A DNA stretch of 64,000 nt from contig NZ_CP078093.1 of assembly GCF_019203185.1 (NCBI RefSeq), forward strand, positions 2,453,058-2,517,057, read 5' to 3'. Made by a program: the position numbers and the translations under genes. Under the pieces are notes generated by a model. The model made no database searches. It was not told the DNA's origin and saw only the letters and a list, made by a program, of their open reading frames with translations. Source of the stretch: Crassaminicella indica. Lineage in GTDB: Bacteria > Bacillota > Clostridia > Peptostreptococcales > Thermotaleaceae. Shown in pieces: positions 1 to 64,000 of the stretch (positions within the stretch are counted from its first letter, which is position 1; every line of letters starts with the position of its first letter).

Positions 1-254
1 CACAAGGGAATATTTATATCCAAGATTATCAACCAAAAACAATTACTTCTGACAGATCATATATTTTAAAAAAAATATACGAAATAAGTCAAATGGATAA
101 TGATATAGCAGATCAATTAAAAAACGAGTTTAATAATGAGTGCTCTTTTCTTTATGAATTAGAAATCGGTATTCCAAATGAAGATGATGAAGACAAAGTA
201 AATTCTTTTCTAAAATATGAAAATATTATTGATCTTCATTGGGAAAAGGAATGA
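1..254 (+). CDS. C-terminal end of an unrecognised protein (5' truncated)
   Basis: An open frame (codons from base 3) runs in from the window edge and stops with TGA at 252-254, giving about 83 residues. The tail is acidic and ends in HWEKE. I see no domain. The stop lies 20 bases before the next prepilin gene with no terminator between, so it is probably part of the same pilus operon and could be the C-terminus of another minor pilin or assembly protein. That is inference from position only. Confidence 0.5.
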   Translation, partial: QGNIYIQDYQPKTITSDRSYILKKIYEISQMDNDIADQLKNEFNNECSFLYELEIGIPNEDDEDKVNSFLKYENIIDLHWEKE

Positions 255-274
255 TAGGGAGCGTATAAAACAAA

Positions 275-850
275 ATGAAATATATATATAAAAACATTAA
301 AGGGTTCACACTGATTGAATTGCTTGTTTCATTGGCTATTTTGGGAATTATCTTATTAACAATATCTTCATTTTTTATATTTAATTATAAAATATTCAAC
401 AAAGCAGATAATCAAATTACAGCACAATACGAAGCTCAAATAGGAATAAATAAATTGACAGAAGGTTCTATAAATGCAATAGAAATCTATGAAGATGCAC
501 GTAAAGTTATAGAAAATAAAGAAGTAAGAATCATTACATTTAAAACAAAAGAAATGCAAAAAGAAAATGGAAAATACAAAGAAGCGTATCGTTATATACA
601 ATTTATTTATGAAATTAAAAATGGAATAATAAAATATGGAGAAGGAAATTCACCAGAGCATATTGATGCTAAACCATATGTTGAACATATTCAATCTTTT
701 CAAATTACATTTATTCATGATAATAATGAATTATACAAAGGGGTTAACATTCAAATTACTAGTGAAGTAAATAATATAAAAGTAGAATTAGAAAACAACA
801 TTTATTTTAGAAATGGACCAATAAAAAAAAGGGGGACTGAAAATGATTAA
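275..850 (+). CDS. type IV prepilin-like minor pilin (PilW/PulJ type)
   Basis: A 191-residue prepilin. The short basic leader ends in KG, followed by FTLIELLVSLAILGIILL, the class III signal that a prepilin peptidase cleaves before Phe; Glu at +5 is present. The hydrophobic helix is followed by a soluble domain of about 150 residues whose length and position suit a PilW/PulJ-type minor pilin that would start or cap the fibre. Its end overlaps the start of the VWA gene by 8 bases, so the two are probably translated together. The exact minor-pilin class is not certain. Confidence 0.8.
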   Translation: MKYIYKNIKGFTLIELLVSLAILGIILLTISSFFIFNYKIFNKADNQITAQYEAQIGINKLTEGSINAIEIYEDARKVIENKEVRIITFKTKEMQKENGKYKEAYRYIQFIYEIKNGIIKYGEGNSPEHIDAKPYVEHIQSFQITFIHDNNELYKGVNIQITSEVNNIKVELENNIYFRNGPIKKRGTEND

Positions 851-3833
851 ATCAAAAAGCTATCAAAATAAAATTGCATTTATTTTGATTTGTTTTATGC
901 TTTTTTATAATCAGATTAATTTTTTAAGTTATGCAGAAGGCTCTAATATAAATGTAAAAGCTCCTATAAATCTTGTACGTCAATCAGACCATGATAAAAT
1001 AAAAAGAGGTGAAACCTTTACAATTAACTATAAGCTTCAACCTCAACCGATACCTGCTGAAGATATTTTACCTGAATCTTATTTAAAAAATAAAGAAATT
1101 GTTTTAGTTATGGATACTTCAGGGAGTATGAAAGAATATATTGATTTTAACTATAACGATACTCAAATATCACTTCAAGGAATACATGCTGTAAAAAATA
1201 TAAATATATGGAAAAGATGGTATACATCAGGTTGCTATTTAAATCATTATAGAATGTCTTTTAAAAAACCTCCTGCTGGAGAAAATCAGCATACTAAATA
1301 TTTTATATTTTATAGTACAGATGAAATAAATACAATTGAGAATTGGATTAAAAATTTAAATACAAATCAATTATATAAGTATATTCAAAAAAATAGAGCG
1401 TTTATGATAAACAAAGACCATAGTAAAAATTATATTAAATTTCCAATAAATCTTAAAGATATTACTGGTAATTATTACAATTGTTATTATAATTATCATG
1501 TTTATATTGCAACTATTGATACTTCAAAATCTAATCCTGTAATAGGATTAGCCAATGAACAATCGACAGCTCAACCAATTCATAAGGAGATGAAGATCTC
1601 TGTAATGAAAAAAGTGACTAAAAATTTTTTAGAAAAATTCAAAAATGATTCTAGGGTAAAAGTTGCTTTGATTCCTTATGCAAGCTATGCAAAAGATATT
1701 GTATTTAATAATGATAATTTTGTAAATTTGTCTAGTCCAACACAATATAATAATTTAATAAACAATATTAATAAACTTCAAGCATATGGTGGTACAAATA
1801 TTGGAGATGGATTACGAAAAGCTTATTATAAATTTTCTGATTCTGATAATATACGTAAATACGTTATATTAATGACAGATGGAGAACCTACATTTCATAG
1901 TAGTACTACAAAATTAATATGGAATGGTTGGTTTTATGAACCAGTAGAAGATCAACAATATTTAGGAGATGGAAGCTACCCTAATGATTATGAATATTTT
2001 GGTGGAGGAAATCATTCTACATATCGTGATAAAATTTATGCAAATAAAGTCGCAAAAGATTTATTGGTAAATGGTAAACATAAAATTAATTCTTTTATGA
2101 TCGCATTTAGCAACGATGCAAATGGAGCAGAGTTGAAAAATATTGCAAATAGTGCAAATGGTTATTACAAAAAAGCAGAAGATGGAAATGCTTTAGATGA
2201 GGTCTATGAACAATTAGCAGATATAATACAAAGCGACTTTCCAATTCATGGGATACACTATGAAGAAACTTTTCCTAATGGTTTAAAAGTTGTTGACGTT
2301 TCTGAAGGGTTAGAAATTAAAGGTCAAAAAGTAATAGGTGATATTGGCAGCATTTCATACAAATTAAATAAAGAAACTAATACCTTTGAAGCAGAGCCTT
2401 TTGAATTTTATGTGACGTTAAAAGCAAATAATATTGGAGATTATAAATTAGTCAATAACATTATGCATTATAAAGATATAAACGGAACAGATGAGCAAAA
2501 AAAATTCCCATCGTTATCTATTTATGTATATGAAATGGAACCACCAGAAATAAAAGCGCATTTAACAGATGCTGAATCTAATATAAATAAATATAAACTT
2601 ACAATAGATATAAATGAATCTTCTAAAATAAAAATTATTAATGATAACCATATTATATATACATCTAACAATTATGAAGATCCTAAAGCATTCTCTATTG
2701 AAATAAATAAAGCTGATATTGTTGGAAATCATATAATAATTCAAGCTACTGATCAATCAGGAAATATAACTGAAGAAACAGTTCCAATAATTTCTTTGCT
2801 CCCATTTGAAATGAATGATTATTTTCATACAGACAATACAAGACCTGTAAAGGTAAAACTAGCAACAGAAAACAATTCAACAATAAAAGAAATAAAAGCA
2901 AATGGCAATATTATCGCACAAGAACGACTAACTAATCAAGGTAAATATGAACATATGATCATACTAAATGATGGGAATAATTTGATTAAAATTTTTGTTC
3001 AAAATTCATATGGAAATACAGCTACTCTAAGTTTTAATAGAGAAATAGATGCGTGTTCACCAGAATTAGTAGGAATATATGTAGATAATGATTCTAAAAT
3101 TAAAATTACTTCTAAAGAAGAAATCTTATTTACAACTCTTGAAGTAGATATAAATGGAGATGGTATAATTACAGATGGAAGTATAAATGAAAAAGGAGAA
3201 CCTACTTTAGATGAAATATTTGGTCCATCAGAAGTAACAATAGTCCCTCTAGACGGTGAATATGGATTTAAAGTTTCTATGCAAGATGCTTGGTATGGAA
3301 AAGAGATAATTATTAAAGCTAAAGATACAGCAGGCAATATTGGAGCTGTAAACTTAAAAAATAATAATAAGATTATAAAGCATGGAATTATCTTATTAAA
3401 TAATAAAAATTTTGAAATAATAGATAAAGCTGATAACAGCATAGATATTGTTAACAAACAAAATACACATATTGGCATTTTATTAAATGTAAGCACACCT
3501 GGAAGTAAAATAATGAATTTGAGTTTTAATTTTAAAAAAGCACCTAATATAAATATTGAATCACCAAAATGTTCCCTTTATCAAATTAATGATAATAAAT
3601 TAGAAAGTATACAAGAAAATATTCGAATTAGTCAATCCACTACAGATAGTTATCATATTCCTCTTTCTATAAATACAGATTCATCAAAATCCTATGTTCT
3701 TATATATACACTAAAACCAGATATTCCTGAAGATCAAATAGGAAAAGGTATATGTATAGTTAATCAAGCAGAAATACAAGGCTCTACAAAGAATATAAAA
3801 TTGTGCATTAAACCTCGTCCAATTATTGAATAA
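843..3833 (+). CDS. secreted VWA-domain protein with EF-hand-like loop, PilY1-like pilus-associated adhesin
   Basis: A 996-residue exported protein. A signal peptide (hydrophobic about 11-30, likely cleavage near YA-EG) is followed by a von Willebrand A domain. The MIDAS is visible: DTSGS at 91-95, a GGTNIGDG stretch near 316-323, and TDGE near 345-348, all metal-coordinating in this fold. An insertion rich in Tyr/Asn separates the first MIDAS motif from the rest. The C-terminal half looks like beta-rich Ig-like repeats and carries DINGDGIITD at 769-778, an EF-hand-like calcium loop. VWA plus a calcium loop within a type IV pilus operon recalls PilY1 tip adhesins; that role is inferred. No LPXTG or SLH anchor is seen, which fits attachment through the pilus. 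It overlaps the upstream prepilin gene by 8 bases and is closed by a terminator. Confidence 0.75.
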   Translation: MIKSKSYQNKIAFILICFMLFYNQINFLSYAEGSNINVKAPINLVRQSDHDKIKRGETFTINYKLQPQPIPAEDILPESYLKNKEIVLVMDTSGSMKEYIDFNYNDTQISLQGIHAVKNINIWKRWYTSGCYLNHYRMSFKKPPAGENQHTKYFIFYSTDEINTIENWIKNLNTNQLYKYIQKNRAFMINKDHSKNYIKFPINLKDITGNYYNCYYNYHVYIATIDTSKSNPVIGLANEQSTAQPIHKEMKISVMKKVTKNFLEKFKNDSRVKVALIPYASYAKDIVFNNDNFVNLSSPTQYNNLINNINKLQAYGGTNIGDGLRKAYYKFSDSDNIRKYVILMTDGEPTFHSSTTKLIWNGWFYEPVEDQQYLGDGSYPNDYEYFGGGNHSTYRDKIYANKVAKDLLVNGKHKINSFMIAFSNDANGAELKNIANSANGYYKKAEDGNALDEVYEQLADIIQSDFPIHGIHYEETFPNGLKVVDVSEGLEIKGQKVIGDIGSISYKLNKETNTFEAEPFEFYVTLKANNIGDYKLVNNIMHYKDINGTDEQKKFPSLSIYVYEMEPPEIKAHLTDAESNINKYKLTIDINESSKIKIINDNHIIYTSNNYEDPKAFSIEINKADIVGNHIIIQATDQSGNITEETVPIISLLPFEMNDYFHTDNTRPVKVKLATENNSTIKEIKANGNIIAQERLTNQGKYEHMIILNDGNNLIKIFVQNSYGNTATLSFNREIDACSPELVGIYVDNDSKIKITSKEEILFTTLEVDINGDGIITDGSINEKGEPTLDEIFGPSEVTIVPLDGEYGFKVSMQDAWYGKEIIIKAKDTAGNIGAVNLKNNNKIIKHGIILLNNKNFEIIDKADNSIDIVNKQNTHIGILLNVSTPGSKIMNLSFNFKKAPNINIESPKCSLYQINDNKLESIQENIRISQSTTDSYHIPLSINTDSSKSYVLIYTLKPDIPEDQIGKGICIVNQAEIQGSTKNIKLCIKPRPIIE

Positions 3834-3863
3834 TAAAAACTATTAATATTTTCTATTATGCTA

Positions 3864-3894
3864 AAAATCCACCTTATTTTAAGGTGGATTTTTT
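3864..3894 (+). terminator. Rho-independent terminator after the VWA gene
   Basis: An AATCCACCTT/AAGGTGGATT stem with an ATTTT-type loop is followed directly by a T run. It separates the prepilin/VWA unit from the pilC unit. Confidence 0.85.
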
Positions 3895-3979
3895 ATGGAT
3901 ATAAAAGGTCATGTTGTATAATTTATCAAAATTTTGCAAAATCTAATATTGTATAACAAATATGAAAAGAGGAGAATAT

Positions 3980-5170
3980 ATGCCTTTTTATAGATATAAA
4001 GCTTTGACCCAAAAAGGAAATTATATCATGAATACCTATCAAGCAAATAATAAAAATGAGGTAATTCATATGCTTCAAGCTATGAATTATTACCCTATTT
4101 CTATACAAAAAGCCTTCTCTTTACAAATATTTTTTAAAAAAATGAACTCAAAAGAATTATCTATATTTTGCAGACAATTTTATGTATTATTTCATGCTGG
4201 AGTAGACATTATAAGATGTTTTCATGCATTAACTCTACAAACAACTAATAAAAATTTAAAGATTATTTTAAAAAGTATTGAAGAATCTCTAAAAAAAGGA
4301 CAAACTTTAACACTAGCACTAACATATACAAAAGTTTTTCCTCAATTATTCATCAATATGATCCAAGCAGGAGAAATGAGTGGAAAGCTTGATAAGATTT
4401 TAAAAAAAATGGCAATACATTATGAAAAGGAAAGCAAGTTTCAAAAAAAGATAGCAACAGCAATGATATATCCCCTAATTTTATGTATAACTTCCATTCT
4501 AGTTGTAATTTTTTTATTAACTTATGTAATCCCTTGCTTTATAAATATGTTTGAAAATGCAGGGGTACAATTACCCCTCCCTACTAGAATTCTTTTAATC
4601 ATCAGTAGCTTATGTATTCATTACTGGTATTTTGGATTTATTTTACTTATTTTTTCAGCATGCTGGCTTTATCGTATTTCAAAAAAGGACAATACACAAA
4701 TGTTTTTAGATAAGCTAAAATTTAGAATCCCTATAATGAAGAGAATTACACAAATAATAATAAGTATACGCTTTTCAAGAACACTTGCTTTATTACTATC
4801 TAGTGGTATTTCCTTGATTTCAGCATTAGAAATTACTAGTAAAGCTGTATCAAATAAATTTGTAGAAAATCAAATAAAAAAATCAATAGAAGAAATTGCT
4901 AAAGGAGAAAGTTTAGCAAAATCAGTAAAAGAAATAGGGCTTTTCTCACCTCTTATGATTTCTATGATTGAAATAGGTGAAGAAGCTGGAACTTTAGATA
5001 ACCTTTTAGATCAAACAGCAGATTTTATGGAGGAAGAAATAGAAAAAATTTTGGAAAAGATATTGCCTATGCTTGAACCCTTATTGATTACAGTTATGGC
5101 AATAATCATAGGCTTTATTTTACTAGCTATGGTTATGCCTATATTTGAAATAACAAACACAATTTACTAG
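3980..5170 (+). CDS. pilC: type IV pilus inner-membrane platform protein PilC (T2SS F family)
   Basis: A 396-residue member of the GspF/PilC family, the integral membrane platform on which the assembly ATPase acts. It begins MPFYRYKA, typical of the family, and has two copies of the F domain (about 65-190 and 265-390), each ending in hydrophobic segments. The motifs GEMSGKLD and GEEAGTLD mark the equivalent place in each copy. I start at ATG 3980 because AGAGGAG at 3968-3974 fits it; an in-frame ATG at 3962 lacks a Shine-Dalgarno site. It opens the second pilus unit, pilC-pilM-pilN-pilO. Confidence 0.9.
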   Translation: MPFYRYKALTQKGNYIMNTYQANNKNEVIHMLQAMNYYPISIQKAFSLQIFFKKMNSKELSIFCRQFYVLFHAGVDIIRCFHALTLQTTNKNLKIILKSIEESLKKGQTLTLALTYTKVFPQLFINMIQAGEMSGKLDKILKKMAIHYEKESKFQKKIATAMIYPLILCITSILVVIFLLTYVIPCFINMFENAGVQLPLPTRILLIISSLCIHYWYFGFILLIFSACWLYRISKKDNTQMFLDKLKFRIPIMKRITQIIISIRFSRTLALLLSSGISLISALEITSKAVSNKFVENQIKKSIEEIAKGESLAKSVKEIGLFSPLMISMIEIGEEAGTLDNLLDQTADFMEEEIEKILEKILPMLEPLLITVMAIIIGFILLAMVMPIFEITNTIY

Positions 5171-5183
5171 GAGGTAATCAAGA

Positions 5184-6107
5184 TTGTTTTTTAAAAGTAT
5201 TTTATCTATAGATATAGGAAACTATTGGATTAAAATAGTTATAGGAAAAAAACAAAAGCAGCAACTAATCATTGAAAACACTATTTTACTGCCTACTCCA
5301 CATTTTTCTATACATTGTGGAAAGATATTGGATTTAGAAAAAATAAAAAATACTATTAGTCCTTTTTTGAATAAACAAGAACTTGTAGGAAGAAAGGTTG
5401 TTTTTTCATTAGAAAGTCCATCAATGATTAAACGCGAACTCATATTACCTTATACAAAGCAAAAGCATTTTAAAAGAATGCTCTCATATGAAATACAACA
5501 ACATTTTCCAACTAATTTAGAACAGTATATTATCCAATATAGAAAAATAGAGGACCTTTATGAAGGAAATATAAAAAAGGCTAGGGTTTTAGTAGTTGCA
5601 CTACCCAAAAAGATTATAAAGGATTACTTAATTCTATCAAAGCAATTAAAAATAATACCTATATGCTTAGAAACCCATGCTAGTGCAATTTCAAAGCTTT
5701 TAAATAACAACATACAAATTAATAAACTAATAATTCAAAATAAAACCATATGTTTAATAGATTTAGGTTATGAAAATATCACCATAAAAATTTTTGAAGA
5801 TGGAATCTATCAACTTAGTCAACTCATAAGCTTGAAAGAAAAAAATATAAAAAACTATAATGCTTGGCTTAATGAAATATCGCGTATTTTAGAATTTTAT
5901 AACAGCAGAAAAATTGAAAATAAAATAGACAAAATTTATATTTATGGTGGTCATGCCAATGAAAAAAGAATTGTTCAAACCATAAATGATTATTTTCATA
6001 TACCTGTGAGTAAAATTGAAAAAGTAAACAATATAAAAATAGAAAATACAAATAATTTCGATTTAAGTTTATATTTAAATGCAATAGCTGCGATTATTAG
6101 AAAATAA
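5184..6107 (+). CDS. pilM: type IV pilus assembly protein PilM (actin-like ATPase)
   Basis: A 307-residue FtsA/actin-fold protein. The N-terminal SIDIGNYWIKIV is the phosphate-1 motif, and LIDLGYENITIKIFEDG near 190-210 looks like phosphate-2. PilM is the cytoplasmic partner that binds the tail of PilN and connects it to the platform. The TTG start at 5184 follows GGAGG with good spacing, 13 bases after pilC. The order pilC-pilM-pilN supports the call. Confidence 0.85.
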   Translation: MFFKSILSIDIGNYWIKIVIGKKQKQQLIIENTILLPTPHFSIHCGKILDLEKIKNTISPFLNKQELVGRKVVFSLESPSMIKRELILPYTKQKHFKRMLSYEIQQHFPTNLEQYIIQYRKIEDLYEGNIKKARVLVVALPKKIIKDYLILSKQLKIIPICLETHASAISKLLNNNIQINKLIIQNKTICLIDLGYENITIKIFEDGIYQLSQLISLKEKNIKNYNAWLNEISRILEFYNSRKIENKIDKIYIYGGHANEKRIVQTINDYFHIPVSKIEKVNNIKIENTNNFDLSLYLNAIAAIIRK

Positions 6108-6121
6108 GTAGGTGTATATTT

Positions 6122-6661
6122 ATGAAGCAATTTAACTTTTTTGAACCCTATTTACAGAAGAAGTATAAAAAAATTTTGCACTATACAATTTGTGGAATAA
6201 CAGTACTTCTTTTTATCTATCCATTTATAAACGTATACTTAATAAACAAAATAAAAAAAGAAGTGATTGCTGTAAATAATATAACCAAGTTATGCGACAA
6301 AATAACACCAATAAAAAAACAACAAGAGCAAATAAAAAAAATAAATAAGACACTAAAGGAGCTTAAAAAATTAGATACTTTTATAAAAGAAAAAGATATT
6401 ATAAATGATTTTTTACTCTATACAATTTATAATAATGTTCCGCAAAACTTATTTTTTAAATCATTTCATATTACTGATGAAAATGTGAAAATAGAAGGAA
6501 TTGCAAAGGATAAAGTAGCTATTGCTCAGTTTAAATCTAATTTAGAAGAAATTATATATTTTCAAGATATATATATTCCTTCCATATTGAAAAACGAAGA
6601 AGGCTATATATTTACTATTTATTTTCATATAGGAGACGAGAAAGAGGATGAGACAAACTAA
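6122..6661 (+). CDS. pilN: type IV pilus alignment protein PilN-like
   Basis: A 179-residue bitopic protein: short N-terminus with NFFEP, which resembles the INLLP-type PilM-binding motif of PilN, one membrane segment (about 22-43), a Lys-rich coiled stretch, and a C-terminal domain of the fimbrial assembly (PilN) type. It lies 14 bases after pilM and overlaps the start of pilO. The N-terminal motif is a loose match, so the call rests on topology and gene order. Confidence 0.75.
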   Translation: MKQFNFFEPYLQKKYKKILHYTICGITVLLFIYPFINVYLINKIKKEVIAVNNITKLCDKITPIKKQQEQIKKINKTLKELKKLDTFIKEKDIINDFLLYTIYNNVPQNLFFKSFHITDENVKIEGIAKDKVAIAQFKSNLEEIIYFQDIYIPSILKNEEGYIFTIYFHIGDEKEDETN

Positions 6662-6737
6662 AAAAATAATACTTGTGTCTTCGATATTAATTATATTATC
6701 TGTTATATATTTACATTTAATAATTCAACCTCAATTA
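6648..6737 (+). pseudogene. pilO: pilO, 5' fragment (30 codons before the IS630 insertion)
   Basis: The reading frame opens with ATG 6648, overlapping the end of pilN, behind GAGG. It encodes a short basic N-terminus and a hydrophobic helix (IILVSSILIILSVIYLHLII), the typical membrane anchor of PilO. After codon TTA at 6735-6737 the frame enters the left end of the insertion element and meets TAG at once. Removing the element and one TA copy rejoins it exactly with the 3' fragment at 8006, so this is one gene split by transposition. Confidence 0.85.
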
Positions 6738-6827
6738 TAGATAAACAAATTTAATTTCTTGGCTATGCTGCATTTTTAAGTGATTTTTTCCATATCCTAA
6801 GAAAAAAGCCCTTAGGAGATGAGATAA

Positions 6828-7373
6828 ATGAGTAGACCAACAATCGTAACAGCAGATCTTCACGGACATTCCATAAAGGAATTGAAAAAATTAAGAAATA
6901 CCCACAACGTAGCATTAGCACGAAATATACTTACAGCAATTATAATGCTTGCTGAAGGTTATAAAGTTAAAGCAATAGCAGATTTTCTCTTACAATCAGA
7001 TGTAAATATTTATGTTTATATCAAGCGTTGGAATGCTTTAGGAATAAAGGCACTAGAAGATCGTAGAGGAAAAGTTCCTTCTAATTGTAAAATTACTGCT
7101 GAAATGGAAGATGATCTTCTAAAAACAGTTATGCATACTACTCCTAATAATTTTGGTCTATTAGGTCACGTATGGACGGCTCAACTTCTAGCTGACTATC
7201 TGTATCAAAACTATGAGGTCAGAGTATGTGCACAAACTATACGTAATATCCTTCACAAAAACAACTTTAGTTTTAAAAGAGCTCAGAAAAAACCAACAAA
7301 AGGTGTAAAATCCGAACAGGAAGCCTTTAAAAAAAATGATAGATTTAGTATCTACTGTAGAAAACGACTCTGA
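6828..7373 (+). CDS. IS630-family transposase, N-terminal frame (orfA)
   Basis: This frame encodes 181 residues, mostly a helix-turn-helix DNA-binding region: a first HTH around 30-70 (AEGYKVKAIADFL) and a winged-helix/HTH_32-like region around 75-150 (AQTIRNILHKNNFSFKRAQ). The start is ATG 6828 after AGGAGATGAG. The frame runs through an A8 run at 7329-7336 and ends shortly after in sequence that makes no sense for the family. The catalytic half continues in the +1 frame. Either this is programmed frameshifting or the transposase is broken. Confidence 0.85.
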   Translation: MSRPTIVTADLHGHSIKELKKLRNTHNVALARNILTAIIMLAEGYKVKAIADFLLQSDVNIYVYIKRWNALGIKALEDRRGKVPSNCKITAEMEDDLLKTVMHTTPNNFGLLGHVWTAQLLADYLYQNYEVRVCAQTIRNILHKNNFSFKRAQKKPTKGVKSEQEAFKKNDRFSIYCRKRL

Positions 7374-7941
7374 AAGTGTTCTATACGTAATGGATGAAAC
7401 AGGTCTAAGAACCGAATCGGATAATAGGAGAAGTTGGAGCCTTGTGGGGGTATCCCCTATATTAGAAAGTAACGGTTCTCATGAAGGTGTAAATATCATA
7501 GGCGCCACAGAAATCACCAAAAATTTTGATACAGTTGCTGATATATACTCAGCTAAACAAAGTATAACCAGCGAGGAAATACAAAGCTTCATGGAATACC
7601 TATTAGAGTGTAATCCTAGTAAGAAGGTATATCTTGTTTTAGACAATGCTAGAACACACAACAATGTGAAAATACAAGAGTTTTGGGAGTCAAATAAAGA
7701 AAGACTTGTTCTCATCAATACACCTGCTTATTCACCACAACTTAATCCCCAAGAAAATATATGGAACCTGCTCAAAAACAAGATCTTTAATATTGGAGCT
7801 AGAGAAAATATAGAAGTGTTGTTTGATGAAATCGCCTCTCTTTATGACCAATTCAATGAAGATAAAGAGCTCATAAAATCTATTGTTTATGGCATAAATT
7901 ACTATTATAAATTACCCGATATAGGATTATTAGCTGCGTAA
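7336..7941 (+). CDS. IS630-family transposase, catalytic DDE frame (orfB)
   Basis: This 201-residue frame holds the DDE_3 superfamily catalytic core: MDETGLR (first Asp), VLDNARTHNN (second Asp), and NPQENIWNLLKNKI (final Glu). Its nominal ATG sits at the end of the A8 run, so the natural product is probably a fusion with orfA made by slippage there, joining after the FKK codons. All three acidic residues are intact, so the element would be active if the frames are fused. A start codon with its own Shine-Dalgarno site is not seen. Confidence 0.85.
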   Translation: MIDLVSTVENDSESVLYVMDETGLRTESDNRRSWSLVGVSPILESNGSHEGVNIIGATEITKNFDTVADIYSAKQSITSEEIQSFMEYLLECNPSKKVYLVLDNARTHNNVKIQEFWESNKERLVLINTPAYSPQLNPQENIWNLLKNKIFNIGARENIEVLFDEIASLYDQFNEDKELIKSIVYGINYYYKLPDIGLLAA

Positions 7942-8005
7942 ATAGTCTTAGAATTTTACCATTATTTGTAATGGATAACTAATCATTAAAAATGGTTTAT
8001 CTATA

Positions 8006-9058
8006 TACAATAAAAAAATATTAAAAGAAAATATAAAAGCACATAAACTAACAATAAAAAAACAACAACAGCTTCTGTCTTCAAAAAATAAAATAGAAGA
8101 AGAATATACCAAGAAAACTATTGAAGTAACTCAATTAAAAAAGAAATTTTTCGAATCTATCCACCAAGAACATATTATTGTTCTATTAGATAAAATACTT
8201 CGGGATTCAGCTGTTGAAGTGTCCTCTTTTGATTTTTCAGCATTAAGAAAAGAAGATTCCCTAGACGTTATTACAGTTACCCTACCTTTTCATGCTACTT
8301 ATGAACATTTTATGCTTTTTTTAAAAAAAATTAGAGAATACAAGAGAAAAATTATAATAAATACGATAAATATTAATAATATGACCAATGAAAAGTTGAG
8401 TGGAATTATTATTTTAGATTTTTACAGTTTACATAACGAACAATATAAAGATGAGAATTTTACTGTCCTTTATAAAAATCAAGCTATAAAAGAAAATCCA
8501 TTTGAACATTTCAAAGCATATGATGAAAAACTAAACAAAAACTGCATAGAAGAAAAAATTACCCATTCAAAGACTATACTAAAAAAACTATTGTATGGAT
8601 TTGAATCTTCAAATACTATCTTTGTAGGCAATCCCAAAGAAATCACAGGCAAATTATGTAAAGATTACGTAAGTAAAGAAGGTAAATATTCATTAATAAT
8701 ATCATATGATTTTTTTAAACCTCGCAAAAAAAATCAAGGAAATATTTTATTAGATGCAGAAAGGATACTTTTAAAAAAACCAGTTGAGAATATAGGCGTA
8801 TGGGTATATGCATTTGAAAAGAGCAACCATAAAATAGGTATAGTAATCATCGATGAAAGAGCTAAAAACTATAATATATATTTAACAAATCAAATTAATT
8901 GGACAGGATGGAAATATTTAAAATGTAACATACCTTCTGATATTGTATATCCTACTAAATTGCAGCGAATATATGTAGAAAGTTCAGACTTTGATAAAAA
9001 ACTTTCTGGTAAATTTAGATTTGATGCATTAGAAGCAATATATTTAAATACAAAATGA
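8006..9058 (+). pseudogene. pilO: pilO, 3' fragment (after the IS630 insertion)
   Basis: The frame resumes in register at TAC 8006 and runs to TGA at 9056-9058, about 350 codons. It starts with a Lys/Gln-rich coiled-coil stretch, as PilO has just after its membrane helix, then a first ferredoxin-like fold region around codon 85-150 and a longer C-terminal beta-rich domain. A GTG at 8219 is open downstream but has no good ribosome binding site, so a functional truncated product is unlikely; without the membrane helix it could not span the membrane. At about 380 codons when joined, it is longer than classic PilO. Confidence 0.8.
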
Positions 9059-9075
9059 AAAAGGAGTTGTTTTAT

Positions 9076-10686
9076 TTGAAGAATATAATGATCGTTCTGC
9101 TATTTATACTACTTATAGGCCCCTTTAACTCTTTTATTTATGCACAAGATCAATATACTGATCCTTATAATTTAGGAAAGACAATAGGAAAAATTTATGG
9201 ACAAAAGGATTCAATAAAGTATAAAGCTGCTGATTGGGAAAAAATTTTTAATTTAGAAGTAAAGAATATGAGCATGGAATTAAACTTAAATAATGAAATA
9301 GAACAAAAAAATTTTAAAAATGGATTTAAGGATGGATATATGAAAGGTTATAAAAGTTTAACCATAAGTCATTCCTCTGATTGTGAAATAGGTGCTGAAC
9401 ACGGTAAAATATTTGGTACTGCTATAGGAAAAATATATGGTAAAAAAGATTTTTTTGATAATAAAATAATCAATTGGAAAAGACATTGTCCCTCTGATAT
9501 ATGGATTAAAAATAAATATAACCTAGATAAAGATACAAAAGAATATGCAAAAGGCTTTATAGAAGCATACAAAAAATCATATATGGAAAATTATATAACT
9601 TCATTTCGTGCTATGAATATAAACTGTAAAAAAGCTTCCCTGGAAAAAGGTATAGTTTATGGTCTTGAAATCGGAAAAATAAATGGAAAAATTTCAGGAA
9701 AAATAGATTATGAAGAAAATAAAATAAATGATTGGAAAAATGCATTATTATCTGATGAAAAAATTATAGAGCAATTTTGTTTATTTAAAGAAGCTCCTGA
9801 ATATAGAATAGGCTTTTTAGTAGGTTATAAGGAAGGTTTTCAAAAAGAATATACAAATGCTTTTCAAATAGCAAATATAAATAGAGCAAAAGAAAATATG
9901 AATTATACAAAGATATCTATAGAAGGAGGGAAAATTATTAGTCCTGATGAAACTGTTACACTTTTTATAGAGGAAAATACTATTTATAGACCTTCGTTTT
10001 TTAATTTATCCAAAAGAAACTTCCCTTTAAACATAGAAAAATATAAACCATTAACAAACGTTTATGAAGTAATAATTAAAAACTACTCAAATAATGTAAA
10101 TATAGAAAAACCAATTATTATTAGTTTTAAATATACAGGTCCTACAGCAGGTGGAATTTATCAATATATTCACAACAAATGGGTATACTTATATAGCATA
10201 ATAGAAAAAGATAGAATTTTTACTGAAATTCCAGCTGGTACTTATTGTGGTGGAATATATGCTGTATTTTTAGATAATAATTATCAAGAATTAGTAGATA
10301 TATATAATCATTGGGCACAAAAAGAAATTTACACTTTCATTAGAAGAGGTTATATAAAAGGTTATCCAGACAAAACCTTTAAACCTGATCAACATATAAC
10401 AATAGGTGAATTTTTTACATTAATTAAAAGCATTGATAAAAACAATATTTTAATAGACGAATATATAAAAGACCATAAAAAGCATATAAATGAACCAATA
10501 AGCTATAAAAAAGCTGAACAGATTATGCAAAAGTTTACAAAGCTAAAAACATTCAGCTGGGATCATATAGCAGAAAAAATAATGTATGAAAAATTTGCTT
10601 GTCCAAGAAGCTATTATGGAAAAAATAATCATATGACAAGGGCAGAAGCTGTATATATGCTATATATATTAGAAAAAAATATATAA
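9076..10686 (+). CDS. exported repeat protein with S-layer homology (SLH) domain
   Basis: A 536-residue exported protein. After a signal peptide ending near YAQD, three tandem repeats of roughly 80-90 residues follow, each beginning with a glycine-spaced motif (GKTIGKIYGQKD; GTAIGKIYGKKD; GLEIGKINGK), then a conserved NDW/NW-K turn and a closing GFxxGY/GFxEAY-type motif. A beta-rich segment (about 280-400) comes next, then an SLH domain near 415-465 (NHWAQKEIYTFIRRGYIKGY, PDKTFKP) and a weaker second SLH-like stretch. SLH domains bind secondary cell-wall polymers. Start TTG 9076 is preferred because AAGGAG lies at 9061-9066; ATG 9055 has no such site. Position inside the pilus operon suggests a wall-side gate or anchor for the pilus; this is inference. 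Confidence 0.75.
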   Translation: MKNIMIVLLFILLIGPFNSFIYAQDQYTDPYNLGKTIGKIYGQKDSIKYKAADWEKIFNLEVKNMSMELNLNNEIEQKNFKNGFKDGYMKGYKSLTISHSSDCEIGAEHGKIFGTAIGKIYGKKDFFDNKIINWKRHCPSDIWIKNKYNLDKDTKEYAKGFIEAYKKSYMENYITSFRAMNINCKKASLEKGIVYGLEIGKINGKISGKIDYEENKINDWKNALLSDEKIIEQFCLFKEAPEYRIGFLVGYKEGFQKEYTNAFQIANINRAKENMNYTKISIEGGKIISPDETVTLFIEENTIYRPSFFNLSKRNFPLNIEKYKPLTNVYEVIIKNYSNNVNIEKPIIISFKYTGPTAGGIYQYIHNKWVYLYSIIEKDRIFTEIPAGTYCGGIYAVFLDNNYQELVDIYNHWAQKEIYTFIRRGYIKGYPDKTFKPDQHITIGEFFTLIKSIDKNNILIDEYIKDHKKHINEPISYKKAEQIMQKFTKLKTFSWDHIAEKIMYEKFACPRSYYGKNNHMTRAEAVYMLYILEKNI

Positions 10687-10707
10687 GGAGAAATTTTAAT
10701 AGTATAT

Positions 10708-11190
10708 ATGTTAATGAAAAATTTTACTTTTAAAAAAAGAAAGTCGTTAAATAATAAAACAAATGGATTTACTCTCATAGAAATCCTTTTGGTACTATCT
10801 ATTATTAGTATATTATCACTTATTTCTATCTCTATAAATAATAGCTTATACCATAAAATGTTATTAGAAACAACAGCTAATAAAATAAAAAGTGCTTTGC
10901 TATTAGCTCAACAATTAAGTATTGCAGAAACAAACTCTTATTGCTTTGAATTTATAAACAGTACCAACACTATTCGAGTAAGAGAAGCTTTTGTTGGTGG
11001 AAAAATAATATTTAAAGAAAAAATAAGTAATCAGCTTTCTATTCAACCATTTTATTTTGATGACGTTACTTATAACAGCGAAGGAAACACAAGCTATCAT
11101 AAGTTTTATTTAGTCAATAAAAATAATAAAAAAATACAAATTGAAACTATGGTAGGTACAGGAAAAATAAAAATTTCAAAGATATATTAA
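10708..11190 (+). CDS. type IV prepilin-like minor pilin (GspH/FimT type)
   Basis: A 160-residue prepilin with the cleavage motif NG/FTLIEILLVLSIISIL, Glu at +5. A helix with TTANKIKSALLLAQQLSI follows, which matches the region after the helix in GspH/FimT pseudopilins, then a beta-rich C-terminal domain. AAGGAG at 10685-10690 lies rather far (17 bases) upstream of ATG 10708. It is the first of four closely spaced minor-pilin genes. Confidence 0.8.
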   Translation: MLMKNFTFKKRKSLNNKTNGFTLIEILLVLSIISILSLISISINNSLYHKMLLETTANKIKSALLLAQQLSIAETNSYCFEFINSTNTIRVREAFVGGKIIFKEKISNQLSIQPFYFDDVTYNSEGNTSYHKFYLVNKNNKKIQIETMVGTGKIKISKIY

Positions 11191-11207
11191 TATAGGATGA
11201 ATGCTGC

Positions 11208-11642
11208 ATGAAAATATGTATAAATCAAAAAGGATTTACTTTAATAGAAATTTTAATTGCAGTAGTAATCTTAGAACTTATTACGATTGCTACTGCAACT
11301 ATTTTCCTACATATAAATAAAACGAATATAAAAGCTTCAAAAAACTATGAAATGATTAAAATAGCACAAATTTATATGGAAGAAATAAAGTGTAATCATA
11401 TAGCTGTAGGTAATAAATACTATTCGATAGAAGCACTTGAAGATAAAGAAATAAAATTTCAAAAGGTTCCATATGCAATAATATTGAAAATTCATCATAC
11501 TCATTATGATGGACTTTATAAGGTTAATATAGAAGTAAAAGACAAAAAAAATAATATCTACATATTAGAAAATTATATCAATACTTTAAAGAATGATTGT
11601 TACGATGAAATTTCAATAAAAAAAGAAGAGCTCGTACCATAA
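11208..11642 (+). CDS. type IV prepilin-like minor pilin (PilV/GspI type)
   Basis: A 144-residue prepilin. The leader ends KG and the mature protein starts FTLIEILIAVVILELITIA, with Glu at +5. Its small size and placing between a GspH-like and a PilW-like gene fit the GspI/PilV position in the usual H-I-J-K minor pseudopilin order. The gene starts 18 bases after its predecessor. Confidence 0.78.
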   Translation: MKICINQKGFTLIEILIAVVILELITIATATIFLHINKTNIKASKNYEMIKIAQIYMEEIKCNHIAVGNKYYSIEALEDKEIKFQKVPYAIILKIHHTHYDGLYKVNIEVKDKKNNIYILENYINTLKNDCYDEISIKKEELVP

Positions 11643-11660
11643 ATTCAGAAGGTGATTTTA

Positions 11661-12158
11661 TTGAAAAAATACAATAATCAAGAGGGTTTTACACTAATTG
11701 AAGCCTTTGTAGCCTTCACACTAATTTCAATCATTATGACTGCCTTTATATCTTATTTTCTATTTTGTGTAAAAAGTTGCAGCAGACAAATTGAAATACT
11801 AAATACTAAAGAAAATATACGCTGTGCTTTAACCTATATAGAAAGAAGTATTAAAATATGTAATCAACAAAAAATCTCTTATCATGATGCTTTAAAAAGG
11901 TTTGAAGGAGAAAATCAAAAAGGACATAAAATTTATATTGATTTGAGTGGAAAAAAACAGTATAAAAATCATACTTTGATATATTTTTATAGAAATAAAG
12001 GACAATTAAGAACAAATAAAAATGGTGAACATAATATTTTGTTAGATGGAATAAAAGATATTATTGTAACAGAAATTATAAAAAATAAACTCATAGAAAT
12101 AGAAGTGCTTGGAAATTATAACAAATCAGTAAAAGCAAGATTGAAAATAAATAATTAG
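11661..12158 (+). CDS. type IV prepilin-like minor pilin (PilW/GspJ type)
   Basis: A prepilin of about 165 residues with EG/FTLIEAFVAFTLISIIM; Glu at +5 is present. It is in the GspJ/PilW place of the cluster, and its post-helix LNTKENIRCALTYIERSI stretch is typical of PilW-like proteins. TTG 11661 fits AGGTGA at 11650-11655 better than the in-frame GTG 11652, which overlaps that site. Confidence 0.78.
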   Translation: MKKYNNQEGFTLIEAFVAFTLISIIMTAFISYFLFCVKSCSRQIEILNTKENIRCALTYIERSIKICNQQKISYHDALKRFEGENQKGHKIYIDLSGKKQYKNHTLIYFYRNKGQLRTNKNGEHNILLDGIKDIIVTEIIKNKLIEIEVLGNYNKSVKARLKINN

Positions 12159-12168
12159 GAAGATGAAT

Positions 12169-12771
12169 ATGAAAAATTTTTCAAAGAACAGAGGTTCTAT
12201 TATAATCAATAGCTTTATTATGAGTGCTATTTTATTGGTTTTTCTCGTTTCTACTCTTACATTATTTTTAAATGATTTTTATATTGTTAAATCAAATGAA
12301 AACAGTATAAAAGCATATTATCTTGGAGAAGCTGCACTTAATAAAACAGTATTTAAAATAAATAATGCAGCAGACAAAGTTATTAGAAATTATTTACTAG
12401 AGTTAAAGAATTATAAAATTAATTATATTAAAAATAAAATTATAGACAAAAATACATACCATCCTCCAGTTTTTTCTACATATTTACAAGCTCATTTATT
12501 ATCACAAATAGCTTCATTCAATGAGAAAGTAAAAAAACCATTCTCATATTATGCTCATGATCATGCATATAATATAAGAGTAAGCTACAATCTACAAAAC
12601 AATAGAATTGATATTTTAACTATGGGTATATATAATGGTGCTAAAAAATTTATATATGCTCAAGTCAAGCTTCCTCATGTATGTAATAATGGTGTAGACA
12701 AATACAATCTACCTAAAATAAAAATTACACCTATAATACTAGAAGAGTCTTATCTAACTTTCAAACAATAA
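12169..12771 (+). CDS. PilX/GspK-like minor pilus protein lacking Glu5
   Basis: About 200 residues. It begins with a basic segment and RG followed by SIIINSFIMSAILLVFLVST, a pilin-like helix in which position +5 is Asn and not Glu. GspK-type tip pseudopilins also lack Glu5, so this is probably the tip (K/PilX) member of the H-I-J-K set. The segment NSIKAYYLGEAALNK is characteristic of PilX N-terminal regions. ATG 12169 follows AGGAAG at 12157-12162, which overlaps the stop of the previous gene. It is the last gene of the pilus unit seen here. Confidence 0.72.
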   Translation: MKNFSKNRGSIIINSFIMSAILLVFLVSTLTLFLNDFYIVKSNENSIKAYYLGEAALNKTVFKINNAADKVIRNYLLELKNYKINYIKNKIIDKNTYHPPVFSTYLQAHLLSQIASFNEKVKKPFSYYAHDHAYNIRVSYNLQNNRIDILTMGIYNGAKKFIYAQVKLPHVCNNGVDKYNLPKIKITPIILEESYLTFKQ

Positions 12772-12908
12772 ATTGGTTCTTTATGGATATAATAAGGAAG
12801 AAACATACAAAAATTCTACTCAAAATAAAAAAAGTATGTTATGATATTATAGGGTTGTTTACAAATTCTTTGGTGATTTAGTAAAACTCCCTATTAGGAG
12901 GGATTATA

Positions 12909-13967
12909 TTGCATCGTCGAATCTATAAATTAAGAGAAATTTTAAAAGAAAAAAAATTAGATGCTGCACTCATTCATAAACCTGAAAACAGAAGATATAT
13001 CAGCGGTTTTACTGGAACAAGTGGGTATGCTTTAATTACAATGAATAAAGCATTCTTTATTACTGATTTTAGGTATATAGATCAGGCTAAACAAGAGTGT
13101 AAGGAATATGATATTGTAAAACATGATAATGAATACAACATTTACTCTATAATTAATGAGTTAAACTTACAGTATTTAGGCTTTGAAGAAGATTTTATAA
13201 CTTATAATCAGTATAAAGAATTTTCTAAAAAGCTAAATAATACTTTAGTACCTCTTAACGGAGCAATTAACTCTATGAGAAAAATCAAATACGAAGAGGA
13301 ACTTAAATTTATAGAACAAGCTGCAAACATTGCTGATGAAGCTTTTTTACATATTTGTGAATATATAAAGCCTGGCATAACTGAAAGAGCTGTAGCTTTA
13401 GAATTAGAATTTTTTATGAAAAATAAAGGTGCAACTGCTACTTCCTTTGATACAATTGTCGCTTCTGGTATACGTTCGGCATTACCTCATGGAGTAGCAT
13501 CTAATAAAACATTAGAAAAAGGTGATTTTATTACCATTGATTTCGGATGTATATATAAAGGATACTGCTCAGATATGACAAGAACTATTGTATTAGGAAA
13601 AGCTAATGATAAACAAAAAGAGATTTACAATATTGTACTAGAAGCACAGCTAAAAGCTTTAGAAGAGATAAAACCAGGTATAACTGGAAGAGAAGCTGAT
13701 AAAATAGCAAGAGATTTTATCACTTCTAAAGGATATGGTAAAAACTTTGGCCATGGGTTAGGACATGGTGTTGGACTTGAAATTCATGAAGAACCAAGAC
13801 TTTCTCCTATTGGAAAAGAATTATTACAAGTTGGAATGGTTGTTACAGATGAGCCAGGGATTTATTTATCAGGTTTTGGAGGAGTAAGGATTGAAGATTT
13901 ATTGGTAATTACTGAAAATGGTAATCGTGTATTATCTAAATCACCTAAACATTTAATTGAGATTTAA
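12909..13967 (+). CDS. M24 family aminopeptidase P / Xaa-Pro dipeptidase
   Basis: A 352-residue cytosolic metallopeptidase that removes residues next to proline. The N-terminal creatinase-like domain (about 1-125) is followed by the pita-bread catalytic domain. All five metal ligands are visible: two Asp in IDFGCIYKGYCSDMTRT, His in GHGLGHGVGLEIHEEP, Glu in TDEPGIYL and Glu in GVRIEDLLVI. The TTG start at 12909 follows AGGAGGGA. It sits directly before efp, as yqhT does in Bacillus subtilis, which supports orthology. Confidence 0.9.
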   Translation: MHRRIYKLREILKEKKLDAALIHKPENRRYISGFTGTSGYALITMNKAFFITDFRYIDQAKQECKEYDIVKHDNEYNIYSIINELNLQYLGFEEDFITYNQYKEFSKKLNNTLVPLNGAINSMRKIKYEEELKFIEQAANIADEAFLHICEYIKPGITERAVALELEFFMKNKGATATSFDTIVASGIRSALPHGVASNKTLEKGDFITIDFGCIYKGYCSDMTRTIVLGKANDKQKEIYNIVLEAQLKALEEIKPGITGREADKIARDFITSKGYGKNFGHGLGHGVGLEIHEEPRLSPIGKELLQVGMVVTDEPGIYLSGFGGVRIEDLLVITENGNRVLSKSPKHLIEI

Positions 13968-14029
13968 TCATAAGCTACTGGTAGTTTTACCAGAAAAATA
14001 ATAAACTTATTACATATGGAGGGATACTA

Positions 14030-14587
14030 ATGATTAGTGCAGGAGATTTTAGAAAAGGTATAACATTTGAAATAAATGGAGAACCTTATGTTATTGTTGA
14101 TTTCCAACATGTTAAGCCAGGAAAAGGAGCTGCTTTTGTTAGAACAAAATATAAGAGCATATTAACAGGTGCTACACGTGAAGAAGCTTTTAACCCAAAT
14201 GAAAAATTCCCAAAAGCACATATTGAAACAAAACAAATGCAATATTTATATAATGATGGAGAATTATATTACTTTATGGATAATGAAACTTATGATCAAA
14301 TTCCTTTAACAAAAGACCAAGTTGAAGAAGCTATTCTTTATTTAAGAGAAAATGATACTGCTACCGTAAAATTCTTTAAAGGAAAAGCATTTCAAGTTGA
14401 TCCACCAAACTTTGTTGAATTAGAAGTTACTTATACCGAACCTGGTGTAAAAGGAGCTACTGCTACAAATGTAACGAAGCCTGCTACCTTAGAAACAGGT
14501 GCAACTGTACAAGTGCCTATTTTTATTAATGAAGGTGATAAAATAAAAATAGATACAAGAACAGGTGAGTATTTATCAAGAGCATAG
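14030..14587 (+). CDS. efp: elongation factor P
   Basis: A 185-residue translation factor that relieves ribosome stalling at polyproline stretches. It has the KOW-like N-terminal domain (about 1-62) with the [11 protein letters not shown] loop; the modifiable tip residue lies in [10 protein letters not shown]. Two OB domains follow, ending with [17 protein letters not shown], the family signature. Length and both ends match typical EF-P. It starts at ATG 14030 after GGAGGG. Confidence 0.97.
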
Positions 14588-14627
14588 GTAATAATATATA
14601 TATCAAATAATAAGGAGGCGTTGATGG

Positions 14628-15062
14628 TTGAATCATTTATACGAAAGAGTATCTTATTTAAGAGGGCTTGCAGAAGGAATGGAAGTAGATAAGAATTCAA
14701 AAGAAGGTAAACTCTTAGTAAGTATTATTGATGTATTAGAGGATTTCGCTGATTCTTTTAACGATTTACAGGATGATATAAAAGATCTAGATGATTATGT
14801 AGAAACAATTGATGAGGATTTATCAATTGTTGAGGATGAAATATTTGAAGAAATAGAAGATGAAGACTATGATGAAGAAGATATAGATTTTGTTGAAGTG
14901 GAATGTCCAAACTGCAACGAAATAATATATCTTGATGAAGATTTTATGAATCATCATGATGAAGAAATAGAGTTAATTTGTCCAAACTGTCATGAGAAAA
15001 TATATATTGAAGAAGAATGTTCATGTCATGGACCTGAGTGTTCTGACCATCAACACGAATAA
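14628..15062 (+). CDS. CD1247-type acidic protein with zinc-ribbon-like Cys pairs
   Basis: A 144-residue protein of unknown function found next to efp in many Clostridia (CD1247 N-terminal domain family). Residues 1-35 (LYERVSYLRGLAEGM) are the conserved part. The middle (40-90) is very acidic and probably coiled. Two CPNC knuckles at 93-96 and 118-121 look like a zinc ribbon, and the tail adds CSCHGPEC and a His-rich end. Metal binding is inferred from the Cys pattern. TTG 14628 follows AAGGAGG with 9-base spacing. Confidence 0.75.
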   Translation: MNHLYERVSYLRGLAEGMEVDKNSKEGKLLVSIIDVLEDFADSFNDLQDDIKDLDDYVETIDEDLSIVEDEIFEEIEDEDYDEEDIDFVEVECPNCNEIIYLDEDFMNHHDEEIELICPNCHEKIYIEEECSCHGPECSDHQHE

Positions 15063-15086
15063 AAAATTTTATACAATACACAAGAG

Positions 15087-15135
15087 CCTAGAATTGGGTG
15101 CTTTTAATAAAAGAACCCAATCTCTAGGTTTTTTT
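15087..15135 (+). terminator. Rho-independent terminator before spoIIIAA
   Basis: CCTAGA and TTGGGT pair with ACCCAA and TCTAGG across a short A/T-rich loop, followed by T7. It isolates the efp region from the spoIIIA operon. Confidence 0.85.
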
Positions 15136-15217
15136 ATGAAAAAATTTATAGAAGAAATAAAATTTAATCATATTATTTGGACAATGAAAATATTAATGAT
15201 ATAAAGGGGGACATGTT

Positions 15218-16261
15218 ATGAATACATTGAAAGATAAAAATTTTGAAAAATTAAATACTTATAAAAAACATTTAAAAGAAAGTATATTGGAAGCTCTTCC
15301 TTTAAAGCTAAGAGAAATATTTATTCAATTGCCATCAAAATTAATAAAAGATATGGAAGAAATACGATTAAGAGTCAATAGACCTTTGATGATTAGTGCA
15401 AACAATAAAGAATTTTATGTAGGAAAAAAAGGAAACATCATCACAAACGTACAGGAAAGTTATAAGGTTACAAAGCTTGATATAGAAAAAGCTTATCAAT
15501 TGATTACAGATTATTCTCTTTATGCTTTAGAAGATGAAATTCGAAATGGTTTTGTTACTTTAAAAGGCGGCCATAGAGTTGGAATATGCGGTACCACTGT
15601 ATTGAATAACGGTCAAATTAAAACTATAAAAAATATATCTGGACTAAATATTAGAATTTCAAAAGAAAAATTAGGTATTTCAAATAAATTGATCCCCTAT
15701 TTATTAGATAATAATGAGTTTTGCAATACATTGATCATTTCTCCACCTCAATGTGGAAAAACAACTCTTTTACGAGATATTATAAGGAATTTGAGTAATG
15801 GCATGGAAAACATAGGTTTTTCAGGATTTAAAGTAGCTGTTGTAGATGAACGTTCTGAGATTTGCGGTATATATCAAGGAATCCCTCAAAACGATGTAGG
15901 GGCTAAAACAGATGTATTAGATGCTTGTCCAAAGGCAGAAGGAATCATGATGCTAATTCGCTCAATGTCTCCACATATTATTGCAACAGATGAAATAGGT
16001 AAAAGAGAAGATATCTTTGCAATCCATGAAGCACTAAATGCTGGGATAAAGCTAATTACAACAGTACATGGAAGAAATTTTGATGAAATCAATAGACGTA
16101 ATAATCTTAAAAGTTTATTAATGCAAGGAATCTTTGAAAGAATAATCATCTTGTCCAATAAACCTAAAGTAGGTACTATTGAAAAAATTATTGATGGTAA
16201 AAAAAATAAAATAATTGTTTCCTATCCTTTTTTAGATAGGAGGGATAATATTGTTTGCTAA
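15218..16261 (+). CDS. spoIIIAA: stage III sporulation protein AA (ATPase)
   Basis: A 347-residue mother-cell ATPase of the SpoIIIA-SpoIIQ channel, related to secretion ATPases. A Walker A motif SPPQCGKTTL lies near 175-184, with Cys in place of the commoner Gly/Ser, as in SpoIIIAA proteins; VVDERSEICGIYQG follows and ATDEIGKREDIFAIHEAL forms the Walker B and downstream region. The N-terminus is somewhat longer than the B. subtilis protein. It starts at ATG 15218 after GGGGGAC and overlaps spoIIIAB by 11 bases. It opens an eight-gene operon in the standard order. Confidence 0.95.
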   Translation: MNTLKDKNFEKLNTYKKHLKESILEALPLKLREIFIQLPSKLIKDMEEIRLRVNRPLMISANNKEFYVGKKGNIITNVQESYKVTKLDIEKAYQLITDYSLYALEDEIRNGFVTLKGGHRVGICGTTVLNNGQIKTIKNISGLNIRISKEKLGISNKLIPYLLDNNEFCNTLIISPPQCGKTTLLRDIIRNLSNGMENIGFSGFKVAVVDERSEICGIYQGIPQNDVGAKTDVLDACPKAEGIMMLIRSMSPHIIATDEIGKREDIFAIHEALNAGIKLITTVHGRNFDEINRRNNLKSLLMQGIFERIIILSNKPKVGTIEKIIDGKKNKIIVSYPFLDRRDNIVC

Positions 16262-16772
16262 AATAATATTTTCAAGCGTCATAATCATATCTACTGCAGC
16301 AATTGGCTATATTCTTTCATATCAATATGTACAGCGACTACAACAATTAAAAAATCTATATTTATCTTTTCAGTTATTAGAAACAGAAATTATCTATGCA
16401 TCCAATCCTTTACCTACTGCTATGGAAAGAGTAGCTATAAAAAGCAATAAAAGCATCAATAAAATTTTTACAGATACATATAAAATCCTTTCCAGTAAAA
16501 TGGGATATAGTATTGAGGAAGCATGGAATACAGCAATTTATCGAAATATTAAAAATATGTCCTTAGATAAAGAAGATCAAGACATATTGATCGATTTTGG
16601 AAAAAATTTAGGATGTACGGATAAAGAAAATCAACTAAAAAACTTTCAGCTTATTTACTTACAATTAGAAAAACAACAGCAATTAGCAGAAGAACTAAAA
16701 ATGAAAAACGGAAAGTTGTGCAAAAGCTTAGGTATATTAATTGGTCTATCGATTGTCATTATTTTCATATAG
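16251..16772 (+). CDS. spoIIIAB: stage III sporulation protein AB
   Basis: A 173-residue membrane protein with an N-terminal helix (about 3-24) and a C-terminal helix (about 155-173). The signature RLQQLKNLYLSFQLLETEI and YASNPLPTAMERVA are typical of SpoIIIAB, a GspF-like component of the feeding channel. TTG 16251 follows AGGAGGGA inside the end of spoIIIAA, so the two are translationally coupled. Confidence 0.92.
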   Translation: MFAKIIFSSVIIISTAAIGYILSYQYVQRLQQLKNLYLSFQLLETEIIYASNPLPTAMERVAIKSNKSINKIFTDTYKILSSKMGYSIEEAWNTAIYRNIKNMSLDKEDQDILIDFGKNLGCTDKENQLKNFQLIYLQLEKQQQLAEELKMKNGKLCKSLGILIGLSIVIIFI

Positions 16773-16797
16773 ACAAAATATAATAAGGAGGATATGT

Positions 16798-17001
16798 ATG
16801 AATATTAATGTAGATTTAATTTTTAAAATAGCAGCTATTGGCATATTAGTATCTGTTTTAAATTTAGTCTTAAAGCATTCTGGTAGGGAAGAACAAGCCA
16901 TGATGACAACACTTGTTGGAATTGTTGTAGTATTATTTATGGTCATTCAATTAATTAGTAATTTATTTGCAACAGTAAAAACAATGTTCCAACTATATTA
17001 A
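16798..17001 (+). CDS. spoIIIAC: stage III sporulation protein AC
   Basis: A 67-residue protein with two membrane helices (FKIAAIGILVSVLNLVL; TLVGIVVVLFMVIQLI). The short loop HSGREEQA is strongly conserved in SpoIIIAC. An in-frame open stretch continues upstream but ATG 16798 has AAGGAGG at 16785-16791, so it is the start. It belongs to the inner channel of the SpoIIIA complex. Confidence 0.93.
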   Translation: MNINVDLIFKIAAIGILVSVLNLVLKHSGREEQAMMTTLVGIVVVLFMVIQLISNLFATVKTMFQLY

Positions 17002-17018
17002 ATAAAGGTGTGATGTAG

Positions 17019-17405
17019 ATGGAAATATTTAAAATTGTTGGAATAGGCATCATTGCCACAATCTTAACAATTACTCTTAAAAATCAAAGACCTGAAATAT
17101 CACTACAAATTAGTATTGTAACAGGCGTAATTATATTTATTTTAGTTGTTACAAAATTAACTTCCGTTTTAGAAATGCTAAATATGTTAGCAAGAAAAAC
17201 AGATATAGATTTAGTATATATTTCTACCATTTTTAAAATTGTTGGGATTGCATATGTATCAGAATTTGGTGCACAAGTTTGTAGAGATGCAGGTGAAGGA
17301 GCAATAGCTTCAAAAATTGAATTTGCTGGGAAGCTTCTTATCATGGTTTTAGCAGTACCTATTCTAATCGCATTACTAAATTTAATCATTGAATTAATGC
17401 CATAG
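17019..17405 (+). CDS. spoIIIAD: stage III sporulation protein AD
   Basis: A 128-residue polytopic membrane protein with about four hydrophobic helices and the conserved GIAYVSEFGAQVCRDAGEGAIASKIEFAGK segment (given here only as its family hallmark between about 72 and 101). It is the partner of SpoIIIAC in the SpoIIIA channel. It starts 18 bases after spoIIIAC with an AGGTGTGATG-type ribosome site. Confidence 0.93.
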   Translation: MEIFKIVGIGIIATILTITLKNQRPEISLQISIVTGVIIFILVVTKLTSVLEMLNMLARKTDIDLVYISTIFKIVGIAYVSEFGAQVCRDAGEGAIASKIEFAGKLLIMVLAVPILIALLNLIIELMP

Positions 17406-17417
17406 GATGTGAATATT

Positions 17418-18602
17418 GTGAAACGATCATTAATAATATTGATTTTATTATTAGGTTTAAATATAAATAACGTTTATGCAACAAATATAGAAAACAAAGA
17501 AAATGATTTAAGTAATGATATGATTGTAAAACAGTTAGAAAATATCAATATGATTCCATTAGAAGAACTAATTAAAAGCATTAACAATGATAATAGTGAT
17601 TATTTTCCGAAAATAAATTTTAAAAAAATGATCATCTCTCTCATAAAAGGTGAAGCATCTTTTACCTTAAAAGATTTATTAAATGGATTACTTAAAATGA
17701 TCTTTAAGGAAACTGTAGCAAATTCTTCACTATTAGCAAAATTAATAGTATTATCTATAATCTGTGCCTTTTTACATAATCTATCTAATGCTTTTGCTAG
17801 CGAATCAGTAGGAAAACTTGCTTATACAGCATGTTATTTAGTAATTGTTGCAATTGCTATAAAAAGTTTTTCTATTGCCACCTCAATTGGTATTGATGCA
17901 ATTGATGAGATGATATCATTTATGCAAGCACTACTCCCTATATTATTGACTTTATTAATGTCTATGGGAGCTGTAACTTCAACAGCTATATTTCAACCTG
18001 TTATTGTTGCTTCTGTAAGTGTTGTCAGTACATTAATGCAAAATATTATTTTACCAATGATATTCTTTTCTGTCATTTTGTCTATTGTTAATAATTTATC
18101 TTCAAAAATACATATATCAAAACTAGCTTCTTTACTAAAACAAACTTGTATTATACTCATAGGTTTCATTCTAACAATATTTACAGGTATTATTACTATT
18201 CAAGGGCTTACAGCCTCTACAGCAGATGGAATTACAATTAGAACTGCAAAATTTGCTGTTGATCGATTTATCCCTGTTGTAGGAGGCTTTGTATCAGATG
18301 CCTTTGATACCATTTTAGGTTGTTCTTTATTAATAAAAAATGCAGTAGGAGCTTTAGGAATCATTCTCCTTATAATAATTATTGCAATGCCTTTATTAAA
18401 AATATTAACACTTATTTTTATCTACAAAATGACAGCAGCCATTATTGAGCCTATTACTGAAAATCAATTGGTAAATTGTTTAAATGATATGAGTAATGCG
18501 ATGGTTTTAATTTTAGGAACAGTTATTTCAGTAGCCATTATGTTCTTTTTCACTGTAACAATTATTGTTGGAGCAGGAAATATAACTCTTATGATGAGGT
18601 AG
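17418..18602 (+). CDS. spoIIIAE: stage III sporulation protein AE
   Basis: About 394 residues: a cleavable signal peptide (LIILILLLGLNINNVYAT), an extracytoplasmic stretch to about residue 90, then some seven membrane helices. Segments such as FMQALLPILLTLLMSMGA and RFIPVVGGFVSDAFDTILG are family marks. SpoIIIAE is the large multispanning component of the forespore-feeding channel. I choose GTG 17418 since AGGATG lies just upstream; GTG 17409 overlaps that site. Confidence 0.93.
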   Translation: MKRSLIILILLLGLNINNVYATNIENKENDLSNDMIVKQLENINMIPLEELIKSINNDNSDYFPKINFKKMIISLIKGEASFTLKDLLNGLLKMIFKETVANSSLLAKLIVLSIICAFLHNLSNAFASESVGKLAYTACYLVIVAIAIKSFSIATSIGIDAIDEMISFMQALLPILLTLLMSMGAVTSTAIFQPVIVASVSVVSTLMQNIILPMIFFSVILSIVNNLSSKIHISKLASLLKQTCIILIGFILTIFTGIITIQGLTASTADGITIRTAKFAVDRFIPVVGGFVSDAFDTILGCSLLIKNAVGALGIILLIIIIAMPLLKILTLIFIYKMTAAIIEPITENQLVNCLNDMSNAMVLILGTVISVAIMFFFTVTIIVGAGNITLMMR

Positions 18603-18611
18603 GTGCTGCTT

Positions 18612-19238
18612 ATGATGCTTTTTTTAAAGAGCTGGATATTAAATATTGTAACCGTTGTCATTTTCATATCTATCATGGAATTCATACTTCCAAATAGCAG
18701 TATGAAAAAATATATCAAAATGATTGTGGGATTATTAGTTATGTTAGTAATTATCAACCCAATTCTAGAGTTTATGCATGAAAGAGTCCAATTAGAAGAA
18801 GATATCTTTAAAACCTCTTCAGCTATAAACAAAAGAGAATTAGCATTAAATTTAGATCAATTTAAAGGAACTCAACAAAAACAAATTATTGCTATATACA
18901 AAAACAATATTGAAAAACACATTAAAGATCAAATTGAGTTTAATAATAAAGTTCATGTTTTAAGTATTAATTCTAACATTGAAGAAAATATAGAAAGTAA
19001 AGAATTTGGAAATATAAAAAATTTAAATATATTATTATCAAAATATGAAGATAAACAGCCTCAAACAGGAATACAACCTGTATCAAATATTGTCATTAAT
19101 GTTAATAAAAATAAAGAAAAAGTCAAAATCACCAAAAATGAATCTATTACGAAAAAAATAAAAGAATATATTTCTAAACAATATGGTTTAGAGGAAGATC
19201 GTATTAATATAAACATGAATGAAATAAAAAATAAATAG
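18612..19238 (+). CDS. spoIIIAF: stage III sporulation protein AF
   Basis: About 208 residues. Two N-terminal membrane helices (about 5-22, 32-50) carry MEFILPNSSMKKYIKMIVGL, the SpoIIIAF signature, and a soluble domain follows with the ring-building fold expected of this subunit. Start ATG 18612 follows AGGTAGGTG; the upstream in-frame GTG 18603 overlaps the ribosome site. It touches the end of spoIIIAE. Confidence 0.9.
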   Translation: MMLFLKSWILNIVTVVIFISIMEFILPNSSMKKYIKMIVGLLVMLVIINPILEFMHERVQLEEDIFKTSSAINKRELALNLDQFKGTQQKQIIAIYKNNIEKHIKDQIEFNNKVHVLSINSNIEENIESKEFGNIKNLNILLSKYEDKQPQTGIQPVSNIVINVNKNKEKVKITKNESITKKIKEYISKQYGLEEDRININMNEIKNK

Positions 19239-19251
19239 AGGAGGTAAAAAT

Positions 19252-19836
19252 ATGAAAATCATTGATAAATTTAAAGAATATCTAATTAATAATGGATATA
19301 AAAAAGTTGTATATAATCTCTTAGCAGTTGTAATTATATGCACAATTGCCCTAATAACATGGGACAGCTTTTTTACAATAAAAACGAAAAATATTCACTC
19401 AGAAATCAAAAACAATAAAAATAATGAAGAAGCTATTTTAAAAAATGAATATGGAGATAGCGATGAAATAAAGCTAAAAAAAATATTAAGTAATATAAAA
19501 GGCGTAGGCGATGTAGATGTAATGATTACATATGAAACAAGCACAGAAGTAGTACCTGCTTTAAATGTAACTAAATCAAGTCAGGTAACCGAAGAAAAAG
19601 ACTCTCAAGGAGGTGTTAGAACAACTACTCAAGATGATTTAAGTCAAAATGTTATTATGTCAAATCAAAAGGAACAACTTGTTGTAATCAAAGAAATAAA
19701 ACCCAAAATAAGAGGTGTAGTCATTGTAGCTACAGGAGCTTCTGACATCAATATAAAAACAAAACTTATAGAAGCTGCACGAACACTCTTTCAAGTACCA
19801 GCTCATAAAGTAATGGTATATGAAAAAAATAATTAA
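19252..19836 (+). CDS. spoIIIAG: stage III sporulation protein AG
   Basis: A 194-residue protein with one membrane helix (about 20-40) and an extracytoplasmic ring-building motif domain. GDVDVMITYETSTEVVP and RGVVIVATGASD are family marks. SpoIIIAG forms the large ring in the intermembrane space of the sporangium. The beta-insertion region (about 100-135) is present but short. Starts at ATG 19252 after GAGGAGG. Confidence 0.92.
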   Translation: MKIIDKFKEYLINNGYKKVVYNLLAVVIICTIALITWDSFFTIKTKNIHSEIKNNKNNEEAILKNEYGDSDEIKLKKILSNIKGVGDVDVMITYETSTEVVPALNVTKSSQVTEEKDSQGGVRTTTQDDLSQNVIMSNQKEQLVVIKEIKPKIRGVVIVATGASDINIKTKLIEAARTLFQVPAHKVMVYEKNN

Positions 19837-19850
19837 TGGAGGGATTACTA

Positions 19851-20540
19851 ATGTTTAAAATTAAAAGAAGAAATGTATTTATTTTTTCTCTAGTACTTGT
19901 ACTTTGTTTTATTAGTTATTTAAATTATGCCATAAATAAATATGCTTCATTAGAAACATCTAATGATTTTGAAAAATATGAAGAAAATAAGCTAGCCAAA
20001 GTTTCTATTACTAATGAGAATGCTAATGAAATAGTGAATGAAGAAACTAGTAATCATCTAAATATAACCACTAATGAAGAAGCTAAAGATATAGCAATAG
20101 TAGATAGTAATAATAATCAAATAGCAGATATTGTTACTGAAACTAGCGAAAATATAAAAGAGACCATGAATAATAACTATAATACGAAAAGAACAAATTA
20201 TTTTATAGAATCAAGATTAAATATGGATCTAGAAAGAGAAAAAATGATCACCCTATTAAATGAAATGATCAATAATGATCGAACAGATGATATTAATAGA
20301 AAGGCAGCAAGCGACGAAAAAATGAAATTAATCGATATAATGAGTAAAGAAAAAATAATCGAAAACCTAATAAAAGCTAAAGGCTTTGAAGATGCATTAG
20401 TATTCATTACAGATCACTCGATTAATGTTATTGTAGAAGCTGAAAAATTAACTGATTCAGATGTAGCAAAGATATTAGATATTGTTATAAGAGAAACAAA
20501 ATTTTCAGCAGATAATATAAAAATATCAAATAAATTTTAG
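19851..20540 (+). CDS. spoIIIAH: stage III sporulation protein AH
   Basis: About 229 residues with an N-terminal membrane helix (IFSLVLVLCFISYLNYAI), a long low-complexity Glu/Asn linker to about 105, and a C-terminal EscJ/PrgK-like domain (SRLNMDLEREKMITLLNEM onward). SpoIIIAH binds SpoIIQ (or the clostridial equivalent) across the septal space. ATG 19851 with GGAGGG is the start. It ends the spoIIIA operon. Confidence 0.92.
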   Translation: MFKIKRRNVFIFSLVLVLCFISYLNYAINKYASLETSNDFEKYEENKLAKVSITNENANEIVNEETSNHLNITTNEEAKDIAIVDSNNNQIADIVTETSENIKETMNNNYNTKRTNYFIESRLNMDLEREKMITLLNEMINNDRTDDINRKAASDEKMKLIDIMSKEKIIENLIKAKGFEDALVFITDHSINVIVEAEKLTDSDVAKILDIVIRETKFSADNIKISNKF

Positions 20541-20546
20541 TTAGGT

Positions 20547-20575
20547 TTGTAAATATTAGCTGGTTTTGGTATAAT
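20547..20575 (+). promoter_or_regulatory. sigma-A-type promoter of the asp23-amaP unit
   Basis: TTGTAA at 20547-20552, a 17-base spacer and TATAAT at 20570-20575, placed 44 bases before the asp23 start and just after the spoIIIA operon. Confidence 0.75.
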
Positions 20576-20618
20576 GTTTTTGATTAAGTTATTTACATAA
20601 GAGCAGGGGGTATCGTCA

Positions 20619-21002
20619 TTGAATAATAATATTGAACATGGTCAAATAAAAATTGCCGATGAAGTAGTTGGTATTATTGCAGGTTTAGCAGCTACAGAAG
20701 TTCCTGGTGTAGCAGGAATGAGTGGTGGTCTTGCTGGTGGAATCGCAGAAATGCTAGGTAGAAAAAATCTATCTAAAGGTGTTAAAGTAGAAGTTGGAGA
20801 AAAGGAAGCCGCAATAGATTTATATATCATTGTGGAATATGGTGTAAAAATTCCTGATGTAGCATGGCAAATACAGGAAAGTGTAAAAAAAGCAATAGAA
20901 AACATGACAGGTCTTAACGTAATAGAAGTAAATATTCACGTTCAAGGCGTGAATATGGAAAAAGAAGAGAAAAAAGAAGATAATCCTTTAAGAGTAAAAT
21001 AA
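20619..21002 (+). CDS. Asp23/Gls24 family envelope stress protein
   Basis: A 127-residue cytosolic protein of the Asp23/Gls24 (YqhY-like) family. The opening ITADEVV-like segment (IADEVVGIIAGLAATEVPGV) and GVKVEVGEKEAAIDLYIIVEYG are the family hallmarks. Asp23 proteins pack on the membrane through AmaP, which is encoded next. In clostridia and bacilli the gene sits near nusB, as here. TTG 20619 follows AGGGGG. Confidence 0.93.
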   Translation: MNNNIEHGQIKIADEVVGIIAGLAATEVPGVAGMSGGLAGGIAEMLGRKNLSKGVKVEVGEKEAAIDLYIIVEYGVKIPDVAWQIQESVKKAIENMTGLNVIEVNIHVQGVNMEKEEKKEDNPLRVK

Positions 21003-21009
21003 TTAAGTA

Positions 21010-21055
21010 TTTAAACTAACCCTCAATATATTGAGGGTTAGTTTAAATATTTTTG
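21010..21055 (+). terminator. terminator or attenuator between asp23 and amaP
   Basis: A perfect palindrome (TTTAAACTAACCCTCAATA and its complement) with a tail ending in T5. Since amaP and DUF2273 lie just after it without a clear promoter, it may work as a partial terminator that sets a high asp23:amaP ratio. Confidence 0.8.
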
Positions 21056-21071
21056 AGAAAGGAGATTTTCC

Positions 21072-21608
21072 ATGAAATTAATTGATCGAATTTTTTTAGC
21101 CCTATATAGTTTAGGTACTGCAATTTTGTCTTTAATAATTATAGTTGCCCACTTTAACAAAGAGGTTTATCATGAAATAAGCTTTGCTTTAATAAAATAT
21201 CAAACAAAATTGGAATATATCATAATTCCAGCAATATTTTTTATTGTAAGCATACGATTTCTTTTTTCTAGAACAAAAAAGAGAAATTTAAAGTCCAATG
21301 CAGTTATAAAACATACTCCTTATGGTGAAGTAAAAATCACAATGGAAACTATTGAAAATATGGCTTATAAATGTGCAAGAGCAATACATGGTCTTACAGA
21401 CATTAAACCATCAGCTCATTACAATAATGACCATATCAGCATTCATATCAAAGCATTGGTTCTTAGTGACGTAAACATTCCTGAAACAGCAATGACAATA
21501 CAGAAAAAAGTAAAAGAACATATTGAAGAAACTACAGGAATAACTGTACAAGAAGTAAAAGTTATAATCAACGATATTGCATCTCAAAGTAAAAAAAGAG
21601 TACAATAA
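21072..21608 (+). CDS. amaP: alkaline shock response membrane anchor protein AmaP
   Basis: A 178-residue protein with two N-terminal membrane helices (about 8-28 and 50-66) and a cytosolic domain that is itself Asp23-like (VKITMETIENMAYKCARAI; IPETAMTIQKKVKEHIEE). AmaP anchors Asp23 to the membrane. The gene order asp23-amaP-DUF2273 is the usual one. ATG 21072 follows AAAGGAG. Confidence 0.88.
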   Translation: MKLIDRIFLALYSLGTAILSLIIIVAHFNKEVYHEISFALIKYQTKLEYIIIPAIFFIVSIRFLFSRTKKRNLKSNAVIKHTPYGEVKITMETIENMAYKCARAIHGLTDIKPSAHYNNDHISIHIKALVLSDVNIPETAMTIQKKVKEHIEETTGITVQEVKVIINDIASQSKKRVQ

Positions 21609-21625
21609 GATTGAGGGGTCTTTAT

Positions 21626-21853
21626 ATGAACAAAGAAAAATTATTTCATATATTTATTGAAAATTATGGGAAAATCTTAGGTGTATTTTTAGGATTCTTA
21701 TTTAGTATTTTAATTATTTGCATAGGAGTTATAAAAACCATTTTTATATCGTTGTGTGTTTGCATTGGATATTTTATAGGCAATAAGATTGATCATAAAG
21801 AAAACCTATTAGAATTATTAGATAAAATCTTGCCACTAGGAAAATATAAATAA
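21626..21853 (+). CDS. DUF2273 small membrane protein
   Basis: A 75-residue protein with two hydrophobic helices separated by a short turn (ILGVFLGFLFSILIICIGV; TIFISLCVCIGYFIGN) and a charged C-terminus KIDHKENLLELLDKILP, the DUF2273 pattern. It accompanies amaP in Firmicutes; function unknown. ATG 21626 with GAGGGG is preferred over the upstream TTG at 21611, which overlaps that site. Confidence 0.85.
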   Translation: MNKEKLFHIFIENYGKILGVFLGFLFSILIICIGVIKTIFISLCVCIGYFIGNKIDHKENLLELLDKILPLGKYK

Positions 21854-21918
21854 ACTTTACATACAAGAAAAAATTTGTGGCAGAATATATGAAAAGACTT
21901 AGATTTAGGAGGAAATAT

Positions 21919-22314
21919 ATGAATAGAAAACTAGCACGTGAAATGGCAATGAAACTAATTTTTCAGATGGATATTCAGAATGATTTTTCAAATAAAATGA
22001 TAGATAAATTTTTAGAAGAATTACCCGAAGATCATCAGCTCGATTATATTAAAAAATTAGCTGAAATATTTATTAATAATAAAGAACATATAGACAATAT
22101 GATTGAAGAGCATGCTAAAGGATGGAAAATTAATAGAATTGCAAAGGTTGATCTTACTATTTTAAGAGTTGCTCTTACAGAAATATACTATATGAAAGAT
22201 ATTCCTGAAATTGTTTCTATCAATGAAGCTGTTGAAATAGCTAAAACCTTTAGCACTGAAGATTCAAGTAAATTTATCAATGGTGTTTTAGGCAGTATTA
22301 TAGAAGAGAAGTGA
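21919..22314 (+). CDS. nusB: transcription antitermination factor NusB
   Basis: A 131-residue all-helical protein that binds boxA RNA with S10 and promotes rRNA antitermination. It starts MNRKLAREMAMKLIFQMD, and has RIAKVDLTILRVALTEIYY and EIVSINEAVEIAKTFSTEDSSKFING-type motifs (seen around 75-125). ATG 21919 follows AGGAGG at 21907-21912; the longer open frame upstream is not coding. Confidence 0.95.
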   Translation: MNRKLAREMAMKLIFQMDIQNDFSNKMIDKFLEELPEDHQLDYIKKLAEIFINNKEHIDNMIEEHAKGWKINRIAKVDLTILRVALTEIYYMKDIPEIVSINEAVEIAKTFSTEDSSKFINGVLGSIIEEK

Positions 22315-22320
22315 TGAAAA

Positions 22321-23253
22321 ATGGAAAATCTTATCTTAGGCATTGATACAAGTAATTATACTACTTCTATTGCTATAGTAAATGAACAAGCTAATTTGAT
22401 ATTAGATCATAGGAAAATACTTGTTGTTAAAGAGGGTAAGAGAGGATTAAGACAATCTGATGCCCTCTTTCAACATATCAACAATATACCTATTTTATTT
22501 GAAAAAATTTCAGGATTAGGATCTTATATAAAAGCTGTAGCTGTTAGTAATAGACCAAGACCTATAGAAGGGTCATATATGCCAGTTTTTAAAGTAGCTC
22601 AATCCATTGGAAGAACAATAGCAAATACTCTAAACTGTTCATATAAAGAATTTAGTCATCAGGAGGGGCATATTGAAGCTGCTAAGTGGTCAATAAATCA
22701 AAAACTTGAACATGAATTTATTGCTGTGCATATTTCAGGAGGCACTACCGAAATTTTGCATGTTAAAAACAATGGTAAATTAGGCTATAATATAAATATT
22801 TTAGGAGGAACATCAGATATTAGTGCTGGACAATTCATTGATCGCATTGGTGTAAAATTAGGTTATCCGTTCCCAGCTGGTAAGAAAATGGATGCACTTG
22901 CTCTAAAAGCTTTAAGCGATGAAATAAAACTATCAGCATCTATAAAGGATACTCATATTAGTTTCTCAGGACCTGAAACTGCTGTATATAAATTAATAGA
23001 AAAAAATACGAATCAAGAATTGTTGGCAAAGGCTGTATTTGAATGCATATCATATTCTTTAAAAGAAGCTATTTTGAATGCACTTAAAATTACAGGTTTA
23101 AAACAAATATTAATGATTGGTGGAGTAGCATCTAGTTCATACATTAGAAATTATCTAACATTAAATATACAAAAGGAATATGAAATTTATTTTGGAGATA
23201 GTAAATATTGTACAGATAATGCTGTTGGAACAGCTCTGTTGGCAATAAAATAA
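22321..23253 (+). CDS. Kae1-like domain protein (TsaD paralogue)
   Basis: A 310-residue ASKHA-fold protein related to TsaD, the enzyme for N6-threonylcarbamoyl-adenosine in tRNA. It has LGIDTSNYTTSIAI (phosphate-1), HQEGHIEAA with the two metal-binding His, ISGGTTEIL and GGVASSSYIR. It is shorter than true TsaD and lies between nusB and folD, the site of a second, uncharacterised Kae1-like gene in many Clostridia. I therefore do not call it tsaD; its target is unknown. Confidence 0.82.
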   Translation: MENLILGIDTSNYTTSIAIVNEQANLILDHRKILVVKEGKRGLRQSDALFQHINNIPILFEKISGLGSYIKAVAVSNRPRPIEGSYMPVFKVAQSIGRTIANTLNCSYKEFSHQEGHIEAAKWSINQKLEHEFIAVHISGGTTEILHVKNNGKLGYNINILGGTSDISAGQFIDRIGVKLGYPFPAGKKMDALALKALSDEIKLSASIKDTHISFSGPETAVYKLIEKNTNQELLAKAVFECISYSLKEAILNALKITGLKQILMIGGVASSSYIRNYLTLNIQKEYEIYFGDSKYCTDNAVGTALLAIK

Positions 23254-23275
23254 ATTTATATAGGGGGGAGTATTT

Positions 23276-24127
23276 GTGGAAGTTAAAATTTTAGATGGTA
23301 AAAAGATATCTGAGGAAATTCGTAATCATATTGTAAATGAGGTCAAAAAACTAAAAGCTAATTATGGAATTACTCCTGGACTTTCAGTAGTGCTTGTGGG
23401 AGACGATGCTGCCTCTCATGTATATGTGTCAATGAAAGAAAAAGCCTGTAAAAAAGTTGGTTTTCACTCAGAGGTATATAAGCTTCCAAAAGAAACTACT
23501 CAACAAGAACTACTAAATCTTATTAATAAGTTAAATAATGATGAAAAAATACATGGAATTTTAGTTCAATTGCCTCTTCCAAAAGGAATAGATGAGCATC
23601 TTATTAATTCACATATAGCCCCCACTAAAGATGTAGATGGTTTTCATGCAGTAAATACAGGAAAACTCTTTTTAGGAAAAGAAAGCTTTATTCCTTGTAC
23701 CCCTAAAGGAATACTAGAATTAATTAAAAGAACTGGAGAAGATATTACAGGAAAACATGCTGTAGTTATTGGAAGAAGCAATATTGTTGGTAAACCTGTA
23801 GCAATACTATTACTTAAAGAAAATGCTACTGTAACTATTTGTCATTCTAAAACTAAAAACCTAGACAAATATGTACAAACAGCTGATATTGTTGTTGCTG
23901 CAGTAGGTGTACCAGAATTGATAAAGGGTAATATGATTAAAAAAGGAGCTATTGTTATTGATGCAGGAACTAGAAAAGTAAATAATAAATTAGTTGGAGA
24001 TGTAGAATTTGAAGAAGCTTCAAAGAAAGCCTCATGGATTACACCTGTTCCAGGTGGAGTAGGTCCAATGACAATTACTATGCTACTAGAAAACACTTTA
24101 AAGGCAGCAAAAGCACAATGCGAATAA
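23276..24127 (+). CDS. folD: bifunctional methylene-THF dehydrogenase/cyclohydrolase FolD
   Basis: A 283-residue enzyme that interconverts methylene-, methenyl- and 10-formyl-tetrahydrofolate with NADP. Marks: SHVYVSMKEKACKKVGF with the catalytic Lys, VQLPLPKGID, KDVDGFHAVNTGKL, VIGRSNIVGKPVA in the Rossmann fold, and TPVPGGVGPMTITMLLENT. GTG 23276 follows GGGGGGAG. Its end overlaps xseA by 10 bases. Confidence 0.97.
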   Translation: MEVKILDGKKISEEIRNHIVNEVKKLKANYGITPGLSVVLVGDDAASHVYVSMKEKACKKVGFHSEVYKLPKETTQQELLNLINKLNNDEKIHGILVQLPLPKGIDEHLINSHIAPTKDVDGFHAVNTGKLFLGKESFIPCTPKGILELIKRTGEDITGKHAVVIGRSNIVGKPVAILLLKENATVTICHSKTKNLDKYVQTADIVVAAVGVPELIKGNMIKKGAIVIDAGTRKVNNKLVGDVEFEEASKKASWITPVPGGVGPMTITMLLENTLKAAKAQCE

Positions 24128-25371
24128 GAGCTTTGACTGTTTCAGAATTAAACAAATATATAAAGAAAGTATTAAGTAGCGATCCTATTTTAAACCATAT
24201 AACTTTAAAGGGAGAAATTTCAAATTTTAAAGCTCATGGAAGCGGACATTTTTATTTATCACTTAAAGATAAACACAGTAAAATAAACTGTGTTATGTTT
24301 AAAGGAAATAATGTTAAATTAAAATTTTTCCCTGAAAATGGTATGCAGGTAATTGTTAAAGGATATATATCTACATATGAAAGAGATGGACAATATCAAA
24401 TGTATATAGAAGAAATGGAACCTGACGGAATAGGAGCATTGCATCTAGCTTTTGAACAGTTAAAAATAAAGCTTAAAAAGGAAGGACTGTTTGACCCTGA
24501 TAAAAAGCTACCTATTCCATTTTTTCCTAAAAAGATCGCTGTAGTTACATCTCCAACGGGAGCTGCAATTCGAGATATAATCTCTGTTGTAACAAGAAGA
24601 AATAATTACGTGGATATTCTGATTTACCCTGTATTAGTTCAAGGAGAAAATGCAGGGCTAGAAATTGCTAAAGCTATTGATGAAATTAATAAAAATTTTA
24701 CAGATATAGATTTGATTATTATAGGTAGAGGTGGAGGGTCCCTTGAAGAATTATGGGCTTTTAATGAGAACAATGTTGCAAGAAGTATATATCTTTCCAA
24801 AATACCTATTATATCGGCTGTTGGTCATGAAACAGATTATACCATTGCAGATTTTGTAGCTGATTTAAGAGCTCCAACTCCTTCTGCTGCAGCAGAATTA
24901 GCAGTTCCTCGCATTTTAGATATAAAATATACACTGCAAACCTTTTACGATAAAATAAATTTTTCATTATCTCAAATATTAAAAGAAAAAAGAAATAAGC
25001 TTATACAAGTAGATGAAACAAAATTACAAATACATTTACAAAGTAAAGTTGACGAAAAACGTCAAACCATCGACATACTGCAAAAGGATTTGTTAAATCA
25101 TATGCATATGAGATTAGAAAAAAGCAAAACTAGATTAATTAGTTCCATAACTAAGCTTGAAGCGATCAATCCACTTTCTACAATTACAAGAGGTTATTCA
25201 ATTGTATTTGATGAAAAGCATCAAAGAACAATCAATTCAATCGAAAAGATAAACAAAGGAGACTGTATTAATATTATGTTAACTGATGGTATAGCATCAT
25301 GCATTGTTACTAAAAAAGAAAAGGAGGATTACTTCTTTGAACGCATCTCAAAATTTGAAATTAAGCAATGA
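24118..25371 (+). CDS. xseA: exodeoxyribonuclease VII large subunit
   Basis: About 417 residues. The N-terminal OB-fold (LKGEISNFKAHGSGHFYLSL) binds single-stranded DNA; the catalytic region has VVTSPTGAAIRDII, IIGRGGGSLEELWAFN and PIISAVGHETDYTIADFVAD. A long coiled coil precedes the C-terminal barrel. Start ATG 24118 lies inside the folD end; an in-frame upstream ATG would overlap folD much more and lacks family sequence. Confidence 0.96.
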   Translation: MRIRALTVSELNKYIKKVLSSDPILNHITLKGEISNFKAHGSGHFYLSLKDKHSKINCVMFKGNNVKLKFFPENGMQVIVKGYISTYERDGQYQMYIEEMEPDGIGALHLAFEQLKIKLKKEGLFDPDKKLPIPFFPKKIAVVTSPTGAAIRDIISVVTRRNNYVDILIYPVLVQGENAGLEIAKAIDEINKNFTDIDLIIIGRGGGSLEELWAFNENNVARSIYLSKIPIISAVGHETDYTIADFVADLRAPTPSAAAELAVPRILDIKYTLQTFYDKINFSLSQILKEKRNKLIQVDETKLQIHLQSKVDEKRQTIDILQKDLLNHMHMRLEKSKTRLISSITKLEAINPLSTITRGYSIVFDEKHQRTINSIEKINKGDCINIMLTDGIASCIVTKKEKEDYFFERISKFEIKQ

Positions 25372-25597
25372 TGATTCCTTTGAAAATGCTATAAAAAAAC
25401 TTGAGAAAACAGTAGCTCTTTTAGATGAAGGCAACCTCACATTAGATGAAACTTTATCTCTTTACGAAGAAGGAATTAAGTTATATAGATACTGTAATAA
25501 TATTCTAAATAATGCAGAACAAAAAATAAATATTATTATTAATGGAAAGGAAACTTCTTTTTCTTCTTGTGATTTAGATGACTTTAAGGAGGAATAA
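25337..25597 (+). CDS. xseB: exodeoxyribonuclease VII small subunit
   Basis: About 86 residues, a helical hairpin that packs on the XseA coiled coil. SFENAIKKLEKTVALLDEGN and LDETLSLYEEGIKLYRYC are the signature. TTG 25337 fits AAGGAGG at 25321-25327. It overlaps the end of xseA by about 35 bases and runs up to ispA. Confidence 0.93.
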   Translation: MNASQNLKLSNDDSFENAIKKLEKTVALLDEGNLTLDETLSLYEEGIKLYRYCNNILNNAEQKINIIINGKETSFSSCDLDDFKEE

Positions 25598-25598
25598 T

Positions 25599-26489
25599 AT
25601 GGACTTAAAATTGGAATTACAAAAAAAAGCTGACTTAATAGAAGATAGTTTGGAAAAATATTTACCGAAGGAAAATAGTCCTCAAAAACATATTTTTGAT
25701 GCTATGAGATATAGTATTTTTGCAGGTGGAAAAAGACTAAGACCTATTCTTATGCTCGCAGCTTGTGATTTTGTAGGAGGAAATATAGATGATGTACTTC
25801 CATTTGCATGTGCTATAGAAATGATTCACACCTATTCACTAATTCACGATGATTTACCAGCTATGGATAATGATGACTACAGAAGAGGCAAACCTACAAA
25901 TCATAAAGTGTATGGGGAAGGAATTGCTATTCTTGCAGGGGATGCTCTTCTTAATTATGCATTTGAATTAATGATTAGAGCAATTTCAAAAAATCATAAA
26001 AATCTTGAAAGAAAAGTATTAGCCATGAAAGAAATTGCTGAAGCTTCAGGAATTTATGGTATGATTGCCGGACAAGTTGTAGATTTATTGAGTGAAAATA
26101 AAAAAATTGATGGAACAAAACTAGATTTTATTCATAATCATAAAACAGCAGCACTCATTATTGCACCTATTAGAGCTGGTGCTATACTTAGTGGAGCTAG
26201 CAAAGAAGAATTAGAAGCTTTAACAGTCTTTGCTAAAAATATCGGTCTTGGATTTCAAATTAGAGATGATATTTTAGATATTATTGGAGATGAAAAAAAA
26301 CTTGGAAAAAAAGTCGGCAGTGATACTGAAAATCAAAAATCAACATATCCTTCTGTATACGGTCTTGATGCATCAAAGAAAAAAGTAGATGAACTTTTCA
26401 ATAAAAGTGTGAAAGCAATTGAGCATTTTGGCAGTAGATCAGAATTTTTTATTCAATTATCCAATTATCTTGTAAAAAGGGAATATTAG
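25599..26489 (+). CDS. ispA: polyprenyl (farnesyl/geranyl) diphosphate synthase
   Basis: A 296-residue trans-prenyl synthase that condenses IPP with allylic diphosphates. The first Asp-rich motif is DDLPAMD (84-90), the bacterial FPP-synthase form with four residues inserted; the second is DDILDIIGD near 225. GGKRLRPIL binds IPP. ATG 25599 follows AAGGAGG. With dxs downstream and ispH elsewhere in the window, it belongs to the MEP/isoprenoid pathway. Confidence 0.95.
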   Translation: MDLKLELQKKADLIEDSLEKYLPKENSPQKHIFDAMRYSIFAGGKRLRPILMLAACDFVGGNIDDVLPFACAIEMIHTYSLIHDDLPAMDNDDYRRGKPTNHKVYGEGIAILAGDALLNYAFELMIRAISKNHKNLERKVLAMKEIAEASGIYGMIAGQVVDLLSENKKIDGTKLDFIHNHKTAALIIAPIRAGAILSGASKEELEALTVFAKNIGLGFQIRDDILDIIGDEKKLGKKVGSDTENQKSTYPSVYGLDASKKKVDELFNKSVKAIEHFGSRSEFFIQLSNYLVKREY

Positions 26490-26506
26490 TTTGAGGAGGA
26501 AATAAT

Positions 26507-26950
26507 TTGCTCTTTTTTCAAAAAATTTCTAGAAACGAAGTATTATATGCAACGCTATTATCATGGTTTATCGCACAAACATTAAAAGTCATCATAACGC
26601 TTATAAAAGAAAAGAGAGTTAACCTATATAGATTTGTTGGTTCTGGTGGAATGCCCAGTTCTCATTCATCATTAGTTATGAGCTTATCCACTGCAATTGG
26701 TCTTAAGCACGGTTGGGACTCTACCTTTTACGCTCTCTCCCTTGCTTTTGCATTAATTGTTATGTATGATGCTTCAGGAGTACGAAGAGCAGTTGGAAAA
26801 CAAGCCATTATATTAAATAAAATAATAGAAGATCGACAAAAACATAAACCCATAGGAGAAAAAAGACTTAAAGAATTAATTGGACATACACCAGTTGAAG
26901 TTCTTGTAGGAGCAATCTTGGGTATTTTCATTGCAAACATAGTAATTTGA
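26507..26950 (+). CDS. divergent PAP2 family membrane protein
   Basis: A 147-residue membrane protein of the divergent PAP2 (YuiD-like) family. SGGMPSSHSSLVMSLSTAIGL and VMYDASGVRRAVGKQA are the phosphatase-like motifs, and HTPVEVLVGAILGI ends the protein. A lipid or prenyl-phosphate phosphatase role is plausible from the family and from neighbouring ispA, but not shown. TTG 26507 follows GAGGAGGA. Its stop codon lies inside the OLE promoter's -35 element. Confidence 0.88.
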   Translation: MLFFQKISRNEVLYATLLSWFIAQTLKVIITLIKEKRVNLYRFVGSGGMPSSHSSLVMSLSTAIGLKHGWDSTFYALSLAFALIVMYDASGVRRAVGKQAIILNKIIEDRQKHKPIGEKRLKELIGHTPVEVLVGAILGIFIANIVI

Positions 26951-26975
26951 TATTCAAATTTTTCTATGATATAAT
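26947..26975 (+). promoter_or_regulatory. sigma-A-type promoter of OLE RNA
   Basis: TTGATA at 26947-26952, a spacer of exactly 17 bases and TATAAT at 26970-26975. Transcription would start near 26982, a few bases before the conserved 5' pairing strand of the RNA. The -35 box contains the stop codon of the PAP2 gene. Confidence 0.78.
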
Positions 26976-26981
26976 ATTGTT

Positions 26982-27580
26982 TACTTTATGAGTGGCGCAG
27001 TATTCTAGTCAGATCTACCATTTCTGAAGGCGGGCCTAAAAATCCGTCAAAGGGCACATCGATGAAGTTCCTTGCATTGGCTGCTGACGCCCAGTCGGGG
27101 GTCAGTGTTGGGAGTAAGAAGCAGGGGGCGATCCACAATGGCATGTGGGCGATGACCCTCTCTTCGTGGAGACTTAAAAAAGAAAATTTTTTCTTTTTTA
27201 AGATAAACCTGCAATGTAATCTACAATATTACATGATTACATGCAGAGTAGCCTGCCTTGAGTGGAATAAGGTGGATAATAGATACAATGATGAAGTTAT
27301 TGGGCCCAATGATTTCATCTTATTGCTGTTCGAAACCTATTCTGCAAAAGAGGCTAAGAAATGGTGTGACTGTTGAGGAAAACTCCTAGACTGTTCTTTT
27401 GAGGTCTGTTGAGGATTACAGTACGGACTAAGTGGCAATCTAGTCTTACTTTTGGCAACAAAGTAAAAAGAAATTTAAAGGGAAACCGCTGATTTGGCGA
27501 CAAACCAGTATTTCTTTGGGAAATCCAACTAGACCTAAGCCGTAAAATTTACTCAACAGGCTGCCACTCTTTTAAATAAT
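26982..27580 (+). ncRNA. ole: OLE RNA (ornate, large, extremophilic RNA)
   Basis: A gene-free, structured and noticeably GC-richer stretch of about 580-600 bases. GAGTGGC at 26990-26996 pairs with GCCACTC at 27563-27569, closing the molecule. The location between ispA (plus a PAP2 gene) and a small multispanning protein followed by dxs, tlyA, argR and recN is the known OLE locus of Bacillus halodurans and relatives. OLE is a membrane-associated RNP bound by OapA (and OapB/OapC) and linked to cold, alcohol and Mg stress responses in that organism. Several hairpins are evident: an AT-rich 14-bp stem at 27173-27202, one around 27211-27246, and a GATGAA...TTCATC stem enclosing ATTGGGCCCAAT near 27290-27319. 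The 3' end is uncertain; a covariance search would fix it. Confidence 0.88.
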
Positions 27581-27623
27581 TTATTAGGTTAATACAACTT
27601 TAAATATTTTATAGGTGATCATG

Positions 27624-28244
27624 ATGGAAACAGAATCTAACGAAACATATACTCCTAAAAAGAAAAAAACAAAAAGGAAATTTAAAGGTTATAACCTAAA
27701 ATGGGTTGTCCTTATAACTATATGGACATTTTTTTTAGCCACAGGAATAAGCTTTGTTTCTGAATCAGTACTTAGAAAGGTTCACTTTCTTATCGCTTTT
27801 TTTATTCTTGTTACCATTATATTTATTGGTATATTATTTGATTTAGTAGGAATAGCTGTCGCATCTGCAAGAGAAACACCTTTTCATTCTATGGCAGCTA
27901 ATAGAATAAAAGGAGCTAAATTTGCTGTAAAATTAGTACGAAATGCAGGTCCAGTAGCAAATTTTTGTAATGATGTAATTGGAGATATCTGTGGAATTGT
28001 TAGTGGTGCAGCAGCTGCAATGATTATTTTGCAGTTTAGTAAAGCAAACAACATACATACTCCTTTTCTTAGTATCGCTTTAAGTGGATTTGTTGCTTCT
28101 ATTACAGTAGGAGGAAAAGCTTTAGGAAAAGAAATCGCATTAAAAAAATCAAAAGAAATTGTATTTTATGTTGGTAAAATTCTATACTATATTCATAACA
28201 AAATTGGTATAGATTTTTTTTCTGATAAGAAGAAAAAATATTAG
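27624..28244 (+). CDS. oapA: OLE-associated protein A (OapA)
   Basis: About 206 residues: a Lys-rich N-terminal arm (TPKKKKTKRKFKGYN) suited to RNA contact, two strongly hydrophobic helices (VVLITIWTFFLATGISFVS; FLIAFFILVTIIFIGILF), then VASARETPFHSMAANRIKGAK and further hydrophobic segments (SGAAAAMIIL; ALSGFVASITVGGKA). OapA is the membrane protein that anchors OLE RNA and is encoded right after it, as here. ATG 27624 follows AGGTGAT; ATG 27621 and GTG 27615 are alternatives. The C-terminus is again Lys-rich. Confidence 0.9.
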   Translation: METESNETYTPKKKKTKRKFKGYNLKWVVLITIWTFFLATGISFVSESVLRKVHFLIAFFILVTIIFIGILFDLVGIAVASARETPFHSMAANRIKGAKFAVKLVRNAGPVANFCNDVIGDICGIVSGAAAAMIILQFSKANNIHTPFLSIALSGFVASITVGGKALGKEIALKKSKEIVFYVGKILYYIHNKIGIDFFSDKKKKY

Positions 28245-28262
28245 ATTTAACCAGAAAGAGAG

Positions 28263-30149
28263 ATGAAATCGGTGAGAGATTTACTATCAAAAATAAAATC
28301 TCCTAAAGATTTAAAAACAGCAACTGATGAAGAATTAAAATGTTTAGCAGATGACATACGTAAGTTTTTAATTGAAAGTGTTTCAAAAACAGGAGGTCAT
28401 TTAGCTTCAAATTTAGGAGTTGTTGAACTAAGTTTAGCTATACATAGTGTTTTTGACAGTCCTCAAGATCGTATTATATGGGATGTAGGACATCAAGCAT
28501 ATGTACACAAAATAGTAACAGGAAGAAAAGATCTTTTTCATACATTAAGAAAATATGGGGGATTAAGTGGTTTTCCAAAAAGAATTGAAAGCAAACATGA
28601 TTGCTTTGAAACAGGACACAGCAGTACCTCTATCTCAGCTGGTCTTGGTATAGCAAAAGCAAGAGATTTAAATGGAGAGAATTATTCGGTCATCTCTATT
28701 ATCGGTGATGGTGCCCTTACTGGAGGAATGGCCTTTGAAGCATTAAACCATGCAGGACATACAAATACAGATATTATTGTTATATTAAATGATAATGAAA
28801 TGAGTATATCTCAAAACGTTGGGGGTCTTTCTAAATATTTAAATCGTCTAAGAACAGATCCAAAATATTTCAAAGTTAAAAATGATGTTGAATACCTCCT
28901 TAATAAAATTCCTGCAGTTGGAAAAGCTGTATATAAAACAGCTGGAAAAGCTAAAGATAGCTTGAAATATTTTTTTGTGCCAGGAGTTATATTCGAAGAA
29001 CTTGGATTTACATATTTAGGTCCTGTCAATGGACATGATATAAAAGAATTAAAGGTAGTTCTAAAGAGAGCAAAAAATATAAAAGGACCTGTATTTATTC
29101 ATGTAATCACAAAAAAAGGGAAAGGCTATACATATGCTGAAAAAAATCCAGATAAATTTCATGGCATAGGACCGTTTTCTATTGACAATGGAAAAGTCAT
29201 AAAAAAAGAAAATACACGTCCTAGCTATTCAGCAGTATTTGGAAATACATTGGTATCTTTAGCAAAGACAAATCCTAATATTGTAGCTATTACTGCAGCA
29301 ATGCCTTCAGGAACAGGATTAAATGAATTTGCAGCTACATATCCAAATCGCTTCTTTGATGTAGGCATTGCAGAACAGCATGCTGTAACTTTTGCTGCTG
29401 GGCTTGCTTCAAATGGATTGAAACCAATATTTGCTGTATATTCAACATTTTTGCAAAGAGCATATGATCAAGTTGTCCATGATGTATGCCTTCAAAACCT
29501 ACCTGTGGTATTTTGTATAGATCGTAGTGGATTAGTAGGGAATGACGGTGAAACACATCACGGAGTATTTGATATTTCTTTTTTAATGCATATTCCCAAT
29601 ATGACAATATTAGCACCTAAAGATGGCCCTGAGCTAGTTCAGATGTTAAAGTATGCATTACAATTTGAAGGACCTTTGGCTATTCGTTATCCTCGAGGAG
29701 AATCTGAAGATTTTACATCTATTAGCAATGATTATACAATTGAAGATATGAAAGCAGAAATCCTTATAAGTGGAAAAGATGTATGTATTGTTGCTCTTGG
29801 AAAAATGGTAAAAACAGCTATTGAAGTAGCCAAAAGATTAAAAAAGCAAAATATTAATTGTACAGTGATCAATGCACGATTTGCAAAGCCTCTAGATGAT
29901 AAAACAATTATTTCAGAATGCTTAAAAGTTAAAAATATTGTTACACTAGAAGATAATGTAATAAAGGGTGGTTTTGGAAATCAAGTTTTAACATTACTTC
30001 ATAAAAATAAGCTGTATGATAAAAATATAAAAATATTAGGACTTCCTGATCAATTTATCGAGCATGGAAATACTGAAGAGCTTATGAAAGCATACCATCT
30101 TGATGTAGATGGTGTCATTAAACATATAAAAAAAATGATGAATCAATAG
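28263..30149 (+). CDS. dxs: 1-deoxy-D-xylulose-5-phosphate synthase
   Basis: A 628-residue thiamine-diphosphate enzyme that joins pyruvate and glyceraldehyde 3-phosphate, the first step of the MEP isoprenoid pathway. The TPP motif is GDGALTGGMAFEALNHAG (about 150), the catalytic Glu lies in VGIAEQHAVTFAAGLA, and RSGLVGNDGETHHGVFD and PRG follow in the second domain. It is full length. The start ATG 28263 follows AGAAAGAGAG. Location after oapA is conserved in OLE-bearing genomes. Confidence 0.97.
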   Translation: MKSVRDLLSKIKSPKDLKTATDEELKCLADDIRKFLIESVSKTGGHLASNLGVVELSLAIHSVFDSPQDRIIWDVGHQAYVHKIVTGRKDLFHTLRKYGGLSGFPKRIESKHDCFETGHSSTSISAGLGIAKARDLNGENYSVISIIGDGALTGGMAFEALNHAGHTNTDIIVILNDNEMSISQNVGGLSKYLNRLRTDPKYFKVKNDVEYLLNKIPAVGKAVYKTAGKAKDSLKYFFVPGVIFEELGFTYLGPVNGHDIKELKVVLKRAKNIKGPVFIHVITKKGKGYTYAEKNPDKFHGIGPFSIDNGKVIKKENTRPSYSAVFGNTLVSLAKTNPNIVAITAAMPSGTGLNEFAATYPNRFFDVGIAEQHAVTFAAGLASNGLKPIFAVYSTFLQRAYDQVVHDVCLQNLPVVFCIDRSGLVGNDGETHHGVFDISFLMHIPNMTILAPKDGPELVQMLKYALQFEGPLAIRYPRGESEDFTSISNDYTIEDMKAEILISGKDVCIVALGKMVKTAIEVAKRLKKQNINCTVINARFAKPLDDKTIISECLKVKNIVTLEDNVIKGGFGNQVLTLLHKNKLYDKNIKILGLPDQFIEHGNTEELMKAYHLDVDGVIKHIKKMMNQ

Positions 30150-30160
30150 GAGAGATTTAT

Positions 30161-30976
30161 ATGGGAGAAAAGAACAGGTTGGATATTCTATTAGTTGAAA
30201 AAGGATTTTTTGACTCCCGCGAAAAAGCCAAAAAAAATATTATGGCAGGCATTGTTTTTGTAGATAATCAAAGAGTCGATAAACCTGGTACTAAAGTGAA
30301 TTTAGATGCAAAAATTGAAATTAAAGGAAAAGTCATGCCTTACGTAAGTAGAGGTGGATTAAAATTAGAAAAAGCAATAAAAGAATTTAATATTGATTTA
30401 AACAATAAAAAAGCTTTAGATATAGGTGCATCTACAGGTGGATTTACAGATTGTATGTTAATCAATGGTGCAAAAAAAGTTTTTTCAATAGATGTGGGTT
30501 ATGGACAATTAGCTTGGAAATTAAGGCAAGATGAAAGAGTTATTTCAATGGAAAGAACAAATATAAGATATGTTACAAAAGAAGATATCAATGAAGAGAT
30601 TGATTTTGCATCTATTGATGTTTCTTTTATTTCTTTAAAGCTAGTATTACCTGTTGTAAAAGGATTAATAAAAGAAAATGGAGAAATTGTTTGTTTAATT
30701 AAACCTCAATTTGAAGCAGGACGAGAAAAGGTTGGAAAAAAAGGGGTAGTAAGAGATATTAAAGTCCATAAAGAAGTTATTTACCATGTATTATCCTTTG
30801 CTTTAGATATAGGATTTACACTTGAAGGGTTATCATTTTCTCCAATAAAGGGTCCTGAAGGAAATATTGAATATCTTGCTTACTTGATTAATAAAAAAAT
30901 GAACAATAAAATTGATCTTGAAAGTATTATTCAAAGTGTTGTTTCAAAGTCCCATGATATATTAGATAAAAGATAA
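30161..30976 (+). CDS. tlyA: TlyA family rRNA 2'-O-methyltransferase
   Basis: A 271-residue protein with an N-terminal S4 RNA-binding domain (RLDILLVEKGFFDSREKAK) and a FtsJ-like SAM methyltransferase domain with DIGASTGGFTDCML (SAM site) and IDVSFISLKL. TlyA methylates rRNA cytidines in mycobacteria; the clostridial substrate is assumed. It starts 12 bases after dxs. Confidence 0.92.
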   Translation: MGEKNRLDILLVEKGFFDSREKAKKNIMAGIVFVDNQRVDKPGTKVNLDAKIEIKGKVMPYVSRGGLKLEKAIKEFNIDLNNKKALDIGASTGGFTDCMLINGAKKVFSIDVGYGQLAWKLRQDERVISMERTNIRYVTKEDINEEIDFASIDVSFISLKLVLPVVKGLIKENGEIVCLIKPQFEAGREKVGKKGVVRDIKVHKEVIYHVLSFALDIGFTLEGLSFSPIKGPEGNIEYLAYLINKKMNNKIDLESIIQSVVSKSHDILDKR

Positions 30977-30995
30977 CCGAAAGGTTATCTATTTA
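30967..30995 (+). terminator. short terminator-like hairpin after tlyA
   Basis: AAGATAACC and GGTTATCT pair around a GAAA tetraloop, followed by ATTTATTT. It overlaps the tlyA stop codon. The T tail is interrupted, so termination may be partial. Confidence 0.55.
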
Positions 30996-31114
30996 TTTGA
31001 GCATAAATTAAAAGGATATTTTATAATTATGTAGAATTATGAATATAAAACGAAGTAAGTGGGGTGTAGTTCACACATATTTCATATGATAAATAAAAAG
31101 ATAGGAGGCTAAAT

Positions 31115-31564
31115 ATGAAATATGCAAGACATGCAAAAATATTAGAGATTATCGACAAGTATGAAATTGAAACACAAGAAGAATTGGCTGAAGCATTAAA
31201 AAAAAATAACATTCATGTAACACAAGCTACTGTTTCAAGAGATATAAAGGAATTAAGACTTATAAAGGTTTTAGGTAAAACTGGAAGGTATAAGTATGCT
31301 TCTATGAAGCATCAGGAAAGCGCTATATCAGATAGACTAGTTAAAATATTTAAGGATTCTATTTTATCAATAGATTATTCTGGAAACATTATTGTATTAA
31401 AAACATTAATAGGAGCAGGACAAGCTGCTTGTGCTGCATTAGATGCTTTAGATCTTCAAGATATTGTAGGAACAATTGCTGGAGATGATACAATATTTAT
31501 TCTTGTGCGAGATGTAGAAAAAATTGAAGAACTTGTAATGAAATTTAAAAAACTTATGAAGTAG
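31115..31564 (+). CDS. argR: arginine repressor ArgR/AhrC
   Basis: A 149-residue regulator. The winged helix N-terminal domain has [26 protein letters not shown], the recognition helix being around 38-50, and the C-terminal hexamerisation domain has [13 protein letters not shown] and [12 protein letters not shown] with the Asp pair that binds arginine. It controls arginine metabolism genes, none of which is in the window. ATG 31115 follows AGGAGG. Position between tlyA and recN is conserved in Firmicutes. Confidence 0.96.
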
Positions 31565-31579
31565 TACGGGGGTATTTGA

Positions 31580-33298
31580 ATGCTCTTAGAATTAATTATT
31601 AATAACTTTGCATTAATAGAAAGGTTAGATATTCGTTTTGGTGGAGGTTTAAATATTCTGACAGGTGAAACTGGTGCAGGTAAATCTATTATTATAGATG
31701 CAGTCAACATGGCTATTGGTGAAAGAGCAGATAAAAATTTTATTCGTACCGGTTCTGATAAATCTACTATTCAGATGATTTTTCGTTCGCAGAATGAGCA
31801 TTTAATAAAAATACTAAATGAAAAAGGCATCGATTTATTTGATAATGATATCATTATAATTACACGTGAAATTTATAGTAGTGGTAGAAGTACTTCTAGA
31901 ATTAACGATCGTGTTGTTACAACTTCATTGGTTAAAGAAATTAGTAAATACTTGATTGATATCCATGGACAGCATGCACATCAATCGCTACTATTTCCTG
32001 AAAATCATATTGATATTTTAGATTCTTTTGATGAAGAAAATATCATAAATTTGAAAAAAAAGGTTTCTAATAAATATGATGAACTAAAAAAATTGGAAAA
32101 TAAATTAATCAAGCTTTGTGGAAATGACCTAGAAAGAGAAAGAAAAAAAGATTTATTAAAATTTCAGCTCAAAGAAATTGATGCATGTGAGTTAAAGGTT
32201 GGAGAAGATACTGATTTATTATCACAACATCATCTTCTCTCTAATAGTGAAAAAATCTTTACCATCATGTCAAACTCTTATGAAAAATTATATAATGGTG
32301 ATGGTAGATATTTATCTATTATGGATACTATTGGCAACATTATTCATGAATTAGAAAGCATTAAAGATCTTGATAATAATATCAACAATATGTATAATAT
32401 GTTGCAAGAATGCTCTTATACTATTGAAGATGTATCCAGAGATATTAGAAATTATAGAGATAATATTGAATTTGATCCGTTTTTATTAGAACAAGTTGAA
32501 CAGCGATTAGATTTAATTAATAACCTAAAGAGAAAATATGGAAATTCTATCGATGAAATTTTATCTTACAGAGAAAAAATATTTTTAGAGCTAGAAGAAC
32601 TTGAAAATAATGAAACTATTGCAGCTGAGGTAAAAAACAATATAGAGAAAATAAAAAATGAATATCTTGAATTATCCATTGAACTAAGCAATATTAGAAA
32701 ATCAGTAGCATCTAAATTAGAAGATCAAATAACTTCTATACTAGAAGGATTAAATATGAACAAAGTCATTTTCAAGGTAAATTTTAAAAATGATATACAC
32801 CAACCAGATGAAAGAATCTTTACACCAAAAGGACTAGATAAGGTTGAATTTTTGATTTCTACAAATGCTGGAGAAGCACCAAAGCCAATCGCTAAGATTG
32901 CTTCTGGTGGAGAAATGTCAAGAATAATGTTAGCTTTTAAAACTATTTTAGCTCATTCTGACAGTATTCCAACATTAATCTTTGATGAAATAGATACTGG
33001 TATTAGTGGACGTACAGCAAATATTGTTGGAGAAAAATTGGCAATCCTATCTAGAACTCATCAGATTTTATGTATTACCCATTTACCTCAAATAGCCTCA
33101 ATGGCAGATCATCATTTTTATATTGAAAAAAATTATCAGAATAATAGTACTTTAACAAATGTACATAAACTATCAGAAAATGATAGGATTAAAGAATTAG
33201 GCAGATTATTAGGTGGTATTACATTAACTGATTTAACACTAGAACATGCTAGAGAAATGATTTATTTGGGAAATCAATTTAAAAATAGTTTGAAATAA
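31580..33298 (+). CDS. recN: DNA repair protein RecN
   Basis: A 572-residue SMC-like ATPase acting at double-strand breaks. Walker A GETGAGKS is at 29-36, a long coiled coil (about 160-380) with a hinge follows, then the ABC signature ASGGEMSRIMLAFK and Walker B TLIFDEIDTGISG. DLIDIHGQHAHQSLL-type motif is present near 135. ATG 31580 follows GGGGG. Complete length for the family. Confidence 0.97.
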   Translation: MLLELIINNFALIERLDIRFGGGLNILTGETGAGKSIIIDAVNMAIGERADKNFIRTGSDKSTIQMIFRSQNEHLIKILNEKGIDLFDNDIIIITREIYSSGRSTSRINDRVVTTSLVKEISKYLIDIHGQHAHQSLLFPENHIDILDSFDEENIINLKKKVSNKYDELKKLENKLIKLCGNDLERERKKDLLKFQLKEIDACELKVGEDTDLLSQHHLLSNSEKIFTIMSNSYEKLYNGDGRYLSIMDTIGNIIHELESIKDLDNNINNMYNMLQECSYTIEDVSRDIRNYRDNIEFDPFLLEQVEQRLDLINNLKRKYGNSIDEILSYREKIFLELEELENNETIAAEVKNNIEKIKNEYLELSIELSNIRKSVASKLEDQITSILEGLNMNKVIFKVNFKNDIHQPDERIFTPKGLDKVEFLISTNAGEAPKPIAKIASGGEMSRIMLAFKTILAHSDSIPTLIFDEIDTGISGRTANIVGEKLAILSRTHQILCITHLPQIASMADHHFYIEKNYQNNSTLTNVHKLSENDRIKELGRLLGGITLTDLTLEHAREMIYLGNQFKNSLK

Positions 33299-33313
33299 TT
33301 ACATATTTTGCTT

Positions 33314-33347
33314 AAAAATAGGCTTTAAGTAGCCTATTTTTTATTTT
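33314..33347 (+). terminator. Rho-independent terminator after recN
   Basis: AAAATAGGCT and AGCCTATTTT form a stem with a TTAAGT loop and a T-rich tail, 16 bases after the recN stop. Confidence 0.88.
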
Positions 33348-33469
33348 GAAAAATTTAACATATAGCATATAAGCTCGTATAACTATATTACAATTTTTAT
33401 CAAGAATAATAACATATAAAACAGGCTAAATTAAATATATATCAAAAATTTATTTATGGAGGCGATTCA

Positions 33470-33490
33470 ATGGCTCAAAGGGGAAAATAG
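33470..33490 (+). CDS. six-codon leader ORF upstream of spoIVB
   Basis: GGAGGCG at 33458-33464 is placed well for ATG 33470, which opens a frame of six codons (Met-Ala-Gln-Arg-Gly-Lys) ending in TAG at 33488-33490. The stop overlaps the AGGAG site of spoIVB. It may couple translation or be a relic of a longer gene; no function can be assigned. Confidence 0.4.
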   Translation: MAQRGK

Positions 33491-33504
33491 GAGTGTGATC
33501 TTCA

Positions 33505-34815
33505 TTGTATAACTTAAAAAACAAGCGTATTTTTTTGCTGTTTTTTATTGCAATTTTCTTTACAGCTTTTTCTGCTTATAGTTTTTATGCAATTTCTAAT
33601 TATCCACAAGAAATAAAAATATTTGAAAATGAGAAACATGCTTTAGATATTAAGTTTCCTTTCAAATTTGACACGGCAAAGATAGATAATAGTGTTTTAC
33701 AATTATTACAAAAAGATAAAGGCTATCATGCAAATACGATATACCTTAATCCATTAAAGATAGGACAGACAAACATTCAGGTAAAATTATTAGGCTTTCT
33801 TCCAGTAAAAAAACTAAAAGTTGATGTTGTTCCCAAAATTAAAGTTATTCCTGGAGGTCAATCTGTTGGTGTAAGATTAAATACAAAAGGAGTTTTAGTG
33901 GTTGGATTAGAAGAAATTATAGGCATAGATGGTAAGAAATATAATCCCTCACGTGAAGCAGGCTTAACAATAGGTGATAGCATAATAGAAATCAACAATA
34001 CAAGAATAAAGGATGCTGATCATGTTATAAGTATCATTAACCAAAATAAAAATAAAGAAATCACATTAAAGGTAAAAAGAAGAGAAAAAATATTTAATGT
34101 AAAAATTAAACCTGTAAAATCAATTGATGAGGGAGAATATCGAATAGGTTTATGGGTTAGAGACAAAACTGCGGGAGTAGGAACATTAACATTTTGTCAT
34201 CCTGATACAATGAAATTTGGTGCTTTAGGACATGCTATAACAGATGTTGATACAGGTTTGCTATTAACAGTAGATCATGGACAAATTGTCAAATCGAGAG
34301 TTGCTTCTGTCAAACAAGGAAAAAGAGGTAAACCTGGAGAAATAAAAGGTATATTTTATGAAACAAGCAAACCTATTGGAGATTTAGAAAAAAATACTCA
34401 TTTTGGAATATTTGGTAAAGCATATGCACCTATCGAAAACAATATATATCAAAAGCCCATAGAAATTAGTTATCAAAATCAAATTCACGAAGGTAAAGCT
34501 ACTATTCTAACAACAATTAATAATAATAAAGTAGAAGAATATGAAGTTTATATTGAAAAAGTTAATAGACAGCGTACTCCAAGCACAAAAAGTATGGTTT
34601 TAAGAGTAACAGATAAGGAACTTTTGAAAAAAAGTGGAGGAATTGTACAAGGAATGAGTGGTAGTCCTATCATTCAGGATGGAAAGCTTATAGGTGCAGT
34701 AACACATGTTTTTGTAAATGATCCATCTAAAGGATATGGTCTATTTATTGAATGGATGATTAAAGAAGCAGGAATAGATCTCTTAAATAATAGTCAGATT
34801 GCTGATAAGTATTAA
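33505..34815 (+). CDS. spoIVB: SpoIVB peptidase (S55), sigma-K checkpoint signal
   Basis: A 436-residue protein with an N-terminal membrane anchor (about 8-28), a PDZ domain (about 130-205, with SREAGLTIGDSIIEINN) and the S55 serine peptidase domain: His in FGALGHAITD and nucleophile Ser in QGMSGSPIIQDG (near 384-389). It is exported from the forespore and signals to the mother cell to process pro-sigma-K. TTG 33505 lies 11 bases after AGGAG. It precedes spo0A, as in Bacillus and Clostridium. Confidence 0.95.
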   Translation: MYNLKNKRIFLLFFIAIFFTAFSAYSFYAISNYPQEIKIFENEKHALDIKFPFKFDTAKIDNSVLQLLQKDKGYHANTIYLNPLKIGQTNIQVKLLGFLPVKKLKVDVVPKIKVIPGGQSVGVRLNTKGVLVVGLEEIIGIDGKKYNPSREAGLTIGDSIIEINNTRIKDADHVISIINQNKNKEITLKVKRREKIFNVKIKPVKSIDEGEYRIGLWVRDKTAGVGTLTFCHPDTMKFGALGHAITDVDTGLLLTVDHGQIVKSRVASVKQGKRGKPGEIKGIFYETSKPIGDLEKNTHFGIFGKAYAPIENNIYQKPIEISYQNQIHEGKATILTTINNNKVEEYEVYIEKVNRQRTPSTKSMVLRVTDKELLKKSGGIVQGMSGSPIIQDGKLIGAVTHVFVNDPSKGYGLFIEWMIKEAGIDLLNNSQIADKY

Positions 34816-34830
34816 TCATAAATTGTAAAT

Positions 34831-34864
34831 AAGAGTACTCTAATGAGTGCTCTTATTATATTTT
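34831..34864 (+). terminator. terminator between spoIVB and spo0A
   Basis: AAGAGTACTC and GAGTGCTCTT pair around a TAAT loop, with an ATTATATTTT tail. It makes spo0A depend on its own promoter. Confidence 0.8.
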
Positions 34865-34925
34865 AAATTTAAAAATAACTTTTCAAAGAAAACTGTAAAA
34901 AAGTATGCTAATCTTTACCAAACAA

Positions 34926-34952
34926 GAAGGAAATATCATGTATTTGTCGAAT
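34926..34952 (+). promoter_or_regulatory. sigma-H-type promoter of spo0A
   Basis: GAAGGAAAT at 34926-34934 matches the sigma-H -35 pattern RnAGGAwWW and GTCGAAT at 34946-34952 matches the -10 pattern RnnGAAT, with an 11-base gap. B. subtilis spo0A has a sigma-H promoter in the same place. It lies 62 bases before the GTG start. Confidence 0.65.
34943..34951 (+). promoter_or_regulatory. Spo0A binding site (0A box) over the spo0A -10 region
   Basis: TTTGTCGAA is an exact match to the 0A-box core and overlaps the putative sigma-H -10 element. This placement would let Spo0A regulate its own gene; overlap with the -10 suggests repression at high level. Confidence 0.6.
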
Positions 34953-35013
34953 AAATTTAATTGGAAAGAAACTGTATAAAATCATATGCAAAATTTTTTA
35001 GGGGGGTAACTAA

Positions 35014-35820
35014 GTGAAGAATATTAGAGTGTTGATCGCAGATGACAATAAAGATTTTTGTGACATTTTAAGTGAATATTTAGGAAAGCAAGAAGATTTA
35101 GAGATCGTTGGTATTGCAAAGGATGGCCTAGAAGCTATTGATTTAGTTTCTAATGAATTACCTGATGTATTAGTTCTAGACATTATCATGCCTCATCTTG
35201 ATGGTTTAGGAGTTTTAGAAAAATTAGCATCCATGAATTTGAAAAAATTTCCTAAAATAATCGTATTATCCGCTGTTGGACAAGATAAAATTACTCAACG
35301 AGCAATTGCATTAGGTGCTGATTATTATGTAGTAAAACCTTTTGATTTTGAAATTTTTATTAAGCGTATAAGACAACTTATGGGTAATGTAAAATTTGTA
35401 CCTGAAAAGAAAAGCGAATTTAAAGACTTATTAATAAATCCAACATTTAGTTCTTCCGGTCCAACACAAAGTTTAGAGGCTGAAATTACTAATATTATAC
35501 ATGAAATTGGTGTTCCAGCACATATTAAAGGATACTTGTACTTAAGAGAAGCTATCTCTATGGTAGTTGAAAATATAGAAATGTTAAGTGCTGTAACAAA
35601 AGAACTATATCCGTCCATAGCCAAAAAATTTAATACAACACCAAGTAGAGTAGAAAGAGCAATTAGACATGCTATAGAAGTAGCATGGAGTAGAGGAAAG
35701 GTAGATACTATCAACAATTTATTTGGATATACCGTACATAATGATAAAGGAAAACCAACAAATAGTGAGTTTATTGCAATGGTAGCAGATAAATTAAGAA
35801 TAGAAAGAGCTGCTGTTTAA
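35014..35820 (+). CDS. spo0A: sporulation transcription factor Spo0A
   Basis: A 268-residue response regulator, the master switch for sporulation. The receiver domain has the acidic pair D10/D11, phosphoacceptor D56 in VLVLDIIMP, and the Lys in YYVVKPFDF. The C-terminal DNA-binding domain contains [20 protein letters not shown], the almost invariant recognition region. GTG 35014 follows AGGGGGG. Regulation by sigma-H and by itself is suggested upstream. Confidence 0.98.
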
Positions 35821-35827
35821 CATAATT

Positions 35828-35867
35828 AAACACCTCTAATTTATTGATCAATAAATTAGAGGTGTTT
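35828..35867. terminator. bidirectional terminator, perfect 40-base palindrome
   Basis: Two perfect 20-base arms meet at TTGATCAA with no loop; A-rich and T-rich ends fit termination from both sides. It lies between spo0A and the convergent hypothetical gene. Confidence 0.85.
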
Positions 35868-35902
35868 GTTATCAGAAATAGCAAATGGATTACATAATAT
35901 TT

Positions 35903-36286
35903 TTACAGTTGCTTTAAATTCTCATATGCTTCCTGCAATTGGTTTTTCTCTCTTATCAACCGATTTATTATTTCATTTTGATCTACATACTGAAAGGTAC
36001 TATAAAATCTATAATGTTTAAAAATAACCTCTAAAATATCTTTTGCTTGATTTTCAGTAATTGCTTTCAATTTATATTTGACAGATCTTATCATTTCTAT
36101 ATTTTCTTTTTCGTTCTCTTCTGCGGCATCTAATGCATCAAAAATATGTTCTTTTGCTGAAATAATAGTTTTACAGCTATCTATACCACCTATAGATACC
36201 ATATCCACTAATAATTCAAATTCATCAATTGTAAGAATAGCAATTTCTTGATTTATACTATCTGCAACTCTAATTAATTTACTCAT
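35903..36286 (-). CDS. hypothetical protein, 127 aa
   Basis: I do not recognise this protein. It is soluble, largely helical, and Glu/Lys-rich, with a C-terminal coiled coil (NRLIREKNQLQEAYENL). It starts MSKLIRVADSINQEIAIL. AGGAGG lies just ahead of ATG 36286, and a good promoter lies at 36365-36393. It is convergent with spo0A and divergent from the recombinase at 36483. No mobile-element signature is visible in it, though its neighbours suggest a variable region. Confidence 0.75.
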   Translation of the reverse strand: MSKLIRVADSINQEIAILTIDEFELLVDMVSIGGIDSCKTIISAKEHIFDALDAAEENEKENIEMIRSVKYKLKAITENQAKDILEVIFKHYRFYSTFQYVDQNEIINRLIREKNQLQEAYENLKQL

Positions 36287-36364
36287 TTACATTCCTCCTA
36301 AAATTTTAAATCCTATCAAATATTATTTTCAATATATTTATTATATATAATAGCTGCACCTAAT

Positions 36365-36393
36365 AGTATATTTATTTTATAAGTTATTTTCAA
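36365..36393 (-). promoter_or_regulatory. sigma-A-type promoter of the 127-aa hypothetical gene
   Basis: On the minus strand TTGAAA (36393-36388), a 17-base spacer and TATACT (36370-36365) are placed about 80 bases before the start codon. Confidence 0.65.
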
Positions 36394-36482
36394 CCTTTTT
36401 GATTTATCTATTATTTTTCTATTTGCAAAAAATGTTTTATACTATTACATATAAAATTTGTTGCATAAAGGAGTTTTAAAAT

Positions 36483-37379
36483 ATGAAAACAAGCCAAGAG
36501 ATTATGATTTCATTTTTATCAAGATTAGAAAAAGAAAAAACAAAAGAAGATTACAAAAGAGATTTACAAAGCTTTATAGAATTTATTGGAAAGAGTTTCC
36601 TAGATGCAAACCTTGAAGATTGTAAAAAATATATAACAGATCTTAAACAAAAAGTCTCTAAAAAAAAGATTGCTATAACAACAGCAGAAAAATTATATAG
36701 TCAATTATACAGCTTTTTTAATTATTTAGAAGAAAATCATTATATTTCATATAATCATTTTAAAAACATTTCTAAACCAACAGCATCAAGAAATATATCA
36801 AAAGAAAAAATTATCACATGGGAAAGCCTAGATAAACTTATTTCTATACTAAAAACATACAATTTGAGAGATTATTCTATTTTAATGTTAATTTTCACAT
36901 CTGGTCTAACTTTAAACGAAGCAGTCAATCTTAAATGGAATCAATTTGTCATTGATGATAACGAAAATGTTGGTATTATATTTACAACAAAACGAGGCAA
37001 AAGATACACAAAAGTTCATAAAGACATATGGGAGCTTCTGCAAAAATATAAAAATAACTTGTCAGGTTTAGTTACACAAGATAGCTACGTTTTTTTAAAT
37101 AATAGAGGTAATAAAATAACAGGAAGGTGGATAAGAATGGTACTCAAAAAAGCATGTATAGAAGCAGAGTTAGACCATGAATACACCCCAAGAGATTTAA
37201 GACATACATTAGCAGCATATGCTCTTAAAAAGGGAGCTTCTTCTAAACAAGTAAAGCAGCAACTAGGATGGAGTAGCTCAAGCCTTGCTCAAAGATATTT
37301 ATATACCATTCAACAATTAGAGGATAATGCTATTGATTATTTAAACTTTAGTTTGAAAAAGGATGATTGTTCAAAATAA
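36483..37379 (+). CDS. tyrosine recombinase-like protein with two catalytic residues replaced
   Basis: A 298-residue protein with the two-domain layout of XerC/D: a SAM-like core-binding domain (about 5-95) and a catalytic domain (about 105-280). Aligned by eye with XerD, the first catalytic Arg (GLRxSE) is Thr143 in SGLTLNEA and the His of HxLRH is Arg237 in TPRDLRHT. The second Arg, the Trp at the His/Trp position (LGWSS) and Tyr in QRYLYT remain. Arg I is essential in known members, so strand cleavage is doubtful; it may have become a DNA-binding protein. ATG 36483 follows AAAGGAG. Confidence 0.75.
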   Translation: MKTSQEIMISFLSRLEKEKTKEDYKRDLQSFIEFIGKSFLDANLEDCKKYITDLKQKVSKKKIAITTAEKLYSQLYSFFNYLEENHYISYNHFKNISKPTASRNISKEKIITWESLDKLISILKTYNLRDYSILMLIFTSGLTLNEAVNLKWNQFVIDDNENVGIIFTTKRGKRYTKVHKDIWELLQKYKNNLSGLVTQDSYVFLNNRGNKITGRWIRMVLKKACIEAELDHEYTPRDLRHTLAAYALKKGASSKQVKQQLGWSSSSLAQRYLYTIQQLEDNAIDYLNFSLKKDDCSK

Positions 37380-37432
37380 TTTCAAAAATTAAAATCCAAA
37401 GAAATTAATTTAAAATCTTAATAAGAGAACAA

Positions 37433-37474
37433 AAGCCACATCTATGATTGATAATTGATGTGGCTTAGTTTTTT
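37433..37474 (+). terminator. Rho-independent terminator after the recombinase-like gene
   Basis: AAGCCACATC and GATGTGGCTT form a stem around a 14-base loop, followed by AGTTTTTT. Confidence 0.85.
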
Positions 37475-37569
37475 GACTTCTATATTTCGATTCTAAGAGA
37501 CTTTTTTATCATACAGATAGTTTCATATATTGTTGTATGAAAAATGGCTTATATCCCTTTTAAAGCAGT

Positions 37570-37577
37570 TGTCGAAA
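37570..37577 (+). promoter_or_regulatory. possible 0A box upstream of the small recombinase
   Basis: TGTCGAAA preceded by T gives eight of nine bases of the TTTGTCGAA core. It lies 200 bases before the recombinase start and could occur by chance in this AT-rich DNA. Confidence 0.3.
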
Positions 37578-37580
37578 GAT

Positions 37581-37741
37581 CATAATAAAAATTTAATCTT
37601 TTTATTATGTTATGTAACAAAATGCATATTGTGTTACATAATCAAAACTGTTGTAAATATTGATAAATCAATACATTGTAAAAAGCATTAAACATTAAAG
37701 TTACTTATTGTATTGTGTTGTAACTTTTAATGTAATATAAT
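37581..37741 (+). repeat. cluster of four inverted repeats with embedded promoter
   Basis: This 398-base intergenic stretch (37380-37778) holds, after the terminator, four inverted repeats in a row: CATAATAAAAA/TTTTTATTATG at 37581-37609; TTATGTAACA/TGTTACATAA at 37610-37641; TATTGAT/ATCAATA at 37658-37673; and ACATTAAAGTTAC/GTAACTTTTAATGT at 37692-37733. The second and fourth share a TGTAAC/GTTACA core. The promoter TTGTGT (37713-37718), 17-base spacer, TATAAT (37736-37741) overlaps the last repeat. They look like operators or recombination core sites for the recombinase that follows. Confidence 0.65.
37713..37741 (+). promoter_or_regulatory. sigma-A-type promoter of the 181-aa recombinase
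   Basis: TTGTGT at 37713-37718 and TATAAT at 37736-37741 are 17 bases apart. The right arm of the ACATTAAAGTTAC inverted repeat fills the spacer, so a protein bound there would block polymerase. Confidence 0.6.
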
Positions 37742-37778
37742 ATTTATGTAAATTATAGTAGAAAAAGGGGGCATAAAA

Positions 37779-38324
37779 ATGAATATTGTACAACCAATAA
37801 GAGATAAAAATAAAATAGAAGATATGAAAAATGAACTTCTAAAATCAGGATATAAAAACTATCTACTTTTTGTTGCAGGGATCAATACAGGACTAAGAAT
37901 CAGTGATTTATTAAAGCTAAAAGTATCAGATGTAAGAAATAGAACACATATCCTTCTGCAAGAAAAAAAGACGGGGAAAGAAAAGAGATTTCTAATCAAC
38001 AATCAATTAAGAAAAGACTTTGAAGTGTACATAAAAAATATGAGAGATGCAGAATATTTGTTTCAAAGCAGAAAAGGGAAGAACAAACCTATTTCAAGAG
38101 TACAAGCATATAGAATACTAAACAACGCTGCTAAAGCAGTTGGTATTAACGAAGTAGGAACTCATACTTTAAGAAAAACATTTGGTTATTGGCATTATCA
38201 AATATATAAAGATGTAGCAATATTACAGGATATTTTTAATCATTCAGCGCCTAGCGTTACTTTAAGGTATATTGGTATTAACCAAGATATCAAAGATAAA
38301 ACGATAGAGGATTTTTATTTATAA
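37779..38324 (+). CDS. minimal tyrosine recombinase (catalytic domain only, 181 aa)
   Basis: A 181-residue protein made of little more than the tyrosine recombinase catalytic domain. All catalytic positions are visible: Arg in NTGLRISDLL, Lys in KKTGKEKRF, HTLR in GTHTLRKTFGYW, His in FNHSAPSV and Tyr in TLRYIGI. It lacks the N-terminal core-binding domain, like the FimB/FimE invertases and small clostridial recombinases such as RecV, so DNA inversion is one possible role; no invertible segment was recognised. ATG 37779 follows AAAAGGGGG. It is preceded by a palindrome-rich promoter region. Confidence 0.82.
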   Translation: MNIVQPIRDKNKIEDMKNELLKSGYKNYLLFVAGINTGLRISDLLKLKVSDVRNRTHILLQEKKTGKEKRFLINNQLRKDFEVYIKNMRDAEYLFQSRKGKNKPISRVQAYRILNNAAKAVGINEVGTHTLRKTFGYWHYQIYKDVAILQDIFNHSAPSVTLRYIGINQDIKDKTIEDFYL

Positions 38325-38365
38325 ATAGATAGTGTTTACAATAAAATTTTTATGTAAATTAATTT

Positions 38366-38406
38366 AACCCTCCCTTTATCTTTAAGAAAAAGGGGGGTTC
38401 ATTTTT
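38366..38406 (+). terminator. Rho-independent terminator after the minimal recombinase
   Basis: AACCCTCCCTTT pairs with AAAGGGGGGTT allowing a bulge or wobble, followed by CATTTTT. Confidence 0.75.
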
Positions 38407-38989
38407 GAGCTTTAAAAATTAGACAAATTTTCTAACTTTCTATCATTCGTATACAATATCTACCATATGCTCAATTGATATGCCTTATCAGTTGAGTGAT
38501 CGAAAAATGTAGTCATTCGTTCGCAAAAGTAGTCGATTTTCTTTATATAAGAGGTTAATTGCAATATATTATCATTTAGAAAAGATTTAGGTATTATAAT
38601 GATCTAGATATCAACAGATTTAAATACCATTAAGATTAATGATCATATATAATCGTTTAAACATATACTTAAAACAAACTTCAAACCATATATTATTTAC
38701 ATTTTATCTATATGATAATTATATATAGCTAGAATTATAATATTTTAAAATTTAAATATAGTAAAAAGAAAGAAGTGGTATAAAAAGTTATAATAAAGAG
38801 GTTTTTTTCAAAATATAACTATTCTTTAAATGTATATTTAGGGAATAGTTGCATTAAATTAAAAAAATTCTATTTCTATAGTTCTACTACTATTGTCTAT
38901 TGACACCAATCTATGTGCACTTTTTGTTTAGATATTAATTTGTTTATGTTATCCTTGAGGTCTTCTATCTATTTTAATCTATTATATTC
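38407..38989. other. AT-rich intergenic stretch without recognisable gene
   Basis: No open frame with coding character is seen. Imperfect or short inverted repeats occur at 38470-38496 (CTCAATTGAT/ATCAGTTGAG) and at about 38818-38851 (AACTATTC/GAATAGTT). The right end probably contains the decayed remainder of the acetyltransferase gene described next. Otherwise I see nothing here. Confidence 0.5.
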
Positions 38990-39070
38990 TTACTTATAAG
39001 AATCTTTCCAACAATCTACGTGAATTTTAGAAATCTCATAACTATCTTCAACATTTGCAAATCTAATCAT
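38990..39070 (-). pseudogene. N-terminal relic of a GNAT family acetyltransferase
   Basis: GGGAGG at 39079-39084 (minus strand) precedes ATG 39070, which opens 26 codons reading MIRFANVEDSYEISKIHVDC and then WKDSYK before TAA. This is the characteristic opening of GNAT N-acetyltransferases of the 'IHVxSWKxxYKG' group. After the stop all frames are closed by several stops down to about 38880, so the rest of the gene is deleted or decayed. An intact ribosome site next to a dead gene suggests fairly recent loss. Confidence 0.55.
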
Positions 39071-39197
39071 ATTTTCAACCTCCCATATTAATAATCTCAT
39101 ACCATTGATTTAAATTTCTTTTTTATGCTAAAATTAACATATGCATATACTAATTTTTTTATTATAACCATTATTCTATATATTGGGAGTGCTTACT

Positions 39198-40343
39198 ATG
39201 GACAAAACAATTATCAAGATACATAATAAATCAGACCGACCAGATAATATTGTACAAAAAGAAAATGAAATAATAGAAAAATGTCTAGAAATAGAAGCTG
39301 CTTTGCCAATTTTTATGCAGGATTTTTTTATTTATTTAAAAAATAGTGTCGCTTTATCAACAAGACTTGCATACCTACAAGATATATTTTTCTTCTGTAA
39401 ATACTTAACATCAGAAACAAATCTTACAAAAGCTCTAAAAATAAAAGATATAACCATTGAAGACTTCAATTCCATAAAAGCAAGAGATATCAATCGATTT
39501 TTAGGAGATTTTTGCACACGATATACAGTAAAAGAAAATAATACCGTAGTAATTATGGAAAACCACAATCGAGCACTAGCAAGGAAGAAATCTTCATTAA
39601 CTGTATTATTTAAATTCTTATTTAGAGATGAATTAATCAAAAATAATATTACGGATGGGTTCAATCCTATACGCCTTCCCAAACCACAGCCAGATGCAAT
39701 CAAAAGACTTGAAATTGATGAAGTAGCAAAAATGCTAGATGTAGTAGATACTGGAAATGGTTTAACCGAAAAAGAACTTATTTATTGGGAAAAAACTAAA
39801 TTGAGAGATAAAGCCATTTTAGTATTATTTGTTACCTATGGTTTAAGACTAAAGGAACTCCAGCAGCTTAATATATCGTCTTTCAATTTTAGCCGTGGAG
39901 ATTTTAAAATCTACAGAAAAAGAGGAAAAGAAGTAAACATGCCCTTAAATAAATCCGTAGAAAAAGTTATTTTAGACTATATTCAATTAGAAAGAGTTTC
40001 TGATGATGTTGTATCTGAAAAACATAAGGATGCTTTGTTTTTATCTTTACAAAAAACAAGAATGACAGAAAAAAGTATCCGACAGCTTGTTAAAAAATAT
40101 TCCTCCATTGCACTAGGAACAACAAAAGAAAATGGATATAGCCCTCATAAATTAAGAGCTACTGCTGCTACTTCACTCATTCAAAATGGTTTTTCTATTT
40201 ATGATGTTCAAAATTTGCTTGATCATGACAATGTAACAACTACTCAATTATATGCTGCACACAAGAAAAATGTAAAAAGAGAAATTGTACATAGATTTGA
40301 ATGGCTTGATGAATATGATAAAAAAAGTGGTTCTAAGATATAG
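39198..40343 (+). CDS. tyrosine recombinase/integrase upstream of lexA
   Basis: About 381 residues: an N-terminal extension, a core-binding domain (about 40-165, LPIFMQDFFIYLKNSVALST onward) and a complete catalytic domain. Catalytic residues: Arg in TYGLRLKELQQL, Lys in RKRGKEVNM, HKLR in SPHKLRATAATS, His in LLDHDNVTT and Tyr in QLYAAHKK. A gene of this kind just before lexA recurs in clostridial genomes, so it is likely chromosomal and not a phage integrase. ATG 39198 follows GGGAGTG; TTG 39183 has none. Confidence 0.85.
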   Translation: MDKTIIKIHNKSDRPDNIVQKENEIIEKCLEIEAALPIFMQDFFIYLKNSVALSTRLAYLQDIFFFCKYLTSETNLTKALKIKDITIEDFNSIKARDINRFLGDFCTRYTVKENNTVVIMENHNRALARKKSSLTVLFKFLFRDELIKNNITDGFNPIRLPKPQPDAIKRLEIDEVAKMLDVVDTGNGLTEKELIYWEKTKLRDKAILVLFVTYGLRLKELQQLNISSFNFSRGDFKIYRKRGKEVNMPLNKSVEKVILDYIQLERVSDDVVSEKHKDALFLSLQKTRMTEKSIRQLVKKYSSIALGTTKENGYSPHKLRATAATSLIQNGFSIYDVQNLLDHDNVTTTQLYAAHKKNVKREIVHRFEWLDEYDKKSGSKI

Positions 40344-40357
40344 CGAACAAATGTTTG
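40344..40357 (+). promoter_or_regulatory. LexA operator (SOS box)
   Basis: CGAACAAATGTTTG matches the Gram-positive LexA consensus CGAACRNRYGTTYG at every position and overlaps the -35 element of the lexA promoter, so LexA should repress its own gene. Confidence 0.88.
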
Positions 40358-40383
40358 ATATGGTAATGATTGTATGCTATAAT
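40355..40383 (+). promoter_or_regulatory. sigma-A-type promoter of lexA
   Basis: TTGATA at 40355-40360, 17-base spacer, TATAAT at 40378-40383, 28 bases before the lexA start. The LexA box covers the upstream half of the -35 region. Confidence 0.82.
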
Positions 40384-40410
40384 TAATAAAAAACTAGCGA
40401 GGTGTTTCTC

Positions 40411-41025
40411 TTGTCATACAATATTTCAAAACAACAAGAAAAAATTCTTAATTATATAAAAAACGAAGTTAAAACAAAAGGTTATCCTCCTTCAGTTCGA
40501 GAAATATGTAAAGCTGTTGGTTTGAAATCCCCTTCTACTGTTCATGGACATTTATCCAAACTTGAGAAGAATGGTTATATTAGGCGAGATCCTACAAAAC
40601 CTAGAGCAATAGAAATATTAGCAGATGATTCAAATATAATCCCTACAAAAGAAATTATTCAAGTACCTATTGTAGGAAAAGTCACCGCTGGTCAACCTAT
40701 TTTAGCTGTTGAAAATATTGAAGATTCTTTCCCTGTACCACGTGATTTTATAGATGACAATAACTATTTTATGTTAATCATAAAAGGAACTAGCATGATT
40801 AACGCAGGAATATTAGATGGAGATTATGTTCTTGTAAAACAGCAACAAGTTGCACATAACGGTGATATTGTAGTAGCTATGATTGAAGATGAAGCAACAG
40901 TAAAAAAATTTTACAAAGAAAAAGATTATATTCGATTACAGCCTGAAAATCCTTCTATGAATCCTATTATTACAAAAGATGTTCGAATTTTAGGTTTAGT
41001 AAAAGGAGTCTTTAGGAAATTGTAA
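40411..41025 (+). CDS. lexA: SOS repressor LexA
   Basis: A 204-residue repressor-protease. The winged HTH (about 1-68) includes [21 protein letters not shown]. The S24 domain has the Ala93-Gly94 autocleavage site in KVTAGQPI, Ser128 in GTSMIN (Thr where many have Asp/Asn) and Lys165 in ATVKKF. RecA filaments trigger self-cleavage. TTG 40411 fits GAGGTG at 40399-40404; the in-frame GTG at 40402 overlaps that site. Confidence 0.96.
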
Positions 41026-41030
41026 ATCTA

Positions 41031-41066
41031 AAACCCACCTACAATTTAGTATATAGGTGGGTTTTT
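41031..41066 (+). terminator. Rho-independent terminator after lexA
   Basis: AAACCCACCTA and TAGGTGGGTTT stem with T5 tail, just after the lexA stop. The reverse complement could also serve the convergent MBL gene. Confidence 0.88.
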
Positions 41067-41085
41067 CAGCCATAGTGCTAATTCT

Positions 41086-41949
41086 TTATAATTCTAAAAT
41101 AGTTCCTGTATTATTTACAAAAAAATTATCACAATTTTCCTTAAATATTTGAATTGCTTTTTCACCAGTACAATGAGATACACCAATCATCTTAATATTT
41201 TTTTCTTTTAATTTTTCTATTGTTTTATTTATACGCTCTTCATCAGCTTCTACAAGATGAGTTCCACCAATAATCCCATAAATATTCTTTCCTGTTCTTT
41301 TAGCAATTGTATCCACTATATTCAGAACACCAGGATGAGAACAACCTAATAAAATAATCAATCCTTTTTGAGTGTCTAATCCTAAAGTTATTTCATCATC
41401 AAAATGATCTAATAAATATTCATTTCCTCTTTTAAATCGCATATGTGGATTTAACTCTTCAAAATCATATATTCTTTCAAAGTTCGTAAAAATATATACA
41501 TTTTCACGAACCTTCACTATATCACGATTTACATACTTAATCTTTAATTGTTTTTCTTTTATAAACGATTCATCAAAATTAATTCCGATATATCTACATC
41601 CTGAATCATCTGCAGTAAAATCTAAATTTTGCTTTTCATCTGAACAATAATATTTATTACTATTTTTAAAAAAATTTTCACTTATATAAAATTCTGGTTG
41701 AACATCAAAATGCTCCAAAAATTTTCTAACCCCTCCACAGTGATCATAATGTGCATGACTAAGCGCTAAAACATCTGTCTTTTTTAAATCAATACCTAAT
41801 GCTTTTGCATTTTCAATAAAATCTCCTGTTTTTCCTGTATCAAATAAAATATTTCCCTCTGGTGTTTCAATAAAAAAAGAAAGTCCGTGTTCATTGTGTA
41901 GATTTTGATTATTCCCTAAAGAATTCTCTATGATCGTTGTAATCTTCAT
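41086..41949 (-). CDS. MBL-fold metallo-hydrolase
   Basis: A 287-residue metallo-beta-lactamase-fold hydrolase. The metal-binding motif is SHAHYDHCGGVRKF (about 63-76), with later ligands in LLGCSHPGVLNIV and GGTHL. It resembles the branch that includes the enzyme for dihydropterin-type ribofuranosyl aminobenzene phosphate, but the substrate cannot be told from sequence. ATG 41949 follows GGAGGG; an ATG at 41964 overlaps that site. It is transcribed alone. Confidence 0.85.
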   Translation of the reverse strand: MKITTIIENSLGNNQNLHNEHGLSFFIETPEGNILFDTGKTGDFIENAKALGIDLKKTDVLALSHAHYDHCGGVRKFLEHFDVQPEFYISENFFKNSNKYYCSDEKQNLDFTADDSGCRYIGINFDESFIKEKQLKIKYVNRDIVKVRENVYIFTNFERIYDFEELNPHMRFKRGNEYLLDHFDDEITLGLDTQKGLIILLGCSHPGVLNIVDTIAKRTGKNIYGIIGGTHLVEADEERINKTIEKLKEKNIKMIGVSHCTGEKAIQIFKENCDNFFVNNTGTILEL

Positions 41950-42054
41950 AAATAATCCCTCCATTATTTTATCTAATATTTCCGTTACTAAAACATGTTT
42001 TTCTTCAGTTGAATTATATCATGTTTTCTAATTATCTACAATTTACCAATTATT

Positions 42055-42095
42055 ATAAAAAAACTATTGTAGTCTTTCGTTAACCACAATAGTTT
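42055..42095 (-). terminator. terminator after the PLP enzyme gene (minus strand)
   Basis: On the minus strand AAACTATTGT and ACAATAGTTT pair around a loop and are followed by a T run. Confidence 0.8.
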
Positions 42096-42115
42096 AAATT
42101 TATCAATCCCTTATA

Positions 42116-43411
42116 TTATGTTAACTTTATACATCCTTTATCCACCATAACCTGAATTCCTTTCATCACACCATATTTTGCATGCTCATATGTAAGCCCT
42201 CCTTGAAAATATACAATATATGGCGCTTTAATCGGTGCATCTGCACTTAGTTCTATAGAAGAACCTTGTACAAAAGCTCCTGCTGCCATAATCACAGGGC
42301 TATCATATCCAGGCATATCCCAAGGCTCTGGTGTTACAAAAGAATCTACAGGAGCAGCTGCTTGAACTCCCTGACAAAAAGCAATCACCCCTTCAGGGCT
42401 TCCAAGCTTTATAGACTGAATAATATCACTTCTAACTTCATTATATCTTGGCGACACTTCATATCCTAATTTTTCAAAAATTCTTGCGCAAAAAATAGAT
42501 CCTTTTATCGCTTCACTAACAACTTTTGGTGCCATAAAAAGTCCCTGAAACATACTTCTTGTAAGCCCAAATGTTAATCCACATTCTTTTCCGATCCCAG
42601 GAGAAGTCATTCTATAGGAAATCAATTCTATAAGATCTTTTCTTCCTACAATGTACCCTCCTGTTAAAGCTAATCCTCCACCAGGATTTTTAATTAAAGA
42701 GCCTGCCATAATATCTACTCCTACTTCAGTAGGTTCTAATATATCTAAAAACTCTCCATAGCAGTTATCAACCATACAAATTACATCTGGTTTAATAGAT
42801 TTAGCCGTTTTTACAATCTTTTTGATATCCTCAATCATTAATGCCTTTCTCCAGCTGTATCCTGTTGATCTTTGTATGTAAACCATCTTTGTCTTTTCTG
42901 TAATAGATTTTGCTAATAATTCTAAATCTACTTCTCCATTTTCTTTAAAATCTACTTGTCTGTAACTTACACCAAATTCTTTTAATGAACCCTTTCCCTC
43001 TCCTCTGATTCCTATGACCTCTTCTAAGGTATCATAAGGTCTTGCTGTTGCAGATACAATCTCATCATTCGGACGAAGTATTCCAGTAAGACACAAAGTT
43101 AATGCATGAGTACCATTCACAATAGTAGGTCTTACAATAGCATCTTCTGTTTTAAAAAGATTTGCATAAACCTTTTCGATAGCTTCTCTACCTGCATCAT
43201 TATATCCATATCCCGTATTCCAATTAAAATGTGTATCACTGATCCTTGCATCTTGCATGATTTTTAGTACTTTGTATTGATTATATTCTTTTACTTCATC
43301 AATCTTTTTAAAGCTTTCTTCAATCTCTTTTTCTACTTCTAAAGCTAAATTATATATTTTACTATTTATATGCATTTTTTCTTTTAAAAAATCTTTTATA
43401 TGTCTTTTCAT
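42116..43411 (-). CDS. methionine gamma-lyase/aluminium resistance family PLP enzyme
   Basis: About 431 residues, a fold-type I PLP enzyme of the family annotated as methionine gamma-lyase or aluminium resistance protein (B. subtilis YnbB). The PLP Lys is expected in GSLIKNPGGGLALTGGYIVG (about 240), with MVDNCYGEF supplying the cofactor-binding Asp. The true reaction is unknown. It follows hfq, as ynbB lies near hfq in Bacillus. ATG 43411 is favoured by the GGTGATAGG just upstream; ATG 43426 is an alternative. Confidence 0.82.
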   Translation of the reverse strand: MKRHIKDFLKEKMHINSKIYNLALEVEKEIEESFKKIDEVKEYNQYKVLKIMQDARISDTHFNWNTGYGYNDAGREAIEKVYANLFKTEDAIVRPTIVNGTHALTLCLTGILRPNDEIVSATARPYDTLEEVIGIRGEGKGSLKEFGVSYRQVDFKENGEVDLELLAKSITEKTKMVYIQRSTGYSWRKALMIEDIKKIVKTAKSIKPDVICMVDNCYGEFLDILEPTEVGVDIMAGSLIKNPGGGLALTGGYIVGRKDLIELISYRMTSPGIGKECGLTFGLTRSMFQGLFMAPKVVSEAIKGSIFCARIFEKLGYEVSPRYNEVRSDIIQSIKLGSPEGVIAFCQGVQAAAPVDSFVTPEPWDMPGYDSPVIMAAGAFVQGSSIELSADAPIKAPYIVYFQGGLTYEHAKYGVMKGIQVMVDKGCIKLT

Positions 43412-43547
43412 CCTATCACCATCCATTATATATGCTTTTACTAATTTAAAATCTATAAGCTGTCAACCATGCAATCCTTCTGTATTTTAACACATTCATT
43501 CATCATTATCAATTTGACCTACATAAAGAGAATAATAACATATCTTT

Positions 43548-43580
43548 TCAAAAAAATAAGAACAACATTTTGTTGCCCTT
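43548..43580 (-). terminator. terminator after hfq (minus strand)
   Basis: AAGGGCAACA and TGTTGTTCTT pair with two G-U pairs around an AAA loop, followed on the minus strand by ATTTTTTT. Confidence 0.82.
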
Positions 43581-43591
43581 ATTTTTCTTAT

Positions 43592-43840
43592 TTATTCATT
43601 TTCTTGCTCTTGTTTTTTATTTTGTACAAAATTAATAGCCTTTAACGGTGTAATAGTTGAAATAGCATGCTTATAAATCATATGCTGTCTTCCATCACTA
43701 TCTATTACAATAGTATAGCTGTCAAAACCCTTTACAGTTCCCTTTATTTGAAACCCATTGATCAAGTATACGGTTATAGGCATATGTTCTTTCCTTACCT
43801 GATTCAAGAATATATCTTGAAGATTTATTGCATTTTTCAT
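43592..43840 (-). CDS. hfq: RNA chaperone Hfq
   Basis: An 82-residue Sm-like hexameric protein that binds small RNAs and mRNAs. Sm1 is visible in [21 protein letters not shown] and Sm2 in [11 protein letters not shown], the Hfq YKHA signature. It lies just after miaA, the usual order. The C-terminal tail is short and charged. AGGAGGGG precedes ATG 43840. Confidence 0.96.
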
Positions 43841-43879
43841 AAATACCCCTCCTAAAATGATGTCATTAGTTAAAATATT

Positions 43880-44818
43880 CTATAAAAGATTTAAATTTCC
43901 TTCTACATATTTTATAATATCCTCTTCTAATTCTTGTTTTGACTTGTAATCACAAAAATCAAACCATTTTATTTGGTCATATCTTTTAAACCATGTTATC
44001 TGCCTTTTTGCATAACGACGTGTATCTCTTTTCAAAAGGCTTATAGCTTCTTCCAAATCATATTCTCCTTTTAGATAACGAATAATCTCCTTATAACCTA
44101 ATCCTTTCATAGATATATCTTCTTCATCTAATCCAAGCTTCATTAAATCCTTTACTTCTTCAATTAGACCACATTTTATCATTAAATCTACTCTCATATT
44201 TATTCTTTCATAGAGCTCTTGACGATCTCTTATTAGCCCTATTAACACATAATTATATTCTTCATTTTCTATTAAAGCATTCTTAAAGTCTTTTATTCTT
44301 CCCCCATTTTCAATAACCTCTAATGCTCTAATCACTCTTTTTATATTATTAGGATGAATACGAGCAGCTGCCTCTTTATCCTTTTCAAAGAGCTTTTGAT
44401 GCAAATATTCATTTCCAAATTTTTGTGCCAAATCTTCTAATTTTTTTCTAAATGTCCAATCAGAAGTAGTTTGTGTAAAGTCAATATTGTATATAAGAGC
44501 ATTCACATATAATCCTGTTCCTCCAACAACAATAGGTAGCTTGTTTTTTTCAATGATCTTATCAATATATTCCTTTGCTTTTTCCTGAAAATCTGCTACA
44601 GAAAACCGTTCTCTAGGATCAATTTCATCCATTAGATAATGAGGAATTCCTGATTTTTCTTCTTCTGTTGGTTTTGCACTACCAATATTCATATATTTAT
44701 AAACCTGCATAGAGTCTGCAGAAATGATCTCACCATTTAATCTTTTTGCAACATTAATAGATATTTCTGTTTTGCCAACTGCAGTAGGTCCAACGATAAT
44801 TAAAAGAGGTTTTTTCAT
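43880..44818 (-). CDS. miaA: tRNA dimethylallyltransferase MiaA
   Basis: A 312-residue enzyme that puts the dimethylallyl group on A37 of tRNAs reading U-starting codons. Walker A GPTAVGKTE, then SADSMQVYKYMNIGSAKP, and VVGGTGLYVNALIY are typical; a C-terminal RYAKRQITWFKR stretch contacts tRNA. ATG 44818 follows GGAGGAAG. MiaB, which modifies the product further, is encoded in the same operon, as is Hfq. Confidence 0.96.
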   Translation of the reverse strand: MKKPLLIIVGPTAVGKTEISINVAKRLNGEIISADSMQVYKYMNIGSAKPTEEEKSGIPHYLMDEIDPRERFSVADFQEKAKEYIDKIIEKNKLPIVVGGTGLYVNALIYNIDFTQTTSDWTFRKKLEDLAQKFGNEYLHQKLFEKDKEAAARIHPNNIKRVIRALEVIENGGRIKDFKNALIENEEYNYVLIGLIRDRQELYERINMRVDLMIKCGLIEEVKDLMKLGLDEEDISMKGLGYKEIIRYLKGEYDLEEAISLLKRDTRRYAKRQITWFKRYDQIKWFDFCDYKSKQELEEDIIKYVEGNLNLL

Positions 44819-44828
44819 AATCTTCCTC

Positions 44829-46748
44829 CTATATTCTCTTGAATTTCTTTTCAATATCATATTTACTCATAGATATAATAACTGGTCTTCCATGAGGACA
44901 TGTATATGGATTTTCAAGCTCAGATAACTGCTTCATAAGTTCTTCAATCTCTAAAGGAGCTAATTGATCATTTGCCTTAATAGCCTGTTTACATGACATG
45001 GATATTATTTTTTCTATTTTTATATCATAACTAGATTGAATATCTTTTTTAAGATTATCAACAATCTCTATAAAAAACTTTTTTGCTTCTGGTTTACCAA
45101 AAACAACAGGTACAGATCTTATAATTAATGAATTTATCCCAAATTCTTCTATTTCAAACCCTAAACTAATAAATATGTTCTTATTTTTTTTTACCATTTC
45201 AAATTCTCCAAGGGATAACTCTATTAAAATAGGTGCTAGCAATTTTTGACTAACAGGAGACTGTGCTTGATAATTCTTTAATAATCTGTCATATATAATT
45301 CTTTCATGTGCTGCATGTTGATCAATTAAATACATAGACGCTTCATCTTGTCCTATTAGATATGTATTAAAAAGCTGTCCTAATATACGAATCCCTTGAA
45401 TCTTTTCTTTATTTTTATTGTACTTTCTTTCATCTATTAATGTATTGTTGGTTTTGAAATCTTTGTTCTTTATATCCTTGTGAAAATTTTGATTTGCAAC
45501 TTTAATATTTTCTTTTTCAGAAAAAGCTCCTGTAAGCTTTTGTTCTGTTTTATTATTTGCATGATAGCTTGATTTATCCTCACAAACTAAACTTTCATCT
45601 CTTGTATTTACAGGATTGATCCATTCATCTTCTTTTTTAATAATTTTTGTTTTATCCAATTCACTAGACTCTTTCAGTACAGGTAAATCTAATATCCTTT
45701 CTTGATAACCGTCTTCTTTTTTCTTAGGTCTTTCAAAGCTTACACTTGGAATTAGATTTTCCTTAAGAAGTCTTTTCTTTAGTGTATTTACTACAAAATC
45801 TTTAATCCTTAATTCATTATCAAATCGAATTTCTGTTTTTGTGGGATGTATATTCACATCTATACTGTTTGGAGAAACTGTTAAATAAATAAAACATATA
45901 GGAAATCTATTAACTGTAATAAGCGTTTTATAGGCTTCTTCTATAGCATCACTAAGAATTTGATTTTTTACATAACGACCATTTACAAAAAATACCTGCA
46001 ACTGCTTATTTCCTCTTGTTAAAGTTGGCTTTGAAATATATGCTTCTATATATAAGTCTTTTTGCCTATTAGATGTGTAAAACATACTCTTCGCTATTTC
46101 TTTTCCATAAATACTTGCAATATTATTCACAATACTACTTGAACCAGATGTTGTAAATACAATAGATCCATTGTTTATAAATCGAAAAGAAATATCTGGA
46201 TATGCTAAAGCATATTTACTAACTAAATCACTTATATGACTTGTTTCTGTAGCCTTTGACTTCATAAATTGAAGTCTTGCTGGTACATTATAAAATAAAT
46301 TTTTTATAACAAAAGTAGTCCCATTAGGACATCCTATATCTTTATGCTCTATAATTTGCCCTCCATGTAATTCTAAATAAGTACCTGATTCTACATCTCT
46401 TGTCTTTGATATTAATTCAACTTGAGATACAGCTGCAATACTTGCTAATGCTTCTCCTCTAAATCCTAATGATAAAATAGTATTCAAATCCTCAACATCT
46501 TTGATTTTACTAGTAGCATGTCTTTCAAATGCAATCCTTACATCTTCTTTATGAATACCTATTCCATTATCTGTAATTCTTATATAGCTTTTACCACCAT
46601 CTTTAATTTCGATAATAATCCTAGATGCCTTTGCATCTATAGCATTTTCAACTAATTCTTTTACAACAGAACTAGGTCGGTCAACCACTTCTCCTGCTGC
46701 TATCTTATTAGCTATTTCTTTTTCAAGTCTATGAATTCTTTTGAGCAT
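44829..46748 (-). CDS. mutL: DNA mismatch repair protein MutL
   Basis: A 639-residue GHKL ATPase: LVENAIDAKASRI, ITDNGIGI and LGFRGEALASIAAVS form the ATP site in the first 110 residues. The linker (about 345-450) is poorly conserved. The C-terminal domain has the endonuclease metal site DQHAAHERIIYD, in which the last Glu of the usual DQHA(X)2E(X)4E is Asp, plus CKQAIKAND and CPHGRPVI. It starts 4 bases after the mutS stop. The presence of the nuclease motif fits a bacterium without MutH. Confidence 0.96.
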   Translation of the reverse strand: MLKRIHRLEKEIANKIAAGEVVDRPSSVVKELVENAIDAKASRIIIEIKDGGKSYIRITDNGIGIHKEDVRIAFERHATSKIKDVEDLNTILSLGFRGEALASIAAVSQVELISKTRDVESGTYLELHGGQIIEHKDIGCPNGTTFVIKNLFYNVPARLQFMKSKATETSHISDLVSKYALAYPDISFRFINNGSIVFTTSGSSSIVNNIASIYGKEIAKSMFYTSNRQKDLYIEAYISKPTLTRGNKQLQVFFVNGRYVKNQILSDAIEEAYKTLITVNRFPICFIYLTVSPNSIDVNIHPTKTEIRFDNELRIKDFVVNTLKKRLLKENLIPSVSFERPKKKEDGYQERILDLPVLKESSELDKTKIIKKEDEWINPVNTRDESLVCEDKSSYHANNKTEQKLTGAFSEKENIKVANQNFHKDIKNKDFKTNNTLIDERKYNKNKEKIQGIRILGQLFNTYLIGQDEASMYLIDQHAAHERIIYDRLLKNYQAQSPVSQKLLAPILIELSLGEFEMVKKNKNIFISLGFEIEEFGINSLIIRSVPVVFGKPEAKKFFIEIVDNLKKDIQSSYDIKIEKIISMSCKQAIKANDQLAPLEIEELMKQLSELENPYTCPHGRPVIISMSKYDIEKKFKRI

Positions 46749-46752
46749 TCCA

Positions 46753-49398
46753 TTACACCCCTCTGTTTTGAGCTATTTTTACGAGTTTATATAAATAGTT
46801 CATAGCTTCCATAGGAGTTATATCTAAAATATCTATTTTTCTTAATTCTTCTACAATCATTTGATTATTATTATTAAATAAACTTATTTGATCTTCACAT
46901 ACTACAGCTATTTCTTCTTGTACAGTATCTTTTTCAACCTTATCTTTTATAGTTTTATGATTTAGGTCATTTTCTTCTAGCTGAATTAAAATCTTTTTCG
47001 CTCGATGAATAACTTCATCCCTAACTCCTGCAAGCTTTGCTACTTGAATCCCATAGCTTTGATCTGCACTACCTCTTATAATCCTTCTTAAAAAAATTAT
47101 ATCATCATTCATTTCTTTTACAGAAATACAATAATTTTTTACACCTTCTAATAGTCCTTCTAATTCTGTTAATTCATGATAATGCGTAGCAAATAAGGTT
47201 CTTGCCCCTAAAATTTCCTTTGAACTAATATGTTCAACTACAGCCCAAGCAATGCTTAACCCATCATAAGTGCTTGTACCTCTTCCTATTTCATCTAAAA
47301 TTATTAGACTATTCTTAGTTGCATTATTTAAAATGTTAGCAAGTTCACTCATTTCAACCATAAATGTACTTTGTCCTTGTGCAAGATCATCTGATGCTCC
47401 TACCCTTGTAAAAATCCTATCTACAATTCCAATAGTTGCATTATCTGCTGGAACAAAGCATCCTATTTGTGCCATTAATACAATTAAAGCAACTTGCCTC
47501 ATATAAGTAGACTTTCCAGCCATATTTGGTCCTGTAATAATTGAAAATCTATTTTCCTCCCCATCTAGATAAGTATCATTTCCTATAAACATGTCTGCAT
47601 TCATTGTTCTCTCTACAACAGGATGTCTTCCATTTTCAATAGCTATAAGTAGTTCATGATTCACTTTTGGTTTAGTATAACCAAAACGATCGCTCACTTC
47701 CGCAAAGGATACTAAAGCATCTAAAGAGGCTATAGCTGTAGCTGTATCTTGGATCTTCTTTGTATATCTTTTTATTTTTTCTCGAACATTTACAAAAATT
47801 TGATACTCTAATTCTATTATTTTATCCTCTGCCCCTAATATTTTAGCCTCTGCTTCTTTTAATTCAGGTGTAATATATCTTTCTGCATTTGCAAGTGTTT
47901 GTTTTCTAATATAATGCTCTGGTACTAAGTTTAAATTTGATTTTGTTACTTCTAAATAATAGCCAAATACCTTATTAAATCCTATTTTTAATGATTTAAT
48001 TCCTGTATTATTTTTTTCATTACTTTCTAAGTTTGCAATCCACTCTTTACTGTTTGTTACAATTTCTCTTAATTCATCTAGCTCAGAGTGATATCCTTTT
48101 TTAATAATTCCTCCCTCTTTTATTGTAACTGGAGGCTCATCCATAATAGATTTTTCTATTAATTCTTTTACCTCTTCTACTAGATCTATATTATTTAATA
48201 TTTTTTTTAGTTTAGTTCCATTAAAAGAATCTAATAGCTCTTTTATCTTAGGTAAAGCTTTAAGAGATAATTTTAATGCAATTAAATCCCTAGCATTGGC
48301 ATTTCCATAAGATACTCTTACTACCAATCTTTCAAGATCATACACATTTTTAAGTAAATCCTTTAAGTCCTCTCGGATTAACATAGCATCTTTTAATTCT
48401 TCTACAGCATCCAATCTTAATTGTATTTCATGAACATCCTTCAGAGGCTCTTCTACCCATTTTTTTAAGGTTCTTCCTCCCATAGCTGTATTTGTTTTAT
48501 CCAATGCCCAAAGTAAAGAGCCCTTCCTCTTTTTTCCTCTCATCGTTTCAGTAAGCTCTAGATTTCTCCTAGTAGACTTATCCAAAATCATAAAAGCCTC
48601 AGATGCATAATAGCTTATATGATTGATATGGAGTAAAGAGTTTTTTTGAGTTTTTTCTAGATATTCAAATAACGCCCCTATAGATGAAATAACATAATGT
48701 TTATCCTCTATTCCAAAGCCTTCTATTCCTAAAATATTAAAATGTGACTTGATTTTTTTAATAGCATAATCTTTCTCAAAAGTCCAAGTATCAAATACAT
48801 CTATATATGGAGTAGAAACCCTTGTGATTTCTGATTTTAAATTACATTTATCAAATTCTAATGTATTAATAATAATTTCTTTCGGATTAACTTTAGCAAT
48901 TTCATCTAATAAATGATCTATGTATTTATCATCTATAAATTCTGTTGTCTTTAATTCACCTGTTGATACATCTGCAAAGGATATACCTGCTCCATTCTCA
49001 TCTATATATATTGACATAATATAATTATTTTCTTTTTCATCAAGCATATGACTATCTATTACTGTCCCTGGGGTAATCACTCTGACAACTTCTCTTTTTA
49101 CAATTCCCTTCGATTGAGATGGTTCTTCTACTTGCTCACCAATAGCAACCTTATAGCCTCGTTCAATTAATCTTGCAATATAATTTTCTGCAGAATGATA
49201 AGGCACTCCACACATTGGCGCTCTTTCTTTTAATCCGCAATCTCTACCTGTTAATGTTATTTCTAACTCCTTTGAAGCTAAAATCGCATCATCAAAAAAC
49301 ATCTCATAAAAATCACCTAATCGAAAAAATAAAATACAATCTTTATATTTTTCCTTTAAATCCAAATATTGTTTCATCATTGGAGTTAATTTACTCAT
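46753..49398 (-). CDS. mutS: DNA mismatch repair protein MutS
   Basis: About 881 residues. The mismatch-binding domain starts MSKLTPMMKQYLDLK and has FRLGDFYEMFFDDA (the Phe-x-Glu wedge). The ATPase carries Walker A TGPNMAGKSTYMRQ, DLAQGQSTFMVEM and LIILDEIGRGTSTYDG. A C-terminal tail for MutL/clamp contact is present. ATG 49398 follows GGAGG; ATG 49419 precedes that site. Between miaB and mutL in the same operon. Confidence 0.97.
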   Translation of the reverse strand: MSKLTPMMKQYLDLKEKYKDCILFFRLGDFYEMFFDDAILASKELEITLTGRDCGLKERAPMCGVPYHSAENYIARLIERGYKVAIGEQVEEPSQSKGIVKREVVRVITPGTVIDSHMLDEKENNYIMSIYIDENGAGISFADVSTGELKTTEFIDDKYIDHLLDEIAKVNPKEIIINTLEFDKCNLKSEITRVSTPYIDVFDTWTFEKDYAIKKIKSHFNILGIEGFGIEDKHYVISSIGALFEYLEKTQKNSLLHINHISYYASEAFMILDKSTRRNLELTETMRGKKRKGSLLWALDKTNTAMGGRTLKKWVEEPLKDVHEIQLRLDAVEELKDAMLIREDLKDLLKNVYDLERLVVRVSYGNANARDLIALKLSLKALPKIKELLDSFNGTKLKKILNNIDLVEEVKELIEKSIMDEPPVTIKEGGIIKKGYHSELDELREIVTNSKEWIANLESNEKNNTGIKSLKIGFNKVFGYYLEVTKSNLNLVPEHYIRKQTLANAERYITPELKEAEAKILGAEDKIIELEYQIFVNVREKIKRYTKKIQDTATAIASLDALVSFAEVSDRFGYTKPKVNHELLIAIENGRHPVVERTMNADMFIGNDTYLDGEENRFSIITGPNMAGKSTYMRQVALIVLMAQIGCFVPADNATIGIVDRIFTRVGASDDLAQGQSTFMVEMSELANILNNATKNSLIILDEIGRGTSTYDGLSIAWAVVEHISSKEILGARTLFATHYHELTELEGLLEGVKNYCISVKEMNDDIIFLRRIIRGSADQSYGIQVAKLAGVRDEVIHRAKKILIQLEENDLNHKTIKDKVEKDTVQEEIAVVCEDQISLFNNNNQMIVEELRKIDILDITPMEAMNYLYKLVKIAQNRGV

Positions 49399-49443
49399 AA
49401 AATTCCTCCTATCAAACATAATATCACTATCATATCATAAACT

Positions 49444-49472
49444 ATATAAAACCAGGGTTCTCCCTGGTTTTC
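49444..49472 (-). terminator. possible terminator after miaB (minus strand)
   Basis: AAACCAGGG and CCCTGGTTT pair around a four-base loop; the minus-strand tail is TTATATAG, weak in T. It may only partly stop transcription into mutS, which has no evident promoter of its own. Confidence 0.65.
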
Positions 49473-49477
49473 ACATT

Positions 49478-50926
49478 TTAATTTTCATCAATAAATTCAC
49501 CATTTAAACTAAATGTTTTAGGCTCTGTAATCTTTACCTTTACAAGTTTTCCAATACAATCTTTAGGCCCTGTAAAATTTACAAGCTTATTAGTTCTTGT
49601 ACGTCCCATGAGCTTAGTTTTATCTGTTTTACTATATCCTTCTGCTAAAACTTCTACAACGTGATCTTTAAATTTACTATTTTTTTCAGCAACAATTGGA
49701 TTTAAAACAGCTAATAACCTTTCAAAGCGTTCATGTTTTATATGATCAGGCACTTGATCCTCAAATTTAGCAGCAGGCGTTCCTTCTCGAATAGAATAAA
49801 TAAAAGTAAAAGCAGAATCATATTCAACTTTCTTTATTAAATCTAATGTTTCTTCAAAGTCTTCTTCAGTTTCTCCTGGAAATCCAACAATGATATCTGT
49901 TGTGATCGTTATATTAGGAATCTCTTTTTTCAAAGCATTAACTAATTCAAGATACTTTTCCTTTGTATAGTGTCTATTCATCTTTTTTAATACATTTGTA
50001 CTTCCTGCTTGTACAGGTAAATGTATATGCTCACATACCTTTTCACAATCTCTCATAGCTTCTATTAATCTAAAAGATAAATCTTTAGGATGAGATGTCA
50101 TAAACCTTATTCTTTCTAACCCATCTATTTCATTTATTCGATATAAAAGACCTGCAAAATCGATATCTTCATCTAAGGTTTTTCCATAGGAGTTTACATT
50201 TTGTCCTAAAAGTGTAACTTCCCTTGTACCATCAGCTACCAATTTTTTAATTTCATTTAAAATATCTTCAGGCTTTCTGCTTCTTTCTCTCCCCCTAGTA
50301 TAAGGGACAATGCAGTAAGTACAAAAGTTATTACATCCATACATAATATTTACAAATGCTTTTAATTTATGTTTTCTTATAGCTGGAAGTCCTTCCACAA
50401 TTCTTCCTTCCTCATCCCATACATCTACAACCATATTTTCTGACTGAATACCTTCTGACAGTAATTGAGGAAATTTATATAAATTATGAGTACCAAATAC
50501 TATATCTACATGTTTATATTTCCTTTTAATTTCTTTGACTACGTGAGGTTGCTGCATCATACAACCACAAACAGCTATGATCATATCTTTTTTTTCTTTT
50601 TTCATATTTTTTAATTGTCCTAAATTTCCATAAACCTTTAGTTCAGCATTTTCACGAACACAGCAAGTATTATAAATTACTAAATCAGCTTCATTTATAT
50701 CACTAGTCTCAATGTATCCCATATGATCAAGCATTCCTAATAATGTTTCAGAATCGTGCTCGTTCATCTGACAACCGTATGTTACTAAATATACACATTT
50801 TTTATTTCCTGTCATTTGATAATATTCTATGTTTTGCTCTGCTATTTTTTCTATGTATTTTTCCTGCTCTTTCAATTCTTCTGGAGCAACGTTTATATTT
50901 CTTCTTGTTTCTTTGTCATTTTTCAA
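49478..50926 (-). CDS. miaB: tRNA-2-methylthio-N6-dimethylallyladenosine synthase MiaB
   Basis: About 482 residues. The N-terminal domain binds an auxiliary cluster through three Cys ([26 protein letters not shown]). The radical SAM motif is [18 protein letters not shown], followed by [12 protein letters not shown] and a C-terminal TRAM domain. It methylthiolates the MiaA product at A37. TTG 50926 follows GAGGAGG; the frame's upstream ATG 50944 overlaps it. First gene of a miaB-mutS-mutL-miaA-hfq run. Confidence 0.96.
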
Positions 50927-50998
50927 ACTAAAAAACCTCCTCAAATATGTATATTGCTACATATATTATTAACATATTTACAAGTATTATTTCAATAC

Positions 50999-51027
50999 AT
51001 TATACCATAAAAGTTTATTCTTTGAAA
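50999..51027 (-). promoter_or_regulatory. extended -10 promoter of the miaB-mutS-mutL-miaA-hfq run
   Basis: On the minus strand TATAAT (51004-50999) is preceded by TGG, an extended -10, with a weak -35 TTTCAA 17 bases upstream. It lies about 70 bases before the miaB start. Confidence 0.6.
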
Positions 51028-51052
51028 AAGATATCTACTGATTTGTTATCTA

Positions 51053-51101
51053 TCGAAACTAAAAGAAGATGATTTCTATTTAATGCAGAAATCATCTTCT
51101 T
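51053..51101 (-). terminator. terminator after ald (minus strand)
   Basis: AAGAAGATGATTTCT and AGAAATCATCTTCTT form a 15-bp perfect stem around a 9-base loop, with a T-rich tail. Confidence 0.85.
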
Positions 51102-51140
51102 AATTTAGTTCAACCTTTTTAAATATTCTGAAAAAGCATA

Positions 51141-52259
51141 TTATTTTATAATTTCTTCAAGCGGAATATATGGAAGATTATGTGCTTTTGCTACTGCTTC
51201 AAAAGTAATTTTTCCATCAATTACATTAACACCTTTAGCTAATGCTTTATCTTCCTTAATAGCTGCTAAATAACCTTTATTAGCTATATCTAATCCATAT
51301 TTTAAAGTAGCATTTGTTAATGCCAATGTAGAGGTTCTTGCTACTGCACCTGGCATATTTGCAACAGCATAGTGAAGAACACCAAATTTTTCATATGTTG
51401 GATTGTCATGTGTTGAAATTCTATCAATTGTTTCAATAGAACCACCCTGATCAATAGCAACGTCAACGATCACAGACCCTGGTTCCATTGTTTTAACCAT
51501 ATCTTCAGTTACCAAACGAGGAGCTTTTGCACCAGGAATTAATACCGCACCAATTATTAAATCTGCTTTTCTAACAGCTTGTGCAATATTGTAGCTATTT
51601 GACATAACAGTTTTTACTTTTCCACCAAAAATATCATCTAAATAGATAAGCCTTTGCATATTAACATCTAGAATAGTTACATTTGCACCAAGACCAACAG
51701 CCATTTTAGCTGCATTTGTACCAACAATACCTCCACCTATTATTACAACTTCAGCTGGAGCAACACTAGGTACACCACCAAGTAATACACCTTTTCCTCC
51801 TTCATGCTTTTCTAAGAATTGAGCTCCAATTTGTGTTGCCATTCTTCCTGCAATCATACTCATTGGAGTAAGTAGTGGTAAAGAGCCATCTTCAAGTTGT
51901 ACTGTTTCATAAGCAATACCAACTACTTTCTTTTCTATCAATGCTTTAGTCAATTCTGGTTCAGGAGCTAAATGTAAATATGTATATAATATTTGTCCTT
52001 CTTTAAAGTAATCGTATTCTTCTTTTAGAGGTTCCTTAACTTTGATAATCATATCAGCTTGATCAAATACTTCCTTAGGGGTAGGAATTATTTTTGCACC
52101 TGCATTTTCATAGGCTTCATTGCTAAAACCACTACCCACACCAGCATTGTTTTCAATGATAACTTTGTGTCCTGCTTTTACAAAAGCTTCTACGCCAGCA
52201 GGTGTTATAGCCACTCTGTTCTCATTGTTTTTAATTTCCTTTGGAATTCCTACTATCAT
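51141..52259 (-). CDS. ald: alanine dehydrogenase
   Basis: A 372-residue NAD-dependent enzyme interconverting alanine and pyruvate plus ammonia. It begins [20 protein letters not shown], has [16 protein letters not shown] (with the catalytic His), and the NAD-binding [35 protein letters not shown] and [17 protein letters not shown] are family marks. ATG 52259 follows GAGGTGA. In sporeformers it often serves alanine catabolism and germination-related metabolism. Confidence 0.96.
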
Positions 52260-52297
52260 GTCAATCACCTCATCTTAAAATTTTTTGTTTATAGCTA

Positions 52298-52312
52298 CAC
52301 TAATAATTAGTG
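52298..52312 (-). promoter_or_regulatory. palindromic operator candidate downstream of the ald promoter
   Basis: CACTAAT, one central base and ATTAGTG form a perfect 7-bp inverted repeat, placed about 15-29 bases after the TATAAT at 52332-52327 (extended by TGG) on the minus strand. This is a typical repressor site in the initially transcribed region. Confidence 0.45.
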
Positions 52313-52326
52313 CTTGTCTTAAATGT

Positions 52327-52332
52327 ATTATA
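52327..52332 (-). promoter_or_regulatory. extended -10 element of ald
   Basis: Minus strand TGG-TATAAT about 70 bases upstream of ATG 52259. No good -35 is seen. Confidence 0.5.
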
Positions 52333-52459
52333 CCATATTTAGGAAAAATATTGCAGTTATTTTTTGAATGATTTTAATTTTTTAACAATACATAAAAATA
52401 GAATATTTGCGTTCAATTTTCAGAATTTTGTGCACTGATCAATTATTTTTTTGACTAAT

Positions 52460-53062
52460 TTATTTTGAAAATAATTTTTTCCAAAACGGAACTTTCTTTT
52501 GATTCAAGTGACGCATTTTTTCCTTTAACTGAGCTAATTCATAGCTTTTTTCCTTTACCTTCATCTTCAATCTAGCATTTTCACATATCAAAACATCCTT
52601 TTCTTTTCGTATTGAATCCATATGTTCTGATTCATCTCTTCCTTTTAACATAGCATCTAAATAGTCTATAATCTCATCCTTCGTTTCTTCGAGCTTAGAA
52701 CTAATATTATTATGAATTGATTCATTTATACGAGTACATAGCATTTGTACCATCTCCGAAGAATAATCTTCTATAATACTCAGCTCCTCTGAACTAGTAG
52801 CAGCTACTTCATTTGAACCAGATACAACTAATTCTGGCGATTCAAGAACAAGCTTTATCTGTTTATTAGTTAAACCTTTTTGTTGAAGTTCTTTTATATA
52901 AATGAATTGTTCAATTTCCTTATAAGTATAATATCTCCGATTAGAATCTATTCTTGGTATATCTAGATTAAAATCATTTTCGTAATATCTTAACACATGA
53001 GGTTCGTATCCTGTTATTTTACTGACTTCAGAAATAGAATATCTTTTATCTTTATCTACCAC
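52460..53062 (-). CDS. MerR-type HTH protein with C-terminal coiled coil
   Basis: About 200 residues. A MerR-like winged helix (about 5-70: YSISEVSKITGYEPHVLRYYEN, NRRYYTYKEIEQFIYIKEL) is followed by a linker and a long coiled coil (about 125-185, KEKDVLICENARLKMKVKEKS). The end VPFWKKLFSK is basic and aromatic and could touch the membrane. HTH plus coiled coil resembles RacA of Bacillus, which links DNA to the pole, but ordinary transcription control is equally possible. GTG 53062 follows GGGAGGG. Confidence 0.75.
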   Translation of the reverse strand: MVDKDKRYSISEVSKITGYEPHVLRYYENDFNLDIPRIDSNRRYYTYKEIEQFIYIKELQQKGLTNKQIKLVLESPELVVSGSNEVAATSSEELSIIEDYSSEMVQMLCTRINESIHNNISSKLEETKDEIIDYLDAMLKGRDESEHMDSIRKEKDVLICENARLKMKVKEKSYELAQLKEKMRHLNQKKVPFWKKLFSK

Positions 53063-53177
53063 GTACATCCCTCCCATCTATTTTTACTATTCTTGATTAA
53101 TAATTTAAATCCTCTCTCATACGTATGTATTTCAATAGCAAATTCAGTCAGTATTATACATGCTTTATTATATACAA

Positions 53178-53216
53178 AGTAAAAAATGCTATATATTTGT
53201 AAGAATATATAGCATT
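53178..53216 (-). terminator. terminator after cheR (minus strand)
   Basis: AATGCTATATATT and AATATATAGCATT pair perfectly around a short loop and are followed by T6 on the minus strand. It lies 16 bases after the cheR stop. Confidence 0.85.
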
Positions 53217-53231
53217 CTGTTGAAATTTAAG

Positions 53232-54005
53232 CTATTTAATTTTTTTATAAAAAAAAGTTCTATACGAATCTAAATTGTATCTAGTAGGTAAAATAATCTG
53301 TTCCGTACTTCCAACAAATAGTATTCCATCGTCATTTAATGCATCATGAAATTTTTTATACATAATTTCTTTAGATTCTTCTGTAAAATAAATCATCACA
53401 TTTCTACATACAATCAAATCGCATTTATCAGGATATGGATCTTTTAATAGATTATGTTGCTTAAATTGTACGCACTTTTTAATTTCTTCACTAATTTTAT
53501 AAGATTCTCCAATCTTTTCAAAATATTTGTTTGCCAAATGCTTTGGTACATTTTCAATACTCTTTTTAGAATATATACCATTCTTAGCTTTATTGATTAC
53601 TTCTTTATCAATATCTGTAGCTAATATTTTTATAGAACTTAAGGGTACTAGTTCACTTAATGCCATTACAAGTGAATATGGCTCATCACCAGTAGAACAT
53701 GCAGCACTCCAAATCTTTAGAGTTTTTTTATTCTTCAAAAGGGTAGGAAATATTTCCTTTTGCAAAATTGTCCATTGACTTGGATTCCTAAAAAATTCTG
53801 ATACATTTATTGTAAGATAATTAATGAATTCCTCAAAAAGCTTTTTATCCTTAGTAATAGCATCATAATAATCTTCATAGTTTGTAAAATTGTTTCTTTT
53901 AATTAAAGAGTCAATCCTTCTTTTCATTTGTCTTTCTTTATAATAAGATAAATTAATTCCCGTTTTTTTATATATTTTTTCTTTAAACTTTTCATAATTC
54001 CTCAT
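53232..54005 (-). CDS. cheR: CheR-type protein-glutamate O-methyltransferase
   Basis: A 257-residue SAM-dependent enzyme that methylates chemoreceptor glutamates. The N-terminal helical domain (YYKERQMKRRIDSLIKR) is followed by the methyltransferase domain with IWSAACSTGDEPYSLVMAL (SAM site) and DLIVCRNVMIYF. No other chemotaxis gene is near. A perfect 0A-box core lies in its promoter region, so it could be tied to the sporulation decision; this is speculative. Confidence 0.9.
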   Translation of the reverse strand: MRNYEKFKEKIYKKTGINLSYYKERQMKRRIDSLIKRNNFTNYEDYYDAITKDKKLFEEFINYLTINVSEFFRNPSQWTILQKEIFPTLLKNKKTLKIWSAACSTGDEPYSLVMALSELVPLSSIKILATDIDKEVINKAKNGIYSKKSIENVPKHLANKYFEKIGESYKISEEIKKCVQFKQHNLLKDPYPDKCDLIVCRNVMIYFTEESKEIMYKKFHDALNDDGILFVGSTEQIILPTRYNLDSYRTFFYKKIK

Positions 54006-54022
54006 TTTTCGTCCCCTTTATT

Positions 54023-54040
54023 ATTATAAATTTTGTCGAA
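54023..54040 (-). promoter_or_regulatory. cheR -10 element with adjacent 0A box
   Basis: On the plus strand TTTGTCGAA lies at 54032-54040, an exact 0A-box core. On the minus strand TATAAT is at 54028-54023, so the box falls in the promoter spacer next to the -10. Confidence 0.4.
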
Positions 54041-54080
54041 TATAACTTACTTATATTTTCTTATAAATCGCTATAAATTT

Positions 54081-54114
54081 CAAGAAAAAAATAAGGAAGA
54101 TCTCTCTTCCTTAT
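54081..54114 (-). terminator. terminator overlapping the ispH-S1 stop codon (minus strand)
   Basis: ATAAGGAAGA and TCTTCCTTAT pair around a four-base loop, then T7 on the minus strand. The gene's stop codon is within the stem. Confidence 0.85.
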
Positions 54115-56093
54115 TCTTTAGATTCTAAAATCTCACCTATTGTTGTTGGTTCATTATCATTGATCATTTCTACATTTGTATCATTTGTAGCTTCTACAAC
54201 CTCTTTCATGCTTAAACTAATTCGTTTATTTTCCTTATTTAAATCTAATATTTTCACTTTTACTTTTTGACCAACATGTACTTCCTCAGAAGGTTTTGCA
54301 ATGTGTCTCTCGGATATTTGAGAAATATGCACTAACCCATCTACACCTGGCTCAAGTTCAACGAAAGCTCCAAAATCTACTAACTTTACAACCTTTCCTT
54401 CTACAATATCACCAACACTATATTTTTCTTCTACATTTCCCCATGGCTCAGGAGTTGTCTGCTTAAGGCCTAATGAAATCCTATTATTTTCTTTATCAAA
54501 ATCTAATACAACAACTTTGATCTTATCACCTATCGCTACAACATCTTTTGGATGCTTTACTTTGCCCCATGAAAGATCTGAAATATGAACTAATCCATCT
54601 ATACCACCAATATCAACAAAAGCTCCAAAATCCGCTAATCTTTTTACTTCACCCTCAATCACTTTACCTTTTTCTATATTTTCCCATAACATACGTCTCT
54701 TAATCTCATTTTCTTCTTCTTTTACTACTCTTCTTGAAAATACAACTTTTTTCTTTCTTAAATTTAATTCTATAATTTTTACATGAAGTTCCTTTCCAAC
54801 ATATTCTTGTAAATCACTTACATAACTAGTTGATAATTGTGATGCTGGTATAAAACCTGTAATTTCCTTATATATAGCAATAACTCCACCTTTAACAACT
54901 TGAAGAACTTTTACTTTTAATGTACTATTTTTCTTTTCTACTTCTTCTAAATCTTCCCAATTCTTTTCAGCATCTACTCTTTTCTTAGATAAAAGTACAT
55001 TTCCTTCTCCATCATCTGTTCTTAACACATAAGTTTCAATTGTATCTCCTTCTTTTGCAATATCATGAGGATTTACTAGAGGATCATTGGAAATTTCATT
55101 TTTAGGAATAATTCCATCTGCTTTATATCCAATATTAACCATGATCTCCTTATCTGTAACATGAATAACAGTACCTTTAACTATGCTTCCTCTTCTAGGC
55201 ACTGTTAAACTGCTTTCAATTTCCTCCATCATTTTCATCATTTCATTATTCTCATGTTCCATGTTATTCATTTTTTGTATAGCCTCCTTAATAATCCAGT
55301 CCGGTGTAGATGCTCCGGCTGTTACTCCAATTTTATTTAAATTTTTAAGTTCTTCTATTGGTAATTTCTCAGCAGTTTCTATATGATAAGTATTTTTACA
55401 ATACATTTTCCCTATTTGTACAAGTTTTTGAGTATTTGAACTATGAAATCCACCAATGACAATCATTGCATCCACTTTTTTTGCAACATCAGCACATGCT
55501 TCTTGTCTTTCCCTTGTTGCTGTACAAATAGTATTGAATTTTTCTAAACTTTTTGCTTTTTTCTCAAGCTTTTCAACTATATGATTCCACAATTCCAATG
55601 TTATAGTTGTTTGTGCTACAACGCATATTTTATCCAAATGTTTAATTTTATCAATATCTTCTACATTTTGAACAATATATGCATCATTATTACACCACCC
55701 ATTAATACCTATGACTTCTGGATGCTTAGGATTTCCTATAATAACAATCGTATACCCTTTATCATAATATTCTTTTGCAGTTTTTTGAACTTTTCTCACA
55801 AAAGGACAAGTCGCATCAATAATTTCAATATTATAATTCTTAGCTAAATCATATATATACAGTGGTACTCCATGAGAACGAATTATTAAAATATTATCTT
55901 TAGCATCTTCTAAGTTCTCTACAGAAAAAACCCCCCTGCATTGCAATCTTTTGATAACTTGATTATTATGTATTAAAGGTCCATAGGTATATATTTTTTT
56001 GCTGTTATTATTACCAATAGCATTAATAGTCTTATTCATAGCTTGTTTTACACCAAAGCAGAATCCTGCATTGTCAGCAATAATTATTTTCAA
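54111..56093 (-). CDS. ispH: IspH (HMBPP reductase) fused to ribosomal protein S1-like domains
   Basis: A 660-residue fusion. Residues 1-280 are IspH, the 4Fe-4S enzyme ending the MEP pathway by making IPP and DMAPP; cluster ligands Cys12 (AGFCFGVK), Cys96 (DATCPFV) and Cys190 (NTICTATRERQ) are present, as are SHG and HP motifs. After a linker, four S1 RNA-binding domains follow (about 300-370, 385-455, 470-540, 555-625), the last two strongest: FGAFVDIGGIDGLVHISDLS and FGAFVELEPGVDGLVHISQ. This fusion is known from Clostridia. It probably replaces ribosomal S1, linking isoprenoid supply and translation physically for reasons unknown. Confidence 0.95.
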   Translation of the reverse strand: MKIIIADNAGFCFGVKQAMNKTINAIGNNNSKKIYTYGPLIHNNQVIKRLQCRGVFSVENLEDAKDNILIIRSHGVPLYIYDLAKNYNIEIIDATCPFVRKVQKTAKEYYDKGYTIVIIGNPKHPEVIGINGWCNNDAYIVQNVEDIDKIKHLDKICVVAQTTITLELWNHIVEKLEKKAKSLEKFNTICTATRERQEACADVAKKVDAMIVIGGFHSSNTQKLVQIGKMYCKNTYHIETAEKLPIEELKNLNKIGVTAGASTPDWIIKEAIQKMNNMEHENNEMMKMMEEIESSLTVPRRGSIVKGTVIHVTDKEIMVNIGYKADGIIPKNEISNDPLVNPHDIAKEGDTIETYVLRTDDGEGNVLLSKKRVDAEKNWEDLEEVEKKNSTLKVKVLQVVKGGVIAIYKEITGFIPASQLSTSYVSDLQEYVGKELHVKIIELNLRKKKVVFSRRVVKEEENEIKRRMLWENIEKGKVIEGEVKRLADFGAFVDIGGIDGLVHISDLSWGKVKHPKDVVAIGDKIKVVVLDFDKENNRISLGLKQTTPEPWGNVEEKYSVGDIVEGKVVKLVDFGAFVELEPGVDGLVHISQISERHIAKPSEEVHVGQKVKVKILDLNKENKRISLSMKEVVEATNDTNVEMINDNEPTTIGEILESKE

Positions 56094-56187
56094 TATTATT
56101 ATCCCTCCTAAGCTTATTTTTATTAAATTCTACATATTATTACAAAAGTCCTTCTTAAAAGAAACAAAAAAACAAATAAAATATCTA

Positions 56188-56835
56188 TTATTTCATATAA
56201 TTTAAAATCTCTTCAACCACATCTTCTATAGATTTTCCAGTTGTATCAATTTCAATAGCATCTTCTGCTTTTCTTAATGGAGCAAATTCTCTTTCTATAT
56301 CGATTTTATCTCTATTTTTTATTTCTTCCTTAACAATTTCTATAGTTGTATCAAACCCTTTATCTCTTAACTCAATAAATCTTCTTTTCGCTCTTTCTTC
56401 TATAGATGCTGTTAAGTAAAATTTATATGTAGCATTAGGAATTACATAAGTTCCTATATCTCTTCCATCCATGATAACATTTTTATTTGCTGCTATGCTC
56501 CTTTGAAGCTCTACCATCTTCATTCTTACTAAAGGAATTCTCGCTACATGTGAAACAAAATTATTCACTTTTGGAGTGCGAATTTCTTCAGTAACTAATT
56601 GCCCATCAAGAAAAATATCATTTCCTTCTAGATCAATACTACTTGCCGATAATACCTTTTGTATACTTTCTTCTTTATCTATATCAATTCCTTCTCTTAA
56701 TATTTTTAATGCAATAGCTCTATACATAGCTCCTGTATCTATATATGTTAAATTTTTACGTTTAGCAATTATCTTGGCTATAGTACTCTTTCCTGCTCCT
56801 GCTGGACCATCTAAAGCAATACTTATATTGTCCAT
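56188..56835 (-). CDS. cmk: cytidylate kinase
   Basis: A 215-residue NMP kinase phosphorylating CMP and dCMP. Walker A DGPAGAGKST is at 8-17, then YIDTGAMYRAIAL, and MDGRDIGTYVIP and RRFIELRDKGFDT. Full length. It overlaps the end of the small membrane protein gene by 13 bases and precedes ispH-S1, the common clostridial order cmk-ispH-rpsA. Confidence 0.96.
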   Translation of the reverse strand: MDNISIALDGPAGAGKSTIAKIIAKRKNLTYIDTGAMYRAIALKILREGIDIDKEESIQKVLSASSIDLEGNDIFLDGQLVTEEIRTPKVNNFVSHVARIPLVRMKMVELQRSIAANKNVIMDGRDIGTYVIPNATYKFYLTASIEERAKRRFIELRDKGFDTTIEIVKEEIKNRDKIDIEREFAPLRKAEDAIEIDTTGKSIEDVVEEILNYMK

Positions 56836-56999
56836 ACAATTCTTCCTTTCCTTAGTATAATTTCTTTTCTTAATAAAATATGACCATTTTCAAACTTATG
56901 TAAAATTTGACATATCATTAGAAGAATGGATGCAATTATTAATAACTTTAAAATATTTTTCTCAATTTTTTTTGAATTGTCTACTATTTTTTGTGACAT
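56823..56999 (-). CDS. 58-aa membrane protein between the flavoprotein gene and cmk
   Basis: GGAGGG precedes ATG 56999, opening 58 codons. The protein has a charged N-terminus (MSQKIVDNSKKIEKN), one hydrophobic helix (ILKLLIIASILLMICQIL) and a basic C-terminus. It ends within the first codons of cmk, an overlap that suggests translational coupling. I do not recognise a family. The ribosome site and clean overlap argue it is real. Confidence 0.6.
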   Translation of the reverse strand: MSQKIVDNSKKIEKNILKLLIIASILLMICQILHKFENGHILLRKEIILRKGRIVWTI

Positions 57000-57019
57000 A
57001 ATTACCCTCCATAAGCTAC

Positions 57020-58246
57020 TTATACGCTAATTCCTGCCAAATATCCAGTTGAAAAGGCAATCTGAAGATTATATCCTCCTGTCAAAGCTTCTACATCCAG
57101 TACTTCTCCTGCAAAATATACACCTTCCATTTTCTTAGACTCCATAGTAGATGGATTAATTTCTTTTACATTAATTCCTCCTGATGTTATAATTGCTTCT
57201 TTTACAGGTCTTGTCTTCGTAATAGTCATTGATAAATTCATCAATAAATCTACTAATCTTTTTCTCTCATCCTTTGTAATTTGGTTTACATATTTATTTT
57301 CTTGTATTCCTGATAACTGAATAATTATAGGAATTATCTTAGAAGGCAGTAAATCACTTAGAGCATTTTTAAACTGTTTTCTAGAATATTTGTCAAAATC
57401 CCTTATAATTCTTTTATCTAATTTCTCTTCATCTAAAGCTGGCTTAAGATTTAAAAACACTTGAATTTTTTTATTTTTTAAATAGTTGCTAATATAACTG
57501 CTCATACTCAAAACAATTGGACCAGATATACCAAAATGAGTAAAAATCATTTCCCCAAATTCTGAATGAATTTCCTTATTATTATAAACTGCTTTGAGTA
57601 AAACATTTTTTAATGATAATCCTTGCAGCTGTTTAACCCAATCTTCTTCTACCTCTAAAGGCACTAAAGCAGGCTTTAACGGCTTAATATTATGACCCAT
57701 TTCTTTAGCAAATCTGTATCCATCTCCTGTTGAACCAGTAGAAGGGTAAGAAATTCCACCTGTGGCAATAATAATTTTATCACAATTTATAATTTTATTA
57801 TTAGATAGTTTCACACCAAAGATTTTTTGATCTTTTGTTAATATTTCTTTTACTTCTGTATTTAATTTTATATCCACACCATAGGATACCATGTATTTTT
57901 CTAAAGCTTTAATGACATCACTTGACTTGTCTGACTTTGGAAATACTCTATTTCCTCTCTCAATCTTTGTAGGAGTACCATATTTATTAAGCAAATTGAT
58001 TATATCATCATTAGTAAAGGTATAAAAAGCACTATATAAAAAATTTTTATTAGTTGTTACATGATTTAATAATTCTTCAATATCACTATAATTTGTAATA
58101 TTGCATCTTCCTTTACCCGTAATATAAATTTTCTTTCCCAGTTTATCATTTTTTTCTAGCAGTATAACATGCTTTCCTCTAGATGCAGCAGTACCTGCTG
58201 CAATCATGCCAGCAGCGCCGCCTCCTATCACGACTACTTTTTCCAA
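57020..58246 (-). CDS. BaiN/YhiN family NAD(P)/FAD-dependent oxidoreductase
   Basis: A 408-residue flavoprotein of the HI0933/YhiN family. The FAD-binding VVIGGGAAGMIAAGTAA is at the N-terminus, GRCNITNYSD and IATGGISYPSTGSTGDGYRFA are family marks, and the C-terminal FAD contact is AGEVLDVEALTGGYNLQIAF. The substrate is unknown; BaiN acts in bile acid dehydroxylation in one organism. TTG 58246 follows AGGGTGA, 7 bases away; the in-frame ATG at 58285 would overlap the previous gene. Confidence 0.88.
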   Translation of the reverse strand: MEKVVVIGGGAAGMIAAGTAASRGKHVILLEKNDKLGKKIYITGKGRCNITNYSDIEELLNHVTTNKNFLYSAFYTFTNDDIINLLNKYGTPTKIERGNRVFPKSDKSSDVIKALEKYMVSYGVDIKLNTEVKEILTKDQKIFGVKLSNNKIINCDKIIIATGGISYPSTGSTGDGYRFAKEMGHNIKPLKPALVPLEVEEDWVKQLQGLSLKNVLLKAVYNNKEIHSEFGEMIFTHFGISGPIVLSMSSYISNYLKNKKIQVFLNLKPALDEEKLDKRIIRDFDKYSRKQFKNALSDLLPSKIIPIIIQLSGIQENKYVNQITKDERKRLVDLLMNLSMTITKTRPVKEAIITSGGINVKEINPSTMESKKMEGVYFAGEVLDVEALTGGYNLQIAFSTGYLAGISV

Positions 58247-58260
58247 TGATTTATCACCCT

Positions 58261-58875
58261 TTACTTCATATTTTCTAAATGACAAGTATTATTTAATGTT
58301 ACTAATACTGGTCCATAAGATTTATATTCGATTACATTCATACAAGTATTATCTTGTCTTATTTTATAAAAATAAGAAAGATCTATATCCATTAACCCAA
58401 GTATAATAGATTTTATTATAACACCATGAGATACAACAACTATATTCTTATTTTCATTTTCTTTTACAATATCATAAATTGCCTTTAATCCTCTTTTTTG
58501 TACCTCTAAAAGCTTTTCTCCTCCTGGAATAATAGCTTTATGAGGTTCATTTCGCCATACTGTATAATCTTTAAGATAACTCCTTTGGATTTCTTCATTT
58601 GTTAACCCTTCCCATTCTCCAAAAGACATTTCTCTTAATCCATCAATTTTTTTTACTTCTAAATTCATTGTTTTTCCAAGAATCTTAGCTGTTTCATATG
58701 CCCTATCTAAATCACTACTATAAATAGCATCAATTCTATATTTTTTCATGCTTTTCGCTAAGAGTACAGCTTGATTACGCCCTTCTTCTGTAAGCTCTAC
58801 GTTTTTAGATCCTTGTGCTCTAGACTCAATATTCCATTTTGTTTGTCCATGTCTTATCAGATATAATCTTGTCAT
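58261..58875 (-). CDS. histidine phosphatase family protein
   Basis: A 204-residue phosphoglycerate mutase-like phosphatase. LIRHGQTKWN holds the catalytic His near 9, EMSFGEWEGL the acid residue region, and VVSHGVIIKS the second His. Members include alpha-ribazole phosphatase and broad phosphatases; no cobalamin gene is near, so I leave the substrate open. GGGGG precedes the ATG. It and the flavoprotein gene are probably co-transcribed. Confidence 0.88.
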   Translation of the reverse strand: MTRLYLIRHGQTKWNIESRAQGSKNVELTEEGRNQAVLLAKSMKKYRIDAIYSSDLDRAYETAKILGKTMNLEVKKIDGLREMSFGEWEGLTNEEIQRSYLKDYTVWRNEPHKAIIPGGEKLLEVQKRGLKAIYDIVKENENKNIVVVSHGVIIKSIILGLMDIDLSYFYKIRQDNTCMNVIEYKSYGPVLVTLNNTCHLENMK

Positions 58876-58976
58876 ATTTTCCCCCCTTAAAATATCAAAT
58901 CTATTATACCATTAAATAAAGTCTTTCTAATTATTTTCTCCATTTTTATATGAAGATAAAACATATAATAATATAT

Positions 58977-59004
58977 AAAAAACTACGGAATTCCGTAGTT
59001 TTTT
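58977..59004. terminator. bidirectional terminator after the RpiR gene
   Basis: A perfect 28-base palindrome centred on GGAATTCC with A6 and T6 ends; it closes the korDABC-rpiR run on the minus strand. Confidence 0.85.
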
Positions 59005-59015
59005 ATATATTGTCA

Positions 59016-59888
59016 CTATAGTGTATTTTTATTATTATAAACATTATGCTTTTCCCAAATCTTTTCTAATCTATCAAAAGTGCTTGAGATCTCAGACTTT
59101 TCTCTCATACCCACCGCAACTACTAATGCATTAATTAAACTTAATGGAGCAACTAATGAATCTACAAAAGAAACCATATTACTTCTTGCAACTAGTGTAT
59201 AATCAGAAATCGATGCAATCGGCGAAACTTGACTATCTGTAATGCCTACTACAGTAGCACCTAATTCCTTTGTATAATTTAATGCATTTAATGTATTTGT
59301 AGAGTATCTTGGAAAACTAATACCAATGACTAAATCATCTTTTCCAACTCTGAGCATCTGTTCATAAATGTCACTAACTCCTGCTGTTACAATTTTCACA
59401 TTATCTAGAATCAAATTCAAATAAAACCCTAGATATTCTGCTAACGTGCTTGAACTTCTTAGCCCTAAGATATAAATTCTTTTAGCTTTAAAAATATTAT
59501 TTACTACCTCTTGAAAAACTTCATCATCTATTTCTTCAATAGTAGCTTTAATATTGTCCATATCTGCTTTTAATACCTTTTTTAGCACAGCACCTTCATT
59601 TGAATAATCAGTTGACATTTCTAATCTTTGAACAGTTGTTAATTTAGTTTTAATTAATTCTTGTAGTTCTTTTTGTAGCTGTGGATACCCATCGTAGCCT
59701 AATGCATTAGCAAATCTTACCACCGTAGATTCACTAACACCTACTCTACTTCCTAATTTTGAAGCAGTCATAAATGCTGCTTTATCATAATTATTCGTAA
59801 TAAATTGCGCAATCAGTTTTTGACCTTTACTTAGTCTTGAAAAATTTTTTTGAATAACTTTGATTAAATCTGCATGATTATTTTTCAT
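59016..59888 (-). CDS. MurR/RpiR family transcriptional regulator
   Basis: A 290-residue regulator. The N-terminal HTH_6 domain (about 10-80) includes MTASKLGSRVGVSESTVVRFAN, and the C-terminal SIS domain (about 125-255) includes YILGLRSSSTLAEYLGFYLN and GISFPRYSTNTLNAL. SIS domains bind sugar phosphates. It follows korC by 24 bases with the same direction, so it may be co-transcribed and regulate kor genes; the inducer is not known. Confidence 0.88.
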   Translation of the reverse strand: MKNNHADLIKVIQKNFSRLSKGQKLIAQFITNNYDKAAFMTASKLGSRVGVSESTVVRFANALGYDGYPQLQKELQELIKTKLTTVQRLEMSTDYSNEGAVLKKVLKADMDNIKATIEEIDDEVFQEVVNNIFKAKRIYILGLRSSSTLAEYLGFYLNLILDNVKIVTAGVSDIYEQMLRVGKDDLVIGISFPRYSTNTLNALNYTKELGATVVGITDSQVSPIASISDYTLVARSNMVSFVDSLVAPLSLINALVVAVGMREKSEISSTFDRLEKIWEKHNVYNNKNTL

Positions 59889-59912
59889 GGGAATTCCCTT
59901 TCTAAACTAAAC

Positions 59913-60452
59913 TTATGCTTTAACTCCAAGCTTGTAGCCTTCTTCTAAAGCACGTTTATTTAGTTCTTCTGTTCCTTTTGGTACTCTATTTAACACTGCA
60001 GCTTCAAGCGATTCTTTTGATACAATATTTAATATTGCATTAATAGCACCAATTGCAATAATATTTGCAACCATTGGTTTTCCAATCACTTCACTAGCTG
60101 TTTCTAGTATTGGAATTTGAATAATTTCTCTAGCTTTTGCATTTTCAGGTACCTTTACTGTTGAATCAACTAACAATACTCCTTCTTCTCCAATTAAATC
60201 AACATATTTATCACAGGCTACTTGTGTTAAAGATAATAAAAGATCAGCTGTTTGAACCTTTGGAAAATCAATTTCTTCAGTACTAATAATAACTTCTGCT
60301 TTACTAGCACCTCCACGAGCTTCTGGGCCATAAGATTGTGATTGAATAGCATTCTTACCGTCCATAATTGCTGCCTCAGCTAAGATTATTCCACCTAAAA
60401 TAAGACCTTGTCCACCTGAACCAGTTAATCTTAATTCCATTTGCTTAGACAT
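59913..60452 (-). CDS. korC: 2-oxoacid:ferredoxin oxidoreductase, gamma subunit
   Basis: A 179-residue gamma subunit of the pyruvate/ketoacid oxidoreductase family: RLTGSGGQGLILGGIILAEAA is the domain start and QSYGPEARGGASKAEVIIS follows. ATG 60452 follows AAAGGAG; the upstream ATG at 60479 overlaps korB. Last enzyme subunit of korDABC. Confidence 0.93.
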   Translation of the reverse strand: MSKQMELRLTGSGGQGLILGGIILAEAAIMDGKNAIQSQSYGPEARGGASKAEVIISTEEIDFPKVQTADLLLSLTQVACDKYVDLIGEEGVLLVDSTVKVPENAKAREIIQIPILETASEVIGKPMVANIIAIGAINAILNIVSKESLEAAVLNRVPKGTEELNKRALEEGYKLGVKA

Positions 60453-60453
60453 A

Positions 60454-61275
60454 CTATCTCTCCTTTGTAAATCTATCAATTATTTTTTGATACTCTTCAG
60501 TATATTCTGGTGCTGTAGCGTTTTTGAATTCTCCAATTAAAAATTTTCCTTCAAGCTGCTCTGGAGAAAGTTTTTCTGCTACCTTAACATCAACTGCATG
60601 GTCTTTTTGCCACTTCATAATATCAACAGCAGATCCTTTTTTATTCTTTCTTCCATAATAAGTAGGGCATACACTAACACCTTCGATTAATGAGAATCCT
60701 TTGTTTTGAATACCTTTTTCTACAAGTTTTATTAATTGATTTGCATGATAAGCAGTTCCTCTAGCAACATATGTTGCTCCTGCAGCAGCTGCTAATTCTG
60801 GAATATTAAATGGTCTATCTATATTTCCATAAGGAGCTGTAGTACCTAATTCTCCAGTAGGAGTTGTTGGAGAATATTGACCTCCTGTCATTCCGTAAAT
60901 ATTATTATTGAAAACGATTGTCGTAATGTTAATATTTCTTCTACAAGCATGGATTAAATGATTTCCTCCGATTGCTGTTGCATCACCATCACCAGTGATT
61001 ACAATCACTTCTAATTCTGGTCTAGCTAACTTTACTCCTGTTGCAAAAGCTAAAGCTCTACCATGTGTAGTGTGAAGCGTATTAAAATCCATATATCCAG
61101 GTGCTCTTGAAGAACAACCAATACCAGATACAATACATACTTTATCCTTATCTAAACCTAAATTTTCTATTGCTTGTGCAATACTTCTCATTAAAATTCC
61201 ATGTCCACATCCTGGACACCAAATATGTGGTAATTTATCCATTCTAAAATTATTTTGAATTAATGCGCTAGCCAC
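60454..61275 (-). CDS. korB: 2-oxoacid:ferredoxin oxidoreductase, beta subunit (TPP-binding)
   Basis: A 273-residue TPP-binding subunit. HIWCPGCGHG holds two of the cluster/TPP-related Cys, GIGCSSRAPGYMDFNTLHTTHG follows in part, and the TPP motif is VITGDGDATAIGGNHLIHACRRN. NNNIYGMTGGQYSP is typical of 2-oxoglutarate oxidoreductase. It decarboxylates a 2-oxoacid to acyl-CoA and reduced ferredoxin. It begins 1 base after korA. Confidence 0.94.
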   Translation of the reverse strand: MASALIQNNFRMDKLPHIWCPGCGHGILMRSIAQAIENLGLDKDKVCIVSGIGCSSRAPGYMDFNTLHTTHGRALAFATGVKLARPELEVIVITGDGDATAIGGNHLIHACRRNINITTIVFNNNIYGMTGGQYSPTTPTGELGTTAPYGNIDRPFNIPELAAAAGATYVARGTAYHANQLIKLVEKGIQNKGFSLIEGVSVCPTYYGRKNKKGSAVDIMKWQKDHAVDVKVAEKLSPEQLEGKFLIGEFKNATAPEYTEEYQKIIDRFTKER

Positions 61276-61276
61276 T

Positions 61277-62416
61277 TTAAATTACCTCCTCAATTTTAGA
61301 TAATATCTCGTCAGGAGTAATAATATCCCCATCAACTTTTCCAATATGGAAAATATCTGATGAACCTTTTACTACTCTTTCAACTTCTAAAACTAACTGT
61401 CCATAATTAAGCTCTGCAACAATTATACCTTTTGCTTTTTGTGCAAATTCTTTCACTTGTTTTTCAGGGAAAGGCCAGATTGTAATTGGTCTAAACATAC
61501 CTACTTTTAATCCTTTTTCTCTAGCTTTTTTCACTGCACTCTTTGCACTTCTTGCTGTTCCACCATAAGATACTACAACAATCTCTGCATCTTCCATATA
61601 TAATTCTTCATATGTTACAATATCATCAATATTATCTTCAATCTTTGTCATTAGTCTTGTACAAAGCTTATCTGCTACAGCATTGCTGTTTACTGGGAAT
61701 CCAGATTCATCATGAACAAGTCCTGTAACATGATATCTATATCCGTCACCAAATCCTGCCATAGGAGGTACACTTTCTCCCTCTGCAACTTTATAAGCTA
61801 AATAATCTTCACCATTTCCTGCTGGCTTTTTGCGATCAACGATTTCTAATTCACTAGCATCAGGAATTCTAATGCCTTCTCTCATATGCCCAACAATCTC
61901 ATCCATTAATAAAATTACAGGTGTTCTATATTTTTCTGCAAGATTAAAAGCTCTAACAGTTATATCAAACGCTTCTTTTACTGATGATGGAGCTAATGCA
62001 ATCACAGGATGATCTCCATGTGTCCCCCATTTTGCTTGCATTACATCACCTTGTGATGGAGAGGTAGGTAATCCAGTACTTGGGCCATGTCTTTGTACAT
62101 TAACAATTACACATGGAATTTCCGCCATAGCTGCATAACCAATATTTTCTTGTTTTAATGAAAATCCAGGACCACTTGTTGCAGTCATAGCTTTTACACC
62201 AGTAAGTGCAGCCCCAATTGTCGCAGCCATACCACCAATTTCATCTTCCATTTGGATAAATTTTCCGCCTACTCTTGGAAGCTTTTGTGCAGATCCTTCT
62301 GCAATTTCTGTTGAAGGCGTTATAGGATATCCTCCATAAAAACGCATTCCTGCAGCAATAGCACCTTCTACAACGGCTTCATTCCCTTGCATTAATTTTA
62401 TGTTATTATTTTTCAT
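61277..62416 (-). CDS. korA: 2-oxoacid:ferredoxin oxidoreductase, alpha subunit
   Basis: A 379-residue alpha subunit: MQGNEAVVEGAIAAGMRFYG, GGYPITPSTEIAE, ATSGPGFSLKQENIGYA and RHGPSTGLPTSPSQGD are the marks. Length and split from beta and gamma match the four-subunit KOR type. 2-Oxoglutarate is the likeliest substrate because of the family, but branched oxoacids are possible. ATG 62416 overlaps the korD stop. Confidence 0.94.
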   Translation of the reverse strand: MKNNNIKLMQGNEAVVEGAIAAGMRFYGGYPITPSTEIAEGSAQKLPRVGGKFIQMEDEIGGMAATIGAALTGVKAMTATSGPGFSLKQENIGYAAMAEIPCVIVNVQRHGPSTGLPTSPSQGDVMQAKWGTHGDHPVIALAPSSVKEAFDITVRAFNLAEKYRTPVILLMDEIVGHMREGIRIPDASELEIVDRKKPAGNGEDYLAYKVAEGESVPPMAGFGDGYRYHVTGLVHDESGFPVNSNAVADKLCTRLMTKIEDNIDDIVTYEELYMEDAEIVVVSYGGTARSAKSAVKKAREKGLKVGMFRPITIWPFPEKQVKEFAQKAKGIIVAELNYGQLVLEVERVVKGSSDIFHIGKVDGDIITPDEILSKIEEVI

Positions 62417-62618
62417 CTTCCATACCTCCTAGATAAATTGCATAATCCGGACAGCGCAGTTCGCATAAGCCACATTTAATACAATTTTCCATATCTACAA
62501 TTTCAACTTTTTCATGTTTTAAAGCTAGAACATTTTTAGGGCAGAATTCTACACAAATTCCACAGCCCTTACACCAGCTTTGCTTTACAATTAATTTCTT
62601 TTCCTTCTGGTTTGCCAT
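62406..62618 (-). CDS. korD: 2-oxoacid:ferredoxin oxidoreductase, delta subunit (2[4Fe-4S] ferredoxin-like)
   Basis: A 70-residue ferredoxin-like subunit with CKGCGICVEFCPKN and CIKCGLCELRCPDY, eight Cys for two 4Fe-4S clusters. ATG 62618 (MANQKEKKLIVKQSW) is chosen; the longer in-frame stretch upstream reads as non-coding. It starts the korDABC operon. Two identical 12-base direct repeats lie upstream. Confidence 0.92.
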   Translation of the reverse strand: MANQKEKKLIVKQSWCKGCGICVEFCPKNVLALKHEKVEIVDMENCIKCGLCELRCPDYAIYLGGMEDEK

Positions 62619-62682
62619 TCTATTCAACTCCATTCCAAAGTTAATGTTTTCCACATTGTTATAATAACAAAAAAAATGTCGC

Positions 62683-62734
62683 AATGCAATTTTTATTTCA
62701 CATTTTTTGAAAAATATACAATAATGCAATTTTT
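62683..62734 (-). repeat. two 12-base direct repeats upstream of korD
   Basis: AATGCAATTTTT occurs at 62683-62694 and again at 62723-62734, exactly 40 bases apart, which would put both on the same DNA face. They lie 65-116 bases before the korD start and are candidates for regulator binding. Confidence 0.45.
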
Positions 62735-62802
62735 CCTTCAAATTGTACGCACGGATTTTTTTATCCATGTTTACTGTTATTATAGTATACAATTATCCGA
62801 AC

Positions 62803-62827
62803 AAAAAGGCGCATATTGCGCCTTTAT
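62803..62827 (-). terminator. terminator after surE (minus strand)
   Basis: AAAGGCGCA and TGCGCCTTT pair around an ATA loop, followed on the minus strand by more T. The surE stop lies at the base of the stem. Confidence 0.85.
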
Positions 62828-63588
62828 TCCACCTTTATATTCCATTGTTTTACTTGTTCAATTAAATCAAATTTTGTTAAATCAAAGTGAATAGGTGTGA
62901 TAGAAATAAAATTGTTTTGTATGCTATGTATATCTGTTCCTTCATTATTTTTTGCATCAATCACTTCTCCACCTAACCAATAATAGCTCTGTCCTCTTGG
63001 ATCAATTCTCTCTATAAACGAATTTTTATACTTTCTAGCACCTAGTGTTGTAATATTAACACCTTTAATATTTTCCTTTTGACAATTAGGTATATTTATA
63101 TTCAATAACGTATCCGGCGGTAATGGATTTTTCAATATTTTTTTTGCTACAATGCAGCTAAATTCTGCTGCAGCATCATAATTTACATTTTTAAAATCTG
63201 CAAGTGATACAGCAACAGCAGGATATCCTAAAATAGCACCTTCTATAGCAGCAGAAACAGTTCCTGAATAAAGTACATCTGTTCCTAAGTTAGGGCCTTT
63301 ATTAATTCCTGAAAAAACAATATCTATTTTTTCTGAAATCAAAGCTTCTACAGCAAGCTTTACACAATCTGAAGGAGTTCCACTAACTGCCCATGCATGA
63401 AAATCTTTATCAAAAAACTTAATTTTTTCAGCTCTAAGAGGTTCATGCATGGTTATCGCATGTCCTGTAGCACTTCTTTGACGATCTGGTGCCACAATAT
63501 AAACGTCTCCAATTTTATTTAATGCACAAGCTAATTTATATATTCCTTCTGCAAAAATACCATCATCGTTTGTAATTAATATTTTCAA
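62824..63588 (-). CDS. surE: 5'/3'-nucleotidase SurE
   Basis: About 254 residues, a metal-dependent survival phosphatase for nucleoside monophosphates. It starts MKILITNDDG with the metal-binding Asp pair, has VVAPDRQRSATGHAIT, SGTPSDCVKLA, SGINKGPNLGTDVLYSGTV and INIPN. TTG 63588 follows AAGGAGG and gives the usual SurE N-terminus; ATG 63606 precedes that site. Divergent from the final gene. Confidence 0.95.
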   Translation of the reverse strand: MKILITNDDGIFAEGIYKLACALNKIGDVYIVAPDRQRSATGHAITMHEPLRAEKIKFFDKDFHAWAVSGTPSDCVKLAVEALISEKIDIVFSGINKGPNLGTDVLYSGTVSAAIEGAILGYPAVAVSLADFKNVNYDAAAEFSCIVAKKILKNPLPPDTLLNINIPNCQKENIKGVNITTLGARKYKNSFIERIDPRGQSYYWLGGEVIDAKNNEGTDIHSIQNNFISITPIHFDLTKFDLIEQVKQWNIKVE

Positions 63589-63704
63589 AATATTTTCCTC
63601 CTTCAATAATAATAATATTTATTATACAAATATTTTAATAGTAATTTTATATAAAACAAATACTAATATAAAAACTAATCATTTATTCATTAGGAGTGAT
63701 AAAT

Positions 63705-64000
63705 TTGATTCAAATTGACGACTCAGGAAGCGGCAGTTTAATCGGTGGTACTTGTATTGGCGCTATGAGAACAGAAACAAAAGAGTATGTTTATGGTATT
63801 ATCCCTTTAGAATTTTATCATGGTGATGCTTTTGAAAAAAAATTATATCTAGATAAAGTAGTCGATATCACGCGTTCACTGCTTAACACATTAGAGGTAT
63901 CAAAAAATGAAAAAATTGAAATATGCAGAGGATATATGTTTGATAAATTAAGATTATTTTTAAAAGAAAACCAATATAATTTTTCTAGTACCTCAATAAA
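63705..64000 (+). CDS. unrecognised conserved-looking protein, 3' truncated
   Basis: TAGGAGTGAT precedes TTG 63705, which opens a frame without stop to the window end (98 codons). It reads IQIDDSGSGSLIGGTCIGAM, then EYVYGIIPLEFYHGD and later YLDKVVDITRSLL. The opening DDSGSGSLIGG looks like a conserved active-site-like loop, but I cannot name the family. Confidence 0.65.
   Translation, partial: MIQIDDSGSGSLIGGTCIGAMRTETKEYVYGIIPLEFYHGDAFEKKLYLDKVVDITRSLLNTLEVSKNEKIEICRGYMFDKLRLFLKENQYNFSSTSI

Follow-up and report, generated by a model that had tools for sequence, protein, structure and literature searches.

In the genome of Crassaminicella indica, a region without a conserved open reading frame follows a DUF212 gene, whose stop is at 26950, and precedes a gene for a membrane protein; the question arose of what this region encodes. 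It lies in a stretch of 64,000 nucleotides that was analysed as a whole (the window); OLE with its elements, the promoter-like site, oapA, the DUF212 gene, ispA and dxs, as described below, are on the + strand. A sequence-only reading of this DNA had described the region as gene-free and structured and had assigned it to OLE, which is among the largest structured bacterial RNAs and whose biochemical role is unsettled. Indeed, cmscan identified 26976-27583 as OLE RNA (RF01071) with 553.6 bits and an E-value of 1.3e-159, the match running over positions 1-616 of the 616 in the model; the curated Rfam cut-off for OLE is 50 bits, and no other Rfam family was found above cut-off in the 64,000 nt. 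The result named beforehand as speaking against OLE, a lack of covariance matches in 26980-27600, was thus not obtained. The RNA itself likely extends from about 26982 to 27570. A search of the whole genome, a single contig of 2.756 Mb, revealed one OLE RNA. By score it ranked third in a survey of the order (393 genomes, 81 with a match, 80 above cut-off) and fifth in a survey of the class (391 genomes, 151 with a match); the description as a divergent example, therefore, did not hold. No OLE match was found in 14 well-known control genomes in the same searches. With P7, P8, P9 and the P13 loop all present (helices are numbered by our own count), the RNA is of the full-length type, which excludes variants 1 and 2 as described in the accessible part of PMC11332333. 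A 104-aa open reading frame inside OLE (27062-27376) was considered as a gene and rejected as not conserved, since the four close relatives examined have a stop in this frame after 20-48 aa. In sum, this is a canonical OLE, a new example of a known system, and we put the probability that the locus consists of a full-length OLE RNA gene of the ordinary kind together with oapA, the gene of its partner, at about 97%.

Folding of 26982-27570 gave -203.5 kcal/mol (z -6.9), and none of 100 shuffles was as low. Projection of the Rfam consensus structure onto the window gave 154 pairs in which neither base is missing, and 147 of these were canonical. Covariation was analysed in an alignment (A2) of 30 OLE sequences, picked from 89 distinct full-length ones and made up of the window OLE, 19 further loci from whole genomes and 10 named loci. 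Standard pairs occupied 90.2% of the cells, whereas shuffling gave 79.2% and sliding of the 3' partners 45.3% or less, and 113 of 170 pairs changed on both sides; such counts favour a structure drawn from one of the sequences and come from relatives that are not independent. Pairing was weakest in the long P9 stem, with 65.5% of the cells, and in P7, with 79.0%, where an alignment made from sequence alone can be trusted least. Neither P1 nor P3 is paired in the Rfam model and, therefore, they provide a test of the structure that is separate from that model; P1 was taken from the sequence-only reading, P3 was chosen by eye from the window. Together they were paired in 94.0% of the cells (80.8% in shuffles, at most 53.8% when slid), and 14 of their 16 pairs changed on both sides. 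P1 joins the ends of the RNA, GAGTGGC (26990-26996) with GCCACTC (27563-27569), just as had been read from the letters, and six of its seven pairs changed on both sides. P3 joins ACCATTTCT (27017-27025) with AGAAATGGT (27357-27365), with eight of nine pairs changing on both sides. Both helices also appear in the minimum-energy fold of the window OLE, and both were equated by position with the published P1 and P3. A published model puts P3 across the membrane (PMC12265935, accessible in part); for the window, a membrane crossing of P3 would be an extension of this published proposal. The OLE secondary structure, P1 and P3 included, is backed by covariation.

These data also speak to the idea that OLE is a decayed copy, kept by its position alone. 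The hairpin after P6 (P7 by our count, 27173-27202) would fit such decay, being almost all A/T and lacking some Rfam consensus positions, but it still folds, the score of the RNA is among the highest OLE scores found, the projected pairs are nearly all canonical and the promoter-like site in front of the RNA is intact. The chance that decay is the right reading is, in our view, close to nil.

Several elements with roles in published OLE particles can be recognized in the window. The A-rich loop L4 (AAAAA, 27038-27042) is invariant in all 30 sequences, as is the J4a/5 k-turn strand CGATGAAG (27060-27067), a putative OapC site. The J6/7 strand CGTGGAGA (27165-27172) is mostly invariant in A2; in a cryo-EM model this strand forms a k-turn (PMC12286853, seen in part), and it may do so here. 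The apical hairpin of P9 (27290-27319) carries the palindromic loop GGGCCC (27302-27307), a predicted kissing loop of the dimer, and the P13 hairpin with its GGCAAC loop (27446-27466) is the predicted OapB-binding region, a role taken from published work. L4 and the palindromic P9 loop are the dimer contacts in published cryo-EM models (PMC12286853, for L4 also PMC12265935; both accessible in part), and both are present in the window as sequence elements. To survey the P9 loop, 73 of the 89 distinct RNAs could be cut and folded, the other 16 being without anchors. A GGCC-type palindrome was found in 66 of the 73 and GAGCTC or GGATCC in three; two had a short ATAT alone (L020, L147) and two had no palindrome (L017, L122), of which L017 carries GGGCCC but folded otherwise. 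A switch from GGCC to GAUC or AGCU in this loop is already described in the accessible part of PMC12286853; the survey agrees with it and adds nothing beyond. A regular-expression search for the P13 loop in 91 OLE RNAs found it in 60, left 24 unresolved and flagged seven as being without. By our own reading, four of the seven are clear losses (L087, L089 and two additional OLE RNAs of the relative G015, see below), L104 and L128 have a variant loop, and L157 was badly cut. L087 and L089, both from Anaeromonas, have a shortened P13 without the OapB loop, yet both genomes encode OapB, and absence of OapB was therefore rejected as the cause of the loss.

Directly downstream of OLE, oapA (27624-28244) encodes a multispanning, CNNM-like membrane protein of 206 aa, an assignment based on homology, synteny and fold; the start codon at 27624 was chosen by us, and 27621 is also ATG. 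The gene pair had been noticed in the sequence-only reading; nhmmer found OLE upstream of OapA in 79 of 80 named loci (the best 80 of 570), a few of the matches being partial, and the gap from OLE to the OapA match was -11 to 471 bases with a median of 66. The OapA homologue at L149:5977 onwards had no OLE upstream by nhmmer and no Rfam match at cut-off either; possibly, this upstream region is a reduced OLE variant. Among 59 relatives, OLE was found in 36 and OapA in 38, including all of these 36. In the other two (G032 and G044) the contig with ispA is not the one with oapA and, therefore, OLE may sit in an assembly gap. Loss of OLE in a draft of the same genus (G003) was considered and rejected; its best ispA matches were 38% and 32% identical, and the block probably lies in a gap.

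The predicted structure of OapA (mean pLDDT 79.4) was nearest to the membrane domains of CNNM/CorC Mg2+ transporters (7m1t, 7m1u, 7cff and 7cfg) with Z-scores of 11.6-13.4 over 124-128 residues, and the next, unrelated row of the fold search had a Z of 9.0. By this prediction the window protein has a CNNM-like fold, and it is homologous to OapA of other OLE species (alignment A1); the relation of OapA to CNNM is already published in the accessible part of PMC11332333 and is repeated here for the window protein. Near the top of the named relatives by OapA were Anaerosolibacter, Anaerophilus and Geosporobacter with 64-68% identity; from such relatives the host may be taken as a putative anaerobe, as had been proposed before. 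At E 0.001, OapA had no match among the models of Pfam and NCBIfam, and a sequence search of the PDB gave a single weak and unrelated match (E 0.021). Viral contigs were also searched with OapA of the window; 16 stretches fitted the pattern, and none was confirmed.

The gene order around OLE was largely as read from the letters. Profile searches confirmed nusB, folD, xseA, xseB and an ispA-type prenyl diphosphate synthase (25602-26489) on the one side and dxs (28263-30149), tlyA, argR and recN on the other, followed by spoIVB and spo0A. The sequence-only reading had set ispA next to OLE; here, a gene of DUF212, the divergent PAP2 family, stands between them (26507-26950; PF02681, E 2.6e-52). 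This gene was found in 20 of 59 named loci having ispA upstream. Within 400 bases 3' of oapA, 62 of the 80 named loci had dxs and 12 had tlyA. The presence of spoIVB and spo0A likely reflects a spore-former, in agreement with the sporulating host proposed before. Upstream of folD, 22321-23253 encodes a TsaD-like protein that scored under the NCBIfam TsaD cut-offs, and a similar protein was seen in 21 of the 80 named OLE/OapA loci.

Homologues of OapB and OapC, a search for which had been suggested by the sequence-only reading, were found in the genome. OapB (95 aa) matched 7k9b, "OLE-associated protein B", at 3e-16 in phmmer, and its gene lies, by our own reading, between map and infA. OapC (81 aa, between rpoC and rpsL by the same kind of reading) belongs to the L7Ae family (PF01248) with YbxF structures 4lck and 3v7e as best matches (E about 1e-14); RNA binding of this protein is a prediction. 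The single-contig genome further has one gene for bS21 and one CNNM protein of the MpfA type (445 aa). For comparison, partners were counted in 57 relatives, 36 with OLE and 21 without, G032 and G044 being left out. Two L7Ae-family genes, a stand-in for OapC plus YlxQ, were present in 32 of 36 genomes with OLE and in 4 of 21 without, and CNNM proteins above cut-off averaged 0.86 and 1.62, respectively (2 of 20,000 permutations); many of these genomes are drafts and all are related, so the numbers are not independent. OapB was found in 34 of the 36 genomes with OLE, being missing from 2; since 17 of the 21 relatives without OLE also have it, the presence of its gene says little. The L7Ae, OapB and CNNM counts agree with published trends. 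Two genomes (G005 and G043) have OLE and OapA, and no OapB was found in them.

A promoter-like sequence, TTGATA-17-TATAAT with an extended -10 TG (26947-26975), matches 11 of 12 consensus positions, from which we infer a start of OLE transcription at about 26982. Sites with at least 10 of 12 matches were found in 56 of 77 upstream regions (those of 96 that had an exact anchor and enough sequence) compared with 54 when the window was cut into 3197 overlapping segments of sixty bases. Without five duplicate records the count was 51 of 72, and leaving out also two G015 copies it was, by our subtraction, 49 of 70; 13 of the 77 regions had a best site of at most eight matches. Between 26400 and 28300, promoter-like sites were not unusually many (11 compared with 7.6, sd 2.8, in shuffles), and that at 26947-26975 was the best of them; novelty is not claimed for it. 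No terminator-like site was found between OLE and oapA, and therefore transcription likely reads through from OLE into oapA; a point against the overall picture is one terminator-like match on the + strand, which falls on the P9 hairpin inside OLE.

This arrangement, directly before oapA and with no terminator-like site between, is also what would be expected of a long structured 5' leader that controls oapA like a riboswitch and forms no free-standing RNA. We consider such a leader very improbable: the match is to full-length OLE with its 5' and 3' ends pairing together, OLE is described as a highly abundant transcript in the accessible parts of published work, and two OLE RNAs without an adjoining oapA, each with a promoter-like site, occur in G015, a relative from the family of the window's genome that is assembled in 60 contigs with 4% contamination. 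A free-standing OLE RNA is, therefore, the reading we retain.

In all, three OLE RNAs were found in G015. One is canonical with the full gene cluster, and the two orphans are on contig C6 (L062:6591-7180) and contig C22 (L063:6576-7125). One orphan lies between a DUF218 gene, which we take to be YdcF-like, and a GntR-aminotransferase gene, presumably MocR-like; the other lies near a contig end, followed by 359 bases and flanked by a rhomboid gene at the opposite side. Neither stretch contained an OapA match, and in the whole genome one OapA was found; OapB is encoded. In a tree of 91 OLE RNAs the two orphans were grouped together with a support of 1.0, and their grouping with the canonical copy had 0.97. 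Pairwise identities were 79.1% (canonical to C6), 70.9% (canonical to C22) and 78.8% (C6 to C22). The P13 loop for OapB is gone from both orphans and most of the P9 arm from one of them, and their promoter-like sites scored 12 and 11 of 12, compared with a best of 7 for the canonical copy. Contig stretch L063 also has two Clostridiales-2 sRNAs (RF02937; 2683-2766 and 7200-7284), one of which starts 75 bases past the end of the orphan OLE. A tentative, rather doubtful explanation is that OLE RNAs duplicate away from oapA and that the orphans are trans-acting variants, forming mixed dimers with the main particle or competing with it. As natural variants they would make it possible to tell OapB binding and P9 dimerisation apart from the remainder of OLE. 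No mention of OLE paralogues was found in the literature searched, which covered few subscription papers. Of the 226 different genomes in which OLE was matched (81 + 151 - 6 shared), four had more than one match, namely G015, G059, G043 and G759, in surveys that scored two candidates a genome; the location of single copies was checked in a minority of the 226. G059 was rejected as a second genome with two OLE RNAs, since each copy has a canonical locus on a contig of its own in an assembly of 450 contigs and the strains are probably mixed, and the pair in G043 was rejected as well because it looks like pieces of one OLE. G759 had three matches, of which one was listed, and that one is partial.

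A mechanism drawn by analogy with published relatives appears, as a whole, moderately probable for the window. OLE would be transcribed from the promoter-like site (start at about 26982) with read-through into oapA, would dimerise via the L4 loop and the palindromic P9 loop, and would bind OapA, the CNNM-like membrane protein, by means of P3, either next to the membrane or across it, with OapC held at the k-turn and OapB at P13; the particle would control divalent-metal handling and stress responses. Of this, the sequences show the RNA, its covarying fold and oapA, and also that OapB, OapC and bS21 are encoded by this genome. By itself the locus changes nothing on OLE; it is a clean comparison point, with the genes for OapA, OapB, OapC and bS21 as well as sporulation genes on a single contig.

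Compared with known systems, OapA of the window matches, in its predicted fold, the membrane domain of the MpfA/CorC-type CNNM Mg2+ transporters; with 206 aa it has no room for the CBS and CorC domains of the MpfA family described in the accessible part of PMC11332333. The A-rich L4 and the palindromic P9 of the Clostridium acetobutylicum OLE dimer, solved by cryo-EM (PMC12286853, accessible in part), also occur, as sequence elements, in the window OLE, and GGGCCC is an ordinary form of the published GGCC type. Unlike the system of Halalkalibacterium (Bacillus) halodurans, the window has a DUF212 gene before OLE, which was found in 0 of 20 Bacillus-type loci picked by name, and its genome has a CNNM (MpfA-type) gene, whereas mpfA is absent in H. 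halodurans according to the part of PMC11332333 available; synteny was compared with other species. Shared with the H. halodurans OLE, as far as the accessible parts of PMC9723947, PMC12054373, PMC12265935 and PMC11332333 describe it, are the full-length RNA, its k-turn and P13 sequence elements, the adjoining OapA and the genes for OapB, OapC and bS21.
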